Below, one piece after another: positions 1 through 64,000 of a stretch of 64,000 nt of DNA; position 1 is the stretch's first letter, and each line of letters starts with the position of its first letter. The notes beneath the pieces are model-generated. The model saw only the letters and a program-made list of their open reading frames with translations, was not told where the DNA came from and did no database searches. The DNA is taken from NCBI GenBank assembly GCA_003577275.1, contig QEVO01000001.1, forward strand, positions 558,001 through 622,000, read 5' to 3'. The position numbers and the translations under genes were made by a program. This DNA is from Pseudomonadota bacterium (GTDB lineage Bacteria > Pseudomonadota > Alphaproteobacteria > Sphingomonadales > Govanellaceae).

Positions 1-682
1 AATGGCTGAGGTCGAGAAGGCCATTGATCAAACGCAACAGATCCTGGCCGGCGGCGTGAATATCGCGGGCGTAGGCCCGATACTCCTCGGCTTGCAGCGG
101 TCCTAACAGACCGGAGGTCATGATTTCAGAGAACCCCAAAATGCCGTTGAGTGGGGTGCGCAGATCGTGGCTGAGAAAGGTCAGGATGCGGTTGGTGATT
201 TCTCTGGTCGCCGCATCTTCGGCCCTCCAGGCGGGTTTGGCGCGCATGATGCAGACGAAATTGCCGTTGCTTGCCGTAGAGGTATAGGGGCGCACCGTGA
301 GTTCCACCGGCTGCGGTTCCTGCCGCTTGCCGACCACGTCGACGATGACGACGGTTGGCTTGCCGTTCTCCACCGCCCGCTCGATCTGACGCATCGCTCG
401 ACGGCCGTGGTTGCGGTTGACGGCAAGCAGGGAGAATAACGGATTGCCGCATACCTCATCCCGGCGGTAACCGATTTGGCGCTCGAACTGGCGGTTGACG
501 TCAACGACGATGGGGGCCACCGTCTGGCCTTTGCTGGCGACGATGGCGATGGCCTCATCCACCTCATGGAACACCGAGTCAAAAAGACCGGGCCGGGCGG
601 CGGCTGGCGGGGCATCGCCGGCAATTGCCATGGCTTTCGAGCGTGGTGACGCCTTATCTCCGGCGGCGGTCGCTCGCTTCAT
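1..682 (-). CDS. PAS-type sensor histidine kinase, N-terminal part (cut by window edge)
   Basis: The reading frame is open through the left window edge, so only about 227 N-terminal residues are visible. A PAS-like segment (about residues 30-150) precedes a HisKA dimerisation/phosphoacceptor helix with the H-box LSHDLRTPLNG; the phospho-accepting His is about residue 172. The ATP-binding domain would lie outside the window. No membrane segment is seen, so a cytoplasmic sensor is likely. The ATG at 682 is preceded by GGAGGG about 10 nt upstream; another in-frame ATG lies 17 codons later. The gene follows the Flp/Tad operon on the same strand, behind a strong terminator, so it probably has its own promoter. 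The H-box region resembles that of the kinase at the other end of the pilus cluster (9930-11639), suggesting related proteins. The sensed signal is unknown. Confidence 0.8.
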   Translation of the reverse strand, partial: MKRATAAGDKASPRSKAMAIAGDAPPAAARPGLFDSVFHEVDEAIAIVASKGQTVAPIVVDVNRQFERQIGYRRDEVCGNPLFSLLAVNRNHGRRAMRQIERAVENGKPTVVIVDVVGKRQEPQPVELTVRPYTSTASNGNFVCIMRAKPAWRAEDAATREITNRILTFLSHDLRTPLNGILGFSEIMTSGLLGPLQAEEYRAYARDIHAAGQDLLRLINGLLDLSH

Positions 683-800
683 GCCCGTGATCACCCTCCG
701 TCGCGCCGGACGCGCCTTAATGGCTCTATTGGCGGTCAATCTGGCGTTGACAAATACAATACCTGGTGATCTTCCTCCAAAGCGAATCGCAAATCAATGC

Positions 801-832
801 AAAAAAAGCGGCCCGCAGAAGGGGCCGCTTTG
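801..832 (-). terminator. Rho-independent terminator of the tad operon
   Basis: Read on the minus strand, a 10-bp GC-rich stem (AAAGCGGCCC pairing with GGGCCGCTTT) with a short loop is followed directly by a run of T. It starts about 30 nt after the tadC stop codon and closes the pilus operon before the downstream kinase gene. Confidence 0.85.
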
Positions 833-859
833 AGGTTGTGGAGGATGCTATCTTCTAAT

Positions 860-1840
860 CTAGCGATTCACCAGGTTATCAGCGACGCTGCAGGCGGCGG
901 GCCCCATCAGCACCACGAACAGCGTCGGCATGATGAACACGATCAGCGGAATGGTCATGATCGCCGGCAGGCGGGCTGCTTTTTCCTCGGCCCGCATCAT
1001 GCGTTCGTTGCGAAATTCGGCGGACAGCACCCTAAGCGACTGAGCCAACGGCGTGCCGTATTTTTCCGCCTGGATCAGCGTTGCGGTGACCGCCTTGATC
1101 GCCGGCAGCGCCACGCGGTTGGTCAAATTGATCAGCGCCTGGCGACGCTCCGGGAGGAAGCCGAGCTCAATGGCGGTCAGACCGAACTCGTCGGCCAGCT
1201 CCGGACTGCCGCGCTCGTTCTCGCGCGCCACCCGCTGCAGGGCGGAATCAAGGGTCAGGCCCGCCTCGGCGCAGATCACCAGCAAATCCAAGGCATCCGG
1301 CAGCGACTTGCGGATGGCGTCCCGCCGCCGGGAAATCATGTTCTTTAAGTAAACGTCAGGCGCGGCGGAGGCCAGCAGCATGGCGCCCACTCCGCCGGCG
1401 AATTTCATGAAGCGCGGCCAATCGACGACCTGGAAGCCGAATATGATGACAAAGGCGATGATGCCGATGAGCGCCGGCAGCACCATCTTGAAGAACATAT
1501 AGACGACAATGGCGTCCTTGGAGCGAATGCCGGCCTCGGCAAGCTGGGCCCCGATCTTCTTTTGCTGCTCCTCCTTCAAGATATTGAAGCGGTTGGTCAG
1601 CTGCTTCATCAGGCTGACGCTTTTGGCGCGGTTGGTGGGCAGGCGTTTCTTGGGCGCCAGATAGCCGGCCTTGAGCGCGTCGCGGCGGGATTTTAAGGCT
1701 TTCAGGCGGCCGTGCATGGGGGTGCGGACAAGGCCCGAACTCCACACCGCGAGCACCATCAGAAAGGCCGCGCTGCCAGCGAGCAGCGTGATCAGGTCTT
1801 CGACCTTAAGGCCCAACGGCAAATAATCGGCGATCGTCAT
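860..1840 (-). CDS. tadC: TadC, inner-membrane platform protein of the Flp/Tad pilus
   Basis: This 326-residue type II secretion F-domain protein is one of the two polytopic proteins that form the inner-membrane platform of the tight-adherence pilus secretion machine. Hydrophobic segments are visible near residues 16-33, 115-136, 147-165 and 295-317. The conserved GspF/TadC cytoplasmic region lies between about 170 and 295 and includes LPDALDLLVICAEAGLTLD, typical of TadC. Its ATG overlaps the tadB stop in an ATGA arrangement, indicating translational coupling. It is the last gene of the pilus operon before the terminator. The platform is thought to work with the CpaF ATPase to extrude the Flp pilin. 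TadD, TadE, TadF and TadG are not found downstream, so those parts are encoded elsewhere or absent. Confidence 0.93.
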   Translation of the reverse strand: MTIADYLPLGLKVEDLITLLAGSAAFLMVLAVWSSGLVRTPMHGRLKALKSRRDALKAGYLAPKKRLPTNRAKSVSLMKQLTNRFNILKEEQQKKIGAQLAEAGIRSKDAIVVYMFFKMVLPALIGIIAFVIIFGFQVVDWPRFMKFAGGVGAMLLASAAPDVYLKNMISRRRDAIRKSLPDALDLLVICAEAGLTLDSALQRVARENERGSPELADEFGLTAIELGFLPERRQALINLTNRVALPAIKAVTATLIQAEKYGTPLAQSLRVLSAEFRNERMMRAEEKAARLPAIMTIPLIVFIMPTLFVVLMGPAACSVADNLVNR

Positions 1841-2832
1841 ATTTCAAACGAAATCATCTTAGAGATCATGAACATACCGATGCCCATCCAGATCAGCGAG
1901 CCGACGGAAGCGATCTGCGCCCGCGGATCGGTATAAAGCACCGAGGCGTATTCCGGATTCATCGTCATGATGATCCCGAACATAATGAACGGCAGCGCGC
2001 CGATGATCATGGCGCTGGCGCGCCCTTCGGACGACATCGCCTTGATCTTCAGGCGCATCTGTTGCCGGCTGCGCAAGATAGTCGAGAGATTGCTCAAGGT
2101 TTCGGCCAAGTTGCCGCCGGTTTCCTGCTGCACCGACAGACTGATGACGAAAAATTTGAATTCTTGCGTGGCCAGGCGGTCGGTCGCCGACCACAGCGCA
2201 TCAGACATGGTTTTTCCTAAGCGGATATCGTCCGAGATCTTGCGAAATTCGACGCCCACCGGGTCATCCATTTCACGGCCGACGGCAAAGATCGATTCGG
2301 TGACCGGCAGACCCGATTTCAAGCCGCGCACGATGAGGTCAATAGCCTCCGGAAACAGCGTGGTGAACTTCTTCTGCCGCATGGCGATCATGCGTGAGAC
2401 GGCAAAGTGCGGAATGAATAGCCCGATGAAGATGCCCAGCAGAATGGCCGCCACCACCGGCATGCCGCTGGCGATCGCCATCAGAAGCGACGCGCCAATG
2501 ACAGAGATGGCATTGAACAAGGCGTAGTGGCCGAGGGAAATGGTCTTGCCGGTTTGATTGAGTCGCTGACGCAATTCCGCCGGACGCGGCAGAAGCCTTT
2601 TCAACGCGCTATCAAGACTGCTTTCGCGGGCGTAAAGCAGAAGCTTGCGCGCCGCATCGCCGCCTTTGCCGCGGGCCGAAGCGGCATAGCGCGTGCGCAT
2701 CTTCGTCAGACGTTGCTGCATGGCGCGATTGGCGGGACTTAATATCCCCACGACGAACACCACCGAGATCATCAGCACGATCGTGGCGCCGAATACGCCG
2801 ATCATGATCACGTCGGGATTGATGTTGTTCAT
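1837..2832 (-). CDS. tadB: TadB, inner-membrane platform protein of the Flp/Tad pilus
   Basis: This 331-residue type II secretion F-domain protein is the partner of TadC in the inner-membrane platform. An N-terminal membrane helix (about residues 8-30) is followed by a basic cytoplasmic stretch, a hydrophobic pair near 100-145, the F domain (FPEAIDLIVRGLKSGLPV; QQETGGNLAETLSNLS) and two C-terminal membrane helices. The FPEAID and QQETGGNLAE motifs are typical of TadB. It lies 8 nt after cpaF and overlaps tadC by 4 nt, so it belongs to one transcript. Nothing unusual is seen in the sequence. Confidence 0.94.
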   Translation of the reverse strand: MNNINPDVIMIGVFGATIVLMISVVFVVGILSPANRAMQQRLTKMRTRYAASARGKGGDAARKLLLYARESSLDSALKRLLPRPAELRQRLNQTGKTISLGHYALFNAISVIGASLLMAIASGMPVVAAILLGIFIGLFIPHFAVSRMIAMRQKKFTTLFPEAIDLIVRGLKSGLPVTESIFAVGREMDDPVGVEFRKISDDIRLGKTMSDALWSATDRLATQEFKFFVISLSVQQETGGNLAETLSNLSTILRSRQQMRLKIKAMSSEGRASAMIIGALPFIMFGIIMTMNPEYASVLYTDPRAQIASVGSLIWMGIGMFMISKMISFEI

Positions 2833-2840
2833 GGCCTACC

Positions 2841-4553
<1,713 letters not shown>

Positions 4554-4559
4554 GATGAC

Positions 4560-5795
4560 TTACTTTTGACCTTTTCCCAAAAGACGAGACCACACGGATT
4601 CCGATTTTACCTCTTCAGGCGCGCCGACGATGGTCTCGGCGGCTTCCCTCAGCTTGGCGATAATCTTGCTGCCGGGCGCCGCTTGCGCGATGAACTTTGC
4701 TTGCTTGGCTGAGGCAACGACGGATTTTGGATCAAACGGGATCAGCCAATCGATCTTGCGCTCGATCGAGGCTTCAAAATCCTTCTGGTCGACTTCAACC
4801 GGACCATTCTGGCCAAGGCCATTGACCGCGACGTATACTTTTGCCGATGGCGCGATTTCCTTGACGAAGTTCAGCAGACGGATGGTGTCGCGGGCGGCGG
4901 CAAGAGACAGGTCGGTTACAATGATAACGTCCGTCGCCTCACTGATGACGAACGGGTGCTGCGCGGCGACATAGCGCGGCAGGTCCATAACTAGAACCTG
5001 ATACTTGGCGCGCAGCTCTTCGATCAGATGAGTCATCGCCGCCGGATCGGCATGAATAGGTTCCGATACCGAAGCTTCGGCGCTCAAAATGGCAAGGTTT
5101 TCGCTTTCCTTGATCACGGCGCGCTCGACAAACAAACTGTCGACCCGTCCCGGATTATCCAACGCATCGACCAGACCGCGGGCTGGCTCCAGGTCGAATA
5201 CCAGGGCGCTGGTACCGAAATGGATATCAAGATCGAGAAGCGCGGTTGATTTTCCCATCCGGTGCGCGGTGATCCACGCCAGTGTGGAGGCGATAAGGCT
5301 GGAGCCGGAGCCGCCGCGGCTGCCGATCACCGCAACCGAGCGGTGCGATACCGCCTCCGTCATCGGCGCCGCTTCTTGCGGCGCGGCGGTAAGATGCTCA
5401 GCCTGCTCAATCGCGGCGCGAATATCATTGGGCGATACCGGCTTGATGAAGTAATCGATCACGCCCGCATCGATCAGTTCGCGATAGAAACTGACGTCGT
5501 TGAGAGTGCCGATGGCGATAACAGAGGTGCCGGGCTCGCATACCTCCGCCAGGGCGTTCATGTCACCCTTGGGGTCGATGGAGTCAGACAGGTCAACCAC
5601 CAGGAACTGCGGCGACGGCGACGCGCCAAGGGAGCGAATAGCGTTTTCGATGCCGCCCATGCTGACGCTTTCCAGCGACCAGCCGCGTTCGGCGAGGATC
5701 GGCACCAAGGACTCGGTGGCGCTCGCTTCGCAGACAAAGGCGGCGAATTCGTTGCCGGGAGCCTTGGGGGAGTAATGTTTCTTCGATGTAGCCAT
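4560..5795 (-). CDS. cpaE: CpaE, receiver-like/ParA-like pilus localisation protein
   Basis: CpaE proteins place the Flp pilus machine in the cell. This one has 411 residues: an N-terminal pseudo-receiver domain (about 15-130) and a C-terminal MinD/ParA-type ATPase domain (about 150-390). The nucleotide loop reads GSRGGSGSS near residue 160, so the usual deviant Walker A lysines are absent; CpaE/TadZ proteins often have atypical loops. The later LLDLDIHFGTSA and VMDLPRY stretches fit switch and Walker B regions. The ATG at 5795 is chosen because AAAGGACG lies just upstream and it avoids overlap with cpaD; the open frame extends 53 codons further. It lies between cpaD and cpaF. Confidence 0.9.
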   Translation of the reverse strand: MATSKKHYSPKAPGNEFAAFVCEASATESLVPILAERGWSLESVSMGGIENAIRSLGASPSPQFLVVDLSDSIDPKGDMNALAEVCEPGTSVIAIGTLNDVSFYRELIDAGVIDYFIKPVSPNDIRAAIEQAEHLTAAPQEAAPMTEAVSHRSVAVIGSRGGSGSSLIASTLAWITAHRMGKSTALLDLDIHFGTSALVFDLEPARGLVDALDNPGRVDSLFVERAVIKESENLAILSAEASVSEPIHADPAAMTHLIEELRAKYQVLVMDLPRYVAAQHPFVISEATDVIIVTDLSLAAARDTIRLLNFVKEIAPSAKVYVAVNGLGQNGPVEVDQKDFEASIERKIDWLIPFDPKSVVASAKQAKFIAQAAPGSKIIAKLREAAETIVGAPEEVKSESVWSRLLGKGQK

Positions 5796-5811
5796 TGTCG
5801 GACGTCCTTTA

Positions 5812-6480
5812 CTACTTGGCGGGCGTATCAGCGCTGCCGCCGCCGCTCTTTCCGGCGCTGGACTTGGCCGGCCATTTAACCTTGTCGGCATGATAGCGTT
5901 CGATGGCGGTTGCCGCCTGCGCGCCATCCGGTCCAGCAAAATTGTCGCCCTCAATCAGGTCGCGAGGATTGGCGACCATCAGGCCAAGCGCGGTGGCGTT
6001 GGCGCAGCCGAAGTTGGAGGAGGGGGCGTTTTCATAATTCGGCCATGCCTTCTGCCGCCAGTCGGGGCAGGAGGGCAGGGTAACCACGTAACGTTCAACG
6101 GCGACGCGCACCGCGCCGGCGGCGGCGCCCAGCGGAACGGGCGAGGGCGCTACCGCGTATCCGGCGGTATTTAAATAGCGCGTCACGGCAGCGCCGGCGG
6201 CGGCGCTATCGCCGGAGTCAAGCACCAAACGATCGCCATAGCCGTAATCGACGCCGTTGAGAAACTCCACAAGCTCGGCGGCAGCGGCGGATGAAAGCTG
6301 CGTTTCATTCGCCGCCATTTTCACGTCGTGGGTTAAGCGCACCATTTCAACGGCGTTGCGCTTCTCGGTCTCGCTTCCCGACCATTCGGCGTTCTGGTGC
6401 GAGCAAGCGGTCATGGCCAGCGTCATCAGCGTCAGCACGGCGACGCGCCCCACGGTGAAAAATTTCTGCGTGTTCGCCAT
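5812..6480 (-). CDS. cpaD: CpaD, pilus biogenesis lipoprotein
   Basis: This 222-residue protein has a lipoprotein signal: a hydrophobic segment from residue 11 ending in a TAC lipobox with the lipidated Cys at about residue 26. CpaD family lipoproteins sit at the outer membrane and assist or stabilise the CpaC secretin. The region CPDWRQKAWPNYENAPSSNF followed by GCANATALG is the hallmark of CpaD. The C-terminus is Ser/Gly/Lys-rich and probably disordered. The ATG at 6480 has AGGAG 7 nt upstream. It lies 10 nt after cpaC and 16 nt before cpaE in the same operon. Confidence 0.92.
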   Translation of the reverse strand: MANTQKFFTVGRVAVLTLMTLAMTACSHQNAEWSGSETEKRNAVEMVRLTHDVKMAANETQLSSAAAAELVEFLNGVDYGYGDRLVLDSGDSAAAGAAVTRYLNTAGYAVAPSPVPLGAAAGAVRVAVERYVVTLPSCPDWRQKAWPNYENAPSSNFGCANATALGLMVANPRDLIEGDNFAGPDGAQAATAIERYHADKVKWPAKSSAGKSGGGSADTPAK

Positions 6481-6490
6481 GATGCGTCTC

Positions 6491-7996
6491 CTAATTCAAC
6501 ATGAAGCCGGCGGGGGTGACCGAAGGCTTGCCGCTCTTGTCGATGGTGGCGGGGGTGGCGTCCTGCGGGGTCGCGCGGTAGCTCTGGCCGTCAAGATAGC
6601 GTTCCTTGTCGTTGGGCACGATGAAACCGTCGTTGGGGATCGGGATCTTCTTGCCGGACACCGGCCGCACGATATAGGGAGTGACGATGATCAAAAGCTC
6701 GGTTTCGCGGCGCTGGAAGCGATCGGAGCGGAACAGCGCGCCCAACACCGGCACATCGCCCAGGCCAGGAAACTTCTGCAGCTCGCGCTCGATATCGTTT
6801 TGCAACAGGCCCGCCACCGCGAAGCTTTGGCCGCTGGCCAGCTCCACCGTGGTCTCGGCGCGCCGCACCGTCAGCGCCGGTATATTGAAGCCGTTGATGG
6901 TGATCGACCCGGACGATGACAACTGGCTGACTTCCGGCTGAACCTTGAGATTGATCTTGCTGTTGCTCATCACCGTCGGCGTGAACTTCAGCCCGACGCC
7001 GAATTGGCGGTAGTCGATGGTGATGACGCCGTTTTCCTGCGGCACGGGAATCGGAAACTCGCCGCCAGCCAGGAACGAGGCGTGCTCGCCGGAAAGCGCC
7101 GTCAAGTTCGGCTCGGCCAGCACGGTGAGGAATCCTTCGATGTCCAGCGCATCGACGATAGCGTTCAGGTCGACCTTGCCGGAGACCAGGCTGCCGACGT
7201 AGCTGCCGCTGTCCTTGCCGCCGGTAAAGAAATGGCGCGTCGGCTTGGTGGGGTCAAAAAAGCCGGGCACGGTATCTCCCGGCACCACCGGCCAGGCATA
7301 GGATCCGGCTTTTTCGCTGACAAACTCCATCACGTCGGCGGCGTTCTGCAGGCCGATCATGCTATTGCCGATGCCGACCATGCCCTCCCAATTAAAGCCG
7401 AGCTGCTTGGTGACATCGCGCGCCACTTCCGCAATGCGGACCCGCAAGTTCACCTGGTTGGGCGTGGCGATCGACATGCGGTTGACCACCTGCTGGTCCT
7501 CGCCCGCCAGTTTCAACGCCAGCGATTGCACGTCGTTGGCCTCCTCGGGCGACTTGACGGTGCCGGTCAGCACCAGCATGCCGTTCATCTGGTGGACATC
7601 GACCTTCATCTCCGGAGAAATTTGATGCAGCGCCGACTTCAATTGCGTCAGGTTGTGGGTGACGTTGATGGTGCTGCTGAAGATAACGTCGTCACCGCCG
7701 GATACCGCGTAAAGCGTGGTCGTTCCCGGCTTCTTGCCGAAGACATAGATCAGACGCGGCGATTTGACGTGCACGTCGGCCACCGCCGCATCGGCGATGA
7801 AAACGTTGGTCGCCGGCTTATCGAGCCGCACCAGCGTGCCGGTGCTGACCTCAAGATCAAGCGAGACCTCGGCCGATCTGAATACCGCCGCGGCTTCGGC
7901 ATGGCTGAAGAGCGAGGCGAGACTTACCGCCGCGATCGCCGCCATGGTCATGGCGGCCAAGGTTCGCATGCGCAGCTTTTTCATTAAGATCGACAT
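6491..7996 (-). CDS. cpaC: CpaC/RcpA outer-membrane secretin of the Flp pilus
   Basis: This 501-residue protein is exported (N-terminal signal peptide of about 35 residues ending near SHAEA). It contains a pilus-formation N-terminal domain, a BON-like domain (about 110-185) and a secretin domain (about 190-440) with NLTALSGEHASFLAGGEFP and the terminal VPVLGALF...ELLIIVTPYIV motif of type II/III secretins. It forms the ring through which the pilus leaves the cell. The ATG at 7996 is preceded by GGGAGA with good spacing; another ATG four codons later is possible. It starts 5 nt after cpaB. No unusual residues are seen. Confidence 0.95.
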   Translation of the reverse strand: MSILMKKLRMRTLAAMTMAAIAAVSLASLFSHAEAAAVFRSAEVSLDLEVSTGTLVRLDKPATNVFIADAAVADVHVKSPRLIYVFGKKPGTTTLYAVSGGDDVIFSSTINVTHNLTQLKSALHQISPEMKVDVHQMNGMLVLTGTVKSPEEANDVQSLALKLAGEDQQVVNRMSIATPNQVNLRVRIAEVARDVTKQLGFNWEGMVGIGNSMIGLQNAADVMEFVSEKAGSYAWPVVPGDTVPGFFDPTKPTRHFFTGGKDSGSYVGSLVSGKVDLNAIVDALDIEGFLTVLAEPNLTALSGEHASFLAGGEFPIPVPQENGVITIDYRQFGVGLKFTPTVMSNSKINLKVQPEVSQLSSSGSITINGFNIPALTVRRAETTVELASGQSFAVAGLLQNDIERELQKFPGLGDVPVLGALFRSDRFQRRETELLIIVTPYIVRPVSGKKIPIPNDGFIVPNDKERYLDGQSYRATPQDATPATIDKSGKPSVTPAGFMLN

Positions 7997-8001
7997 CGTT
8001 A

Positions 8002-8877
8002 TTATCTCCCGCTCTCAGCCGTGACGTTTTTGCCGGTGCCGCCGCGCACCACGACGACAGCGTCGCCGCTGCGGCCGCCGCCGGCGACAAGGCGGCTGAT
8101 ATCGCTATCTCGGGTGTAGCTTTCGCCTTTTTGCGGCACCATTGGCGCAAGATCCCCGCCGTCGGCCATGACGTCAGGATCGCCGACGCTGCGCAGGCTG
8201 AGGACGATATCCCCCATTTCCTGGGCCAGCGCCACGCTTTCGGCCTGCTTGGGCGTGACCTCTATGGTCACTGTCTTGGCCACGGCCGGCGCCGTTTGTT
8301 GATCATCGGCGCGTTGATCGATGGCGATCACGCGAACGTTGGTCAACAATGTTTGCGAGCCGTAGTTGATTTTGCCGGCGCGATCGTCATTGGTAATCTT
8401 TTGCGTCAGCATCACGTCGACGCGATCGCCGGGAAAGACAAAGCCGCCAACGCCGCTCATGGCTGTTACCTTCACCGCCACGGCGCGCATGCCGGGCGTC
8501 AGCACGGCGGAGAGAAAGCCGCGATCGCCCTTCTTGACGATGCGGGTGCGGCCGACCGGCTCGCCGCTGTGGATGCCGCTGCGCACCACCGCGCCGAGGA
8601 TGTCGTCCATTTCCCTGCCGGTCACTCGAAGGATGTAGTCCGCCGGCACTTCCTTCAAGGGCCAGCGCTGCCAGGCAAGATCGCTTTTTTGCACGATGCG
8701 GCCCGCTGGCAGATTGGCGGCGGCGACCAGGATTTGATGGTCCATTTTGGGCGCCGTTTCGGCGACTTCCGTCTTCGGCTGTTCCGAGGCCAGCCAGCTG
8801 CGGGCCAACAAGGCGGCAATGCCGGCAATCACCAACGCCGCCACGATGAGAACGATGCTTCGCGTATTGAGCGTCAT
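8002..8877 (-). CDS. cpaB: CpaB/RcpC pilus assembly protein
   Basis: This 291-residue periplasmic protein is anchored by one N-terminal helix (about residues 7-26). A SAF domain (about 45-115) contains the PAGRIVQKSDLAWQRWP stretch and is followed by an RcpC/CpaB domain with VAVKVTAMSGVGGFVFPGDR, the family signature. In Flp pili this protein is associated with the secretin and periplasmic passage. It stands between cpaA and cpaC with short gaps. The C-terminal ~35 residues are Gly/Arg/Ser-rich. Confidence 0.93.
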   Translation of the reverse strand: MTLNTRSIVLIVAALVIAGIAALLARSWLASEQPKTEVAETAPKMDHQILVAAANLPAGRIVQKSDLAWQRWPLKEVPADYILRVTGREMDDILGAVVRSGIHSGEPVGRTRIVKKGDRGFLSAVLTPGMRAVAVKVTAMSGVGGFVFPGDRVDVMLTQKITNDDRAGKINYGSQTLLTNVRVIAIDQRADDQQTAPAVAKTVTIEVTPKQAESVALAQEMGDIVLSLRSVGDPDVMADGGDLAPMVPQKGESYTRDSDISRLVAGGGRSGDAVVVVRGGTGKNVTAESGR

Positions 8878-8914
8878 TTCGCGTTATTCCTCTGCCGTTT
8901 GCTGCGGCCGCTTT

Positions 8915-9466
8915 CTAGCCGATCAATCCGGCCCGGGCTCCGAGAACCCAGGCCACGTAAAGCCCGCCGGCGGCAATGCCCAAGCCATAAGGCACCTTCG
9001 GAGCCGTCATCGTAGAGCTTAAGGTGTTTACAATCGGTGAAGTTGTGGCATTAGCCCGGGCTTTCTCGCGCACCAAGACGCCCAGGCTGACCCCGCCGCC
9101 GACCAGGGAGGTGATAAATAAGAACATAATCACCAACTGCGGTCCCGCCCACAACGCCACCGCGCCCAGGAGCTTGACGTCGCCGCCGCCCATGACGCCG
9201 GCGGCGAACAGCCCGGTGGCGCCGGCGAACACCAGGCCGGCCACCAGCACGGCCGACCAGGCCTGGCGCCAAACGTCGCCATAAAGTCGTGCGCCGCCAT
9301 CCGCCAGGGCGTATTCCGTCAGCATCAGAATCAGCCAACCGCCGGCAACCGCCAGGCATAGCCAGTTGGGGATGATGTAGCGGCGGGCATCGCTGATTGC
9401 TGCGGCAACCATTAGCGCCGCCAGCACGGCCGGCAGCAGCAGTTCCGCCATCGCGGGAAAACCCAT
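8915..9466 (-). CDS. cpaA: CpaA/TadV prepilin peptidase
   Basis: This membrane aspartyl peptidase removes the leader of Flp prepilin. It has 183 residues from the chosen start and about five to six hydrophobic segments. The two catalytic aspartates are visible in ISDARRYIIPNWL (about residue 27) and in the GGGDVK motif (about residue 102). The ATG at 9466 is selected because AGAGGG lies 5-8 nt upstream; the frame is open for 32 more codons, but the extension lacks a better site and is not hydrophobic. It lies after flp, separated by a hairpin that could reduce expression of the downstream machine genes relative to the pilin. Confidence 0.92.
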   Translation of the reverse strand: MGFPAMAELLLPAVLAALMVAAAISDARRYIIPNWLCLAVAGGWLILMLTEYALADGGARLYGDVWRQAWSAVLVAGLVFAGATGLFAAGVMGGGDVKLLGAVALWAGPQLVIMFLFITSLVGGGVSLGVLVREKARANATTSPIVNTLSSTMTAPKVPYGLGIAAGGLYVAWVLGARAGLIG

Positions 9467-9562
9467 TTCACCCTCTTGCGTCATCGCTTGGCGGCGGATG
9501 GTAAGGATCCGCCACCCTTCATTGTCATTGGTGCGGTCCGCTTGACGCGAACCGAGAGACAC

Positions 9563-9597
9563 AAACGGCCCCGGGAATAAGGGACCCGGAGCCGTTT
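9563..9597 (-). terminator. Hairpin between flp and cpaA, possible attenuator
   Basis: A long imperfect stem (AAACGGC...GCCGTTT with an inner CCGGG/CCCGG) lies 34 nt after the flp stop. There is no clear T-run after it on the minus strand. It may be a partial terminator or an RNA-stabilising 3' hairpin that keeps pilin mRNA more abundant than the assembly genes. Confidence 0.6.
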
Positions 9598-9630
9598 GAT
9601 AGCGTTGGAAAAATGACCCCAGGCCGGGGA

Positions 9631-9810
9631 TTAGCCGGCGGCGGTGGCCAGTTCGTCGTTCACCGTTGTAAAGGTGGTCGACAACGAAGAACCGACGTTG
9701 GTCAGAGCCCCGATCGCGACGATCGAGATGAGGGCGGCGATCAGACCGTATTCGATAGCGGTAGCGCCGGCCTCATTTTTACGAAGTCTTTTCAAAAGAT
9801 TGATGAGCAT
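9631..9810 (-). CDS. flp: Flp/Fap-type major pilin
   Basis: This 59-residue prepilin has a short basic leader ending EAG, then ATAIEYGLIAALISI. The processed N-terminus therefore has Glu at +5 and Tyr at +6, the Flp signature, within a hydrophobic helix used for assembly. The remaining ~25 residues form a short soluble tail. CpaA should cleave after the Gly. The ATG at 9810 has GGAGA six nt upstream; a GTG one codon earlier is less likely. It is the first gene of the pilus operon. The 120-nt upstream gap probably carries its promoter, including a CtrA-like half site. Confidence 0.95.
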   Translation of the reverse strand: MLINLLKRLRKNEAGATAIEYGLIAALISIVAIGALTNVGSSLSTTFTTVNDELATAAG

Positions 9811-9868
9811 CACTCGTCTCCAGTTGCCAAGTTATGGTGATGCCACTATCGCTGAAATGTCTGAAGAA

Positions 9869-9876
9869 ATGGTTAA
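9869..9876 (-). promoter_or_regulatory. CtrA-like half site upstream of flp
   Basis: The minus strand carries TTAACCAT about 60 nt upstream of the flp start codon. This matches the 8-mer CtrA half site described in alphaproteobacteria, and pilA of Caulobacter is CtrA-controlled. A second TTAA lies 16 nt further upstream, which is not the classical 7-nt spacing. The assignment is by motif only. Confidence 0.4.
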
Positions 9877-9929
9877 TGCGATGGGGTCTAGTTTAATTCT
9901 TTTTTGCCACGAGAAAGTGACGGCGCTTT

Positions 9930-11639
9930 TTATTCGGTGGTCCGGGTGGTCAGCACGATCTCCCGGGGCGGGGCGCCGGCGGGACGGGTGAAGACCGCAT
10001 AGTGCAGCCGCCGAGCGATTTCCCGGGCAAAAGCCAAGCGCAAGTCATACATCGGCGACGGGGCGTCGTCGGCGGCGTCCGGGCGGGCTATTGGCGCCCG
10101 GACCTCCACCGCGCCGTTGGGCAGGGAATGGATGGTCACTGTCAACGTACTATGGGGGGCGCTTTCGGCAATGGCCGCGCCCAAGATATTCGCCAGGCAC
10201 GCCTCCAAATAAGTGGGATCGCAGGCGATAATGGCCGGCACCGCTTCGTCCGCCAGGCGCGCCAGCACCGGCTTTGCCGCCGCCGCGGACTCGGTGGCGG
10301 CCATGGCGACGCGCAGGGCTTGAGCGACGCCGACGGAGCGAGTCTTCAGCGCGCTCTTGCCGGAAACCAGGGGGGCATACTCCAGAATGTCCGAGATCAT
10401 CCGGTTTACCGTCTGGCCGGCGGCGACGATGCGATTCGCGTAATCCCGGTAATGGGGGGCGACGGCGCCCAGGCTACCCTGGGCGATCATCTCGGAAAAG
10501 CCCAGGATGGCGTTTAAAGGGGTGCGCAATTCATGGCTTAAGTTCTGCACCGCCGCCAGTACCGAAGGGTCGATGGCGGTTGAGGCTGCGCTGTTCGTCG
10601 CCGGCGCAATGGCCGGTTGGCGGCGGCCGACAGGGGGACTCGGGCGCGCCGCAGCCGGCGGCCCTGCCAGGACAGCCGCCCCGCGGTAGCCTTGGAAGCG
10701 ACCGTTACCAATATCAAAGACCGGCACCGCCGCCAGCCGCCAGAGATTGACGGCAGAGCCTTGCGCCCGGCTTTCCACCTTCAAGTCGGCAAAGGGCCGC
10801 CATCGCCCAAGCACCTCTTCCAGGGCGTTGCGTCCCGGCTCGTCATTGGCCGGCTTCAATAGTTCGGGTAAGGCAGCGCCGACCAGCAGCGCCGGCGGCT
10901 GGCCGAAGGCGACCGTGGCGCCGTCGGAGACATAGATCAGCCGGCCGCTGCGGTCGGTTTCCCACTGCCAATCCGCCGCCGTGCGCACGAAATCCTGCAA
11001 CCGTCCCCGATTGCGGCGGATGGCGGCAGCGGCCAAGTCCAGATCCTGAAAAGATGGCGAAGGGACGGCGGCAGCCGGCGGCTCGACCGCGATTTCGACC
11101 ATGGCCGGCTCTGCTTTGGCGTCCGCCTTAACTGGCTCCGCCGCGGGTGTCAGTTTGGCTGAAACCTTGGCTGGCATCGGTTCAGGAGAGAATTTCTCCC
11201 CTTCCAGCAAGGACTTAACATCCTCGGGCAGATCGCGGCGGCGCAACAGGCGGCTGCGCGCCGCCAGCGAGCCGGTGCGGGCAATATCGACCATCAGCGC
11301 CGGCGACAGGGCGGCGTGCTCGATCAAGGGGCCGCAGACCTCGTCCACGTCCTCGATCAGCAGGCGCACCAGGGGCTCCGGCGGGCTATCCATGGAATAA
11401 AGCTGGGCTGCCAAATCGCGCCGTAGGGAAAGGCCGACCTTTGGCCGCAACAGGCGCAAGATCTGATATAGCGTCTCGCGGTCGGCGGCGGCGGCGGGCA
11501 GCCGCTTGTGTAAAAACAGGTCACACAAGTGGCGAAACAGCAAGGTTCGGCTTTCCGGCGACCGGGAAACCGCCAACTCCAGAAGTCTGCCGACAGCGCT
11601 GGCCGGGCGGCTGCCACTCCTTATTGAATCTATCGCCAT
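9930..11639 (-). CDS. DUF2336-like/PAS histidine-kinase-like protein with degenerate ATPase domain
   Basis: The N-terminal ~150 residues have the helical repeat pattern of DUF2336 (LRRDLAAQLYSM; VCGPLIEHAALS). A linker rich in Ala/Pro/Lys leads to a PAS domain (about 205-310). A HisKA helix follows, with H-box NLSHELRTPLNAILGFSE and candidate phospho-His 369. The C-terminal domain has the position and size of HATPase_c, but the N-box reads NILGAAIAESA, with the expected Asn replaced, and no DxGxG box is present. The protein is therefore probably a pseudokinase or a phosphotransfer/regulatory partner. The ATG at 11639 is chosen; a GTG 15 codons earlier is possible, and neither has a strong ribosome-binding site. 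It lies directly upstream of flp and is divergent from the Lrp gene, suggesting a role in pilus control. Confidence 0.82.
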   Translation of the reverse strand: MAIDSIRSGSRPASAVGRLLELAVSRSPESRTLLFRHLCDLFLHKRLPAAAADRETLYQILRLLRPKVGLSLRRDLAAQLYSMDSPPEPLVRLLIEDVDEVCGPLIEHAALSPALMVDIARTGSLAARSRLLRRRDLPEDVKSLLEGEKFSPEPMPAKVSAKLTPAAEPVKADAKAEPAMVEIAVEPPAAAVPSPSFQDLDLAAAAIRRNRGRLQDFVRTAADWQWETDRSGRLIYVSDGATVAFGQPPALLVGAALPELLKPANDEPGRNALEEVLGRWRPFADLKVESRAQGSAVNLWRLAAVPVFDIGNGRFQGYRGAAVLAGPPAAARPSPPVGRRQPAIAPATNSAASTAIDPSVLAAVQNLSHELRTPLNAILGFSEMIAQGSLGAVAPHYRDYANRIVAAGQTVNRMISDILEYAPLVSGKSALKTRSVGVAQALRVAMAATESAAAAKPVLARLADEAVPAIIACDPTYLEACLANILGAAIAESAPHSTLTVTIHSLPNGAVEVRAPIARPDAADDAPSPMYDLRLAFAREIARRLHYAVFTRPAGAPPREIVLTTRTTE

Positions 11640-11775
11640 ATCCGCATTCTGGCATACTTCCGGGGGGGCGCAAAGCGCTCCCACGGCGGCCGGGACAAAT
11701 TTTCTCTGTGTAATATTATTGCTGAAATGGCGTCCGAAGTGGTCTTATATTATAGCCCTAACAATAAGGACATTC

Positions 11776-12252
11776 ATGACCAAGGTTAAGCTGGACGACA
11801 TCGATCGGCGCCTGCTCGCCATCCTGCAGGATGACGGCCGGGTGACCAACGTCGACCTGGCGGAGCGGGTGGGCATCACCGCCCCGCCTTGCCTGCGCCG
11901 GGTGCGGGCGCTGGAAGAGGCCGGGTACATCAAGGGCTACCACGCCGAGCTTGACGGCGAGGCGTTGGGCTATGAGATCATCGTATTCGCCATGATCGGC
12001 CTACACAGCCAAGCCGAGGCCGACTTGCGCGCTTTTGAGGCCAGGGTCGCCAAGTGGCCGCTGGTGCGCGAGTGTTACATGCTGAATGGCGAGATCGATT
12101 TCATCTTAAAAATAGTCGCCCGCGACCTGCATCAGTTTCAAAGCTTTCTGACCGGCCACTTGACGCCCGCTCCCAATGTCGCCAGCGTCAAGACATCGCT
12201 AACCATACGCTGTTCGAAAAAAGTGCCGAGCGTTCCCTTTGACGACCTCTAA
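11776..12252 (+). CDS. Lrp/AsnC family transcriptional regulator
   Basis: This 158-residue regulator starts with a winged HTH (about residues 5-60; DDIDRRLLAILQDDGRVTN, with recognition helix around ITAPPCLRRV). A RAM/AsnC ligand domain follows (about 70-150), with the GEIDFILKIVARD stretch of Lrp proteins. Such proteins bind amino acids and form octamers on DNA. The ATG at 11776 has AAGGA immediately upstream; the frame is open for a long way 5' but that part is not conserved-looking. It is divergent from the DUF2336/PAS gene and 45 nt upstream of a peptidase gene, so peptide or amino-acid responsive control of the peptidase is plausible but unproven. Confidence 0.92.
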   Translation: MTKVKLDDIDRRLLAILQDDGRVTNVDLAERVGITAPPCLRRVRALEEAGYIKGYHAELDGEALGYEIIVFAMIGLHSQAEADLRAFEARVAKWPLVRECYMLNGEIDFILKIVARDLHQFQSFLTGHLTPAPNVASVKTSLTIRCSKKVPSVPFDDL

Positions 12253-12297
12253 GTCATCTTCCGTCACGCGGCTCCTTCCTTGCCCGGTGGTTTTTTC

Positions 12298-15078
12298 ATG
12301 AGCCCGGCGCGCAAACTGTTATTCACGCTGATCGGCGTCTTCATTGCGGCGGCGCTGCTCTACCGCCTGCAATCGCCGTCGCCGGAAGAAAGAGCGGCAA
12401 GGGGCGGCGGCGAGACAACCGAGGCCGGCGCTGCGCCCAAGCTGCGGCTGCCCGATGCGGTAACGCCGCTGGCCTACCGCCTGCGCTTTGCCATCGATCC
12501 GCAGGCGGAACAGTATTCGGGGCATGCGGAAATCGACGTTGAGCTTGCCGCGCCGACCCAACGTATCGCGCTCAACGGCAAAGGCCTCAGCGTTCGCCAG
12601 GCGCGGGTCTTCACCTCCGGGGGGGAAGCCGTGTCGGCGGCATATCGCGAAATTCCAGGCACGGGGCTGGCCGAATTGCGACTGCGCCGCCCGGTGGACA
12701 CCAAGCTCGCCACCATCGTCATTGACTATGCGGCGCCGTTTGGCGCCCTTGAGGGCGTCTATAAAGTGGTCAGCGGCAATCAGCCGTTCATATTCACCCA
12801 GTTCGAAGCGACCTCGGCGCGCATGGCCTTTCCCGGTTTCGATGAGCCGCGCTTTAAGACGCCCTATCATGTGTCGTTCCGCGTGCCGGCTGGGCAAACC
12901 GTTGTCGGCAACACCCAAGTGGCGGTGGAGCGGCTGCTGGGCGACGGTCACAAGATCGTCGTTCTGGCGCCGACGGCCGCCTTGCCGACCTATCTCGTTG
13001 CCTTCGCCATCGGTCCGCTGGAGGTCGTGGACGGCAAGACCATGGCCGCCAACCAGCACCGCGCCGCCGCCATTCCGTTGCGGGCGGTAACGCCGCCCGG
13101 CAAAGGCGATCTGGCGCGCCCGGCGCTGGCGCGCACCGAGGATATCCTGACCGCCATCGAAGCTTATACCGGCATTGGCTACCCTTACGCTAAGCTCGAT
13201 CTCATCGCCGCGCCGGACTTTGCCGCCTCGGCGATGGAAAATCCCGGGGCCATCGTTTATCGCGACAGTCTGTTGTTGCTGGGCGATGCGCCATCTGAGG
13301 AACGGTTGCGAAAATTCGACAGCATTCATGCCCATGAACTGGCGCACCAATGGTTCGGCAATCTGGTCACCTCGGCGTGGTGGGAAGACATCTGGCTCAA
13401 TGAATCGTTTGCCGATTGGCTGGCGGCCAAGATGCTGTCCCGCCTCTATCCTGGCCGAGGCTTCGACAAGGACATTAGCCGCGGCGCCCGCACCGCCATG
13501 GCGCTCGACGCCGGCGCAAACGTGCGCGCCGTGCGGCAACCGATCCGCACGCAGCAAGATATCGACGCCGCCTTCACGCCGATTACCTACGAGAAGGGGG
13601 CGGCGATTCTCACCATGTTTGAAGCCTACATGGGGGCCGATAAATTCCGCGCCGCCATCAGGCACTACTTGCAGAAACATGCCGGCGGCACTGCCGCCAC
13701 CGAGGATTTCCTGAAGGCGATTACCGAAACCATGGGCGAGGAAAGCGTTGCCGCCGCCTTGAAAAGTTTTATCGATCAACCGGGCGCGCCGCTGGCGACG
13801 GTGGCATGGAGTTGTCCGCAAACGGGCGTGACAATCAATGTATCGCAATCGCGATATCGTCCGCTCGGCGCGCCGGCTGACGCCGAAGCGTTGTGGTCGA
13901 TCCCGATGTGCGTCCGGCTGTTAAGCTCGGATGGCCAGGACGCCACCGAATGCATCATGGCCAAGCGCCAGCATCAGACCTTCTATTTGCGGGAGGCCAA
14001 CTGTCCAGCGGCGATCGTGCCCAATGCCGGCGGCCGCGGCTATTACCGCTGGCGTCTGTCGGCTGAGGACTGGCGGTACATGGGCGATCGCGCGGCGCTG
14101 CTGCGGCCGGCTGAAGTTTTATCCTTCGCCGATAACTTGTCGGCCGCGTTCCGTGACGGCTCTCTCGCCTTCGGCGATTATTTGCCATTGATCCGCCAAT
14201 TGGCGGCCAGCGCCGATGACGATGCGGCCACCGTGCCCATCGCGGATTTGAAATTCCTGCTGCACAACGTCGTGCCGCAGGACGCGCAAGCGCAAACCGC
14301 CGCCCGCGCGCTGATCGCCGATATTTATCGGCCGCGTCTGGAAGTCGGACTTGAAAATCTCGATGCTGAGACGTCGGATGATGGCGATGAGACTCGCGAA
14401 CCGCTGCGGCGATTGCTCAGCCTGTACATTGTGGATTTGCAGGATCCGGCGATCACCGCCCTGATGGCGGCGCGCGGCAAGGCGTATGTGGGATACGGCC
14501 GAAGCGCGGCCGATGCTTCCGCCGTGGCCGGCGACTTCCGCCGCGTCGCCTTCAGCGCCGCCTTGATGGCGGAAGGATCGCCTTTCGCCGAGCATCTACT
14601 CACCGCCATGCAAGGCCAGGATGATCCGGCGTTTCGCGAAGACGTGGTCTTGGCGCTGGCCGCCACGCCGCACACAGAGACGATTGGCCGCCTGCTTGAG
14701 TATCTTTTAACGTCGCAAGCGCGGGGCGATGAATTGCACCGCAGCGTAGCCATGCTGGCGCATAACTCTGCCGCCGCGTCGTTGGTCTGGCCGTGGCTCG
14801 TTACCCATCTCGACGCCATTCTGGCGCGGCTGCCGGAGTGGCGGAAAGGCGAGGTGGCGACGGCGGCGGCCGGGTTCTGTCAGACCGAGGATGCGGTTCT
14901 GGTGCGCCAGACGCTGCAGGATCGTTTGGCGGCCATCGGCGCCGAGCAGCGGTTGGCCGAAACCGTCGCCGCCATCCAGCGCTGCGCGGCGCTGAAGGCG
15001 GCGGTGTCAGAGCAGGTCTTGTCGGCGTTCGGCATAGAGGCGATGGTAGCGCCGCCGCCGATGCCGGAGATCAAATGA
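12298..15078 (+). CDS. M1 family zinc aminopeptidase, membrane-anchored
   Basis: This 926-residue metallopeptidase has an N-terminal signal anchor (about residues 6-24), placing the enzyme in the periplasm or on the membrane. The M1 signatures are present: substrate motif AMENPG (about 312-317), zinc site HELAHQW (His346, Glu347, His350) and the third ligand in NESFADW (about 369). A C-terminal ERAP1-like helical domain occupies the last ~400 residues. It should remove N-terminal amino acids from peptides. The ATG at 12298 has GGTGG upstream; a TTG at 12280 is an alternative. The gene ends with an 8-nt convergent overlap with greA. It is closer to puromycin-sensitive/ERAP-type than to cytosolic PepN in layout. 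Confidence 0.9.
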
Positions 15079-15544
15079 ATTCGATATTGACGACTTCGTA
15101 GTATTTGTCGCCGCCTGGCGTGATGACTTCTACCTCCTCGCCGACGGCGCGGCCGATCAGCGCCTTGCCCAACGGCGAGGTATAGGAGATCCGCCCGTCC
15201 TTGACGTCCGCTTCATGGGCGCCGACAATTTTGTAGCGGATCTGTTTGTCGTCCTCGTCCGCCACCGTAACGGTGCAGGCGAACATTACCCGACTGCCGG
15301 ACAAATCACGCGGATCAATGACCTCGGCGCGGGCGAGCTGGCTTTCGAGCTCGGTGATTCGCGCTTCGGTGAAGCCCTGCTTTTCCTTGGCGGCGTGGTA
15401 TTCCGCGTTTTCCGACAAGTCGCCGTGGCCGCGCGCCTCTTCGATCGCCCGGATGATCGCCGGCCGCTCCTTCGATTTCAATTCCTTCAGCTCGGCTTCG
15501 AGCTTCTGGAACCCCTCGATGGTCATGGGAATTTTTTCAACCAT
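15071..15544 (-). CDS. greA: Transcription elongation factor GreA
   Basis: This 157-residue protein has the normal GreA length. An N-terminal coiled coil (about 1-75) carries the acidic tip motif [18 protein letters not shown], which enters the RNA polymerase secondary channel and stimulates cleavage of backtracked RNA. A C-terminal FKBP-like domain (80-157) includes [20 protein letters not shown]. The start at 15544 gives the standard MVEKIPMT N-terminus; the longer open frame is not needed. It lies downstream of carB on the same strand behind a probable terminator and overlaps the convergent peptidase gene by 8 nt. Confidence 0.96.
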
Positions 15545-15579
15545 CGCCAATCCGTTTCTTAAATTTATCAACCAGTTGC

Positions 15580-15615
15580 AAATAAAACCCCGTCCGACAA
15601 CCGTGTGGTCGTCGG
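15580..15615 (-). terminator. Rho-independent terminator after carB
   Basis: On the minus strand a 9-bp stem with a 4-nt ACAC loop (CCGACGACC with GGTTGTCGG, one G-T pair) is followed by GGGGTTTTATTT. It lies between carB and greA, so greA depends either on readthrough or on a promoter within a very short gap. Confidence 0.65.
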
Positions 15616-15653
15616 CGGGCGCTAATCCCCACGCCAATCCATCAGCGGACGCG

Positions 15654-18908
<3,255 letters not shown>

Positions 18909-18924
18909 ATGATGACTCAAAGAG

Positions 18925-18960
18925 GCCCTCCCCCTTGAGGGGGAGGGAGGGGAGAGGGTG
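18925..18960. repeat. Left palindromic repeat flanking the DUF559 gene
   Basis: A G/C-rich near-palindrome (CCCTCCCCC TTGA GGGGGAGGG) followed by AGGGGAGAGGG lies just before the DUF559 start. The reverse complement of the repeat at 19314-19352 aligns with it over about 35 nt with few mismatches, so the gene is bracketed by inverted copies. Confidence 0.75.
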
Positions 18961-18966
18961 AGTAAC

Positions 18967-19350
18967 ATGGTCCAAAGAAATCATGCAACGATTAGCCATG
19001 CCCGTCAGATGCGATCTGCTCTGACCATTGCCGAGAAGGCATTGTGGGAAGAACTGCGGGCCAAACGATTTGCGGGTGTGAAGTTCACACGGCAGGTTCC
19101 CATTGGTCCCTATGTTGCCGATTTTGCCGCTCGTCGCCATCGGTTGGTGATCGAACTCGATGGCGGGCAACATGCGCTGGACGTCGAACGCGACGCTGTG
19201 CGTACGGCGTTCTTGGAAAGCCAAGGTTTTCGCGTCATTCGCTTTTGGAATTCCGAGGTTCTGGCGAATATGGCAGGTGTTCTGACGGTTATTGCAGAGG
19301 CGCTGAAAGAGCCCCCTCTCCCTATCCCTCCCCCCATGGGGGGGAGGTGA
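18967..19350 (+). CDS. DUF559 protein, Vsr-like endonuclease fold
   Basis: This 127-residue protein belongs to the DUF559 family, which is related to very-short-patch-repair endonucleases and PD-(D/E)XK nucleases. Visible family features are the N-terminal [20 protein letters not shown] helix and the core [20 protein letters not shown], whose Asp, Glu and Asp-Gly-x-Gln residues are candidate catalytic residues. The helix [15 protein letters not shown] follows. The ATG at 18967 lies 8 nt after GAGGG; a GTG at 18958 is an alternative. The last codons ([12 protein letters not shown]) are read from the flanking repeat itself. The gene sits antisense between carA and carB. True function is unknown; a selfish or repair role is possible. 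Confidence 0.85.
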
Positions 19351-19352
19351 AA
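19314..19352. repeat. Right palindromic repeat flanking the DUF559 gene
   Basis: This repeat (CCCTCTCCCTATCCCTCCCCCC AT GGGGGGG AGGTG) is an inverted copy of the one at 18925-18960 and is itself palindromic. It encodes the DUF559 C-terminus and lies about 28 nt from the carA stop codon, where its hairpin could also help end carA transcription. Confidence 0.75.
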
Positions 19353-19379
19353 GTAAGGATTTCGCCTGCGACTCTTTCC

Positions 19380-20561
19380 TCATCTCTTGTGCTCTTTCAC
19401 CATATCTATAAAGCGATCAAAAAGATAATGGCTGTCTTGCGGACCGGGCGAGGCTTCGGGATGATGCTGCACCGAGATCACCGGCTTGCCCGCCACGATG
19501 AGACCGCACACCGTGCGATCGAAAAGCGAGATGTGGCTGACCTTGACATCGGGCGGCAGGCTATCGGCGTCCACCGTGAAGCCGTGGTTCATGGAGGTGA
19601 TTTCCACCTTGGCCGTCGTCAGGTCTTTGACCGGATGATTGGCGCCGCGGTGCCCCTGGTGCATTTTCACCGTGCGGCCGCCCAAGGCAATGGCCAGCAT
19701 CTGGTGGCCAAGGCAGATCCCTAAGATCGGTTTGCCGGTGGCCAGCAGCTCGCGGATCACCGGCACCGCATATATGCCGGTGGCCGCCGGATCGCCGGGG
19801 CCATTGGAGAGCACGATGCCATCTGGCTGATGGCGCAAAATATCATCCTTGGTGGCGCTGGCGGGGACGACGGTTACCCGCGCGCCGGCGCTGGCGAGCG
19901 AGCGTAGGATGTTGCGCTTGACGCCGTAATCCACCACCACCACATGCGCCTGGGACGCGCTCAGCCGGCCATAGCCGCCGCCGTTGTCGAAGCTCCAGCG
20001 GGTTTCCTCCCACGCATAGGTCTGCCGGCAAGTGACGTCTTTGGCCAAGTCCATGCCTTCCAGACCTGGCCAGCTGCGGGCTTTCGCCACCAACGCCGGG
20101 ATATCGAAACGGCCATCGGGGTTGTGGGCGATAACGCCGTTGGGTGCGCCGTTTAAGCGAATGAGGCGGGTCAGCCGGCGGGTGTCAAGCCCGGCGATGC
20201 CGATCAGGTTCTGTCCCTTCAGCCAGCGGTCAAAGGCCGATTGCGCTCGGTAATTGGCCGGCTCGGTGACCACGTTGCGCACGATGAGTCCACGCGCGGC
20301 GGCGGTTGCGGTCTCGATGTCGGCGGCGTTGGCGCCGACGTTGCCGATGTGGGGAAAGGTGAAGGTGATGATCTGCCCGGCGTAGGAAGGATCGGTCAGA
20401 ATCTCCTGATAGCCGGTCATGGCGGTATTAAAGCAGACCTCGCCCACCGCGTCGCCCACCGCGCCAAAGCCTTTGCCCCAGAACACCGCGCCGTCGGCCA
20501 GGACGAGGGCGGCGGTGGCGTCAGGCGTCGGCGGCGTCAGCGCTTGGGCGTGATCGGACAT
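19380..20561 (-). CDS. carA: Carbamoyl-phosphate synthase small subunit
   Basis: CarA hydrolyses glutamine and channels ammonia to CarB. The 393 residues comprise the CarA N-terminal domain (about 15-145; ALVLADGAVFWGKGFGA, MTGYQEILTDPSY) and a class I glutamine amidotransferase domain (about 205-385). The nucleophile Cys lies in GICLGHQML and the His/Glu pair in HHPEASPGP. The ATG at 20561 is used. It is transcribed toward carB, with a 471-nt interruption occupied by the antisense DUF559 gene. Confidence 0.97.
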   Translation of the reverse strand: MSDHAQALTPPTPDATAALVLADGAVFWGKGFGAVGDAVGEVCFNTAMTGYQEILTDPSYAGQIITFTFPHIGNVGANAADIETATAAARGLIVRNVVTEPANYRAQSAFDRWLKGQNLIGIAGLDTRRLTRLIRLNGAPNGVIAHNPDGRFDIPALVAKARSWPGLEGMDLAKDVTCRQTYAWEETRWSFDNGGGYGRLSASQAHVVVVDYGVKRNILRSLASAGARVTVVPASATKDDILRHQPDGIVLSNGPGDPAATGIYAVPVIRELLATGKPILGICLGHQMLAIALGGRTVKMHQGHRGANHPVKDLTTAKVEITSMNHGFTVDADSLPPDVKVSHISLFDRTVCGLIVAGKPVISVQHHPEASPGPQDSHYLFDRFIDMVKEHKR

Positions 20562-20798
20562 GGTACCACCTTAAGGGTTCCGCTTAGGGTTAAAGTACTG
20601 CGGGAAACGCCCCCGGTCGCAAGCGGTCGAAGATGCTTGCCTGCCGGGGCCTCGCGGATCAGCTCAAGACGCCCGGTCGGAGGTGGGGCGAGCCAGCGCA
20701 AATTGGCCGGAAGATACGGGATGCCCCCACCCCCGTCAAGGATAACGAAATAAAAAAATACTCTTATTTATCAAAGAATTATTTTATTCGTTCTGAAA

Positions 20799-20827
20799 TT
20801 GCTTCAGGCCCGGGTTTGAATTAAAGT
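20799..20827 (+). promoter_or_regulatory. Possible sigma70-type promoter upstream of yqeY
   Basis: TTGCTT and TAAAGT are separated by 17 nt, about 85 nt upstream of the yqeY start, within the AT-rich gap between carA and yqeY. The match to consensus is only partial (3/6 and 4/6). This is the best candidate seen for driving yqeY-dnaG. Confidence 0.25.
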
Positions 20828-20911
20828 CGACGGCTTACGCGGAGTAATATGACATCTGGGTTGCGGCGGGGGTGCGGTTATCCGCCCGCGCTTTGCCGGA
20901 AGGGGGAGTTG

Positions 20912-21367
20912 ATGCTTCAGGACAGGTTGAAGGAAGCGCAAAAAGACGCGCTCAAAACAGGCGACAAGGAGCGATTATCGACGCTGCGCTTGATCCTGGC
21001 CGCCATCAAGAACCGGGAAATTTCCTTGCGCGGCGATGGCAAGGGGCCGATCAGCGATGATGGCATCATCGAACTCCTGCACACCATGATCAAACAGCGC
21101 CGCGAAAGCATCCGGCTCTATGAGCAAGGCGGCCGCACCGACTTGGTGGACAAGGAAAAGAGCGAAATCGCCGTCATTGAAAAGTTCCTGCCGGCGCAGC
21201 TGACGGCGGAGGAGATCAACGCCCTGTGCGCCCAGGCGGTCAGCGAGCTGGAGGCCAAGGGCTTGAAGGACATGGGCCGGGTGATGAGCCTGCTGAAGGA
21301 GCGCCATGCCGGCAGCATGGATTTCAACAAGGCGAGCGCCGAAGTGCGGCGGCTGCTGTCCGCCTGA
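20912..21367 (+). CDS. yqeY: GatB/YqeY domain protein
   Basis: This 151-residue YqeY protein is related to the tail domain of the GatB subunit of tRNA amidotransferase. The family motifs LKDMGRVMSLLKERHAGSMDFNKASAEVRRLL (read in parts) and the N-terminal DALKTGDKERLSTLRLI are present. Its exact role is unknown; a tRNA-related function is inferred from GatB. The ATG at 20912 has a strong AGGGGGAG site upstream. It is the first gene of the yqeY-dnaG-rpoD block, an arrangement common in alphaproteobacteria, with 33 nt to dnaG. Confidence 0.92.
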   Translation: MLQDRLKEAQKDALKTGDKERLSTLRLILAAIKNREISLRGDGKGPISDDGIIELLHTMIKQRRESIRLYEQGGRTDLVDKEKSEIAVIEKFLPAQLTAEEINALCAQAVSELEAKGLKDMGRVMSLLKERHAGSMDFNKASAEVRRLLSA

Positions 21368-21400
21368 TACGTTTACTTTCCGGTTTCGTTTAGGAGGGGC

Positions 21401-23293
21401 ATGTCGGTATCTCCCGCATACCTGGATGACCTGCGCCAGCGTCTGCCCTTGAGCGGGGTGGTCGCCCGCAAGGTGCGACTGGTGCGGCGGGGGCGGGAAT
21501 TTACCGGCCTGTGCCCGTTTCATCACGAAAAGACGCCGTCGTTCACGGTCAGCGACGACAAGGGCTTCTACCACTGCTTCGGCTGCGGCGCCCATGGCGA
21601 CGTCATCCGCTTCGTCATGGAGTCCGATAATCTGCCGTTTCGCGAGGCGGTGGAGCGGCTGGCGCGTGAAGCCGGCATGCCGCCGCCGGAAATCGATCTG
21701 GAGGCGGAAGCCAAGGCCAAGGAACGGCTTGGTCTTTTGGAGGCCGAGGAAGCCGCCGCCGCCTGGTTTGAAAGCCAGCTGTGGTCGGCTTCGGGGCGCG
21801 AAGCCTTGGCCTATCTGCGCCGCCGCGGCTTGGCGGATGAGACCATCCGCGGCTTCCGTTTGGGCTATGCCCCCGCCGCCCGCACCCTGTTGAAAGACGC
21901 CATGCTGGCGCGCGGCTTTAGCGAGGACGTGCTGGTGCGCTCCGGGCTGGTCATCCTGCCCGAGGACGGCGGCCCTACCTTCGACCGTTTCCGCCATCGG
22001 GTGATGTTCCCGATCCGCGACGGCCGCGGCCGTGTCATCGCCTTTGGCGGCCGGGCGCTGGATGACGCTCCGGCCAAGTACCTCAACTCGCCGGAAAGCG
22101 AGCTTTTTCATAAGGGTCACACCCTGTACAACCTTGACCAGGCGCGCGGCCCGGCGCGGGAGCGCGGCGGCGTCCTGGTGGTCGAAGGCTATATGGATGT
22201 CATCAGCCTGGCCCAGGCCGGCTTTCGGGAAGCGGTGGCGCCGCTCGGCACCGCCTTGACCGAAGAACAACTGACTTTGTTATGGCGCACGGTGCCCGAA
22301 CCGACCTTGTGTTTTGACGGCGACGCCGCCGGCCGGCGCGCCGCGGCGCGGGCCATGGAGCGGGCGCTCCCTGGCCTGGCCCCCGGCCATTCCTTGCGTT
22401 TTTTGCTATTGCCCCAGGGGGAAGACCCCGACAGCTTGGTGCAAGCTCAGGGCGCCGCGGCTTTTGCGGCGCTGCAGGCGGGCAGCAAAAGCCTGGCCGA
22501 CATGCTGTGGTCGACCCTATTGGAAGCCTACCCTACCGATACGCCGGAACGTCGCGCCGCCTTTGACGAGGCAATCAAGAAGACGGTGGCGCGCATCGCC
22601 GACCATCGGGTGCGCAGTCACTATGAATCCGACATGGCGGCCCGGCGGCGGCGCCTGTTCGCCCCGCTTCCGGCCGATCGGCCGGGCCGGGAGCCCGGCC
22701 GGGGGCGAGGGTCGGGAACCTTGCGGCGGGGCCAGACCGATATCCGCCGCCCGGGCCGGCTGTCGGCCGCCCTGATGGGTCAGGACGATCGCGCCGGCCG
22801 CTCTCGGCGGCGGGAGCAGTTGATCCTCGCCTGTGTTCTTAACCATCCCCTGCTCATCGAGCGCCACGAAGAGGAGCTGGCGGGGCTGGAATTGCAGAAC
22901 CCCGACCTTGACAAGTTGCGGAGCGAAATCATACGTATAGCGGCTTCCGATCATGATCTTGACATGGCGGCCCTGCGCCGCCATCTGATGGAGAGTGGCT
23001 TCGGTAAGGCGATTGATGGCTTGGATACGGCCTCTGCCCCCCTGTGGTTTGCGCAACCGGATGCGGCGCTCATAGATGTGGAACAGGGCTGGCGGCACGT
23101 GGTTGCCCTGCATCGTCGCTTGTCTACCCTCGAACGCGAAATCAAGCGGTTAGAGGATGAGTTGGCGCGGGATTTTTCTGACGAAGCTCTAGGTCGCTTG
23201 CGGGCGCTGAAAGTGCAGCTCGATCAGGCCGAAGGGCGGGAAGTGATGGTGGCGGGATATGGCGTCGCCTCGGGCCGGGAACCGACGGTCTGA
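21401..23293 (+). CDS. dnaG: DNA primase
   Basis: DnaG makes RNA primers at the replication fork. The 630 residues contain the CHC2 zinc-binding domain (Cys38, His41, Cys59, Cys62), the primase core, the TOPRIM domain (VVEGYMDVI, about 258; CFDGDAAGRRAA) and a C-terminal DnaB-interaction region of about 150 residues. An Arg/Gly-rich linker (about residues 425-470) separates core and C-terminus. TAGGAGG lies six nt upstream of the ATG. It precedes rpoD in the macromolecular-synthesis block. Confidence 0.97.
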   Translation: MSVSPAYLDDLRQRLPLSGVVARKVRLVRRGREFTGLCPFHHEKTPSFTVSDDKGFYHCFGCGAHGDVIRFVMESDNLPFREAVERLAREAGMPPPEIDLEAEAKAKERLGLLEAEEAAAAWFESQLWSASGREALAYLRRRGLADETIRGFRLGYAPAARTLLKDAMLARGFSEDVLVRSGLVILPEDGGPTFDRFRHRVMFPIRDGRGRVIAFGGRALDDAPAKYLNSPESELFHKGHTLYNLDQARGPARERGGVLVVEGYMDVISLAQAGFREAVAPLGTALTEEQLTLLWRTVPEPTLCFDGDAAGRRAAARAMERALPGLAPGHSLRFLLLPQGEDPDSLVQAQGAAAFAALQAGSKSLADMLWSTLLEAYPTDTPERRAAFDEAIKKTVARIADHRVRSHYESDMAARRRRLFAPLPADRPGREPGRGRGSGTLRRGQTDIRRPGRLSAALMGQDDRAGRSRRREQLILACVLNHPLLIERHEEELAGLELQNPDLDKLRSEIIRIAASDHDLDMAALRRHLMESGFGKAIDGLDTASAPLWFAQPDAALIDVEQGWRHVVALHRRLSTLEREIKRLEDELARDFSDEALGRLRALKVQLDQAEGREVMVAGYGVASGREPTV

Positions 23294-23362
23294 GGACGGC
23301 GCTGTTTGGATTTTCGCCAGCGCCTGAGTGGATGGGGCGCGCGGCGGTGTTAGGAGTGGCCC

Positions 23363-25351
<1,989 letters not shown>

Positions 25352-25410
25352 AGGGTAAAGACTGTTTTTGTGGAGCGATATCTGCTATGGCGGTCGCTCG
25401 ACTTCTTCGT

Positions 25411-25487
25411 GGGCCTGTAGCTCAGGTGGTTAGAGCGGACCGCTCATAACGGTTTGGTCGCAGGTTCGAGTCCTGCCGGGCCCACCA
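25411..25487 (+). tRNA. tRNA with CAT anticodon, probably tRNA-Ile2
   Basis: A 77-nt cloverleaf with encoded CCA is present. The acceptor stem (GGGCCTG/CGGGCCC), D arm (GCTC/GAGC), anticodon stem (GACCG/CGGTT, loop CTCATAA, anticodon CAT) and T arm (GCAGG TTCGAGT CCTGC) all fold. The variable region and anticodon arm are closer to bacterial tRNA-Ile2, whose C34 becomes lysidine, than to elongator tRNA-Met, but this cannot be settled by eye. It is not an initiator type because the acceptor starts with a G-C pair and the anticodon stem lacks three G-C pairs. The tRNA is the last conserved feature before the accessory region. Confidence 0.93.
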
Positions 25488-25525
25488 TTCAGTCTTGTTC
25501 TTAATGCTGTGTCCGCCGTTGACAT

Positions 25526-25560
25526 GGGATATGGCGGGATTTGCCGGGATAGTGCGGGAT
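25526..25560 (+). repeat. Four GGGAT repeats at 10-bp spacing
   Basis: GGGAT occurs at 25526, 25536, 25546 and 25556, exactly one helical turn apart, 39 nt after the tRNA. Intervening bases differ. The array could be a protein-binding site or part of an attachment region of the element that carried the adjacent recombinase. Confidence 0.6.
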
Positions 25561-25743
25561 TTTCGTGTTGGTTTTCATCCATGGTTTGGCTGGAGAACAG
25601 CCTTAGCTGGGCCATTTGCGGGTTATTTGTGGCTTGTTCTCCGCTTCGGGCCTTGGCCTCCAAACCGTCAATCAGATGTCGGATGTCGGAAGAAAGTGCG
25701 ACTTTAGCCCGAACTGAATTCGAGATACTTAGTCTGACTTCAG

Positions 25744-26931
25744 TCACGCGAACCCGAGAGCTCGTCTCTGTTCGTTCCAAGCATGAGGGATAGTGCGGCA
25801 GCGTTTCAGCTTTTCAGCGGTAAGGTCAATGGGCTGCGTGCCGTTGAGAATATTGGTGACAATATCCGGCGCCAGAAAGGCCAGGGGAAGAACGCGGCTG
25901 ACATCAGCAATATCCATGGCATTGGCCTTGGCGATATCGGTAATGGAAGTGCCCGACTTTAATTGGTCGAACCAGACGTGAGCCCGGGCGATCAGTTTTC
26001 TTATAGCGCCGTCGCGTTTGGAATTGTCTTGTTCTAGCCCAGGAAGGACGATCCGCATCTCAACGCCGCGCCGCTTCAGTTGCACCGGTAGGGTGATGGT
26101 GTGATGCCTTGGGGCGTCGTCGTCATTAACATCGATGCCGAGGGCATCGCCCAGCGCGTTGATATTGAAGACAATGGCTACTTCATAAAGATTCACCCGA
26201 ACCTGGTTGATGATGGGCAGTACCTTGGTTTTCATGTCGGCGGGAGACACGGTGTCGATATTCTCTGTCAGGTTCTTCGTTGCTACGGTTGTTCGTGTGA
26301 TGATGCCCGCCGTAAGATTTTCTGCACCTAATACCTTTAGCACTTTGACCGGATCACTCAGGAATGTCTTGATCGCGCTGAGGACGATGCTCTCGACCTC
26401 TTTTGCGGGGAGCCGCCAGCCCTGGCTCATGTTTGACTTCTTGGTCATGAATGAGGCGGAGACGTAGTAGCGATAGATGCGGCCTTGTTTCTTGGCATGA
26501 GTGACAACCATGGGCTCGCCGGTTGAATCAAGTAGGAGTCGGGATAGCCAGCCATGGGATGGGACGTTGCGGGTCGCCTTGCGAGCGCCGCCGTTGGCGG
26601 CCAATAATGTTTGTACATGGCCCCAAACCTCTTGGTTTATGATGGTCTCATGCTGCCCTTGGTAAATCTTGTCCCTATGGCGGATCTTGCCGATGTAAAG
26701 CGGGTTCTTCAGCAGGCAGTAAAGCTGACCCCGGGAGAAGAGACGGCCACCCACCACTTTGCCCGATTGCTGGGTGTAGCGCTTGCTGGTAAGGCCCAGC
26801 CGGTCGGCTCCTGTTTTCAAGGCGCGGACACATTTGACCTTCAGATAGGTGTCATAGAGCCAGTTGATCGTCTGGGCTTCAGATTCATTGATAACCAGTT
26901 GCCGGTCCTTGAGATCGTACCCTACGGGCAC
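25744..26931 (-). pseudogene. Large serine recombinase, 5'-truncated
   Basis: The ~395 residues visible match the part of large serine recombinases after the catalytic domain. The PVGYDL start of the recombinase domain, the FSRGQLYCLLKNPLYIGKIRHRDKIYQGQHE region and the zinc-ribbon position with RYYVSA are recognisable; a C-terminal helical and HTH-like region follows (KSGTSITDIAKANAMDIADV). The N-terminal resolvase domain with the catalytic Ser is missing. The frame breaks exactly at the left end of the IS256 element at 26932, so the gene has been cut. The first visible codons (GTG CCC GTA) are internal. The intact protein would have been an integrase of a mobile island located beside the tRNA. 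Confidence 0.85.
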
Positions 26932-28231
26932 GGGACTATCCTAAATTTTATGTTTGGGGTCATATAGATAGCGAAGGAAGGAGCATCATATGACGATTGA
27001 GCGCGAGGTTTTGGACCGGCTTTTGGCGGGGCATGATCCCCAGGATATTTTCAGCAAGGACGGGCTTCTGGATGAGTTGAAGAAGGCGTTATCGGAGCGG
27101 GTTCTCAATGCCGAGCTGGACGTTCACCTTGAGAACGAACAGGCGGCGGGGCGTGAGAACCGGCGTAATGGGCGTTCGAGTAAGACCGTTGTAACCGGGA
27201 CCTCGAAGGTGGTTCTGGATATTCCCCGGGACCGGTCGGGTCCCTTTGATCCCCAGTTGATCGCCAAGTAGCAGCGCCGGTTTCCGGATTTTGATCAGAA
27301 GATCATATCCATGTATGCCCGTGGGCTTTCGGTGCGGGAGATCCGGGGCCATCTGGAGGAGCTTTATGGGATTGATGTCTCCCCGGACCTGATTTCCCGG
27401 GTGACGGACACCGTGATGGACGCCGTGGCCGAATGGCAAAATCGGCCCCTGGATGCCTGTTATCCCCTGGTGTTTTTTGACGCTATCCGCCTCAAGATCC
27501 GGGACGAGGGGTTTGTTCGCAACAAGGCCGTTTATATGGCGCTCGGCATTCTGCCTGATGGCGCCAAGGAGATCCTGGGCCTGTGGATTGAGCAGACCGA
27601 AGGGGCAAAGTTCTGGCTGCGGGTGATGAACGAACTCAAAACCCGGGGCGTCCAGGACATCCTGATCGCCGTTGTGGATGGGCTCAAGGGGTTCCCGGAA
27701 GCCATTACCGCGGTATTCCCCGAAGCTACGGTTCAAACGTGCATTGTTCACCTGATCCGGCACGCCATGGGCTTTGTGTCCTGGAAGGACCGCAAAGCGG
27801 TCGCCGCAGCCCTGAGAAGCGTCTACAAAGCCCGCGATGCCGAGGCCGGGCAGAAAGCGCTCAGCTCCTTTGAAGCCGGTGAATGGGGCCGCAAATATCC
27901 CGCCATCGCCCAAAGCTGGCGCCGCAACTGGGAGCATGTGATCCCGTTCTTCGCTTTCCCCGAGGCCGTGCGCAGGATCATATATACGACAAACGCCATC
28001 GCGGCCCTGAACTCAAAATTGCGTCGCGCCGTTCGAGCCAGGGGACATTTCCCAAATGACGAGGCGGCCATGAAGCTGCTCTATCTGATCTTGAACCGAT
28101 CCGAGAAAGAGTGGAAAATGCCGCCGCGTGAAGGGTTCGAGGCGAAAACGCAGTTCGCCGTCATCTTCGGAGAGCGTTTCATAAACGCATAACTACATTG
28201 AAACTCCGAGCACAAAATATCTGACAGTCTC
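26932..28231 (+). mobile_element. IS256-family insertion sequence (1300 bp)
   Basis: Imperfect terminal inverted repeats are visible: GGGACTATCC...at the left and the complement of GAGACTGTCA...at the right, matching 19 of 28 positions; GGGACTGTC-like ends are typical of the family. The element contains one transposase frame on the plus strand. The 8 bp on the left (ACGGGCAC) and right (GCCATAAA) differ, so no target duplication flanks it. Confidence 0.85.
26990..28192 (+). pseudogene. IS256-family transposase interrupted by amber codon
   Basis: The frame is full length for the family (400 codons) but has TAG at 27269-27271, codon 94, where relatives have a His or other residue before QRRFP. 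The rest is intact: MYARGLSVREIRGHLEELYG, the DDE residues in FFDAIRLKIRDEG and VVDGLKGFPEA, and the YTTNAIAALNSKLRRA helix carry the family signature. AGGAAGGAG precedes the ATG. Unless the stop is suppressed or a sequencing error, the transposase is inactive; an internal start downstream would lack the N-terminal DNA-binding domain. Confidence 0.9.
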
Positions 28232-28739
28232 GCCATAAAGCCCCTCTGCGATAATAAAACGATGACATAAACTAGCCAAAAAGTAGTCCTTAGCTACGCC
28301 AGCCCCAAAAAACAACATAATGCAAATGCCCCACTTTCTCTATCACTGGCGCGAGTGAGCCATACCGTCAAACCCTTGGGAATTCCGTTAGTGGTCCAGA
28401 TCTGAGACGGCCAAGTTCCACAAATTCAATGGAAAAAGCATCGCCATAAATACAGGTCATTGCCCCAGCCAAAATTATGAACCAGAAAATAGTTCAAAAA
28501 GGAAACGCAGTTCGGTTCAATTAAAGCTCATATGCAGGTGATATAACCGCCTGAAAACTTTAATCTTATTAAGATATCCCTATCGCCATCATCATCGCCA
28601 TCATCCTATAATTTTTGGGAAATGTGAAAAACATTCGGCTGTAAGTGGTTTCCGTCATTCGATGGCAGTTTTCAGATAATAAATTGAACTTAGAAAATAG
28701 CCGGAATAGCCGAAATTATCTATTAAAACGAGGTGTTGC
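28232..28739. other. AT-rich gap without a recognisable gene
   Basis: This 508-nt stretch between the IS and the aco-like operon has no frame that resembles a protein. It is clearly AT-richer than the DNA to the left of the IS. A short imperfect CATCATCGC repeat lies at 28584-28604, next to TATAAT at 28607-28612, but no good -35 box is placed for it. The promoter of the downstream operon should lie in this gap. No sigma54 site of the GG-N10-GC type was found. Confidence 0.5.
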
Positions 28740-29705
28740 ATGCAACTAGATAGGGACCTCTTATGTGAGGCATACCGGCGTATGGCGACAATAAGGGCAT
28801 TTGAAGAGCGGGTGGGAGCGGATTCGCTGGCAGGGCTTATTCCTGGATTCGTTCATTTATATGTCGGGGGGGAAGCTTCCGCTGTCGGCGTTTGTATGAA
28901 CTTAAAGGATGGTGATTGGATCGGTTCTAACCATCGCGGTCATGGCCATTGCATCGCCAAAGGCTGTGATGTTAGGGGTATGATGCTTGAAATATACGGC
29001 AAGGAAGGCGGTCTTTGCGGCGGCAAGGGCGGTTCCATGCATATTGCCGACTTAGATAAAGGCATGCTGGGCGCCAATGGCATTGTGGGCGGTTCTCCGC
29101 CATTGGCTGTTGGGGCTGCGCTATCCGCCAAGTGTTTGCGTAATAATGGCGTGGCCGTTGCTTTTCTGGGCGATGGCGCCTCCAACCAGGGAACGACAGC
29201 GGAGGCGCTCAATATGGCCGTCGTATTGAAGGTTCCCGTGGTATTCGTAATTGAGAATAATGGCTATGGTGAGTTTACGGCCGCCAGTTATCATAGCGCA
29301 GGGGTTGACCTAGCGACACGTGCGGCAGGATTTGGCCTACCGTCTACTAAGGTTGATGGTAAAGACTTTTTTGCTGTCTATGATGCCGCGCAAGATGCAA
29401 TTGAAAAAGCTCGCAAATATTTGCAACCAAGCGTGTTGGAGGTATCGGTTAACCGTTGGCATGGGCACTTTACCGGCGACCCGCAGCCATATCGTTCCGC
29501 TGATGAATTGGCTGCAGTGCGACGTCAAGATCCGTTGCTTATTTTCCGCAAGAAAGTGACGGAGGCTGGTCTACTCAGCAAAGAACAACTGGATGATATT
29601 GATAAAAACGCCTCGACCTTTATCGATAGAAACGCCAAAGAGGCGATTGCTGCTTCGGTACCTGATGCGCAGGCACTGCTGACAGATGTTTATGTTTCAT
29701 ACTAA
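28740..29705 (+). CDS. acoA: Acetoin-dehydrogenase-like E1 component, alpha subunit
   Basis: This 321-residue ThDP-dependent E1 alpha subunit contains the diphosphate-binding motif GDGASNQG...NNGYG (about residues 144-180) and the active-site HRGHGH segment (about 66). GGKGGSMHIAD is typical of E1 alpha proteins. With AcoB it should cleave acetoin (or a related alpha-hydroxyketone/2-oxoacid) and pass the acyl group to the lipoyl protein AcoC. It is first in an operon with 31 nt to acoB. The sequence is AT-richer than the core genome to the left. Substrate is inferred from the acoABC layout and the lipoyl-hydrolase AcoC; pyruvate or other 2-oxoacids are alternatives. Confidence 0.85.
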   Translation: MQLDRDLLCEAYRRMATIRAFEERVGADSLAGLIPGFVHLYVGGEASAVGVCMNLKDGDWIGSNHRGHGHCIAKGCDVRGMMLEIYGKEGGLCGGKGGSMHIADLDKGMLGANGIVGGSPPLAVGAALSAKCLRNNGVAVAFLGDGASNQGTTAEALNMAVVLKVPVVFVIENNGYGEFTAASYHSAGVDLATRAAGFGLPSTKVDGKDFFAVYDAAQDAIEKARKYLQPSVLEVSVNRWHGHFTGDPQPYRSADELAAVRRQDPLLIFRKKVTEAGLLSKEQLDDIDKNASTFIDRNAKEAIAASVPDAQALLTDVYVSY

Positions 29706-29736
29706 ACAAAATTGAATTTAGAGTTGGGGACTATTG

Positions 29737-30765
29737 ATGCCAAAAAAATCTATGCGAACGGCTATTAACGAAGCCATGCGTTTGGAAATGCGTCGTGACC
29801 CTACCGTTATACTTCTTGGCGAAGATGTGGCGGGAGGGCGTGGCGGTACGGCGGAACTTGAAGATGCTGTTGGCGGTGTCCTCGGGGTTACAAAGGGATT
29901 ATATCGTGAATTTGGCCCAGAGCGCGTCATTGATACGCCCATAACAGAGAGCGCCATTATGGGCGCAGCCGCCGGCGCCGCGGTTACTGGTTTGCGACCG
30001 ATCGCCGAATTGATGTTTGTTGATTTTATGGGCGTGTGCTTTGATCAGATATTTAATCAAGCTGCAAAGTTCCGTTATATGTTTGGCGGTAAGGCGAAAA
30101 CTCCATTGGTGGTTCGGGCAATGTCCGGGGCTGGCCTTCGCGCCGGCGCCCAGCATTCGCAATCCCTGCACTCTATTTTTACCCATATCCCTGGCCTGAA
30201 AGTTGTCGTGCCCTCCGATCCGTATGATGCCAAGGGGCTGCTAATACAAGCTATTCGGGATGATGATCCCGTTATTTTTCTTGAACATAAGGCAATGTAT
30301 GATCTTGAAGGCGAGGTGCCGGATGGCGCCTATACCATCCCATTTGGAGAAGCAAATATTCTACGCGAAGGGGATGATGTTACAATAGTCGCTCTGGCGC
30401 GCATGGTCCACGTCTCCATGGAAGCTGCTAAAAAATTACAGGAAAATGGCATCAAGGCTACGGTCATTGATCCACGAACCACATCGCCCCTAGATGAGCA
30501 GACGATACTGGAAAGCGTTGAGAATACAGGGCGGCTAGTGGTCGTGGATGAGGCAAATCCAAGATGTAGCTTTGCCACAGACATAGCGGCGCTAGTGGCG
30601 GATAAAGCTTTTAACCATTTACGGGCTCCCATTCAATTAGTAACGGCCCCCCACACACCAGTCCCTTTCGCGCCGAATCTGGAAGATGCCTACATTCCCA
30701 ATACAACACAGGTTATTGCTGCTGTCCTAAAAGTCATGCAGCATGACAGGAACCGAGCGGCATGA
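29737..30765 (+). CDS. acoB: Acetoin-dehydrogenase-like E1 component, beta subunit
   Basis: The 342 residues match E1 beta transketolase-like subunits: an N-terminal pyrimidine-binding domain with LLGEDVAGGRGGTAELEDAVGG and TPITESAIMGAAAGAAVTGLRP (Glu of the ThDP site), and a C-terminal transketolase domain (about 205-330). The start ATG at 29737 follows TTGGGGA; a TTG one codon earlier is less likely. It overlaps acoC by 4 nt (ATGA), indicating translational coupling. It forms the heterotetrameric E1 with AcoA. Confidence 0.87.
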   Translation: MPKKSMRTAINEAMRLEMRRDPTVILLGEDVAGGRGGTAELEDAVGGVLGVTKGLYREFGPERVIDTPITESAIMGAAAGAAVTGLRPIAELMFVDFMGVCFDQIFNQAAKFRYMFGGKAKTPLVVRAMSGAGLRAGAQHSQSLHSIFTHIPGLKVVVPSDPYDAKGLLIQAIRDDDPVIFLEHKAMYDLEGEVPDGAYTIPFGEANILREGDDVTIVALARMVHVSMEAAKKLQENGIKATVIDPRTTSPLDEQTILESVENTGRLVVVDEANPRCSFATDIAALVADKAFNHLRAPIQLVTAPHTPVPFAPNLEDAYIPNTTQVIAAVLKVMQHDRNRAA

Positions 30766-31874
30766 GTAATATTTCAGCAATCATAATGCCAAGATGGGGC
30801 CTGACCATGGAGGAGGGCACGGTAACAGGATGGCTGGTCTCCGTTGGCGCTTCGATTCAGTCGGGTGATGACATCGTTGATGTGGAGTCGAGCAAACTAT
30901 CCGGAACAGTCGAAGCCCCCGCAACAGGTATCTTGAGACGGCAAACCGTGCCGGAAGGGCAGTCCGTTCCGACAGGCACGTTGTTGGGTGTAATCACTGA
31001 TCAATCCACCACCGAAAGCGAAATAGATGAATTTGTGCAATCCTTCAAAGTAGTAGTGCCTGAGCAAACGGACGATGATGCTGCGCTTGCACGCGAAATA
31101 GACGTTGACGGACATAAGTTTAGCTACTTGCGTATGGGGGATGCCCCAAAAAAAGTGCTTCTCATCCATGGATTCGGCGGAGATGCTTCAAGCTGGGGAT
31201 ATGTCCAGCAATCTCTTTCGTTGCAGTATGATACCATTGCCCTGGATTTGCTGGGCCATGGCGGATCATCGAAATCAGTTCCGGATGGATCGTTGGCTGG
31301 TCAGAGTGGAAATGTTGCGGCATTCATTAGCGCCCTTGAGCTTAATAATGTTCACATTGTCGGGCACTCCATGGGGGCTGGAATAGCTCTTGCGCTTGCG
31401 TTTTCCAGACCTGACTTGGTATCATCGTTAACGCTATTGGCCCCTGTTAGCCTTGGTGGTGAGATAAACGCAGATTATCTGAAATCATTTATCAAGGCTG
31501 AGAAACGGCGAGATCTGGAAGCAGTATTGCGCCAGTTATTTTATGACGGATCCGCCGTCAACCGCGCTCTTGTGGATGATGTAATCAAATATAAAAGGTT
31601 GGATGGCGTCACGGAAGCACTGCAGACAATATTGAGTTCATTTGCGCCTGAGGGTGATCAGAGAGATATTTGGCGAGATCGCCTAGGCGAACTGAAGGTA
31701 CCTGTAACGATAGTCTGGGGGAAAAATGACCAGATAGTGCCTTCATCTCATGCAGACGGGCTTGAGAGTGTAGCCAATGTAATTTTGATCGAGAACGTTG
31801 GTCATATGCCGCAGGTTGAGCGTCCGGATCAGGTAATTGCTGCCGCAAAAGAGACAATAGAGCGCGCTAAGTAG
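30762..31874 (+). CDS. acoC: AcoC-like lipoyl domain/alpha-beta hydrolase E2 component
   Basis: An N-terminal lipoyl domain (about residues 1-80) has the lipoylation Lys in VESSKLSG. It is joined to an alpha/beta hydrolase domain (about 115-370) with the oxyanion region LLIHGFGGD, nucleophile elbow VGHSMGAG, Asp region VWGKNDQIVP and His in VGHMPQVE. This lipoyl-hydrolase architecture, lacking the classical E2 catalytic core, is characteristic of acetoin dehydrogenase AcoC. The protein should accept the acetyl group from E1 and transfer it to CoA. No dihydrolipoyl dehydrogenase (E3) gene is in the window, so E3 is probably shared with another complex. Confidence 0.87.
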   Translation: MSNISAIIMPRWGLTMEEGTVTGWLVSVGASIQSGDDIVDVESSKLSGTVEAPATGILRRQTVPEGQSVPTGTLLGVITDQSTTESEIDEFVQSFKVVVPEQTDDDAALAREIDVDGHKFSYLRMGDAPKKVLLIHGFGGDASSWGYVQQSLSLQYDTIALDLLGHGGSSKSVPDGSLAGQSGNVAAFISALELNNVHIVGHSMGAGIALALAFSRPDLVSSLTLLAPVSLGGEINADYLKSFIKAEKRRDLEAVLRQLFYDGSAVNRALVDDVIKYKRLDGVTEALQTILSSFAPEGDQRDIWRDRLGELKVPVTIVWGKNDQIVPSSHADGLESVANVILIENVGHMPQVERPDQVIAAAKETIERAK

Positions 31875-31924
31875 ATTTATCAGGCGGGCTTGGTGCGAAA
31901 TTTCTAATCAGGAGCGCAGGAAAA

Positions 31925-32713
31925 ATGAATCAGATATTAGCTGGAAAGTCTATTGTCATTACCGGCGCCGCAAGGGGCATAGGTGAGGCGATCGCGCAGG
32001 GGCTGGCGGCTGCTGGCGCTGCCATCACCATTGGCGATCTCGATAAGAAGTCTGCGGAGGCGGCTGCAGATAGAATATGCTCGACTGGAGGCAAGGCAAT
32101 TGGCGTGTCGGTCAATGTTACTGATCGTAGTGCCGTTGTGGCGATGATCAAGGCATCTTGTGACGCGCATGGTTCCTTGCACGGTATTGTTAATAATGCT
32201 GGAATTGCGCAGACGAAGATATTTACTGAAATTACGGAACAGGACTGGCGACGCATCATGGAGGTCAACAGTCTCGGTGTTCTGATTTGCATGCAGGAAG
32301 CAGCCAAAGTTTTTATTGCTCAAAAGAATGGCGGTAAGATCCTCAATGTTGCCTCTATCGCAGGTAAGCAGGGCTTTGAGCCATTGGCGCATTACTCCGC
32401 TAGCAAATTCAGCGTCGTAGCTTTTACGCAAGCCGGGGCAAAAGCATTTGGCCAACATCGTATTAATGTTAATGCAATATGCCCCGGAATTGTTGCCACG
32501 AAAATGTGGGATGATATAGGACGAGGTTTTAGGGAAGCAGGGCTGGCGGAAAAAGACGAAGATGCTTTCAACCAATACGCTGAAGGCATTTTGCTTGGAC
32601 GCTCATCAACGCCGGAAGACTTGGCTGGCGTTTCACGCTTTCTCATGTCATCAGAATCAGACTATATGACTGGTCAGGCCCTGGTCGTTGATGGTGGCAT
32701 AATTTTCTCCTGA
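31925..32713 (+). CDS. Short-chain dehydrogenase, 2,3-butanediol dehydrogenase-like
   Basis: This 262-residue SDR has the cofactor motif TGAARGIG, NNAG (about 86), catalytic Ser and YSASK (about 158-162), and CPGIVATKMWDD. The segment YMTGQALVVDGG near the end and the PGIV.T.MW region resemble acetoin reductases/meso-2,3-butanediol dehydrogenases and polyol dehydrogenases. It would feed acetoin to the enzyme encoded just upstream. AGGA lies upstream of the ATG. It shares strand and spacing (50 nt) with acoC. Substrate is not proven. Confidence 0.82.
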   Translation: MNQILAGKSIVITGAARGIGEAIAQGLAAAGAAITIGDLDKKSAEAAADRICSTGGKAIGVSVNVTDRSAVVAMIKASCDAHGSLHGIVNNAGIAQTKIFTEITEQDWRRIMEVNSLGVLICMQEAAKVFIAQKNGGKILNVASIAGKQGFEPLAHYSASKFSVVAFTQAGAKAFGQHRINVNAICPGIVATKMWDDIGRGFREAGLAEKDEDAFNQYAEGILLGRSSTPEDLAGVSRFLMSSESDYMTGQALVVDGGIIFS

Positions 32714-32750
32714 ACCGACTGTGCTTAGATTAAATATTGGTGGTGTGGAT

Positions 32751-33302
32751 ATGATTAAAGTGACAGGCGATACGACCCTTTCCAATAGTTTTATGGGAAA
32801 TACCATACAGATTTGCGTCGTTACGAAAGATATGTTCAGAACCCTGGAAGGATTTGTCCAGCTCGGCGTTGGTCCATGGAGAGTATATACCTTCAGCCCG
32901 GAGAACGTATCAGATCAGACATATCGTGGAAAATCTCAGCCCTATTCAATGCGGCTAGCTGTGGCGTGGACCGGTACGACATTCTGGGAAGTTATAGAAC
33001 CCCTGGAAGGAGAAAGCATCTATAAGGATTGGCTTAAGAAACATGGAGAGGGAATCCAGCACGTTGCCCAGGAGTGTGCGCCGCTGGCATTCGATGACCA
33101 GGTCGCCGAATTTGAACGCAGAGGTTTAAGCGTGGTTCAGTCAGGCGTATGGAATGACCAGGTCCGTTATGCCTACATAGGTACGGAGGATCTTGCGGGC
33201 ATGGCGATTGAACTCTTTACATTTCCGGAGGGCTTCAGTTTTCCGGAGCCGGAGGTATGGTACCCTGGTCCACCTCCAGGTCATGAAGGCCATGCAGCGT
33301 AG
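32751..33302 (+). CDS. VOC (glyoxalase-like) family protein
   Basis: This 183-residue protein shows two beta-alpha-beta-beta-beta halves of the vicinal-oxygen-chelate fold. The first strand reads IQICVVTKD, where the usual metal-binding His is Gln. The second half begins GIQHVAQEC with His present and ends AIELF with Glu. It resembles glyoxalase_4/methylmalonyl-CoA-epimerase-like members and may isomerise or epimerise an intermediate of the same pathway. The ATG at 32751 follows GGTGTGG; a GTG at 32721 is an alternative. Its reaction is unknown. Confidence 0.75.
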   Translation: MIKVTGDTTLSNSFMGNTIQICVVTKDMFRTLEGFVQLGVGPWRVYTFSPENVSDQTYRGKSQPYSMRLAVAWTGTTFWEVIEPLEGESIYKDWLKKHGEGIQHVAQECAPLAFDDQVAEFERRGLSVVQSGVWNDQVRYAYIGTEDLAGMAIELFTFPEGFSFPEPEVWYPGPPPGHEGHAA

Positions 33303-33382
33303 TCGCGCGGAGCAAATCATGGCAAGAGGCTTTGTATTTCAAAGCCGGGGTACTTTAAGAATTTACATGAAAGGTCAAGATC

Positions 33383-34162
33383 ATGGGTAGGGCATCAGGG
33401 AAAGTGGTTCTGATTACTGGGGGATTGTCCGGTATTGGGACGTCATCTGCGGTCTTGCTTGCCCGTGAAGGGGCGCAGGTTGTTGTAACGGATATTACTG
33501 AAAACAACCGGGAAACGGTTCTAAACAGCATTAATTCAGCAGGCCAACATAAGGCGCATTACTATCGCCAAGACGTTACATCAGAAGATGAATGGAAAAA
33601 AATTACAGACACAATTTTGAAGCAATTCGGGCGGCTCGATGCGGTCGTTAACAGCGCCGGCGTCGGAATTGGCGGCAATATTGAAGAAGCCACCTATGAA
33701 CATTTCAAATTTGTGAACACCGTTAACTATGACGGCGTATTTCTTGGAACAAAATATGGCATTGAAGCCATACGCCGCAGCGGCGACCACGGCGGCTCCA
33801 TTGTGAATATGTCTTCTATTGAAGGAATTATAGCGGATCCTAATTTAGCTGCTTATAATGGAAGTAAGGGCGGCGTCCGCCTTTTGTCCAAATCCGCTGC
33901 CTTGCATTGCGCCAAATCTGGTTATAAAATTCGCGTCAACACAATTCACCCCGGCTATATTCTGACGGATATGGTAAGAAACTATATAGGCAGTCAGGAA
34001 AACCCCAAAGCCGTATGGGATTATATCGCCAGCCTTCATCCCGTGGGTCATCTGGGCGAGCCGGATGATATCGGTCATGCGGTGGTTTATCTTGTATCAG
34101 ATGAGTCACGCTTTATGACGGGCACGGAAATGATTATCGACGGCGGGTATACCGCTCAATAA
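33383..34162 (+). CDS. Short-chain dehydrogenase/reductase
   Basis: This 259-residue classical SDR has the cofactor motif TGGLSGIG (about 11-18), acidic residue in VVTDI that favours NAD(H), NSAG, catalytic MSSIEG Ser, YNGSK (about 154-158) and IHPGYILTD. It resembles cyclic-alcohol and hydroxysteroid-type dehydrogenases more than the SDR at 31925. It probably oxidises a secondary alcohol within the same catabolic unit. AAGG lies 9 nt upstream of the ATG. The gap of 80 nt before it contains no gene. Confidence 0.8.
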   Translation: MGRASGKVVLITGGLSGIGTSSAVLLAREGAQVVVTDITENNRETVLNSINSAGQHKAHYYRQDVTSEDEWKKITDTILKQFGRLDAVVNSAGVGIGGNIEEATYEHFKFVNTVNYDGVFLGTKYGIEAIRRSGDHGGSIVNMSSIEGIIADPNLAAYNGSKGGVRLLSKSAALHCAKSGYKIRVNTIHPGYILTDMVRNYIGSQENPKAVWDYIASLHPVGHLGEPDDIGHAVVYLVSDESRFMTGTEMIIDGGYTAQ

Positions 34163-34185
34163 AAAAATATCATATGGACTACCAT

Positions 34186-34225
34186 AAAGCGCCTTATATC
34201 AGCTCAGGTAGGCATAGGGCGCTTT
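34186..34225. terminator. Possible bidirectional terminator hairpin
   Basis: AAAGCGCC and GGGCGCTTT form an 8-bp stem with a ~23-nt loop between two convergent genes. No long T-run follows on either side, so its strength is doubtful. Confidence 0.4.
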
Positions 34226-34245
34226 GCGACTCTGACAGCATGGCC

Positions 34246-35394
34246 TTATACAACTTTAAGATCGCTTGCATTGATATTGTTTGTTACAAGTAATTGGTGA
34301 AGCAGCTGCGTACGCGAACTCACTGCGGATTTAGAGAAAATTGATCTCAGGTGGTTCTCTACGGTACGAACGCTGACGTTTAATTTCTCGGCAATTTCAG
34401 CATTGCGCATGCCTTCGGCAATGCATGCAACAAGTTCAAGTTCACGGGCAGTAATTTTGTGGATGCGCGCCCAGCTCATGATCGCGCTATCCTGCTGTGG
34501 CGGATCAGCGACCAGAATATAATCCAGCGAATCCTTGCCAAGAGCGGATTTTATCTGCACTTGATAGCTTTCTGGAATATTTGACAGCCCAATAGATGAG
34601 AGAAAGCAGGAAATATCCTTTGCTCTCAGCGTACGGCCGGCAAAATTCCTTAGCGCATGTTGCAGCCCAGGGAAATATGTTATTGATGGACTATAGACAA
34701 ATTCTCCATACTTGTCACTTGCCAGTGAAATCACTTCCAGTCTACCGGACTGATCAAGCTTAATCTCAAAAATAAACTTGTGATTATTTTTGGTGGTTGC
34801 CGTCTGTTTCATCTCTCCGATTACGTGATGTAAAGCAAAATTTTCAACGCGCGAAACCAATGCGGAAATCAGAAATCTGGCGCGGTCAAAATCACTTTCC
34901 GTAAAGTCGGGGCGGTTATCATCCCGTTGAAATCCAAGCACCACCACAGGCAATTTGGGAATAGAGGGGCGGATCATAATTCCAAGTACGTGATCAAGGT
35001 TTTCCTGATGCAAGAATTCGTTGAAGTAAAGCGAATCTTGCTTATTGCTTAAATCAAGATGATCTGAAACCCTCATCAATTTGGCGCCATTGGGTCTTAT
35101 GGTGCAGTTCCCAGAAGTTGAGTAGGCCGTGCCGCATATGGGGTCCAAAGCAACGAATGTACTGTTATACTCTCGAAGAACATCTCTAGTCATATTGATG
35201 GTTGTCGCTTTGCCGAGCCAGGGCCTGCCAGCATGAGTAAAAAGCTCAAATGCGCAAGCGGTATCAGCATCAAGGTAACAGATAAGATCCCTTAGAGAGG
35301 TCTCCATGAACTCATCAATATTTTGAGTATTGCAGAGCCTATCGATCATCTGGATGGTATGATGAATATGATCATCATCTTTTCTGTTCAACAT
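34246..35394 (-). CDS. LuxR-family transcriptional regulator with GAF-like sensor
   Basis: The 382 residues comprise an N-terminal GAF-like region (about 10-185) and a C-terminal LuxR-type HTH (about 315-375; ITARELELVACIAEGMRNAEI...VSVRTVENHLRSIF). The HTH is complete with the Glu, Gly and Val positions of the family. No membrane segments or receiver Asp are seen, so a cytoplasmic ligand sensor is likely. GGAGG lies 5 nt upstream of the ATG at 35394. It is convergent with the aco-like operon and divergent from the TonB receptor gene at 36005, so either could be its target. The ligand is unknown. Confidence 0.85.
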   Translation of the reverse strand: MLNRKDDDHIHHTIQMIDRLCNTQNIDEFMETSLRDLICYLDADTACAFELFTHAGRPWLGKATTINMTRDVLREYNSTFVALDPICGTAYSTSGNCTIRPNGAKLMRVSDHLDLSNKQDSLYFNEFLHQENLDHVLGIMIRPSIPKLPVVVLGFQRDDNRPDFTESDFDRARFLISALVSRVENFALHHVIGEMKQTATTKNNHKFIFEIKLDQSGRLEVISLASDKYGEFVYSPSITYFPGLQHALRNFAGRTLRAKDISCFLSSIGLSNIPESYQVQIKSALGKDSLDYILVADPPQQDSAIMSWARIHKITARELELVACIAEGMRNAEIAEKLNVSVRTVENHLRSIFSKSAVSSRTQLLHQLLVTNNINASDLKVV

Positions 35395-36004
35395 AAAGCC
35401 TCCGTAGCGAATTATTGGATAGTATAATTTATTGGCGGCTGGCCAAGAACAGCTCACAAACTCATTACCCGGACGTCACTAATATAACACCCGAATTCGC
35501 ACGTAAAAGTAGCAGATTTTCTTAATTTGCACAAGGAATTGCTTTGGTAGCTCGCCAGCCGTTTCGAGTCGCATGGCTTTATCTAACCAATAATGAGCAT
35601 ATCTACGCGCCAAGTCTACACACCCTTGGATAGCGCAGATTGCGCTGGCTAGCGCTGAGAAGAGTAAAAAGGCGGTTGGCCTGTCGCTAATGGGAAAGAG
35701 CGAGGCGTGCATGGAAAGAATTGTAACAAACGCCGATTCTTAAGAGCACGGATAGGTCTTGGCCATGAAACAAGCCACTCCGATGCACTCACGGCTTTTG
35801 CCTTGGGGTGAAAACCCAGTCATATCGCATTGTTTTTAAATATATTTTTTTATTTAAGAGCAATGGGGCAAGAAGAAGAAAGTCCTGGCGAAGCGGTAGG
35901 TGATTTACGTCATGATCAGAATAGGCAGGAATGAGATGAATCATTTAACTTGGAGGCCGTGAGTGCTGCGGCATGGATGATTGCTTGAATATAGGGAGAA
36001 AAAA
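35395..36004. other. Divergent intergenic region, no recognisable gene
   Basis: This 610-nt stretch separates the LuxR-type regulator from a TonB receptor gene. A 77-codon minus-strand frame at 35479-35712 has no recognisable domain and no convincing ribosome-binding site, so it is not called. The right part is AT-rich (TTTTTAAATATATTTTTTTA near 35830). AGGGAGA at 35993-35999 is the receptor ribosome-binding site. Promoters and operators for both genes are expected here, but no defined site could be identified. Confidence 0.5.
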
Positions 36005-38413
36005 ATGACGATAAATAATAAGCGCATGATTGAACGCCTTGCTGGTAAGCGTAAAAGGGGGCACGGCTCGGCGCTGGCAAAGCTATTTCTATGCACCAGT
36101 TTGGTAAATCTGCTCGCCCTTGCCTCTATTGAGGTGAATGCAGAAGAAGTAGATACTGCGAATGATAGTGATTTGGGCGGTTTCGGAGAAATCGTCGTTA
36201 CGGCGCAAAAACGTGCCGAGAGGGCGCAAGATGTGCCAATCTCGATCTCGGCCTTTAATGATAAGACCCTGACAGAGGCCAATATTCAGGATATTTATGA
36301 TCTACCTAAGCTGGCTCCTAACTTCAATATGAACCGCGGCTCCGCTGTCACCGCAATACGCCTTAACATCAGAGGCGTCGGCGCTGCCGGCAACACGGCC
36401 ATTGAACCCAGCGTAGCAACCTTTGTTGATGGCGTATACGTGCCTCGGCCCGGCGCTATGTTCGCGACCTTCTTCGATGTTTCCGGCATTGAAGTATTGC
36501 GCGGCCCCCAGGGTACGCTGTTTGGACGAAACGCAAGCGTAGGCGCGCTCAACTTGAGAACGGCTCTGCCGGAAGATGAATGGAGCGGCAAGATCAAGGC
36601 GGAAGCCGCCTCGGGGGAACGCTATCGTCTTGAAGGCCATGTAAACGCGCCGCTATCGGATACCACCTCGCTCCGCATTGCGGCGGTGGGCGAGCAGTTT
36701 GACGGCGTATGGAAGAATCTGATTGATCCTGCAACTCGTGGCGATGATTACGAGCGTTTCGGCGGTCTGGATACCATGGGTATTCGCGCCACGCTGCGCA
36801 GCAAGTTAACAGATCAGTTAACCTGGGTTCTGCGAGGTGAATACACTGACCTCGACGGGCAGGGAATGACACTTTACCAATTTGATTATACTTCAATAGG
36901 GCCCGCACAATTGGCGAACTTCATTGCCCGGCTGGGGGGTCATATTCCGTACCAGAACCCAACGCACAGAACGACAAGTCAGTATCTGGAAGGGCTCTAT
37001 AAGGATAAACAGTGGGCAATCACCAGTGAATTGTCTTATGAATTTACGTCGGACTACACCTTGAAGTGGATCGGCAGCTACCGCGATTGGGATAGCTTCC
37101 AAACAGATGGTGACCTTGTGTTTGCTGCCCAGCCGATCCTGGGCCGGGCGATGCCGTTCAGAAGCAAGAGCCATAATCACGAATTACAGCTTATTTCGCC
37201 GACGGATATGTTTGATGATCGGTTCTCTTTTGTAGCCGGTCTTTACTACTTTCACGAAAAATATTTCCTGGGCGAGGATTGGCTCAATTTGGGTGAATAT
37301 TGTAATGTAGTTGTGGGGCTTGCAGCGCCCGCCCTGGTTCCGGCGTGTCTAGGCGGCACAAAAACACTGACAAACCTGGATTTTAACCAGAAGTCTGAAA
37401 GCTTTGCCGCCTATTCTCAGGGAACCTTTAAGATCACACAAGACTTGGATGTTACCCTTGGCGTCCGCTATACGGATGAGAAAAAGAGTGCTAATTTCCT
37501 TCAAGAGGTCATCAGTCCCGGCGGGAATCTATTAAGAGCTCCGGAGGTATCGCCATTAAAATTTAGTGATAGTAAGGTTACCTGGCGCGCCAATTTATCC
37601 TGGCGGCCAATGGAAGACGTAATGCTGTTCGCATCCTTCTCAACAGGGTATAAATCCGGCGGGTTTAATGCTGGCGGAGCAGCGGCAGCGCTTAATTCAG
37701 CTCGTCGTGTTTATGATGGCGAAAACGTCGATAATTATGAAGCCGGCGTGAAAAGCCAGTGGCTGGATCGCAAAATTACGGCCAATCTTACTTTCTATCG
37801 CATGGAAATTGGTGGTTTCCAGGATCGGTCATTCGATGGGTTGAGCTTTGTGGTGGCAAACGCCGGCAGCCTTCGCCATCAGGGGTTTGAACTGGATGGA
37901 CAAATTCGCCCAGGATACGGCATAACCCTTAACTATGGGGTTGCATACCTGGATTCAGAATTTACATCATTCCCTGCGGCTTCCGGTCTGCCCGGTTTTG
38001 GCGGTACGCAGAATCTGAAGGGCGCACCAGCGACATTTGCGCCAAGATGGCAAGGCTCCGTGGGCGCCCAGTATGATGGTGAATTGCCACAAGGGCTTGA
38101 ATGGTCGCTGCGCAGTGACGTCAGCTTTATCTCAAAGCATAATGCGGGTGCGGCAACCGATAATAACCCGCAGACCATACAAAAAGGATATGCAACGGTA
38201 TCGGCCAGGCTCGCGGTGCGTTCGCCCGATACCGGCTGGGAAGTTGCAGTATTTGGGGACAATATTTTCGATAAGCGCTATTGCATCTTGCGCCCCTACC
38301 AACCACTTGACGGTCTTTGGGGGCTACGTGATGCAACTACCGGCGGTAGCGGCGTACAATGCGTACCTGGCCAGCCGCAAACGTATGGCATATCCTTTTC
38401 TAAGGAATTCTAG
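36005..38413 (+). CDS. TonB-dependent outer-membrane receptor
   Basis: This 802-residue receptor has an extended N-terminal signal region (about residues 1-45, ending VNAEE), a TonB-box-like EIVVTAQKR (about 60), a plug domain (about 65-185; DVPISISAF, LNIRGVG, GPQGTLFGRNASVGALN) and a 22-strand barrel ending in Phe (SFSKEF). The sequence type is the one abundant in sphingomonads and other oligotrophic alphaproteobacteria, often used for hydrophobic or plant-derived compounds rather than siderophores. The ATG at 36005 has AGGGAGA upstream. It lies between the LuxR-type regulator and the DUF3604 gene and is followed by a strong terminator, so it is a separate transcript. Substrate unknown. Confidence 0.9.
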   Translation: MTINNKRMIERLAGKRKRGHGSALAKLFLCTSLVNLLALASIEVNAEEVDTANDSDLGGFGEIVVTAQKRAERAQDVPISISAFNDKTLTEANIQDIYDLPKLAPNFNMNRGSAVTAIRLNIRGVGAAGNTAIEPSVATFVDGVYVPRPGAMFATFFDVSGIEVLRGPQGTLFGRNASVGALNLRTALPEDEWSGKIKAEAASGERYRLEGHVNAPLSDTTSLRIAAVGEQFDGVWKNLIDPATRGDDYERFGGLDTMGIRATLRSKLTDQLTWVLRGEYTDLDGQGMTLYQFDYTSIGPAQLANFIARLGGHIPYQNPTHRTTSQYLEGLYKDKQWAITSELSYEFTSDYTLKWIGSYRDWDSFQTDGDLVFAAQPILGRAMPFRSKSHNHELQLISPTDMFDDRFSFVAGLYYFHEKYFLGEDWLNLGEYCNVVVGLAAPALVPACLGGTKTLTNLDFNQKSESFAAYSQGTFKITQDLDVTLGVRYTDEKKSANFLQEVISPGGNLLRAPEVSPLKFSDSKVTWRANLSWRPMEDVMLFASFSTGYKSGGFNAGGAAAALNSARRVYDGENVDNYEAGVKSQWLDRKITANLTFYRMEIGGFQDRSFDGLSFVVANAGSLRHQGFELDGQIRPGYGITLNYGVAYLDSEFTSFPAASGLPGFGGTQNLKGAPATFAPRWQGSVGAQYDGELPQGLEWSLRSDVSFISKHNAGAATDNNPQTIQKGYATVSARLAVRSPDTGWEVAVFGDNIFDKRYCILRPYQPLDGLWGLRDATTGGSGVQCVPGQPQTYGISFSKEF

Positions 38414-38449
38414 TTTGACACACTCGAAACGCAATAAATGGTAAAATTT

Positions 38450-38491
38450 GGGGCGCTCAAATGGCGGTTGCTGTTTGAGCGTCCATTTTTT
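38450..38491 (+). terminator. Rho-independent terminator after TonB receptor
   Basis: A stem GGGCGCTCAAA / TTTGAGCGTCC with a 12-nt loop is followed by ATTTTTTG. It lies 37 nt after the receptor stop codon and separates it from the DUF3604 gene. Confidence 0.85.
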
Positions 38492-38580
38492 GTTCTTATG
38501 CCGCCGATATTTTCTGCTCGCGCCAAGAGATTGGTGGTACCCTGTTGATTAACTATCGGCGCTGGATCATGGAGGGTGTG

Positions 38581-40404
38581 ATGAAAAAACCTAAACTCCG
38601 GGATACCCTGCTGCTGACAACTTTGTGGATGGGGACGGCCTATGGCGCGCCCGCAATGGCGGCGGAGCCCTACTGGGGCGATACCCATGTCCATACGACC
38701 TATTCCATGGACGCCTTTATGTTCGGCACCAACATTGATCCCAGCGCCGCCTACCGTTTTGCTCGCGGCGTGCCTGTTATTCAACCGGTGACAGGGGCGT
38801 GGATTCAGATCAGACGGCCCTTGGACTTCATTGTTATTTCCGACCATGCCGAGATGCTGGGCGTGGCGGCCGGGGTTGCGACGGAAGAATCCTTGATCAG
38901 CTCTACATCGACTGGCAGGAAGTATATTCAGTGGTTTAAGGAAGGAAGACTTGGTGATATTTACGCTGATTTTGTAAAAGTTTTAGTTGGTGGCGAAGAT
39001 ACGGACGTTAATGATGACAGAATAAAAAAATCGATCTGGTCGCGTGTCGCCGATGCGGCGGATTTAAACAATCTGCCGGGAAAGTTTACCGCGTTCACGG
39101 GGTGGGAGTGGACATCTAACACCAATGGCGCCAATCTGCACCGGGTTGTCTTCACGCCCGCCGATGCCTCAACCGCAAAAAAATTTACGCCTTATTCCGC
39201 CTTTGATTCCGCCAAGCCGGAAGATCTCTGGAAGTGGCTGACAAAAATCAGAAAGGAAACCGGCGCTGATTTTGTCGCCATTCCACATAATTCAAACGTA
39301 TCAAAAGGCAAGATGTTCGATATGGCGGACAGCGAAGGCCGGCCCATATCGGCGGAGTACGCCAGGAACAGAATGATGTGGGAAGTCGCGGCCGAAGTAA
39401 CCCAGATCAAGGGCACGTCGGAAACCCATCCGGCGCTGTCACCGACTGATGAATTTGCTGGATTTGAATTATACACCACGCTCCTGCAAGGCAGAAAAGA
39501 TGGCGTTAAAGCAGTCGCCCGGCCATCGGAAGCTGATTATCTGCGCAGCGCGTTGAAGCGCGGCATGGAAATTCAGCAAAGAACCGGGGTGAACCCCTAT
39601 AAAGTCGGACTTATTGGTTCATCCGATACCCACACGGGCTTAGCATCATCTGACGAGGATGAATTCTACGGCAAGTCAGTGATCGATATGCTGCCGGCTG
39701 ACAAGGAAAAGGAATTTCCCGGCATCCCAACCAACGGCTGGGAAATGTCGGCCTCGGGCTTGGCCGCGGTTTGGGCCACGGAAAATACCCGTGAAGCGAT
39801 ATTCGCCGCATTCAAGCGCCGGGAGGTGTACGCCACCACGGGCCCGCGCATTATGTTGCGCTTCTTCGGCGGGTTTGGCTTTAATGCGGAGGACGCCAGC
39901 GCGGCTGATATAGCCTCTGTTGGTTATGCCCGCGGCGTTCCCATGGGCGGCGACCTTCTGCGGGCGCCCAAAGACAAGGCGCCGAGCTTCTTGGTGCATG
40001 CCGTCCGCGATCCCATTGGCGCTAACCTGGATCGGGTGCAGATTATCAAGGGCTGGGTAGATGCGAGCGGCAAGGCCCAAGAGCGCATCTACGATGTTGC
40101 GTGGTCCGGCAATCGGACGATGGATGTTAATGGAAAGCTGGAAGCGGTTGGCGATACTGTTGATACGGAGAATGTCCGTTACAGCAATAGCATCGGCTCC
40201 CCGCAATTGTCGAGGGTATGGGTTGATCCCGACTTTAACCCCAGCGAGACGGCATTCTATTATGTCCGGGTGCTGCAAATCCCGACGCCAAGATTCTCGC
40301 TCTATGATGCGAAAGCGCTGCAGATTGATCACTCCGAAACAGGGCAGCCGGCTTCCATTCAAGAACGGGCATACTCGTCTCCGATCTGGTATAACCCAAA
40401 GTAA
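38581..40404 (+). CDS. Exported DUF3604 protein
   Basis: This 607-residue protein has a signal peptide (cleavage probably after GAPAMA, about residue 28) and then GDTHVHTTYSMDAF, the His-rich start of the DUF3604 family, which resembles a PHP-type metal site. Further candidate metal ligands are ISDHAEM (about 86), WEWTSN, IPHNSN (about 238) and GSSDTHTG (about 344). A periplasmic metal-dependent hydrolase is inferred from the residues; no reaction is known to me for the family. GGAGGG lies 5 nt before the ATG. Two genes for a HupE-like membrane protein and a parvulin-like protein follow on the same strand, 26 and about 100 nt apart, suggesting one functional unit. Confidence 0.85.
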   Translation: MKKPKLRDTLLLTTLWMGTAYGAPAMAAEPYWGDTHVHTTYSMDAFMFGTNIDPSAAYRFARGVPVIQPVTGAWIQIRRPLDFIVISDHAEMLGVAAGVATEESLISSTSTGRKYIQWFKEGRLGDIYADFVKVLVGGEDTDVNDDRIKKSIWSRVADAADLNNLPGKFTAFTGWEWTSNTNGANLHRVVFTPADASTAKKFTPYSAFDSAKPEDLWKWLTKIRKETGADFVAIPHNSNVSKGKMFDMADSEGRPISAEYARNRMMWEVAAEVTQIKGTSETHPALSPTDEFAGFELYTTLLQGRKDGVKAVARPSEADYLRSALKRGMEIQQRTGVNPYKVGLIGSSDTHTGLASSDEDEFYGKSVIDMLPADKEKEFPGIPTNGWEMSASGLAAVWATENTREAIFAAFKRREVYATTGPRIMLRFFGGFGFNAEDASAADIASVGYARGVPMGGDLLRAPKDKAPSFLVHAVRDPIGANLDRVQIIKGWVDASGKAQERIYDVAWSGNRTMDVNGKLEAVGDTVDTENVRYSNSIGSPQLSRVWVDPDFNPSETAFYYVRVLQIPTPRFSLYDAKALQIDHSETGQPASIQERAYSSPIWYNPK

Positions 40405-40430
40405 AGGGGTGTATAAGAAGACACTAACAT

Positions 40431-41447
40431 ATGTGCGCTAGACTTATTGTATGGGTAGTTTTAATACTATGGAGAGGCGCCTTTCCTGCCAATGCGCATG
40501 AGGCTCACCCTCTTTATATTAGCTTAGAAGAAAGCAATGATGGGAGTATTGTAGCCCATCTAAAGCTTCCAGAAACAATACCAATCAATGAAGGGCCCAT
40601 TCTGCTTATTCCAGATGGTTGTATGGTAACGAGCGGGATAGGTTCGATAAAGAATCCACAAACATGGATAGCGCCGGTGTCGTTCCGCTGTCAGGGTGGA
40701 TTAAGTGAGAAAATTTTTTCCATAAAATATGCAGTAGGCAACCCGGCTATTACTTCATTAATTCGGATAGCCTGGCGAGACAGAAGCGAAACAATAAAAA
40801 TACTTCCGCCCAATGAGCTGACATGGAGCTTCCCAAAAGAGCAAAAATTTTTCGATGTGGCAGTTAGCTATTTTAAACTGGGTGTAGAACATATTTGGAC
40901 CGGAATTGATCATCTATTGTTTGTGGCTGCGCTTGTCATGTTGGTGACGCGCATTAATCTCCTTATCTGGACGATTACGGGTTTTACCATAGCTCATTCT
41001 ATTACATTGGCCCTGGCAGCATTGGACATTGTAAATATTGCAATTCCGCCAACCGAGGCGGTCATAGCGCTTTCAATCGTATTTATCGCCCGTGAGCTTG
41101 CGGATAAAAGGCAGGATACAATTGGGAAACGATTTCCCATCGCGGTGTCCTTTATTTTTGGATTGCTTCATGGCTTCGGATTTGCCGCAGCATTAGCCGA
41201 GATTGGATTGCCCAAACAAAATGTCGCGAGCGGCCTGCTGTTTTTCAATATTGGCGTCGAGATAGGACAGATTGCTTTTATATTACTTCTATTATCAATA
41301 TTTTCTGTGTCTTACCACCTTATTCGCAAGATGTCCGAACCATATATGCCCCTAATTTCACGATGGGGGCACAAAACTTTAGCCGCTTATGGATTAGGCG
41401 CATTGGCAACATTCTGGTTTTTTCAGAGAATTGAAATTTTGATATAG
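40431..41447 (+). CDS. HupE/UreJ-2 family membrane protein
   Basis: The 338 residues comprise a signal peptide (about 1-22, ending ANA), a soluble periplasmic domain (about 23-145) and a C-terminal membrane domain with six or so helices. Conserved residues are GVEHIWTGIDHLLF (about 152-165), IAHSITLAL and FGLLHGFGFAAAL, the signature of HupE/UreJ-type proteins, which are proposed metal (Ni/Co-like) permeases. Here no hydrogenase or urease genes are near; instead DUF3604 precedes and a parvulin-like gene follows. Codon use is strikingly AT-rich compared with the neighbouring DUF3604 and TonB receptor genes. No strong ribosome-binding site is seen. Confidence 0.85.
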   Translation: MCARLIVWVVLILWRGAFPANAHEAHPLYISLEESNDGSIVAHLKLPETIPINEGPILLIPDGCMVTSGIGSIKNPQTWIAPVSFRCQGGLSEKIFSIKYAVGNPAITSLIRIAWRDRSETIKILPPNELTWSFPKEQKFFDVAVSYFKLGVEHIWTGIDHLLFVAALVMLVTRINLLIWTITGFTIAHSITLALAALDIVNIAIPPTEAVIALSIVFIARELADKRQDTIGKRFPIAVSFIFGLLHGFGFAAALAEIGLPKQNVASGLLFFNIGVEIGQIAFILLLLSIFSVSYHLIRKMSEPYMPLISRWGHKTLAAYGLGALATFWFFQRIEILI

Positions 41448-41550
41448 AGGATTACTATTTTTTAGAATGAGCATATTTGCCGCAGCCAAGTTAGGATCTG
41501 CCTCCTGCTCAAAAGGCCAGGTAAATAGTTGATCGATGTGGAGATCTCAG

Positions 41551-42417
41551 ATGCGACGTTTATTGAAGGATCCATTTACACATTTCTTGTTATTGGGCGC
41601 GTTTATTTATTGGCTCTATGGCAGTGTAACAAATCACGGCGTGCTTAGTAGACAAAATGAGGTGTATGTTTCCCGCGCCCAAGTACTGAATTATATGCAG
41701 TACAAGGCAAAGTTATTTGATGAGGAGAGATTTTCAGATTATCTCTCTAGCCTTTCAGACGCGCAAAAAAAATTACTTGTAGATAATTTTATTGAGGACG
41801 AAATTCTTTATAAAGAGGCCCTACGTCTGGGGCTTGATCAAGGGGATTTTATTATCAAGCAAAGGTTGGCATCAAAAGTGCGCTTCCTGCTGGAAGATTC
41901 CGCTAGTCAAACCCAACCCAGGGATAACGGTCTGGAGGCATATTTCAAAGAAAATATAAACAGATATGTTCAGCCGGCTTCAATAACTTTTACTCATATC
42001 TTTTTCGATAAATCAATTCGCGGTAAGGATAAGGCTTCTCAAGATGCGATAAATGCGCTTCATATTATGAATGAGGGGAAAGAAAGCCAAGATCGTTTAG
42101 GAGACCGATTCCCATTTTTGATTAATTATGCAGACCGAACACAGCGCTATGTTGCTGATCACTTTGGTGAATCCATGAGTGAAAAGATATTATCACTAAC
42201 GCCGAATGAGAAAAAATGGCAAGGACCATTCGAATCTAATTACGGATACCATATTATCCTCCTTTATGACATTAAGAGTGAACGCGTACCGAGCATAGAT
42301 GAGATTCGTCCTCAGTTGACTTCGGATTTTCTGCAAGAAAAGCAGGATGCGGCACTCCGAGACTCAATTAAGGAAGTAAAGAGCAGGTATCATATAAGAG
42401 TGGATGCTGATATATAA
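41551..42417 (+). CDS. Membrane-anchored parvulin-like peptidyl-prolyl isomerase
   Basis: This 288-residue protein has one N-terminal membrane helix (about residues 9-26) and a periplasmic part. A SurA/PpiC-like chaperone region (SLSDAQKKLLVDNFIEDEILYKEA) precedes a parvulin-like domain (about 145-255; ITFTHIFF and GPFESNYGYHIILL). The parvulin domain is short and some active-site His positions are not evident, so activity is uncertain. It may fold or stabilise the neighbouring periplasmic proteins. The ATG at 41551 follows GGAGAT; an ATG at 41536 is less likely. AT-rich like the HupE gene, with which it appears to form a pair. Confidence 0.8.
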   Translation: MRRLLKDPFTHFLLLGAFIYWLYGSVTNHGVLSRQNEVYVSRAQVLNYMQYKAKLFDEERFSDYLSSLSDAQKKLLVDNFIEDEILYKEALRLGLDQGDFIIKQRLASKVRFLLEDSASQTQPRDNGLEAYFKENINRYVQPASITFTHIFFDKSIRGKDKASQDAINALHIMNEGKESQDRLGDRFPFLINYADRTQRYVADHFGESMSEKILSLTPNEKKWQGPFESNYGYHIILLYDIKSERVPSIDEIRPQLTSDFLQEKQDAALRDSIKEVKSRYHIRVDADI

Positions 42418-42456
42418 GGCCGTTTATGTTTGATAACATGATGTTGCCAGTCTTCA

Positions 42457-42560
42457 TGACCTGCTCCCCGGAAAGTCCCTGATTTAGGGTTAGTCTGCTC
42501 TTCGCTAGAGGAGACGGACGGTGATGATATCCCGTTTTAGCGAGGAGCAGATCATTGGCC
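42457..42560 (+). mobile_element. IS3-family left-end remnant
   Basis: The segment starts TGACCTGCTCCCCGGAAAG, a typical IS3-family (IS407-like) end. About 65 nt later it encodes a short run from ATG at 42520: MISRFSEEQIIG, the start of an IS3 OrfA protein. Similarity stops after about 100 nt, so only a relic remains. It lies at the junction between the AT-rich HupE/parvulin pair and the GC-richer TonB receptor. Confidence 0.6.
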
Positions 42561-42692
42561 TTACACCTCTTTGGTGATATATATTCATGACATAGCGGTT
42601 TGAGAGCAATTATTCTTCTAATAACAATAATTCTTGATTTTTTAATATTTGATAACTTACAGCCTTGATATCGTCTGATATAAACGCATCCC

Positions 42693-44771
42693 ATGATCAG
42701 CTTATTTATTATTGCCGGCGCGCTTGTGTCTGTACTCCCCGCCTTCGCTGTTGCGGGTGAGTACATTCCTGAAATTATCGTATCTGAGCGTCATCTTCCA
42801 CGGTCTGAGGGAATGGATGCGTATTCTGGGGTTAAGTTAGGGGCGGATGTGTTGCAAACATCGTCGTTCCCCCGGCTTGATGACGTGCTGAGATCCATCC
42901 CCGGCGTTGATCTCTTTCGGCGGACATCGAGCCGAGTGGCGCATCCGACGGCACAAGGGTTAAGCATGCGGGGGATTGGCCCCAATGGCGCTGGCCGAGC
43001 GCTAGTGCTGTTGGATGGCGTGCCCCAGAACGATCCTTTTGGGGGCTGGGTTTATTGGAGCGTCATGCCAACCTCTGATATTGCCGAGATAGAGGTGGTC
43101 CGCGGCGGCGGGGCGGGGGGCTGGGGGAACACGGCTTTAGCGGGGGCGGTGATTTTACGCTCCCGCGCCATAGACGGAACCGGCGGCGCCTTTGAGGGAT
43201 CTTACAGTAGTAAAGACACAGCGTCGCTTGCCGGCAACGCACAGGTTGATCTGGGCTCGGCGGCGGTGTTTGCAGGCGGGCATTATGATCGCTCTGATGG
43301 GTATTACACCTTGCGCCGGGACCAGCGTGGAATGGTGGATCAGCCGCTGGCGTCCGAGACCAAGGTGGGACGCGTCGGCGTGCGCTGGCGGTTGGGTGAC
43401 ATTACCACGGCGACAGTGAAGTTCTCTGCCTTTGAGGAGGAGCGGAATAATGGCAGTCCAATGGCTGACAATAAGACGCGTTCCTATGACGTGAGCCTGC
43501 GCCTGGTGCGGGAAGAAGCCGACGGCGATGGGTTTGAAGTAACACTCTACGGAACGGATCGCCGCTTTAAGAGCCGGTTCAGTTCCATCTCCAATGACCG
43601 GTTGAGCGAGGTGCCCGCGCTCGACCAGTACAATGTTCCCGCCAAGGCCTTTGGCGCCGCTGCGCTTTTACGTCGCTCCATGGGCTTCGGCGGGGTGATG
43701 GAAGTGGGGCTGGACATGCGCCGTCTGGAGGGGGAGACGCGGGAACGCTTTTTCCTCTCCGGAGGGGAATTCCAACGTGATCGGCGGGCGGGCGGCGATC
43801 AGTTGATGGCGGGGGGGTTCATGGATTACACAACCCGGCCCGCGCACAAGGTCAAAATCACCGGTGGGGTGCGCCTGGATTACCTGAAAAACTTCGATGG
43901 TTCACGGATCGAGCGCACCATTGCCACAGGGGATATTCTTCGGACTGATGTCTTCGCTGATACGGATCACTGGGTGGCAAACGGCCGGCTGGGGGTGGTC
44001 TATGAGGCAAGTGAGGACATCAGCCTAAGGGGTGCGGCATATTCCGGCTTTCGCCTGCCCACCATCAACGAGCTTTATCGCCCGTTCCGGGTGCGGAATG
44101 ATATCACCGAGGCCAATCCGCTTTTGAAGCCGGAACGTCTGTGGGGCTTGGAGGCCGGACTGCGGGTTGCGCCGGCGTACGCTCTCTCCCTCGACGTCAC
44201 CGCTTTCGTGAACTGGCTCAACGACGGCATCGCCAATGTGCTGATCACAGATCAGCCTGGGTTTAATGCCGGGCTTAACACCTTTGTCCCTGTAGGCGGC
44301 ACGTTGAGCCAGCGCCGTAATCTGGACCGCGTTCGCGCTTTGGGCCTTGAAACTTCACTCACCTGGACACCTAACCCGACCTGGACCATAGAAGCGCAGT
44401 ATCTATTGAGCGCCCCCAAGGTGACCAAGGCCGATGCTCAGCCGAACCTTGTGGGAGAGCGGCCGCCGCAAACTTCCCGCCACCAGGGCAACGTCAGCAT
44501 CGTCTGGGCGCCGGACACCGGCCCCTTCAATGCTCGTTTAACCATCCATGGTAGTTCGCAAGCCTTTGAAGACGGTCTCAATATGCAGTCCATCGATGGG
44601 TATGTCGCAGCCGATGTTCACCTCGGCTACCAGCTCACTCCCACGGCCAGTTTGTTCCTGGCGGCGGAAAATATCCTGGGCGCCACAATCGAAACTGGTA
44701 ATTCCGCCAGCGGCCTCATCACCATTGGAACGCCGCGGTTGATATCAGTGGGGATAAGGGTGAGTTTATAG
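42693..44771 (+). CDS. TonB-dependent receptor, metal/cobalamin type
   Basis: The 692 residues are shorter than the other receptors here and closer to BtuB/OprC/CirA-type transporters. A signal peptide (about 1-21) is followed by a TonB box-like EIIVSERH and a plug (about 45-150; LSMRGIGPNGAGRALVLLDGVPQNDPFGGW, ADIAEIEVVRGGGAGGWGNTALAGAVI in parts). The 22-strand barrel ends ISVGIRVSL. No strong ribosome-binding site precedes the ATG at 42693. Base composition is higher in GC than the preceding HupE and parvulin genes, and an IS3 remnant lies between, so it may have come from a different source. It could import a metal chelate for the HupE/DUF3604 module or be unrelated. Confidence 0.87.
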   Translation: MISLFIIAGALVSVLPAFAVAGEYIPEIIVSERHLPRSEGMDAYSGVKLGADVLQTSSFPRLDDVLRSIPGVDLFRRTSSRVAHPTAQGLSMRGIGPNGAGRALVLLDGVPQNDPFGGWVYWSVMPTSDIAEIEVVRGGGAGGWGNTALAGAVILRSRAIDGTGGAFEGSYSSKDTASLAGNAQVDLGSAAVFAGGHYDRSDGYYTLRRDQRGMVDQPLASETKVGRVGVRWRLGDITTATVKFSAFEEERNNGSPMADNKTRSYDVSLRLVREEADGDGFEVTLYGTDRRFKSRFSSISNDRLSEVPALDQYNVPAKAFGAAALLRRSMGFGGVMEVGLDMRRLEGETRERFFLSGGEFQRDRRAGGDQLMAGGFMDYTTRPAHKVKITGGVRLDYLKNFDGSRIERTIATGDILRTDVFADTDHWVANGRLGVVYEASEDISLRGAAYSGFRLPTINELYRPFRVRNDITEANPLLKPERLWGLEAGLRVAPAYALSLDVTAFVNWLNDGIANVLITDQPGFNAGLNTFVPVGGTLSQRRNLDRVRALGLETSLTWTPNPTWTIEAQYLLSAPKVTKADAQPNLVGERPPQTSRHQGNVSIVWAPDTGPFNARLTIHGSSQAFEDGLNMQSIDGYVAADVHLGYQLTPTASLFLAAENILGATIETGNSASGLITIGTPRLISVGIRVSL

Positions 44772-44894
44772 CGGAGATCGTTTAATACCCAAGTTAATTT
44801 CGTAGAAATTATCCGCGTAATGGATCTTTTTGGCATGGCCCGGATATTCTCCCGCTATAAGCCATCCAGCAGTAAGAAGCTATGAGGATAAGCC

Positions 44895-46451
44895 ATGATC
44901 AGCAGCGCCAGGACCATCAAGGATCTGCCGGAACATTTCAATGCCGCGGTTGATTTGATTGCAGGCAATCTTGCCGCCGGACGAGGCGATAAGGCGGCGG
45001 TTATCGATTGTGATGGAGCGACCACCTACGGCCAGCTGGCGGAGCGGGTGGATCGCATGGCCAATGCGCTCTTGGCCGCCGGCATCAGGCGCGAGCAGCG
45101 GATTTTGCTGTGCTTGTTGGATACCGTGGACTTCCCCACGGTTTTTCTGGGCGCCATCAAGGCAGGGATTGTTCCGGTGCCGCTCAACACGCTGTTGGTG
45201 GAGGATGACTATCGGTGGATCCTGCACAATAGCGGCGCGGCCGCCGTCATCGTTACCGACGAGCTGTCGCCGCAATGGCAACGAATTGCCCGGGAAAATC
45301 CATCCGTTCAATTCTTCTCAAGCGGCCAAGATGGTCCCTGGCCAAAACTTAGGGACATGCTTAAGGCCGCTGATCCCCAGGCTGAGCCTGCCGCTACGCA
45401 TCGCGACGAAGTGGCGTTCTGGCTTTACACATCCGGCTCCACCGGTCGGCCGAAGGGCGTCATGCATACCCATGGCTCGCTGCGGCTGACGGTAAATCTC
45501 TATGGTCAAGGCATTGTGCGCTATCGGCCGTCCGATATCGTTCTCTCGGTCGCCAAGCAATTCTTTGCCTATGGTCTCGGCAATTCCTTGACCTTTCCTT
45601 ATGCCGCGGGGGCGACGGTGGTTTTGCACCGGGACAGGGCCACGCCATCGGCGATCAGCGATCTCCTGCGCCGGCACCAAGTGACGATCTTGAACGGCGT
45701 GCCGACCTTCTTTGCCGGCTGGCTGGCCAGCGACGATATCCCGACGCGCCAGAAGGCGCCGGCGCTCAGGCTTGCCACGTCGGCCGGAGAATGCTTGCCG
45801 GCCCATATCGGCCAGGCGTTTCATGATCGTTTCCAGATTGATGTTATCGATGGTCTCGGCTCGACGGAAATGCTGCATATCTTCCTGTCGCAGGTTCCCG
45901 GCGCGGTGCGCTACGGCTGTACCGGCCGACCGGTTCCAGGGTATGAAGTGCGTATCGTTGATGATGCCGGCAACGCGTTGCCGCCCGGGGAAATCGGCGA
46001 GTTGCAGGTCAAGGGACCGACCATGGCGGCGGGGTATTGGAAGAACCGCCCGCAGTCCGTGACGACGTTTCTTGGCGAGTGGATGCGCACCGGGGATAAA
46101 TATTCATGCGACGTTGATGGCTGGTACGCTTATGCCGGCCGTTCCGATGATATGCTGAAAGTGGGCGGCATTTATGTGTCCCCCATGGAGGTGGAGGCGG
46201 CCCTGGCGTGCCACGATGCCGTGTTGGAAGTCGCCGTGGTCGGCGCGGCGGACGCGGACGATCTGATCAAGCCGCGCGCCCACGTGGTGCTGAAGGCCGG
46301 GTATATGGCTTCCCTTGAGATGGAAGTTTCCTTGAAAAACCACGTCAAGACCCGGCTTGCACCCTATAAATATCCGCGCTGGATCAAATTCATGGAGGAG
46401 TTGCCCAAAACCGCCACCGGCAAGATCCAACGCTTTCATCTGCGGGATTAG
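44895..46451 (+). CDS. Benzoate-CoA-ligase-like acyl-CoA synthetase
   Basis: This 518-residue AMP-forming ligase has P-loop YTSGSTGRPKGVMHTHGS (about 177), the DGLGSTEMLHIF motif (about 318), the hinge AGRSDDMLKVGGIYVSP (about 415) and the C-terminal catalytic Lys in PKTATGKIQRF (about 510). The segment VVLHRDRATPSAISDLLRRH and the overall length fit benzoate/aryl-CoA ligases. It should activate an aromatic or related acid to its CoA thioester. GAGGA lies upstream of the ATG. It is convergent with the LysR gene. In context it could activate the acid formed by the PQQ dehydrogenase encoded at 50050-52212. Confidence 0.87.
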   Translation: MISSARTIKDLPEHFNAAVDLIAGNLAAGRGDKAAVIDCDGATTYGQLAERVDRMANALLAAGIRREQRILLCLLDTVDFPTVFLGAIKAGIVPVPLNTLLVEDDYRWILHNSGAAAVIVTDELSPQWQRIARENPSVQFFSSGQDGPWPKLRDMLKAADPQAEPAATHRDEVAFWLYTSGSTGRPKGVMHTHGSLRLTVNLYGQGIVRYRPSDIVLSVAKQFFAYGLGNSLTFPYAAGATVVLHRDRATPSAISDLLRRHQVTILNGVPTFFAGWLASDDIPTRQKAPALRLATSAGECLPAHIGQAFHDRFQIDVIDGLGSTEMLHIFLSQVPGAVRYGCTGRPVPGYEVRIVDDAGNALPPGEIGELQVKGPTMAAGYWKNRPQSVTTFLGEWMRTGDKYSCDVDGWYAYAGRSDDMLKVGGIYVSPMEVEAALACHDAVLEVAVVGAADADDLIKPRAHVVLKAGYMASLEMEVSLKNHVKTRLAPYKYPRWIKFMEELPKTATGKIQRFHLRD

Positions 46452-46603
46452 GGCGCGGCCAGGGCGCAACATACGACCGGACGCCATCAACCAGAGAGAG
46501 AAAAATCATTGGATTTGGAGTCCGGATTCTAGGGAATAACTGACAGGCCCGCCTTAGATAAATTACCATCTTTAGGGCTTAATTCGTTCCGGGACCAATG
46601 TCC

Positions 46604-47560
46604 TCATTTAACTTTCGTTCCATAATGGAGCATAAAATTGGTTTTGACTTCCCTTGCCGCTTCATGGAACTTTCGCCGTAGCCAGGCGACTGTTGGACTC
46701 TTTTCATCTCGGACGTGATAGCCAGCCACAATCTTTACGGGCGCAAACTCAAACGGCATATCAAAGGTTTTCATGTTGTGAAGCTTGATAAGCTCACCAA
46801 AAATGATCTGCGGCACAGTAATAGCGTAACCACCTGCCGCCGCCACGGCGGGCAATGACGTAGCGCGTGAAACTTGCACCGCCACATCGCGATGAATGCC
46901 CATGTTGCGCAATTGTAATTCTGGCGCCTGATAGGCGGTGAATTCCGGTCTGACGATAACATATTTCATCTCCAGGAAATCCTGTCGTGACAGGGATCTT
47001 TTTTTTGCATAAGGGCTAGAATTGGCGACAGCAATGCATACCGGGTCGGATAGAAGCTCGTCAAAACGGACCCGTTTGAAAGTACGATCGGTGTCAACCC
47101 AGGCGCTGATGCAAAGATCAATGTCATCAGATTCCATGCTGCTGGCCAAGTCCAGGCTGCGGATGGGGATAAGCTGAAGCTTGATATTTCTCAAATATGG
47201 GGAGACAGCTTTTAGGAAATAGGGCAGTAGCTGCACTTCCAGAAAATCATCGAGGGCAACCCGAAACAGACGCATGGACTCCGCAGGATCGAATTCGGCA
47301 GCAGTTTCCATGCAGGAGCGGATTTGAGTCAAAACGCTGTGGCTGACGGCGATCAGCGATTTGCCGTATTGCGTGGGTATCTGCCCCTGTCGGCCACGGA
47401 TGAAAATGGGATCCCCGGTTATTTCACGCAACCGCGCCAATGCATTGCTGATGGCGGGCTGCGTGACATTCATCTTCTCGGCAGCCTTGGATATGGTGCC
47501 ATACATGGATATGGCCTGCACAACCTTAAGCAGGTTCAAATCGAAGGTTCGCGTATCCAT
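46604..47560 (-). CDS. LysR family transcriptional regulator
   Basis: This 318-residue regulator has a winged HTH (about residues 5-62; MDTRTFDLNLLKVVQAI, ISKAAEKMNVTQPAISNAL) and a LysR substrate-binding domain (about 90-310). The ATG at 47560 is chosen because it gives the normal N-terminus. It is divergent from a TonB receptor gene; the 177-nt AT-rich gap holds an inverted repeat that could be its operator. It probably controls the receptor-PQQ-dehydrogenase-sulfatase genes; the inducer is unknown. Confidence 0.9.
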   Translation of the reverse strand: MDTRTFDLNLLKVVQAISMYGTISKAAEKMNVTQPAISNALARLREITGDPIFIRGRQGQIPTQYGKSLIAVSHSVLTQIRSCMETAAEFDPAESMRLFRVALDDFLEVQLLPYFLKAVSPYLRNIKLQLIPIRSLDLASSMESDDIDLCISAWVDTDRTFKRVRFDELLSDPVCIAVANSSPYAKKRSLSRQDFLEMKYVIVRPEFTAYQAPELQLRNMGIHRDVAVQVSRATSLPAVAAAGGYAITVPQIIFGELIKLHNMKTFDMPFEFAPVKIVAGYHVRDEKSPTVAWLRRKFHEAAREVKTNFMLHYGTKVK

Positions 47561-47595
47561 CCTATTAGCATACCCTGAATTATATAATATCACCT

Positions 47596-47632
47596 ATATT
47601 ATAAATTTTGATGATATTTGAAATAATAATAT
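47596..47632. promoter_or_regulatory. AT-rich inverted repeat between lysR and TonB receptor genes
   Basis: ATATTAT at 47596-47602 and ATAATAT at 47626-47632 form an inverted repeat separated by 23 nt, in the gap between a LysR gene and a divergent receptor gene. LysR proteins commonly bind such T-n-A dyads near divergent promoters. The surrounding sequence is so AT-rich that chance symmetry is possible. Confidence 0.35.
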
Positions 47633-47737
47633 AAAATTTGAGTGTTGGAAAGAGGGCACTACTCTAATGCGGTAAGGCTTTTGCGGCCATGCCAAGAAAT
47701 AATCAACGCGGGCCGTGAACATTTGGGAGGCATGTTA

Positions 47738-50002
47738 ATGGCTATTTTCACAGGGAAACTATCTTTATCGCGTTGGACACTAACTACTGCTTTGGTGTCG
47801 GCGGGCAGCGTATGGTGCGGGCCGGCGCTGGCGCAATCGACGTCACTGGAAGAAATCATTGTGACATCGCAAAAGCAGGCGGAATCGTTGCAGGATGTGC
47901 CGGTGGCCGTCAGTGTGGTGACCGGCGATAAGATGGAGCGCTACGGCATCCAGACGTTTGAAGACCTTACCGCCTCCATTCCCAACGTGCATGTTGGGGA
48001 AAATACCATTGGGGATGGGTTGTTCATCCGCGGCATCGGCTCCGGCGTGAACCAGGGGTTTGAACAGTCCGTCGGCATTTTCATGGATGATATCTATTAT
48101 GGCCGAGGACGTATTACCCGTTCCATGATGTTTGACCTGGAGCGGGTCGAAGTCTTGAAAGGGCCACAGGGCATTCTGTTTGGCAAGAACACCATCGGCG
48201 GCGCGCTCAATATCGCCAGCCGGGGCGTTTCCTCGGAATTTGAAGGCTATGTGGATGGCCGGTATGAATTCCGTGATAACGAAATCGAAGTATCGGCGGC
48301 CGTATCTGGCCCGGTTTCCGACAAATTCCGGGTGCGGGCCGCGGTGCGCTACCGTGATCTGGGCGGCTTTATCAAGAACGTTTCGCTGGATCGTCACGAA
48401 CCCTCCCGAGAGGAAATCGCCACTCGCCTGACGGCGGCTTGGGATATTACCGATAATCTCGAAGCCATCGCCCGCTTCCAGTATGGCGAACTTGATATTC
48501 AGGGTCGGTCGGCGCAGCCGGCTTTTTGTACGCCTGCGTATTTGACTTTTGCCGGGCCTGCGGAAGATTGCACCTTTAACCAGACGCGGTCGGCTGTGGT
48601 GTCGCAATCCCTGTTGGGCGATGACGAATTTGAAAAGTTCGACTTTCACACCATTGGCCTAACCGTCAATTGGGACGTTAAAGACCATACAATCACCAGT
48701 GTCACATCCTATGTGAAGTACGACGATTCCACGGTTATCGATGGCGACTTTGCTGACCGGGATCTTCTGGTGGTGGACCAGCAGGAAGAATTCGAGGTCT
48801 TCTCTCAGGAATTGCGGGTAGTATCATCCCACTCGGGACCTCTGCGATACATTATTGGCGCTTATTTTGAAACCACGAATCTGACCACCTTGAATGACTG
48901 GCACGTCAATACAGCTTTGCGTGGTCTACCTTCGGGCAGCCGCTTGATCGGCAACGATCAGGATTCCGAATCGTGGGCCGTATTTGCACAAGCGTCCTAT
49001 GATATTCTAGATGAGCTGACGGTGGTCTTAGGCGCGCGTTATACCGAGGAAACTAAGAAAGATATCCAAGAGCTGGTGATTGCTAATCTGTTCACGCGGA
49101 CGCCAAATCCAGCTTTGGAGCCATTTTTCAAGGCCGCGCTCAATTCTGAACCTCACCTTTTTAACGAGCGACGCAAGACCACGGATTTCAACCCGTCCGC
49201 CACCCTTGAATGGCGGCCAAATGGCGAAACGTTAATCTATGGCAGCGTGAAGACCGGCTTCAAGGCCGGCGGTTTTGACCATGCCGCTTCCGTCGCTGAT
49301 GTGGCAGCCTTTGAATACGATGACGAAACCGCCACCAGCTTTGAATTGGGCGCCAAGCTTGATCTATTGGACGGCGCCGCTACGCTGAATATTGCCGCGT
49401 TCCACACCACCTTTAAAAACCTTCAGGTTAGCACTTATGACGGGACGTTGGGGTATAAGGTCGGCAACGCTGCAAAAGTCACTTCCAAAGGGGTTGAAGT
49501 GGATGGTCGTTGGCGGGCCACACCGGAACTCATCTTAGGGTTGTCCGTTGCCTATCTCGACTCAGCCTATGATGCTTTCCCCGGCGCCCAGTGTTATTTT
49601 GGACAGACTGTGGAACAAGGATGTGTTGGCGGGCTCCAGGATTTGTCCGGCAAGCCCACCCAGTTTTCGCCGGAATGGTCCGGCAACTTCAATATCGACT
49701 ACGTACGGCCGATTTCCAATGATTATGAACTTCTGGCCAATCTTGATATCAACTTCACGGATGATAGCGTCATCGCCAACGACGTAGACCCTTTTTTCAT
49801 TCAACAGGCGTATGCGAAAATAGACGCGCGCCTGGGAGTGGCCAATACTTCGCAGGGTTGGGAAATTGCGGTGATCGGTAAGAACTTGACCGATAAGAAG
49901 ACATTCAACTGGGGCAATGACACGCCATTGTTCCCTGGCTCCTATTACAAACATCTGGAACGACCAATGACGATTGCAGTGCAAGGACGTCTACGTTTTT
50001 GA
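47738..50002 (+). CDS. TonB-dependent outer-membrane receptor
   Basis: This 754-residue receptor has a signal peptide (about residues 1-33, ending PALAQ), the TonB box EEIIVTSQKQ, a plug (about 45-170; DVPVAVSVVTGD, LFIRGIGSG, GPQGILFGKNTIGGALNI) and a barrel ending in Phe (QGRLRF). The sequence type matches receptors used for organic nutrients in oligotrophic alphaproteobacteria. The ATG at 47738 is 7 nt after GGGAGG; an ATG two codons earlier is too close to that site. It heads a run with the PQQ dehydrogenase (47 nt gap) and the sulfatase, suggesting uptake of their substrate. Confidence 0.9.
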   Translation: MAIFTGKLSLSRWTLTTALVSAGSVWCGPALAQSTSLEEIIVTSQKQAESLQDVPVAVSVVTGDKMERYGIQTFEDLTASIPNVHVGENTIGDGLFIRGIGSGVNQGFEQSVGIFMDDIYYGRGRITRSMMFDLERVEVLKGPQGILFGKNTIGGALNIASRGVSSEFEGYVDGRYEFRDNEIEVSAAVSGPVSDKFRVRAAVRYRDLGGFIKNVSLDRHEPSREEIATRLTAAWDITDNLEAIARFQYGELDIQGRSAQPAFCTPAYLTFAGPAEDCTFNQTRSAVVSQSLLGDDEFEKFDFHTIGLTVNWDVKDHTITSVTSYVKYDDSTVIDGDFADRDLLVVDQQEEFEVFSQELRVVSSHSGPLRYIIGAYFETTNLTTLNDWHVNTALRGLPSGSRLIGNDQDSESWAVFAQASYDILDELTVVLGARYTEETKKDIQELVIANLFTRTPNPALEPFFKAALNSEPHLFNERRKTTDFNPSATLEWRPNGETLIYGSVKTGFKAGGFDHAASVADVAAFEYDDETATSFELGAKLDLLDGAATLNIAAFHTTFKNLQVSTYDGTLGYKVGNAAKVTSKGVEVDGRWRATPELILGLSVAYLDSAYDAFPGAQCYFGQTVEQGCVGGLQDLSGKPTQFSPEWSGNFNIDYVRPISNDYELLANLDINFTDDSVIANDVDPFFIQQAYAKIDARLGVANTSQGWEIAVIGKNLTDKKTFNWGNDTPLFPGSYYKHLERPMTIAVQGRLRF

Positions 50003-50049
50003 GCCTGTCTTATGGGCGGCCGTTCTGATTTCAAGTGCGAGTAGGGCTC

Positions 50050-52212
50050 ATGAGACATACGATTTTCTATGCCTTAGCAATAGCGGCAGCGGCGTCATTG
50101 GCGACGGGGTGCAGCAAAGTCTCCCGTGATGAAGCCGCCAACCAGATAAAACCTACGGCAGAAAAGATCGGCGCGGCCCGCATTAATGATGCGACCCTTG
50201 TCATGGCAGATAAGGACCAAGCCAATTGGCTGACCCATGGCCGTACCTACAGCGAACAACGCTTCAGTCCGCTCAACCAGATCAATGATAAATCCATCGC
50301 CAATCTTGGCCTGGCATGGGAAGCGTCGCTGGAAACGTTTCGTGGGATTGAAGCCACGCCCATCGTTGTTGATGGCGTCATGTATGTGACCGGCTCATGG
50401 AGCAAAGTTTATGCCTTTGACGCTAAAACCGGGCAACGTAAATGGGCTTACGACCCGCAGGTGTTGCCGGAAAAAGCGGCGCATGCATGCTGTGACGTGG
50501 TCAACCGGGGCGTGGCTGTTTATAACGGTAAGGTATTTGTCGGCACGATCGATGGCCGTCTGATTGCGCTGGATGCCGCTTCCGGCCAGCCAGTATGGTC
50601 AACCCAGACGGTGGATGTAGACAGACCCTATACGATAACCGGCGCTCCCCGGGTGGTCAAAGGGAAGGTCATCATTGGCAACGGCGGCGCCGAGTATGGC
50701 GTTAGGGGGTTTGTTTCCGCCTATGACGTCGATGACGGCGGCTTGGTGTGGCGTTTTTACACCGTTCCGGGCAATCCAACGGACGGTTTTGAAAATAACG
50801 CCATGAAAAAAGCTGCTGAAACATGGACGGGGGAATGGTGGAAATATGGCGGCGGCGGCACGGTTTGGGACTCCATGGCCTATGATCCGGAATTGGATCT
50901 CCTCTACATCGGCGTCGGCAACGGCTCGCCGTGGAACCAAAAGGTCAGAAGCCCGAAGGGCGGCGATAATCTCTACTTATCGTCTATCGTGGCGCTGCGG
51001 CCGGATACCGGCGACTATGTCTGGCATTATCAGACCACGCCGGGAGAAACGTGGGATTTCACCGCCACCCAGCACATCATGCTGGCGGATATGGAACTTG
51101 GCGGGATGGTGCGCAAAGTGCTGATGCAGGCGCCCAAGAATGGTTTCTTTTATGTCATCGATCGCGCCACCGGCAAATTAATTTCCGCCAATAACTTTGT
51201 GCCGGTAACCTGGGCCACGCACATTGATCTTAAAACCGGTCGTCCTGTTGAAAACCCGGAAGCGCGCTATCCTGAGGGCCGGGCGGTGGTCAAACCGTCC
51301 CCGTTCGGGGCGCACAATTGGCACCCTATGGCGTACAGCCCGCTGACCGGCTTGGTGTACATCCCGGCCCAGGATGTACCGTTTCTGTATCAGGATAAGG
51401 TTGATGATAAGTTTGATCCCGATACCTTCAATACCATGACCGACTGGGCCGTGGGCGAACTGCCATCGCAGGAAGCGCAGCGTAAAGAACTGAAGGCGAT
51501 GATTAAGGGTGAGCTTGTTGCCTGGAATCCGGTTACTCAAAAAGCTGCCTGGCGGGTGCGGTATGATCGCATGTGGAACGGCGGCGTGTTGGCGACGGCA
51601 GGCAACCTCGTATTCCAGGGGCGCGCAGATGACTCATTCGCAGCCTATGCGGCAGATACCGGGGCTCTGTTGTGGTCCGTGCCGGTGGGAACGGGCATTG
51701 TTTCTGGGCCTGTTTCCTATCTGGTCGATGGCGAACAGTACGTGGCGGTAACCGCGGGCTGGGGCTCGGTCATGACCCTGGTGGCGGGGTATCTTTCGGG
51801 ACCAAAGCCGGGTCCGGTGGAGGGCCGTGTGCTGGTTTTCAAGTTGGGCGGCACGGACAAAATTGATTTGCCCCAGAATGGCATGCTGTCTGTGCCGGAA
51901 CCGCCGCATCAAAGCGCGTCTGCGGCAACCATTGAATCCGGCAAACGGCTTTATGCCCGCTACTGCTTCATGTGCCATGGGGATAGCGTGATCAGCGGCG
52001 GCTCTATTCCCGACCTGCGCTATTCCGGCACGCTGGCTGATGACGCTTGGTTTGATGTCGTCCTGAACGGTGCTTTAGCCGAACGAGGTATGCGCAGCTT
52101 CCAATCCTCCATAGACAGGGCAGGGGCAGAGGCGATCCGCGCTTATGTATTAAGCCGCGCCTGGGCTGCCTACGAAGACGAAACGGCGAACATAGCGCGC
52201 AAGAAGCCCTGA
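50050..52212 (+). CDS. PQQ-dependent quinohemoprotein alcohol dehydrogenase, lipoprotein-type
   Basis: The 720 residues comprise an eight-bladed PQQ propeller (about 40-590) and a C-terminal cytochrome c domain (about 620-705) with heme motif CFMCH. The vicinal disulfide HACCDVVNRG and the active-site GETWDFTATQHIM (catalytic Asp) are present, so the enzyme should be active and oxidise alcohols to aldehydes. The signal region ends LATGCS, a probable lipobox with Cys at about 24, unlike the soluble periplasmic enzymes of most relatives; this implies outer-membrane anchoring. AGGG lies upstream of the ATG. No PQQ biosynthesis genes are in the window. Confidence 0.92.
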   Translation: MRHTIFYALAIAAAASLATGCSKVSRDEAANQIKPTAEKIGAARINDATLVMADKDQANWLTHGRTYSEQRFSPLNQINDKSIANLGLAWEASLETFRGIEATPIVVDGVMYVTGSWSKVYAFDAKTGQRKWAYDPQVLPEKAAHACCDVVNRGVAVYNGKVFVGTIDGRLIALDAASGQPVWSTQTVDVDRPYTITGAPRVVKGKVIIGNGGAEYGVRGFVSAYDVDDGGLVWRFYTVPGNPTDGFENNAMKKAAETWTGEWWKYGGGGTVWDSMAYDPELDLLYIGVGNGSPWNQKVRSPKGGDNLYLSSIVALRPDTGDYVWHYQTTPGETWDFTATQHIMLADMELGGMVRKVLMQAPKNGFFYVIDRATGKLISANNFVPVTWATHIDLKTGRPVENPEARYPEGRAVVKPSPFGAHNWHPMAYSPLTGLVYIPAQDVPFLYQDKVDDKFDPDTFNTMTDWAVGELPSQEAQRKELKAMIKGELVAWNPVTQKAAWRVRYDRMWNGGVLATAGNLVFQGRADDSFAAYAADTGALLWSVPVGTGIVSGPVSYLVDGEQYVAVTAGWGSVMTLVAGYLSGPKPGPVEGRVLVFKLGGTDKIDLPQNGMLSVPEPPHQSASAATIESGKRLYARYCFMCHGDSVISGGSIPDLRYSGTLADDAWFDVVLNGALAERGMRSFQSSIDRAGAEAIRAYVLSRAWAAYEDETANIARKKP

Positions 52213-52305
52213 TACATCCGGCGAATCGTGATGTGTGGGAAACGCAGCAATAGCTAGCGCTGTCCATGGCGCACTGCTCTTATGGTGAGACTACGGAGAA
52301 AAGGT

Positions 52306-54309
52306 ATGATGCAGGCAACCAGCTTAAGAATGGCAATGATGTTCACCTTGGCGTCCATTTTGGATGGCGGCCTGAGTTTGGGCTTTGCCCAAAACACTAA
52401 AGACCTGCCGGAACCGCCTGTTGGCGTGGCCACCGAGATGACGCGGGCGGCGCAACAAGTCGTGGCGCGGCGCTTGCCCTTAATGGAGCGGAGTGATTTT
52501 GAGAACGCCACGCGTGGTCTAGTGGCGCAGATTGAAGAAAAGCAAATACTCAACCCGGACGGCAGCGTTGCCTGGGACACCAGCTGGTATGATTTCATGA
52601 AGGCGGATGCGCCGTCCACGGCAAATCCTTCCCTCTGGCGTCAGGGGCAGTTGAATGCGGTACATGGTCTATTCAAGGTAACCGATGGCATATGGCAATT
52701 CCGCGGGTATGATCTGGCGGTGATGACCTTTATCAAGGGCAAACACGGCTGGATCGTGGTGGACCCGCAGACCACTCCTGCGGTTGCCGCAGCCGGACTG
52801 AAACTTGCGAACAAGCATCTGGGCGAGCGGCCGGTTTCCGCCATCATATACACCCATTCCCACTTGGATCATTTCGGCGGCGTTCGTGGCATTGCATCGG
52901 AAGAAGATATTGCCAGGCGCGGGGTTCAGGTCATTGCGCCGCATGGGTTCACGGCTGAAGCAGTGAGCGAGAATGTGTTGGCCGGACCGCATATGGATCG
53001 GCGTTTGGTATTTCAAATTGGCAATCATCTGCCATTTGAGGCTGAAGGTCATATCGGCACCGGCTTAGGCCAGCGTTTAGCCACGGGTAATATTAGCTTC
53101 CTGGCGCCCACCAAGGAGATCAGTCCTGACGGAGAATCCTTGGTGATCGATGGCGTCCAATTTGAGTTTCTTGATGCCGCCGATACCGAGGCTCCGGCGG
53201 AACTGGTCTTTTATTTACCCAAGCAGCGCGCTATCTGCACAAGCGAAGTCGTGACGCGGAATTTTCACAATGTGCTTACCCCACGGGGCGCTAAAGTGCG
53301 CGACACCTTGAAATGGAGTAAGGTTATTGATGATATCCTGCAAAAATTTGGCGGCCAGGCGGAAGTCTCCTTCGCCTCGCATCATTGGCCAACCTGGGGG
53401 AGCGATAACGTGCAGCGTATGCTGCGCAATCAGCGTGATCTTTACCGCTATGTTCATGATCAAACGCTGCGCCGGGCCAATCATGGTCAAACCATGCACG
53501 AGATCGCGGAAGATCTGGCAGAGCCGTCGTTCGCAGCAGCTGATTTCGCCGTGCGCGATTACTATGGCACCATGAACCATAATGCCAAGGCAGTATACCA
53601 GCACTACTTTGGCTGGTGGGATGGCGTGCCGGCCAATTACCATCCCTTGCCGCCGGAAGACGAGGCCAAACACTATGTAGATTCTATGGGCGGGTCGGAT
53701 GCCGTGATGCGTAAGGCGATTAACGCTTTTGAAGCAGGGAACTATCGTTGGGCTGCTACGGTGTTCAATGATTTGGTCTTTGCCGATCCGGAAAATGCTA
53801 AGGCAAAAGCATGGCTGGCCGCCAGTTACGAACAGATGGGTTTCCAGGCAGAATCCGGAGCGTGGCGCAATTATTATCTGACGGCGGCCATGGAGCTGCG
53901 CCGGGATGTTCCGCGCCACAGTCAAGGGGCATCATCGCAAAATCTGGCCTTCCTGCCTGCGGTACCGACCATGCTGTTGTTTGACTCTCTGGCGGTTCGT
54001 TTCGATCCGGCGCGGTTCCATCACGCGCCGGTGGTGCTGCAATTCCTATTTCCCGACCGGAACGAAACGGTGAATGTAGATATCACCGAGGCAGTAGCCT
54101 TCCCAAGGCAGGGTCGTGATCCTAAAGCAGCAGTTACCGTGGAGCTTACCCGGCCCGTTCTGGACCAGCTTGCCGCCGGTCAAGCAACCTTGCAGCAACT
54201 CATAGCAAGGCAGGATGTGAAAGTTTTGGATGGAAGCGATGTCCCCCTTAAGGCTTTTTTTATGGCGCTGGATAGCTTCTCGGGCAATTTCAATGTCGTG
54301 ACGCCATAA
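52306..54309 (+). CDS. SdsA-like alkylsulfatase (metallo-beta-lactamase fold)
   Basis: This 667-residue exported protein (signal peptide about 1-33) carries the metallo-beta-lactamase motif THSHLDHFGG (about 180) and SFASHHWPTWG (about 355), as in SdsA1/YjcS-type alkylsulfatases. A dimerisation region and a C-terminal SCP2-like domain (about 540-667) follow, giving the family length. It should hydrolyse sulfate esters of primary or secondary alcohols, releasing sulfate and an alcohol. GGAGAAAAGG precedes the ATG at 52306; another ATG follows directly. It is 93 nt downstream of the PQQ alcohol dehydrogenase, which could oxidise the product. Confidence 0.9.
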   Translation: MMQATSLRMAMMFTLASILDGGLSLGFAQNTKDLPEPPVGVATEMTRAAQQVVARRLPLMERSDFENATRGLVAQIEEKQILNPDGSVAWDTSWYDFMKADAPSTANPSLWRQGQLNAVHGLFKVTDGIWQFRGYDLAVMTFIKGKHGWIVVDPQTTPAVAAAGLKLANKHLGERPVSAIIYTHSHLDHFGGVRGIASEEDIARRGVQVIAPHGFTAEAVSENVLAGPHMDRRLVFQIGNHLPFEAEGHIGTGLGQRLATGNISFLAPTKEISPDGESLVIDGVQFEFLDAADTEAPAELVFYLPKQRAICTSEVVTRNFHNVLTPRGAKVRDTLKWSKVIDDILQKFGGQAEVSFASHHWPTWGSDNVQRMLRNQRDLYRYVHDQTLRRANHGQTMHEIAEDLAEPSFAAADFAVRDYYGTMNHNAKAVYQHYFGWWDGVPANYHPLPPEDEAKHYVDSMGGSDAVMRKAINAFEAGNYRWAATVFNDLVFADPENAKAKAWLAASYEQMGFQAESGAWRNYYLTAAMELRRDVPRHSQGASSQNLAFLPAVPTMLLFDSLAVRFDPARFHHAPVVLQFLFPDRNETVNVDITEAVAFPRQGRDPKAAVTVELTRPVLDQLAAGQATLQQLIARQDVKVLDGSDVPLKAFFMALDSFSGNFNVVTP

Positions 54310-54660
54310 TTGCGTTTCAGCGATATTGGAATTTGCTCGGTTCCTTTGGTAGTCCACATCTGTGTATCGCGCCGATGTTCAGCAAATTTGTTTGTAGCCA
54401 TTTTGATCATGTCCCTTGACGTGGCGTAGCTGGCGGCATTGGTCGCCATGCTTGTCGGCGTAGGCAGGGTTGATCAACTTGTATCTGGCGCGCTGGACGG
54501 CCCATTGGTCATGTTGTTCCATGAGGATAGCGCCGACGAGGCGGGCGGTGGCGGCTTCGTTAGGGAGCGAGCAGAACCGCCGCCGAGGGCGGCGTAAGTC
54601 CGCGCAGTCCGACCGTCCCAGCGTGGATCTCCCACTCTCGGCGCACACAATCATAAGTCA
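54310..54660. other. Gap holding transposase debris
   Basis: This stretch lies between the sulfatase and the convergent ThDP-enzyme gene. It contains only the IS256 C-terminal relic described separately; the rest has no recognisable gene, terminator or repeat. Confidence 0.5.
54475..54576 (-). pseudogene. IS256-family transposase C-terminal fragment
   Basis: On the minus strand this segment reads LPNEAATARLVGAILMEQ followed by HDQWAVQRARYKL, the conserved C-terminal end of IS256-type transposases of a subgroup different from the element at 26932. Neither the rest of the transposase nor inverted repeats are visible. It is a second, older trace of insertion activity in the accessory region. 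Confidence 0.75.
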
Positions 54661-56367
54661 CTATCCCAAGAAAGCTGTTACCGGCACATCAAGCTTATCC
54701 AACGGACGAGTAATGATATCGATAAGAGTGGGCCCATCGTGAGTGAGCGCAGCGGCCAAAGCCGGCGCCAATTGGTGCGGATATTCCACCCGCCATGATT
54801 TTATGCCATATGCGGCGGCGATGGCGGCGTGATCCGAACATGAAAAATCCACTTCATAGACGCCGCTATTATAGCTTTCTTTTTGCGCCGCCTTGATCCA
54901 AGAGAAGCCACTGTTGTTAATAACAATTAACGTTGCCGGAATTTTAAGCCGCGTAATGGTCTCCAACTCACCGGAGGAGAAGCCGAAGCTGCCGTCTCCC
55001 ATGATGCCGATGATTTTTCGACCGGTGGCGGCAAAATGCGCGCCCACCACACCGGGCAGCGAAAATCCCAGTCCGCCGAAGGTGCGATGAAAGATGAAGG
55101 AGTGCCCCGAGTTCTGTGTCTCATAAAAGGCGCACAGATAAGGCGTCGGCGTTCCCGGGTCGGAGATAATCAACACGTCAGGCGGCAGCGCTTTCTGCAT
55201 CTCGGCGACAATCCGCTCAGGATAGATTGGCGCCTCGTCGGACGTAGCGTGTTGCAAAAATCGCTCCCGCCGCTGAGCCTTCGCCCGTGCTGCTGCCGCA
55301 TATCCCCAGCCTCGGCCGGGCTTACTTGTGGAAAAGAGCCCAAGTTCCTGGTTGAGCGCATCAAGCGTAAGCTTGGCGTCCCCAAGCATGCCGACAGCGG
55401 TGTAATAACAGGCGCCGATTGTGGCGGGGTCGATGTCGATGTGTAGGATCGTCTTCTCGCCAACCCGCGGGCTGGTCAATTTTTGCGTGGTTACGGACCC
55501 GACGTGGCATCCGATGTAAATTATCAGGTCGCTCTCATTCACGACCTCGCGGGCGATTGCGGTTGAACCGTTGGTGCCAATCGTTCCCAGGGCCAACGCA
55601 TGGGCTTCCGCGATGGTTCCTTTTGCCGAGATCGTGGTGCCGATCGGCGCGCCGATTGCTTCAGCAAAGATTCGCAGTTCCTCCCAGGCTCTGGCATGGC
55701 GCACGCCGCCGCCGCAAATGATGATGGGCCTTTCGGCTTTTTGGATATGCTGAATCGCAGCTTTGATCGCGGCATCACCCGGACGAACAGGGCGGGCTGG
55801 GAAGTATCCTAGCGACTTATCTGCCCAAAGGTCCGCTGCATCCACCTCTCCTTTTAAGACATCATAAGGCAAACCGATATGGGCGGCGCCCGGCGTCGCC
55901 GTGGTCATGGAGGTAAAGGCGGCGCGAAATGCGGTGGGAATATTCTGTGCGATTTCCACAACCCTGGTGTTTTTCGTGAAGGGACGGAACATCGCCTCCT
56001 GATCGCCTTCCGTCAGCACGAATTTTCCACGCCCCGCAACAGGAATATCCGTTGTGATAGCGAGCACTGGGATCTTGGTGCCATTGGCTTCCCCAACGCC
56101 AGGCAACATGTAGGTGGCGCCGGCGCCGCTCGGCCCCTCGACAACACCGACCTTACTGGTAAGGCGCGCATAAACATCCGCCATGTAAGCCGCGCAGCGC
56201 TCGTCCCGGGCAAGAATATGCGTCAGGCCATGCTTAAGACGCGCCAGCGAGTCGTAAAGAGGCAGGCTGGTGTCGCCGCATACACCGAAAATATGCGTAA
56301 TATCATGTAGTTCTAGCATACGCACAACGGCGTCGGAGGCGGTAATTCTGGCGGCGTACTTACTCAT
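54661..56367 (-). CDS. Thiamine-diphosphate enzyme, acetolactate-synthase-like
   Basis: The 568 residues have the three-domain layout of the ThDP decarboxylase/synthase family. The N-terminal domain has the catalytic Glu in ARDERCAAYMADVYAR (about 48) and GPSGAGATYM; the central domain follows; the C-terminal domain has the ThDP/Mg motif GDGSFGFSSGE...NNSGFSW (about 457-492). The reaction could be an acyloin synthase, decarboxylase or lyase; no residue set known to me fixes the substrate. The ATG at 56367 is chosen; a start 7 codons earlier is possible. It is the last gene of a long minus-strand catabolic unit, 82 nt after the FAD subunit, and has no regulatory ACT partner nearby, which argues against a biosynthetic acetolactate synthase. 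Confidence 0.82.
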   Translation of the reverse strand: MSKYAARITASDAVVRMLELHDITHIFGVCGDTSLPLYDSLARLKHGLTHILARDERCAAYMADVYARLTSKVGVVEGPSGAGATYMLPGVGEANGTKIPVLAITTDIPVAGRGKFVLTEGDQEAMFRPFTKNTRVVEIAQNIPTAFRAAFTSMTTATPGAAHIGLPYDVLKGEVDAADLWADKSLGYFPARPVRPGDAAIKAAIQHIQKAERPIIICGGGVRHARAWEELRIFAEAIGAPIGTTISAKGTIAEAHALALGTIGTNGSTAIAREVVNESDLIIYIGCHVGSVTTQKLTSPRVGEKTILHIDIDPATIGACYYTAVGMLGDAKLTLDALNQELGLFSTSKPGRGWGYAAAARAKAQRRERFLQHATSDEAPIYPERIVAEMQKALPPDVLIISDPGTPTPYLCAFYETQNSGHSFIFHRTFGGLGFSLPGVVGAHFAATGRKIIGIMGDGSFGFSSGELETITRLKIPATLIVINNSGFSWIKAAQKESYNSGVYEVDFSCSDHAAIAAAYGIKSWRVEYPHQLAPALAAALTHDGPTLIDIITRPLDKLDVPVTAFLG

Positions 56368-56449
56368 GGTCACTGGCGCTCTTCTCATTACTAGAGTATC
56401 GGTAAGAAATCAGCGTCATTGCAGGTCTTTTAGCGACATGCATTGTCGT

Positions 56450-57769
56450 TCATGACTCCTCATGATCGAGATCGGCAAGATCTTTGATGGGGATTGGTTT
56501 TACCGGCCAGCGCTGACCGATGAGGGCATCAACCGTTGGTGCATCGCGGTGGGTCATGAGCAGCAGGCCACGGGTCTTTTCCGCGCAAAAGCGACCCTGG
56601 CACCGGCCCAGGCCAAAGCGCCCGTTTAGCTTCACTTCTCTTGCCGAGAGCGAAGATCTGGCGGAGAAGATAGACAAGTCACCGACGGTTTGTTGTTCAC
56701 AGCGGCATAAAATCGTCTCATCAGGCGGCAGATGGTATTCGGCGCTCGGGCAGGCCTTGAAAACCTCAGCCAACAGCTTCTGGAACTTTCGGTACTTCTC
56801 AATATCCGCCGCAGCGCGGCATGGTTCCGTTGCCGGCTTTACGCCCAGCGCCAGCAGCAGCCGGTGCGCGGCGCTGCTTCCGCTTAACGCGGCCGCCCGT
56901 CCGCCCAGCGCCTCGTTACAATCACCGGCATAAATGACGACTGGCCCCTTCTGAGGATTGAGATTCTGCCTTGGCAAGCCGATATTGTTTGGGCGAAGTC
57001 CGTTATGCAGGGCTATGATATCCGCCCTGTAGCGGTGGAGTTTATCCCGCCTACGGACGACTACGGAAAATGCCCCGCCATCCTTGTGAATTTCCTCTAG
57101 GCGCGCCCCCCGTAGCCATGGAACGCCGGCGCGCGCCATGGCCGTCAGATAAGAGCCGCCTTCCCGCAGATAAGACAGCGGCAGGGCCAAGGCCGCAAAG
57201 GCATGGCGCGGCGGGTTTGCCGCCTCGATCACCGCCACGGGCGGACGGCCGAGCTTTACAAGCTGCGCCGCTGCGGCAAGCAGCAGCGGGCCCGAGCCGG
57301 CCAGCAGAATATCCCCCGGCGGCGGCGTGCCGGATTCCTTAACGGCAACCTGAAGGCCCCCTGCGGTCATTACCTTTGGCAGATGCCATCCCGGCAAAGG
57401 CTCCACATATTCGATGGCGCCCGTTGCAACCACTATCGCCCGCGGCGCAAGAGTATAGGCTTTGCCCGAAGCGCGATTATTAAGCGCGACAACCCCGGCG
57501 GCATCCATTCCAATAAAGACAGTCTGCAACTCAGTCCGAATGCGCGCCGCCTGAGCCGTCAGCCGCCCGGACAGATTGCGCCATGTGTCCGCCAGATCGG
57601 ATGGCAGCAATCGACGAGAATTATCCCCAAAGTTTCGAAAAAGAACGCCGCCCAATTTTGGCGCCTGGTCAATGAGTATGACGCTCAAGTTGGCCTCGGC
57701 GATATCACAGGCCGCGGCAACGCCGGCAGGGCCGCCGCCAACCACAAGGATGTCCGGTGTTACGCGCAT
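56450..57769 (-). CDS. FAD/NAD(P)-binding subunit of HcnABC/opine-oxidase-like dehydrogenase
   Basis: This 439-residue flavoprotein has an N-terminal FAD motif VVGGGPAGVAAA, ATG in VVATGAIEY, a second Rossmann motif (LLAGSGPLLLAAA) and a C-terminal BFD-like Fe-S cysteine set CRCEQ...CQGRFC. This is the layout of HcnB, OoxA/NoxA and the corresponding subunit of D-hydroxyproline dehydrogenases. With the 2Fe-2S protein and the DAO-type subunit encoded upstream, it should pass electrons from an imino or amino acid substrate to the respiratory chain. It overlaps the Fe-S gene by 10 nt. Confidence 0.85.
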   Translation of the reverse strand: MRVTPDILVVGGGPAGVAAACDIAEANLSVILIDQAPKLGGVLFRNFGDNSRRLLPSDLADTWRNLSGRLTAQAARIRTELQTVFIGMDAAGVVALNNRASGKAYTLAPRAIVVATGAIEYVEPLPGWHLPKVMTAGGLQVAVKESGTPPPGDILLAGSGPLLLAAAAQLVKLGRPPVAVIEAANPPRHAFAALALPLSYLREGGSYLTAMARAGVPWLRGARLEEIHKDGGAFSVVVRRRDKLHRYRADIIALHNGLRPNNIGLPRQNLNPQKGPVVIYAGDCNEALGGRAAALSGSSAAHRLLLALGVKPATEPCRAAADIEKYRKFQKLLAEVFKACPSAEYHLPPDETILCRCEQQTVGDLSIFSARSSLSAREVKLNGRFGLGRCQGRFCAEKTRGLLLMTHRDAPTVDALIGQRWPVKPIPIKDLADLDHEES

Positions 57770-58053
57770 GCGCCGGCCTCGCTGCCGCTTGGCGATCCCT
57801 CGTGATAGGATGCCGGATAAACCTTCATCTTGTCCTTAACGGGGGTCATGCATGCCTCCACGATCCCATGCCCTTCAACCTCCACCAGGCAGCCTTGACA
57901 TGCGCCGATGCCGCAAAAGAGACCATAGACCTGGCCGGTACAGGAAACACCAAAACCCGAATCGCAAATTTTTGCCCGAAGCAGCACAAATGCGAGAGTC
58001 TCTCCCGCAGTGCAAACGATAGGCTGATCCTGCCAATAGATGACGGCGTTTAT
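57760..58053 (-). CDS. 2Fe-2S small subunit of HcnABC/opine-oxidase-like dehydrogenase
   Basis: This 97-residue plant-ferredoxin-like protein has the cluster ligands CGIGACQGC and a later Cys in EACMTP. It is equivalent to HcnA or the small subunit of D-hydroxyproline dehydrogenases. A perfect AAAGGAGGG site lies 5 nt before an ATA codon at 58053, which overlaps the stop of the upstream gene; no ATG exists there. Starting at the next GTG (57987) would remove 22 residues including the first beta strands. The ATA start is therefore proposed, as a rare codon or a mutated ATG. The gene overlaps both neighbours, as expected for a tightly coupled complex. Confidence 0.78.
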   Translation of the reverse strand: MNAVIYWQDQPIVCTAGETLAFVLLRAKICDSGFGVSCTGQVYGLFCGIGACQGCLVEVEGHGIVEACMTPVKDKMKVYPASYHEGSPSGSEAGACA

Positions 58054-59237
58054 GACTCCCTCCTTTTACGCTGTGGGGAATCGGGTGCTAGCGCTTCGAC
58101 GCCTGGCGGAATATCTTTGCCTGCCATCATCCTCGCCATGGCGTCACCGGCCAACGGAGCAAGACATATGCCGTCCCCCTCAAACCCTGTTGCTACCCAT
58201 AGTCCGGGAGCTTCTTTGACCTGCCCGAGATACGGCAGCCCGTCCGGCGTTGCCGCGCGCACGCCGGCAAAAACCCTGATAACGCTCATCTCGCCCAAGA
58301 AAGGCATGTACTCCACCGCCCGCGCAAGAATCCGTTGCACGGCGGCAAATTCCGTATGTTGGTCGTCATCATCTTCTTCGCGAGTGCCGCCGATCAGATA
58401 TTGGTCATAGGGAAGCGGATCGATTACCAATGCGCAGGCGCGCGCCGCGCTGCCGGAATCAACCGATTGTCCGACATCAGCTTTCTTCTTTTCAAGCAAG
58501 TAAGACGCAAAAATGAAGTTGCCGGGCAGCTTATAGACGCTTCTCCTTCGCTCGGTGACGATGAGCTGCCCGCGCCTTGGCCACAAATTAAGCCAAGGCA
58601 GCAAGGCATTCGATCCCAGGCCCGCCGCTACGACGACGTCATCCGCCTCGATTACGCCTTCGGATGTCTGCACCGTCGGGCCACGCCCGCTTTTAACGCC
58701 CGGCTGCAGCTTTAGCGCGGATGCTTCGCATATTACCTTGGCGCCGCTTGCCCTTAAAAAGCGATCAACGACTTTATAGCCAACCGCATGACCTTCTCCC
58801 TGAACCTCAACAAGGCCGGAAATATTACTAGCAAGGCAGGGAATGGATTTTTGAATGTCGCTGCCCTCGGTGACCTTAAGGGAAACGCCGGCCCGGCTCA
58901 GCTCATCGGCTTGCGCATGCATGGCAGCCACTTCCCAGTCATTGGCGGCGGCGAGGAATGTTGATCGCGAAAAATACGCGCCCTGCATAACGCCGCCCTT
59001 ATCAGCAAGGCCCACATACTGCTCCCTGCTTCTGATGGCGAGATTCATCAACACTCCAGGGGCCTTTGTGGCGACGGAAACGCTGCCGTCAGAGGCGCCG
59101 GACGCCCCCGCACTCGGCCCAATCCGATCAATGACCGTTACCTGAGCGCCTGTCCTCGCCAAATAGTAGGCGATGGATGCTCCGATGACACCCGCGCCGA
59201 TCACGACAACGCTGCGCTTTGAACAATCACCACTCAT
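58050..59237 (-). CDS. FAD-dependent oxidoreductase (DAO family), catalytic subunit
   Basis: This 395-residue D-amino-acid-oxidase-family protein has FAD motif VIGAGVIGASIAYYLA (about 11-26), a GASGASDGS stretch, VVAAGLGSN and the C-terminal VRAATPDGLPYLG...VATGFEGDGICLAPL typical of HcnC, OoxB and D-hydroxyproline dehydrogenase subunits. It should oxidise the C-N bond of an imino acid or opine. Its stop overlaps the start of the Fe-S subunit, so the three subunits are co-translated. The aldehyde dehydrogenase gene lies 169 nt upstream on the same strand. The gap contains no gene. Confidence 0.87.
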   Translation of the reverse strand: MSGDCSKRSVVVIGAGVIGASIAYYLARTGAQVTVIDRIGPSAGASGASDGSVSVATKAPGVLMNLAIRSREQYVGLADKGGVMQGAYFSRSTFLAAANDWEVAAMHAQADELSRAGVSLKVTEGSDIQKSIPCLASNISGLVEVQGEGHAVGYKVVDRFLRASGAKVICEASALKLQPGVKSGRGPTVQTSEGVIEADDVVVAAGLGSNALLPWLNLWPRRGQLIVTERRRSVYKLPGNFIFASYLLEKKKADVGQSVDSGSAARACALVIDPLPYDQYLIGGTREEDDDDQHTEFAAVQRILARAVEYMPFLGEMSVIRVFAGVRAATPDGLPYLGQVKEAPGLWVATGFEGDGICLAPLAGDAMARMMAGKDIPPGVEALAPDSPQRKRRES

Positions 59238-59406
59238 CGTCAGCCGGCCTTATTCTTCGTCTTTAATCATGTGCATTAAAGGTCATCATTCCACGGCAAT
59301 GAGGGAGCGTCGATACAAATGAACGGCTTCAACTTCGTGCATTCCTTCTAAATGGAAGACTGGGATTGAGAACCGTTTTAAGGCCCATGAAGCCTCCTTC
59401 GCTTGA

Positions 59407-60849
59407 TTAGAGGGGAGCATGGACATAGGCGGTCTTCGTCTCGGTAAAGAACTCGGCCGCGTATCGTCCCTGCTCTCGGGAGCCATAGCTTGATCCCCGC
59501 CTGCCGCCAAAGGGGACATGATAGTCCACGCCGGCCGTCGGCAGGTTGACCATGACAAGTCCGGCTTTGGAACGGCGTTTGAAATCCTGGGCATAAGCTA
59601 GAGACGTTGTGCAGATCCCGGATGAAAGAGCGAAATCGCTATCATTGGCCGTATGAACGGCCTCCTCATAATCGTCGACTTTCAAGATACTGACTACGGG
59701 TCCAAATATCTCCTCACGAACATGCTGCATATCATTGCTGCATCCTGCGATCACGGCCGGAGACATGTAGTAGCCACCGCATGCCAGCTGCAGGCGTTCC
59801 CCGCCGTATAACACGCGGCCTCCCTCCTTGCGGGCGATGTCCACGTATTTCATGTTGGTCTCTAGCTGGCGTTCATCTACGACAGGGCCGATCTTGGTCG
59901 CGGCATCCAAGGCATGTCCCACCGTCAGCGCCTTTGCCTTCTCGACCATTCTGTCAACCAGCGCGTCATGAATGGCGGGGGTGGCGATGATGCGGGTGTT
60001 GGACGTGCAACGCTGGCCGGTGGATAGCAGAGATCCGCCCACCGCGCACTCCGCCGCCAAATCGAGATCCGCGTCATCAAGGATAATCAAGGGGCTTTTT
60101 CCGCCCATTTCCTGCTGAATTTTGCCGCCGCGGCTTGTCACCATCTCACGGATGGTCCGTCCGGTGGCAACCGATCCCGTAAAGGTGACGGCGGCCACAT
60201 GATTAGAACGGCTGATTTCGTCACCGACGACGGAGCCGCGTCCCATCACCAAATTGATGACGCCGCCAGGCGCGCCGCATCTGGAAATGATTTCCACCAG
60301 ATGCCATCCTAAAGCAGGGGTAAGATCGGCCGGCTTGAAGACAACGGTGTTTCCGAAGGCAAGGGCGGGTGCGATCTTCCAGGCGGGAATTGCGATGGGG
60401 AAGTTCCATGGCGTAATGACGCCGACGACGCCGACCGGCTCCCTGATAACCTCGACAGCGACGCCCGGTCGTATGGACTGGATAATATCGCCGGCAAGCC
60501 GCAACGCCTCCTGGGCATAAAACTTGAAGATCTGGCTGGCGCGCAGCACCTCGGCAACTCCTTCGGCTCGGATCTTTCCCTCTTCGCGCGACAAAAGCTC
60601 ACCCAGCTCTTCCCGCCGCGCTGAAAGTTCTATACCGACCTGTTCCAGAACATCTGCCCGTTGCTGTGGGGACGTCGCGCTCCACTGGCCAAACGCTGCA
60701 TAAGCTGCAGCGATGGCTGTGCGTACCTGCTCGCGACTGGCGTTGCAATACTCGCCAACGATATCGCCGGTATCGGATGGATTTATATTAATCGTGACCT
60801 CATCGCCGGCGAGCCAAGCGCCGCCAATGTAATTGGCGAATTCTATCAT
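59407..60849 (-). CDS. Aldehyde dehydrogenase, 2,5-dioxovalerate (ketoglutarate semialdehyde) type
   Basis: This 480-residue NAD(P)-dependent aldehyde dehydrogenase has the catalytic Cys in STGQRCTSN (about 283), the Glu in EMGGKSP (about 249) and the GSVATG motif. The run NPSDTGDIVGEY, REEGKIRAEG and VNLPTAGVDYHVPFGGRRGSSYG fits alpha-ketoglutaric semialdehyde dehydrogenases of hydroxyproline and sugar-acid pathways. It would produce 2-oxoglutarate. It lies 3 nt after the ornithine cyclodeaminase-family gene. No deaminase that would supply its aldehyde substrate is visible in the window. Confidence 0.87.
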   Translation of the reverse strand: MIEFANYIGGAWLAGDEVTININPSDTGDIVGEYCNASREQVRTAIAAAYAAFGQWSATSPQQRADVLEQVGIELSARREELGELLSREEGKIRAEGVAEVLRASQIFKFYAQEALRLAGDIIQSIRPGVAVEVIREPVGVVGVITPWNFPIAIPAWKIAPALAFGNTVVFKPADLTPALGWHLVEIISRCGAPGGVINLVMGRGSVVGDEISRSNHVAAVTFTGSVATGRTIREMVTSRGGKIQQEMGGKSPLIILDDADLDLAAECAVGGSLLSTGQRCTSNTRIIATPAIHDALVDRMVEKAKALTVGHALDAATKIGPVVDERQLETNMKYVDIARKEGGRVLYGGERLQLACGGYYMSPAVIAGCSNDMQHVREEIFGPVVSILKVDDYEEAVHTANDSDFALSSGICTTSLAYAQDFKRRSKAGLVMVNLPTAGVDYHVPFGGRRGSSYGSREQGRYAAEFFTETKTAYVHAPL

Positions 60850-60852
60850 TTA

Positions 60853-61812
60853 TCATTCACCATCTGCAAGACGCTGAAACTTACCATAGGCCAGCGCCGC
60901 CAAAGCCAAGTCCGCCAACGAAAGACCGCGAAACATAAAAGCAAGGCGCTCCTGATCGTTAGTCCTGCCTGGTTTTTCTCCCAGCACAAGATCAGTAAGA
61001 TCGGCAAAAATTAAACAATTGCGCGCAAGAGGGGAGGACAGCGCCGCTTCCTGCGCGGAATCATCGACATAAATCCGATCAAAGCCCTTCATTTTGTGGT
61101 AGATCCAGCTTGTCGGCATATCGGTTCCTATGGCAAGACTGCCTGGCTGCATCCAATCGGCATCGATGAAGGGAGGCAGGCTCGGCGTCATGGTGACGGC
61201 GGATACCACGATGTCTGCTGCTTCCATCGCCGTCTGGGCGGTTTGGGCAATCACGGTCTGCAATCCAAGATGCGCCGCCTGACGACATAATATATTTGCG
61301 CTCCGCCTGCTGCGGGAAAATGCACGGATTTCTTGTAAAGGAAAAAGCTCGGAAAAAATGCGAAGATGGCTTTGCGCTTGCACGCCGCAGCCGATGAAGG
61401 CGAGCGACCGTGGTTCCGTACGGGCGAGACGGAGTGCAGCAACAGCGCTCAGCGCGGCGGTTCGTATGGCGGTGACCCAGTTTCCATCAATCACGGCGAT
61501 CAGTTGGCCGGTGCTGCTGTCCAGAAGCGTTATTGAGGCATTAATGATCGGTAGGCCCTTTTCCGGGTTTTGCGGATGCAGGGCCGCTGCCTTGACCATG
61601 ATCAGAGCGGGGTCATCCGCCGCTGCCAGCATTGCATTCAAATATCGGCCATCAGGCGTCGTTATGGCGACTTTTGGCGCCGCCCAGGCCTGTTTCATGG
61701 CGTGCCGCTTGATCAGGCTTTCTACGGCATCTGCCGCTTCCCGCGCCGTTATGCCAAGGCTATCCAACGCCTCGCGAGAAAGATACATGAATGGCGCTGA
61801 AGCGTGTTTCAC
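60853..61812 (-). CDS. Ornithine cyclodeaminase/mu-crystallin family protein
   Basis: The ~319 residues match this NAD(P)-binding family: the substrate region with Lys in AAPKVAI and VKAAALHP, INASITLLD and the Rossmann motif IGCGVQAQSHLR (about 135), followed by SAVTMTPSLPPF. Members include ornithine cyclodeaminase and pyrroline-2-carboxylate reductase (LhpI of hydroxyproline clusters). Proposed role is reduction of a cyclic imine or deamination of ornithine. The start is uncertain: GTG at 61812 has GGAGG about 10 nt upstream; a TTG at 61839 overlaps the symporter stop; an ATG at 61788 lacks a site. Confidence 0.85.
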   Translation of the reverse strand: MKHASAPFMYLSREALDSLGITAREAADAVESLIKRHAMKQAWAAPKVAITTPDGRYLNAMLAAADDPALIMVKAAALHPQNPEKGLPIINASITLLDSSTGQLIAVIDGNWVTAIRTAALSAVAALRLARTEPRSLAFIGCGVQAQSHLRIFSELFPLQEIRAFSRSRRSANILCRQAAHLGLQTVIAQTAQTAMEAADIVVSAVTMTPSLPPFIDADWMQPGSLAIGTDMPTSWIYHKMKGFDRIYVDDSAQEAALSSPLARNCLIFADLTDLVLGEKPGRTNDQERLAFMFRGLSLADLALAALAYGKFQRLADGE

Positions 61813-61835
61813 GTTGCCGTAGCCTCCGTATCGGA

Positions 61836-63257
61836 TCAAACCGCCCCTGTTTTATGCTCCGCCGGCCGCGTCAGCAGTGAGATAATGATCGCCAGCGTGG
61901 CGGAAATTCCTATTCCCCAGAATATGTTGAACCATGCCGAGGCGGCGGCGCCGCTGACCAGCGCGACCCGCGCCCCCCACGGGGTCAGACACGAATTCAC
62001 GCTGCCCTGGGTAAACGGTTGTCGCGTTTTTTTCCAAAGAAGGCCGACGATTAAAGTAGGAACGACAGCCCCTCCCACCACGGCATACGCATTGGAAAAC
62101 ACGCTAATGATCGATTCAGAATAAAGGGCGATGGCGCAACCGAGAACGCCTACCAAAAGCGTTACCCTTTTGGCGATGATGATGAGTTGCTGATCCGTCA
62201 ATGCGGGTCTGAACGGATAAATAAGGTCGTTGACGATGATGACAGCCGTGGAGTTCAGCAGCGAATCCGCCGACGACATCGCCGCGGCGAGCACCAGAGC
62301 AAAAACCATGGCCGTTACCAGGAGCGGCATGTAATTCATGATATACCACGGCATGGCAAGGGTAGGATCGACGCCGGGATGCAGCGTCCTAATGGTCATC
62401 CCGACCAAGGTGGTCAGGCTGACCATGACGACCACCAGAATGCCGCTTACCAGCATTGCCCTTTGCGCGGTTGCGCCGTCTTTTGCTGCAAAGCACCGCT
62501 GCCAGTAGATTTGCGCCGACAATACGCCAAACAGCCCGATGAGGAATTTTTCAGCAAGATCAATCACCGATACGTGGCTAAAACTCATGAACTCGGGGCC
62601 GGCGGTTGCGCTCAGCTTCTCCGAAAGAACGGGCAGGCTCCATTCGATCGGAGAGAAGGCAAAATAATAGAAAATTGCCCCAAAAATGACGATCATTATT
62701 CCTTGGATCAGATCAGTCCAGACGACCGATAGAATGCCGCCCAGATAGGTGTAGACGATAAACACGACATTGAAAAATATTATAACGGGCACTGGGCTCA
62801 TGTTGGTAAATTGCTGGAAAATATAGCCAAGACCCATCGCCTGGCCGCCCAGCCAGGCAACCAGGATAATGCAGGTCAATACGCCGGAAATCGCTCTGGC
62901 GATCTTATCGCGGTGGAGAAGGTCATACATCATTTCTGAGATGGTGATATAGGAGAAACGCCCTGCTAACCCTGCAAACAATAGGGCAAAAACGATCTTT
63001 GATCCCTGCTCGCCGAACACAAACGCGATATGACTGATGCCTTCCTTAAACCCTTCAGTGGCATGGCCGATAAAGTTGCCGGCCCCCATAATGGTAGCTA
63101 TATCGCTGAATAATATAAGAAAAAATGGCAAGGAACCGCCGCCGATGGCATACATGGCGAAACTGCTTGAGGCGGATTCCTTGACCTTGAACGATACCAG
63201 CAGAAAAACCAGGCAAAATATGATGGTGATAGCGAATATGATATACGTCAACAGCAT
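61836..63257 (-). CDS. Sodium:solute symporter family transporter
   Basis: This 473-residue inner-membrane protein has about 13 hydrophobic segments of the SSS family, with GAGNFIGHATEGFKEG near residue 58, YTYLGGILSVVWTDLIQG (about 170) and SSADSLLNSTAVI (about 330), all family features. It should take up a small organic solute with sodium. AAGGTG precedes the ATG. It overlaps the ornithine-cyclodeaminase-family frame by a few nt, so the substrate is probably that of the catabolic genes that follow, such as a proline derivative or opine. The TonB receptor gene lies upstream on the same strand, behind a hairpin terminator. Confidence 0.9.
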   Translation of the reverse strand: MLLTYIIFAITIIFCLVFLLVSFKVKESASSSFAMYAIGGGSLPFFLILFSDIATIMGAGNFIGHATEGFKEGISHIAFVFGEQGSKIVFALLFAGLAGRFSYITISEMMYDLLHRDKIARAISGVLTCIILVAWLGGQAMGLGYIFQQFTNMSPVPVIIFFNVVFIVYTYLGGILSVVWTDLIQGIMIVIFGAIFYYFAFSPIEWSLPVLSEKLSATAGPEFMSFSHVSVIDLAEKFLIGLFGVLSAQIYWQRCFAAKDGATAQRAMLVSGILVVVMVSLTTLVGMTIRTLHPGVDPTLAMPWYIMNYMPLLVTAMVFALVLAAAMSSADSLLNSTAVIIVNDLIYPFRPALTDQQLIIIAKRVTLLVGVLGCAIALYSESIISVFSNAYAVVGGAVVPTLIVGLLWKKTRQPFTQGSVNSCLTPWGARVALVSGAAASAWFNIFWGIGISATLAIIISLLTRPAEHKTGAV

Positions 63258-63324
63258 AATGGCACCTTAAAGTGTTTCCTATCCTATCGGCCCCGGCATT
63301 TCCGCGACTATCCTAGACCACAAA

Positions 63325-63351
63325 GGAAAGGGTGGATATACCACCCTTTCC
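63325..63351 (-). terminator. Hairpin terminator after TonB receptor
   Basis: A perfect 11-bp stem (GGAAAGGGTGG / CCACCCTTTCC) with a 5-nt TATAT loop follows the receptor stop codon by about 20 nt on the minus strand. Only TTTG follows, so some readthrough to the symporter gene is possible. Confidence 0.7.
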
Positions 63352-63373
63352 CTGTTGCTCCTTAATAGCAGTA

Positions 63374-64000
63374 TCAGAAATTATACCTAAGCTTACCGTA
63401 ATAGAAGCCGCCATCAATGCCGTGGGGGGCCGTGGTTGGGTATTTGGATCCGACGATGAAATCCCAGGGATTCCGATCAGGAAAATTGTTAAACAAGTTC
63501 TGAGCGCCGACCACCATTTCAACGTTTTCCATCAGGCGTACCCCCACCTCCAGATCCACAGTTATTTCCGAACCGGCTTCGATAAGTAAGGCGCTGGAAT
63601 GAACGTGAGCCTCGGTGTAAGACCCGAAGTAGTTCACCCTAGCCATGACGCGCCAGCTTTTCTCGGCATGGTTCGCCATGATATATCCTCGCCATTTCGG
63701 ATTATTTTTCTCTAGCTGCAATACCCGAGCCGCGCTGAGCAACTCATCGGGGTCCGTCGGGTCGAAGGACGTAACTTCGGTCTTTGTCCAGTTAACGGCG
63801 AGGCTTACCGAAGTATCCCCCGTAGAGGTGACTCTAAGAGGCGCAGTTGCTACGATATCGACGCCTTGGGTCTTGGAGTCGAAATCGTTGGTAAAGAAGC
63901 GGAAGCTACTGATGACCGACGCGCCTCCAAAACCGGCCGCAACCAAAGCGTCGCGCTCTTCGTCCGTCAGGCTTTGAGTTGCCGATTGAGTAAGACGATC
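63374..64000 (-). CDS. TonB-dependent receptor, C-terminal part (cut by window edge)
   Basis: The visible ~208 residues are the barrel end of an outer-membrane receptor: alternating strands, NPKWRGYIMANHAEKSWRVM, VGAQNLFNNFPDRNPW and a terminal Phe (KLRYNF) required for barrel insertion. The frame is open to the right window edge. The FFTNDFDSKTQGVDIVATAPL region is typical of TonB receptors for organic compounds. It is the first visible gene of the minus-strand unit and probably imports the substrate of the symporter and dehydrogenases downstream. Confidence 0.88.
   Translation of the reverse strand, partial: DRLTQSATQSLTDEERDALVAAGFGGASVISSFRFFTNDFDSKTQGVDIVATAPLRVTSTGDTSVSLAVNWTKTEVTSFDPTDPDELLSAARVLQLEKNNPKWRGYIMANHAEKSWRVMARVNYFGSYTEAHVHSSALLIEAGSEITVDLEVGVRLMENVEMVVGAQNLFNNFPDRNPWDFIVGSKYPTTAPHGIDGGFYYGKLRYNF

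Follow-up and report, generated by a model that had tools for sequence, protein, structure and literature searches.

A conserved gene set joins exported DUF3604 proteins to a parvulin-like protein and a HupE/UreJ-2 membrane protein

Although DUF3604 proteins are widespread in bacterial genomes, in the literature that we searched a single paper mentions them, and only in passing. We found that DUF3604 genes are associated, far above chance, with the genes of a membrane-anchored parvulin-like protein and of a HupE/UreJ-2 membrane protein (abbreviated D, P and H where gene order or pairing is at issue); the three form a real set that is inherited together across several bacterial phyla, pointing to a conserved envelope system. 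We infer, at a little short of even confidence, that DUF3604, which would be an exported hydrolase, is folded and metallated by P and H. Tying DUF3604 to two partners and to a PHP fold provides a concrete, testable function for the three proteins together, and gives anglerase-HupE proteins a candidate client in DUF3604; if the maturation model is true, it would describe a route by which one class of periplasmic metalloenzymes obtains its metal after export.

The DUF3604 locus in the window

In the window, a stretch of 64,000 nucleotides from an alphaproteobacterial contig (QEVO01000001.1, positions 558,001 to 622,000), the genes of an exported DUF3604 protein, of a HupE/UreJ-2 protein bearing a periplasmic domain and of an anchored parvulin-like protein lie one after another and are followed by that of a TonB-dependent receptor; these genes and their order are as a sequence-only reading of this DNA had described them. 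A further TonB-dependent receptor, upstream and on the same strand as DUF3604, had been omitted from that reading. The features are as follows.

35981..38413, + strand: TonB-dependent receptor directly 5' of DUF3604 (PF00593/PF07715)
38581..40404, + strand: DUF3604 protein, 607 aa (PF12228, 765 bits, full length)
38581-38661, + strand: predicted signal peptide of the DUF3604 protein; mature start AEPYWGDTHVH
40431..41447, + strand: HupE/UreJ-2 protein, 338 aa (PF13795, 148 bits)
40497..40499, + strand: codon of His23, predicted residue 1 of mature HupE (cleavage between FPANA and HEAHP)
41536..42417, + strand: membrane-anchored periplasmic parvulin-like protein, 293 aa (PF13145, 42.6 bits)
41932-42312, + strand: PPIase domain of the parvulin-like protein
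42457..42562, + strand: remnant of an IS3-family element, its truncated left end (MISRFSEEQIIG...); separates parvulin from the downstream receptor
42693..44771, + strand: downstream TonB-dependent receptor, probably outside the module

A genome search found this to be the only DUF3604 gene in the source genome. No urease, hydrogenase or B12 genes were present among the genes scanned around HupE, in agreement with the earlier remark that neither a hydrogenase nor a urease is nearby, and a search of the genome for urease alpha returned one marginal match of 23.4 bits inside a 452-aa frame. A benzoate-CoA-ligase-type gene lies downstream in the window.

DUF3604, parvulin and HupE form a conserved set

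Of 289 genomes sampled at class level, 28 contain a full-size DUF3604; the three genes were adjacent in 24 of these 28 (counted by hand from coordinates), and two further genomes had DUF3604 next to parvulin without a PF13795 match. Among 80 named DUF3604 loci from many phyla, P and/or H lay within 9 kb in 34, neither was present in 23 with good flanks, and the flanks of the other 23 were too short to judge; P and/or H are thus near DUF3604 at 34 of 57 judgeable loci. The conserved three-gene module proposed from the sequence is borne out by this neighbourhood check, both within the class and by its recurrence in other phyla. P was upstream of H in all 56 same-strand pairings, a total that includes some few loci twice because of duplicate records or split frames; this constant order, with a 4-bp overlap in 36 pairings, suggests a translationally coupled pair.

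Where DUF3604 stands apart, the pair is usually found elsewhere: 16 of 20 such genomes searched held a strong P-H pair at another location, and three more a divergent one. In genomes lacking a full-length DUF3604, none of 20 HupE/UreJ-2 genes adjoined a parvulin gene, which argues that P tracks DUF3604 and not HupE generally; most of these 20 HupE genes encode a longer periplasmic domain. Taken together, the two surveys indicate that the P-H pair belongs to DUF3604, whether in cis or in trans. Four pairs that had seemed DUF3604-free (L032, L033, L035 and L043) were rejected as such, each having a divergent DUF3604-like partner; the one partner that we read throughout, 750 aa long, retains the motifs of DUF3604.

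Several genomes have up to four DUF3604 genes per P-H pair (for example G009, G143 and G091; four DUF3604 genes, one pair), as expected of shared maturation factors. Distances of DUF3604 correlated with those of P and of H at r 0.37-0.38, versus 0.60 between P and H, values that are uncorrected for species phylogeny.

DUF3604 is a candidate PHP-superfamily metallohydrolase

The window protein matched PF12228 at 765 bits against a cut-off of 20.4, over model positions 4-591 of 591, and its AlphaFold2 model had a pLDDT of 92.7 and a pTM of 0.92. Along its length we found the PHP-type motifs HVH(36), DH(88), GWEW(174), HR(187), PHN(235), EVTQ(272) and SDTH(348), in the order of those of E. coli RNase AM (HSH, DH, GVEI, H, HP, EVAQ, SDFH); the series HxH, DH, GxE, H, PH/HP, E.TQ, SDxH is likewise shared, in equal order, with the PHP phosphoesterases RNase AM/TrpH and YcdX of E. 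coli. One strict PHP motif pattern fits 42 of 46 relatives, and H36, H38, D88, H89, E176, H187, H236, E272, D349 and H351 are invariant in all 46 sequences. Neither of the two outcomes that would have contradicted the sequence-only reading, a lack of co-occurrence in other genomes and unconserved DUF3604 metal ligands, was observed; its metal theme and its periplasmic metalloenzyme are supported.

We took RNase AM as the PHP yardstick because the DnaE PHP domains were unsuitable; DUF3604 gave no match to these, the alphaproteobacterial DnaE set being without HxH and partly mis-extracted. Pairwise HHalign comparison of DUF3604 with the RNase AM family gave E-values of 0.003-0.011, versus 0.29-0.41 for controls. 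In Foldseek, the PHP phosphoesterase 3e0f was matched with an E-value of 0.015 and a probability of 0.82 at rank 35; the top matches were unrelated beta-sandwich proteins with insignificant E-values. A Pfam scan of the protein reported DUF3604 alone and no PHP family, PHP_C was absent from the relatives, and a sequence search of the PDB returned no meaningful match. We regard DUF3604 as a putative PHP-superfamily metallohydrolase, the statistical support beyond the motifs being modest. Unlike RNase AM/TrpH and YcdX, it is exported, about 600 aa long and interrupted by large inserts, and has an extra beta-rich part at its C-terminus.

About a quarter of the relatives have a lipobox and none matches a simple twin-arginine pattern, so export is probably by Sec; the metal would then presumably be loaded outside the cytoplasm.

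Predicted features of HupE and parvulin

The AlphaFold2 model of HupE (pLDDT 86.7) has an N-terminal beta-sandwich (strands 28-133) followed by membrane helices. The mature protein is predicted to begin with His after a Sec-type signal, at a cleavage site that we placed from the A-x-A pattern; mature position 1 is His in 20 of 25 relatives and Asp in the other five, meaning that the residue is not universal in the subgroup. H154, D160 and H161 are invariant in all 25 relatives and make up an HX5DH sequence, which we take to be the motif of the HupE nickel/cobalt permeases, and H189, E209, E222, H247 and E277 are also conserved. Window HupE thus resembles HupE of Rhizobium leguminosarum and the HupE/UreJ nickel/cobalt transporters in HX5DH and in other invariant His and Glu residues of the membrane helices; it differs from these in having no urease or hydrogenase neighbourhood, an extra periplasmic domain and a second motif, LHGxGFA.

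A further parallel in architecture is found in the Ang-1 anglerase-permeases, which join an Ang-1 domain to HupE/UreJ-2 and are proposed to be metal-capture permeases (Franco Cairo et al. 2025; PMC12537917). They share with window HupE a signal peptide, a mature N-terminal His, a periplasmic beta-sandwich and PF13795; the periplasmic domain is about 110 aa in the window type versus about 176 aa in theirs, and parvulin, always 5' in the window type (3' in the window itself), and the tie to DUF3604 set the window type apart from the proteins as described there. A His1 Ang-1 domain binds copper in vitro with a Kd of about 74 nM and nickel with one of about 220 nM, and the gene neighbours reported for anglerase-HupE proteins are mostly of unknown function, with no mention of DUF3604 or a PPIase in that paper (PMC12537917). 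The Ang-1 domain has a solved structure (9GCE); sequence search of the PDB copy used gave no match for HupE, and the whole two-domain model as Foldseek query gave insignificant matches only.

The parvulin-like protein exceeded the PF13145 cut-off (42.6 bits versus 27), and its profile matched solved parvulins, among them cell-binding factor 2, HP0175, SurA and PrsA; its N-terminus is a membrane anchor. Both catalytic-type histidines, His154 and His239, are present in the window protein. Among 59 relatives, His239 (in GxH) is kept in 56 and His154 in only 33, suggesting that enzymatic PPIase activity may be dispensable. A literature search for HupE together with PPIase found no relevant work.

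A metal-binding lipoprotein in place of the HupE part in two Bacteroidota

The operon of Christiangramia gaetbulicola and of Robertkochia sp. runs from P through an Ang-domain membrane protein, an ABC ATPase and a MacB/FtsX-like permease to a ZnuA metal-binding lipoprotein, and DUF3604 is close by. The membrane protein, of 700 aa, resembles the periplasmic domain of H in its N-terminal part and has no Pfam HupE match; that a metal-binding protein here stands in for the HupE part lends weight to the metal theme. Sulfatase-like genes adjoin DUF3604 in Christiangramia.

A maturation model and its alternatives

In the model that we prefer, DUF3604 would be a PHP-superfamily metallohydrolase that is exported and then either stays soluble in the periplasm or is held as a lipoprotein, and P and H would serve it as a dedicated accessory pair in the envelope. 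P, with its inner-membrane anchor, would aid the folding of newly exported DUF3604. H, whose small periplasmic beta-sandwich would display the mature N-terminal His and adjoin a NiCoT-like membrane domain beneath it, would supply or insert the metal ions needed by the PHP site. Beneath this model lie the observed gene linkage, the dependence in cis or in trans and the conservation of the ligands, together with the predicted topology. We prefer it because P tracks DUF3604, one P-H pair accompanies several DUF3604 copies and the client would be an exported metalloenzyme; the first two of these fit enzyme maturation better than plain metal uptake. E. coli offers a precedent in the PHP phosphatase YcdX, whose maturation with zinc is served by a chaperone of its own, YcdY (PMC4464133): there too the gene of a PHP enzyme adjoins that of a dedicated metal-loading factor, although YcdY is a TorD-family chaperone of the cytoplasm with no relation to parvulin or HupE. 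Somewhat less likely is a broader proposal, in which a widespread family of exported PHP hydrolases would be folded and metallated along an envelope pathway of their own, by means of a coupled pair of membrane-anchored parvulin and N-terminal-His permease and of metal hand-over in the periplasm, with an ABC/ZnuA version in Bacteroidota.

Against maturation may be set the only modest degree to which DUF3604 distances track those of P and H, the loss of the first catalytic-type His of parvulin from many relatives (kept in 33 of 59) and the replacement of HupE His1 by Asp in a fifth of relatives. HupE proteins of established function, moreover, import nickel into the cytoplasm, whereas loading of DUF3604 would be periplasmic. 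This import by characterised HupE proteins leaves some room for metal acquisition, the scheme of the sequence-only reading, which put forward nickel, cobalt, copper or a chelate: DUF3604 would act in the periplasm, hydrolysing an imported ligand that bears a metal or is phosphorylated, the anglerase domain would catch the freed metal and HupE import it, and parvulin would only fold envelope parts. The proposed role of anglerase-HupE proteins as metal-capture permeases, ZnuA beside the module in Bacteroidota and TonB receptors directly upstream at a minority of loci are all in keeping with it, but the receptors are inconstant (5 of about 100 loci), the window locus has no metal-specific receptor that we could find, HupE outside the DUF3604 context is without parvulin, and one P-H pair is common to several DUF3604 copies; we consider this explanation unlikely.

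We give still less weight to substrate catabolism, an improbable reading in which DUF3604 would be a step in degrading an imported organic compound (phosphorylated or sulfated, for example), with P and H handling a product or counter-ion and not the metal of the enzyme. Many DUF3604 loci do lie amid acyl-CoA ligases, acyl-CoA dehydrogenases, enoyl-CoA hydratases and short-chain dehydrogenases (families that we named by eye), and the sulfatase-like genes of Christiangramia and the benzoate-CoA-ligase-type gene of the window also fit this reading; the catabolic genes differ between loci, however, while P-H is constant, and the metal-type motif of HupE is invariant. That the genes merely happen to share islands, without any functional tie, is hardly credible, even though the window copy is itself rearranged and probably transferred. 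The set recurs in several phyla, P and H keep their order and overlap, and pairs are found in trans, all of which speaks against accident; the locus survey, the trans pairs and the parvulin-free HupE genes of DUF3604-negative genomes largely refute it.

The window copy is rearranged, and its downstream receptor probably lies outside the module

The sequence-only reading had called the downstream receptor BtuB/OprC-like, of metal type, and had included it as a possible part of the module. We found instead that it falls far below the cut-off of all the NCBIfam receptor models (B12, 60 of 600 bits; heme, 100 of 317; siderophore, 101 of 223), and that its PDB matches, FecA and the colicin I receptor, cover only the plug region. 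No homologue of it was found near the module at the other loci examined, and the IS3 remnant lies between it and parvulin; we therefore rejected it as a module member, and it is probably outside the module. The earlier interpretation thus keeps its conserved module, its metal theme and its periplasmic metalloenzyme, and loses the downstream receptor. Plasmid sequences similar to the IS3 remnant run on into an IS3 orfA-like frame, and the source genome has no further copies; the remnant is the mark of a rearrangement junction, outside the system.

At no other locus did we see H ahead of P. In the window the GC content is 0.43 for H and 0.40 for P versus 0.54 for DUF3604, 11-15 points lower; at 46 other loci, the DUF3604-P difference had a mean of 0.006 (s.d. 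0.026, maximum 0.071). Searches of genomes of the same genus and of the same family found no DUF3604. The locus has the appearance of a transferred, rearranged piece, and neighbours in the window beyond D-H-P should be read with caution. At 5 of about 100 loci, a TonB receptor gene immediately precedes DUF3604 on its strand, as the one at 35981-38413 does; the window's upstream receptor is possibly an optional partner that brings in substrate.

Base composition and gene order in the window

The HupE/UreJ-2 and parvulin-like genes of the window (40431-42417) have a GC content 11-15 points below that of the DUF3604 gene, a gap that is an outlier when compared with 46 other loci, and their order is reversed, with HupE/UreJ-2 preceding the parvulin that elsewhere lies directly upstream of it. 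The window also holds an IS3-family remnant, of which the genome has one copy only:

Window 42457-42562, truncated IS3-family left end, including the orfA start (MISRFSEEQIIG)

Related gene sets at other loci

At 20 HupE loci from genomes without full-length DUF3604 (L164-L183), no parvulin gene adjoins HupE/UreJ-2; in most of the encoded proteins the periplasmic domain is longer, at about 200 aa, and many carry AHE or AH right after the signal peptide. No PF13795 protein was detectable adjoining the DUF3604-parvulin pair in two genomes of the class-level sample (G270 and G174).

A second, divergent form of the DUF3604-parvulin-HupE module (L032, L033, L035 and L043) combines a DUF3604-like protein of about 750 aa and a parvulin with a 400-aa HupE whose membrane-domain match is split into pieces. 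Parvulin and DUF3604 also share a Bacteroidota operon:

L081, 1-5605, Bacteroidota operon with parvulin and DUF3604
L274, 7870-17529, Bacteroidota operon with parvulin and DUF3604

Here the parvulin is followed by a 700-aa membrane protein that has an Ang (anglerase-like) domain but lacks a HupE domain; next come genes for an ABC ATPase, a MacB/FtsX permease and a ZnuA lipoprotein, and DUF3604 stands last.

Other genes of the window

A gene of the benzoate-CoA-ligase family lies at 44895-46451 (TIGR02262 match of 686 bits, exceeding the cut-off), and 47642-52212 encodes a TonB receptor and, after it, an alcohol dehydrogenase that is PQQ-dependent and includes a cytochrome c domain.
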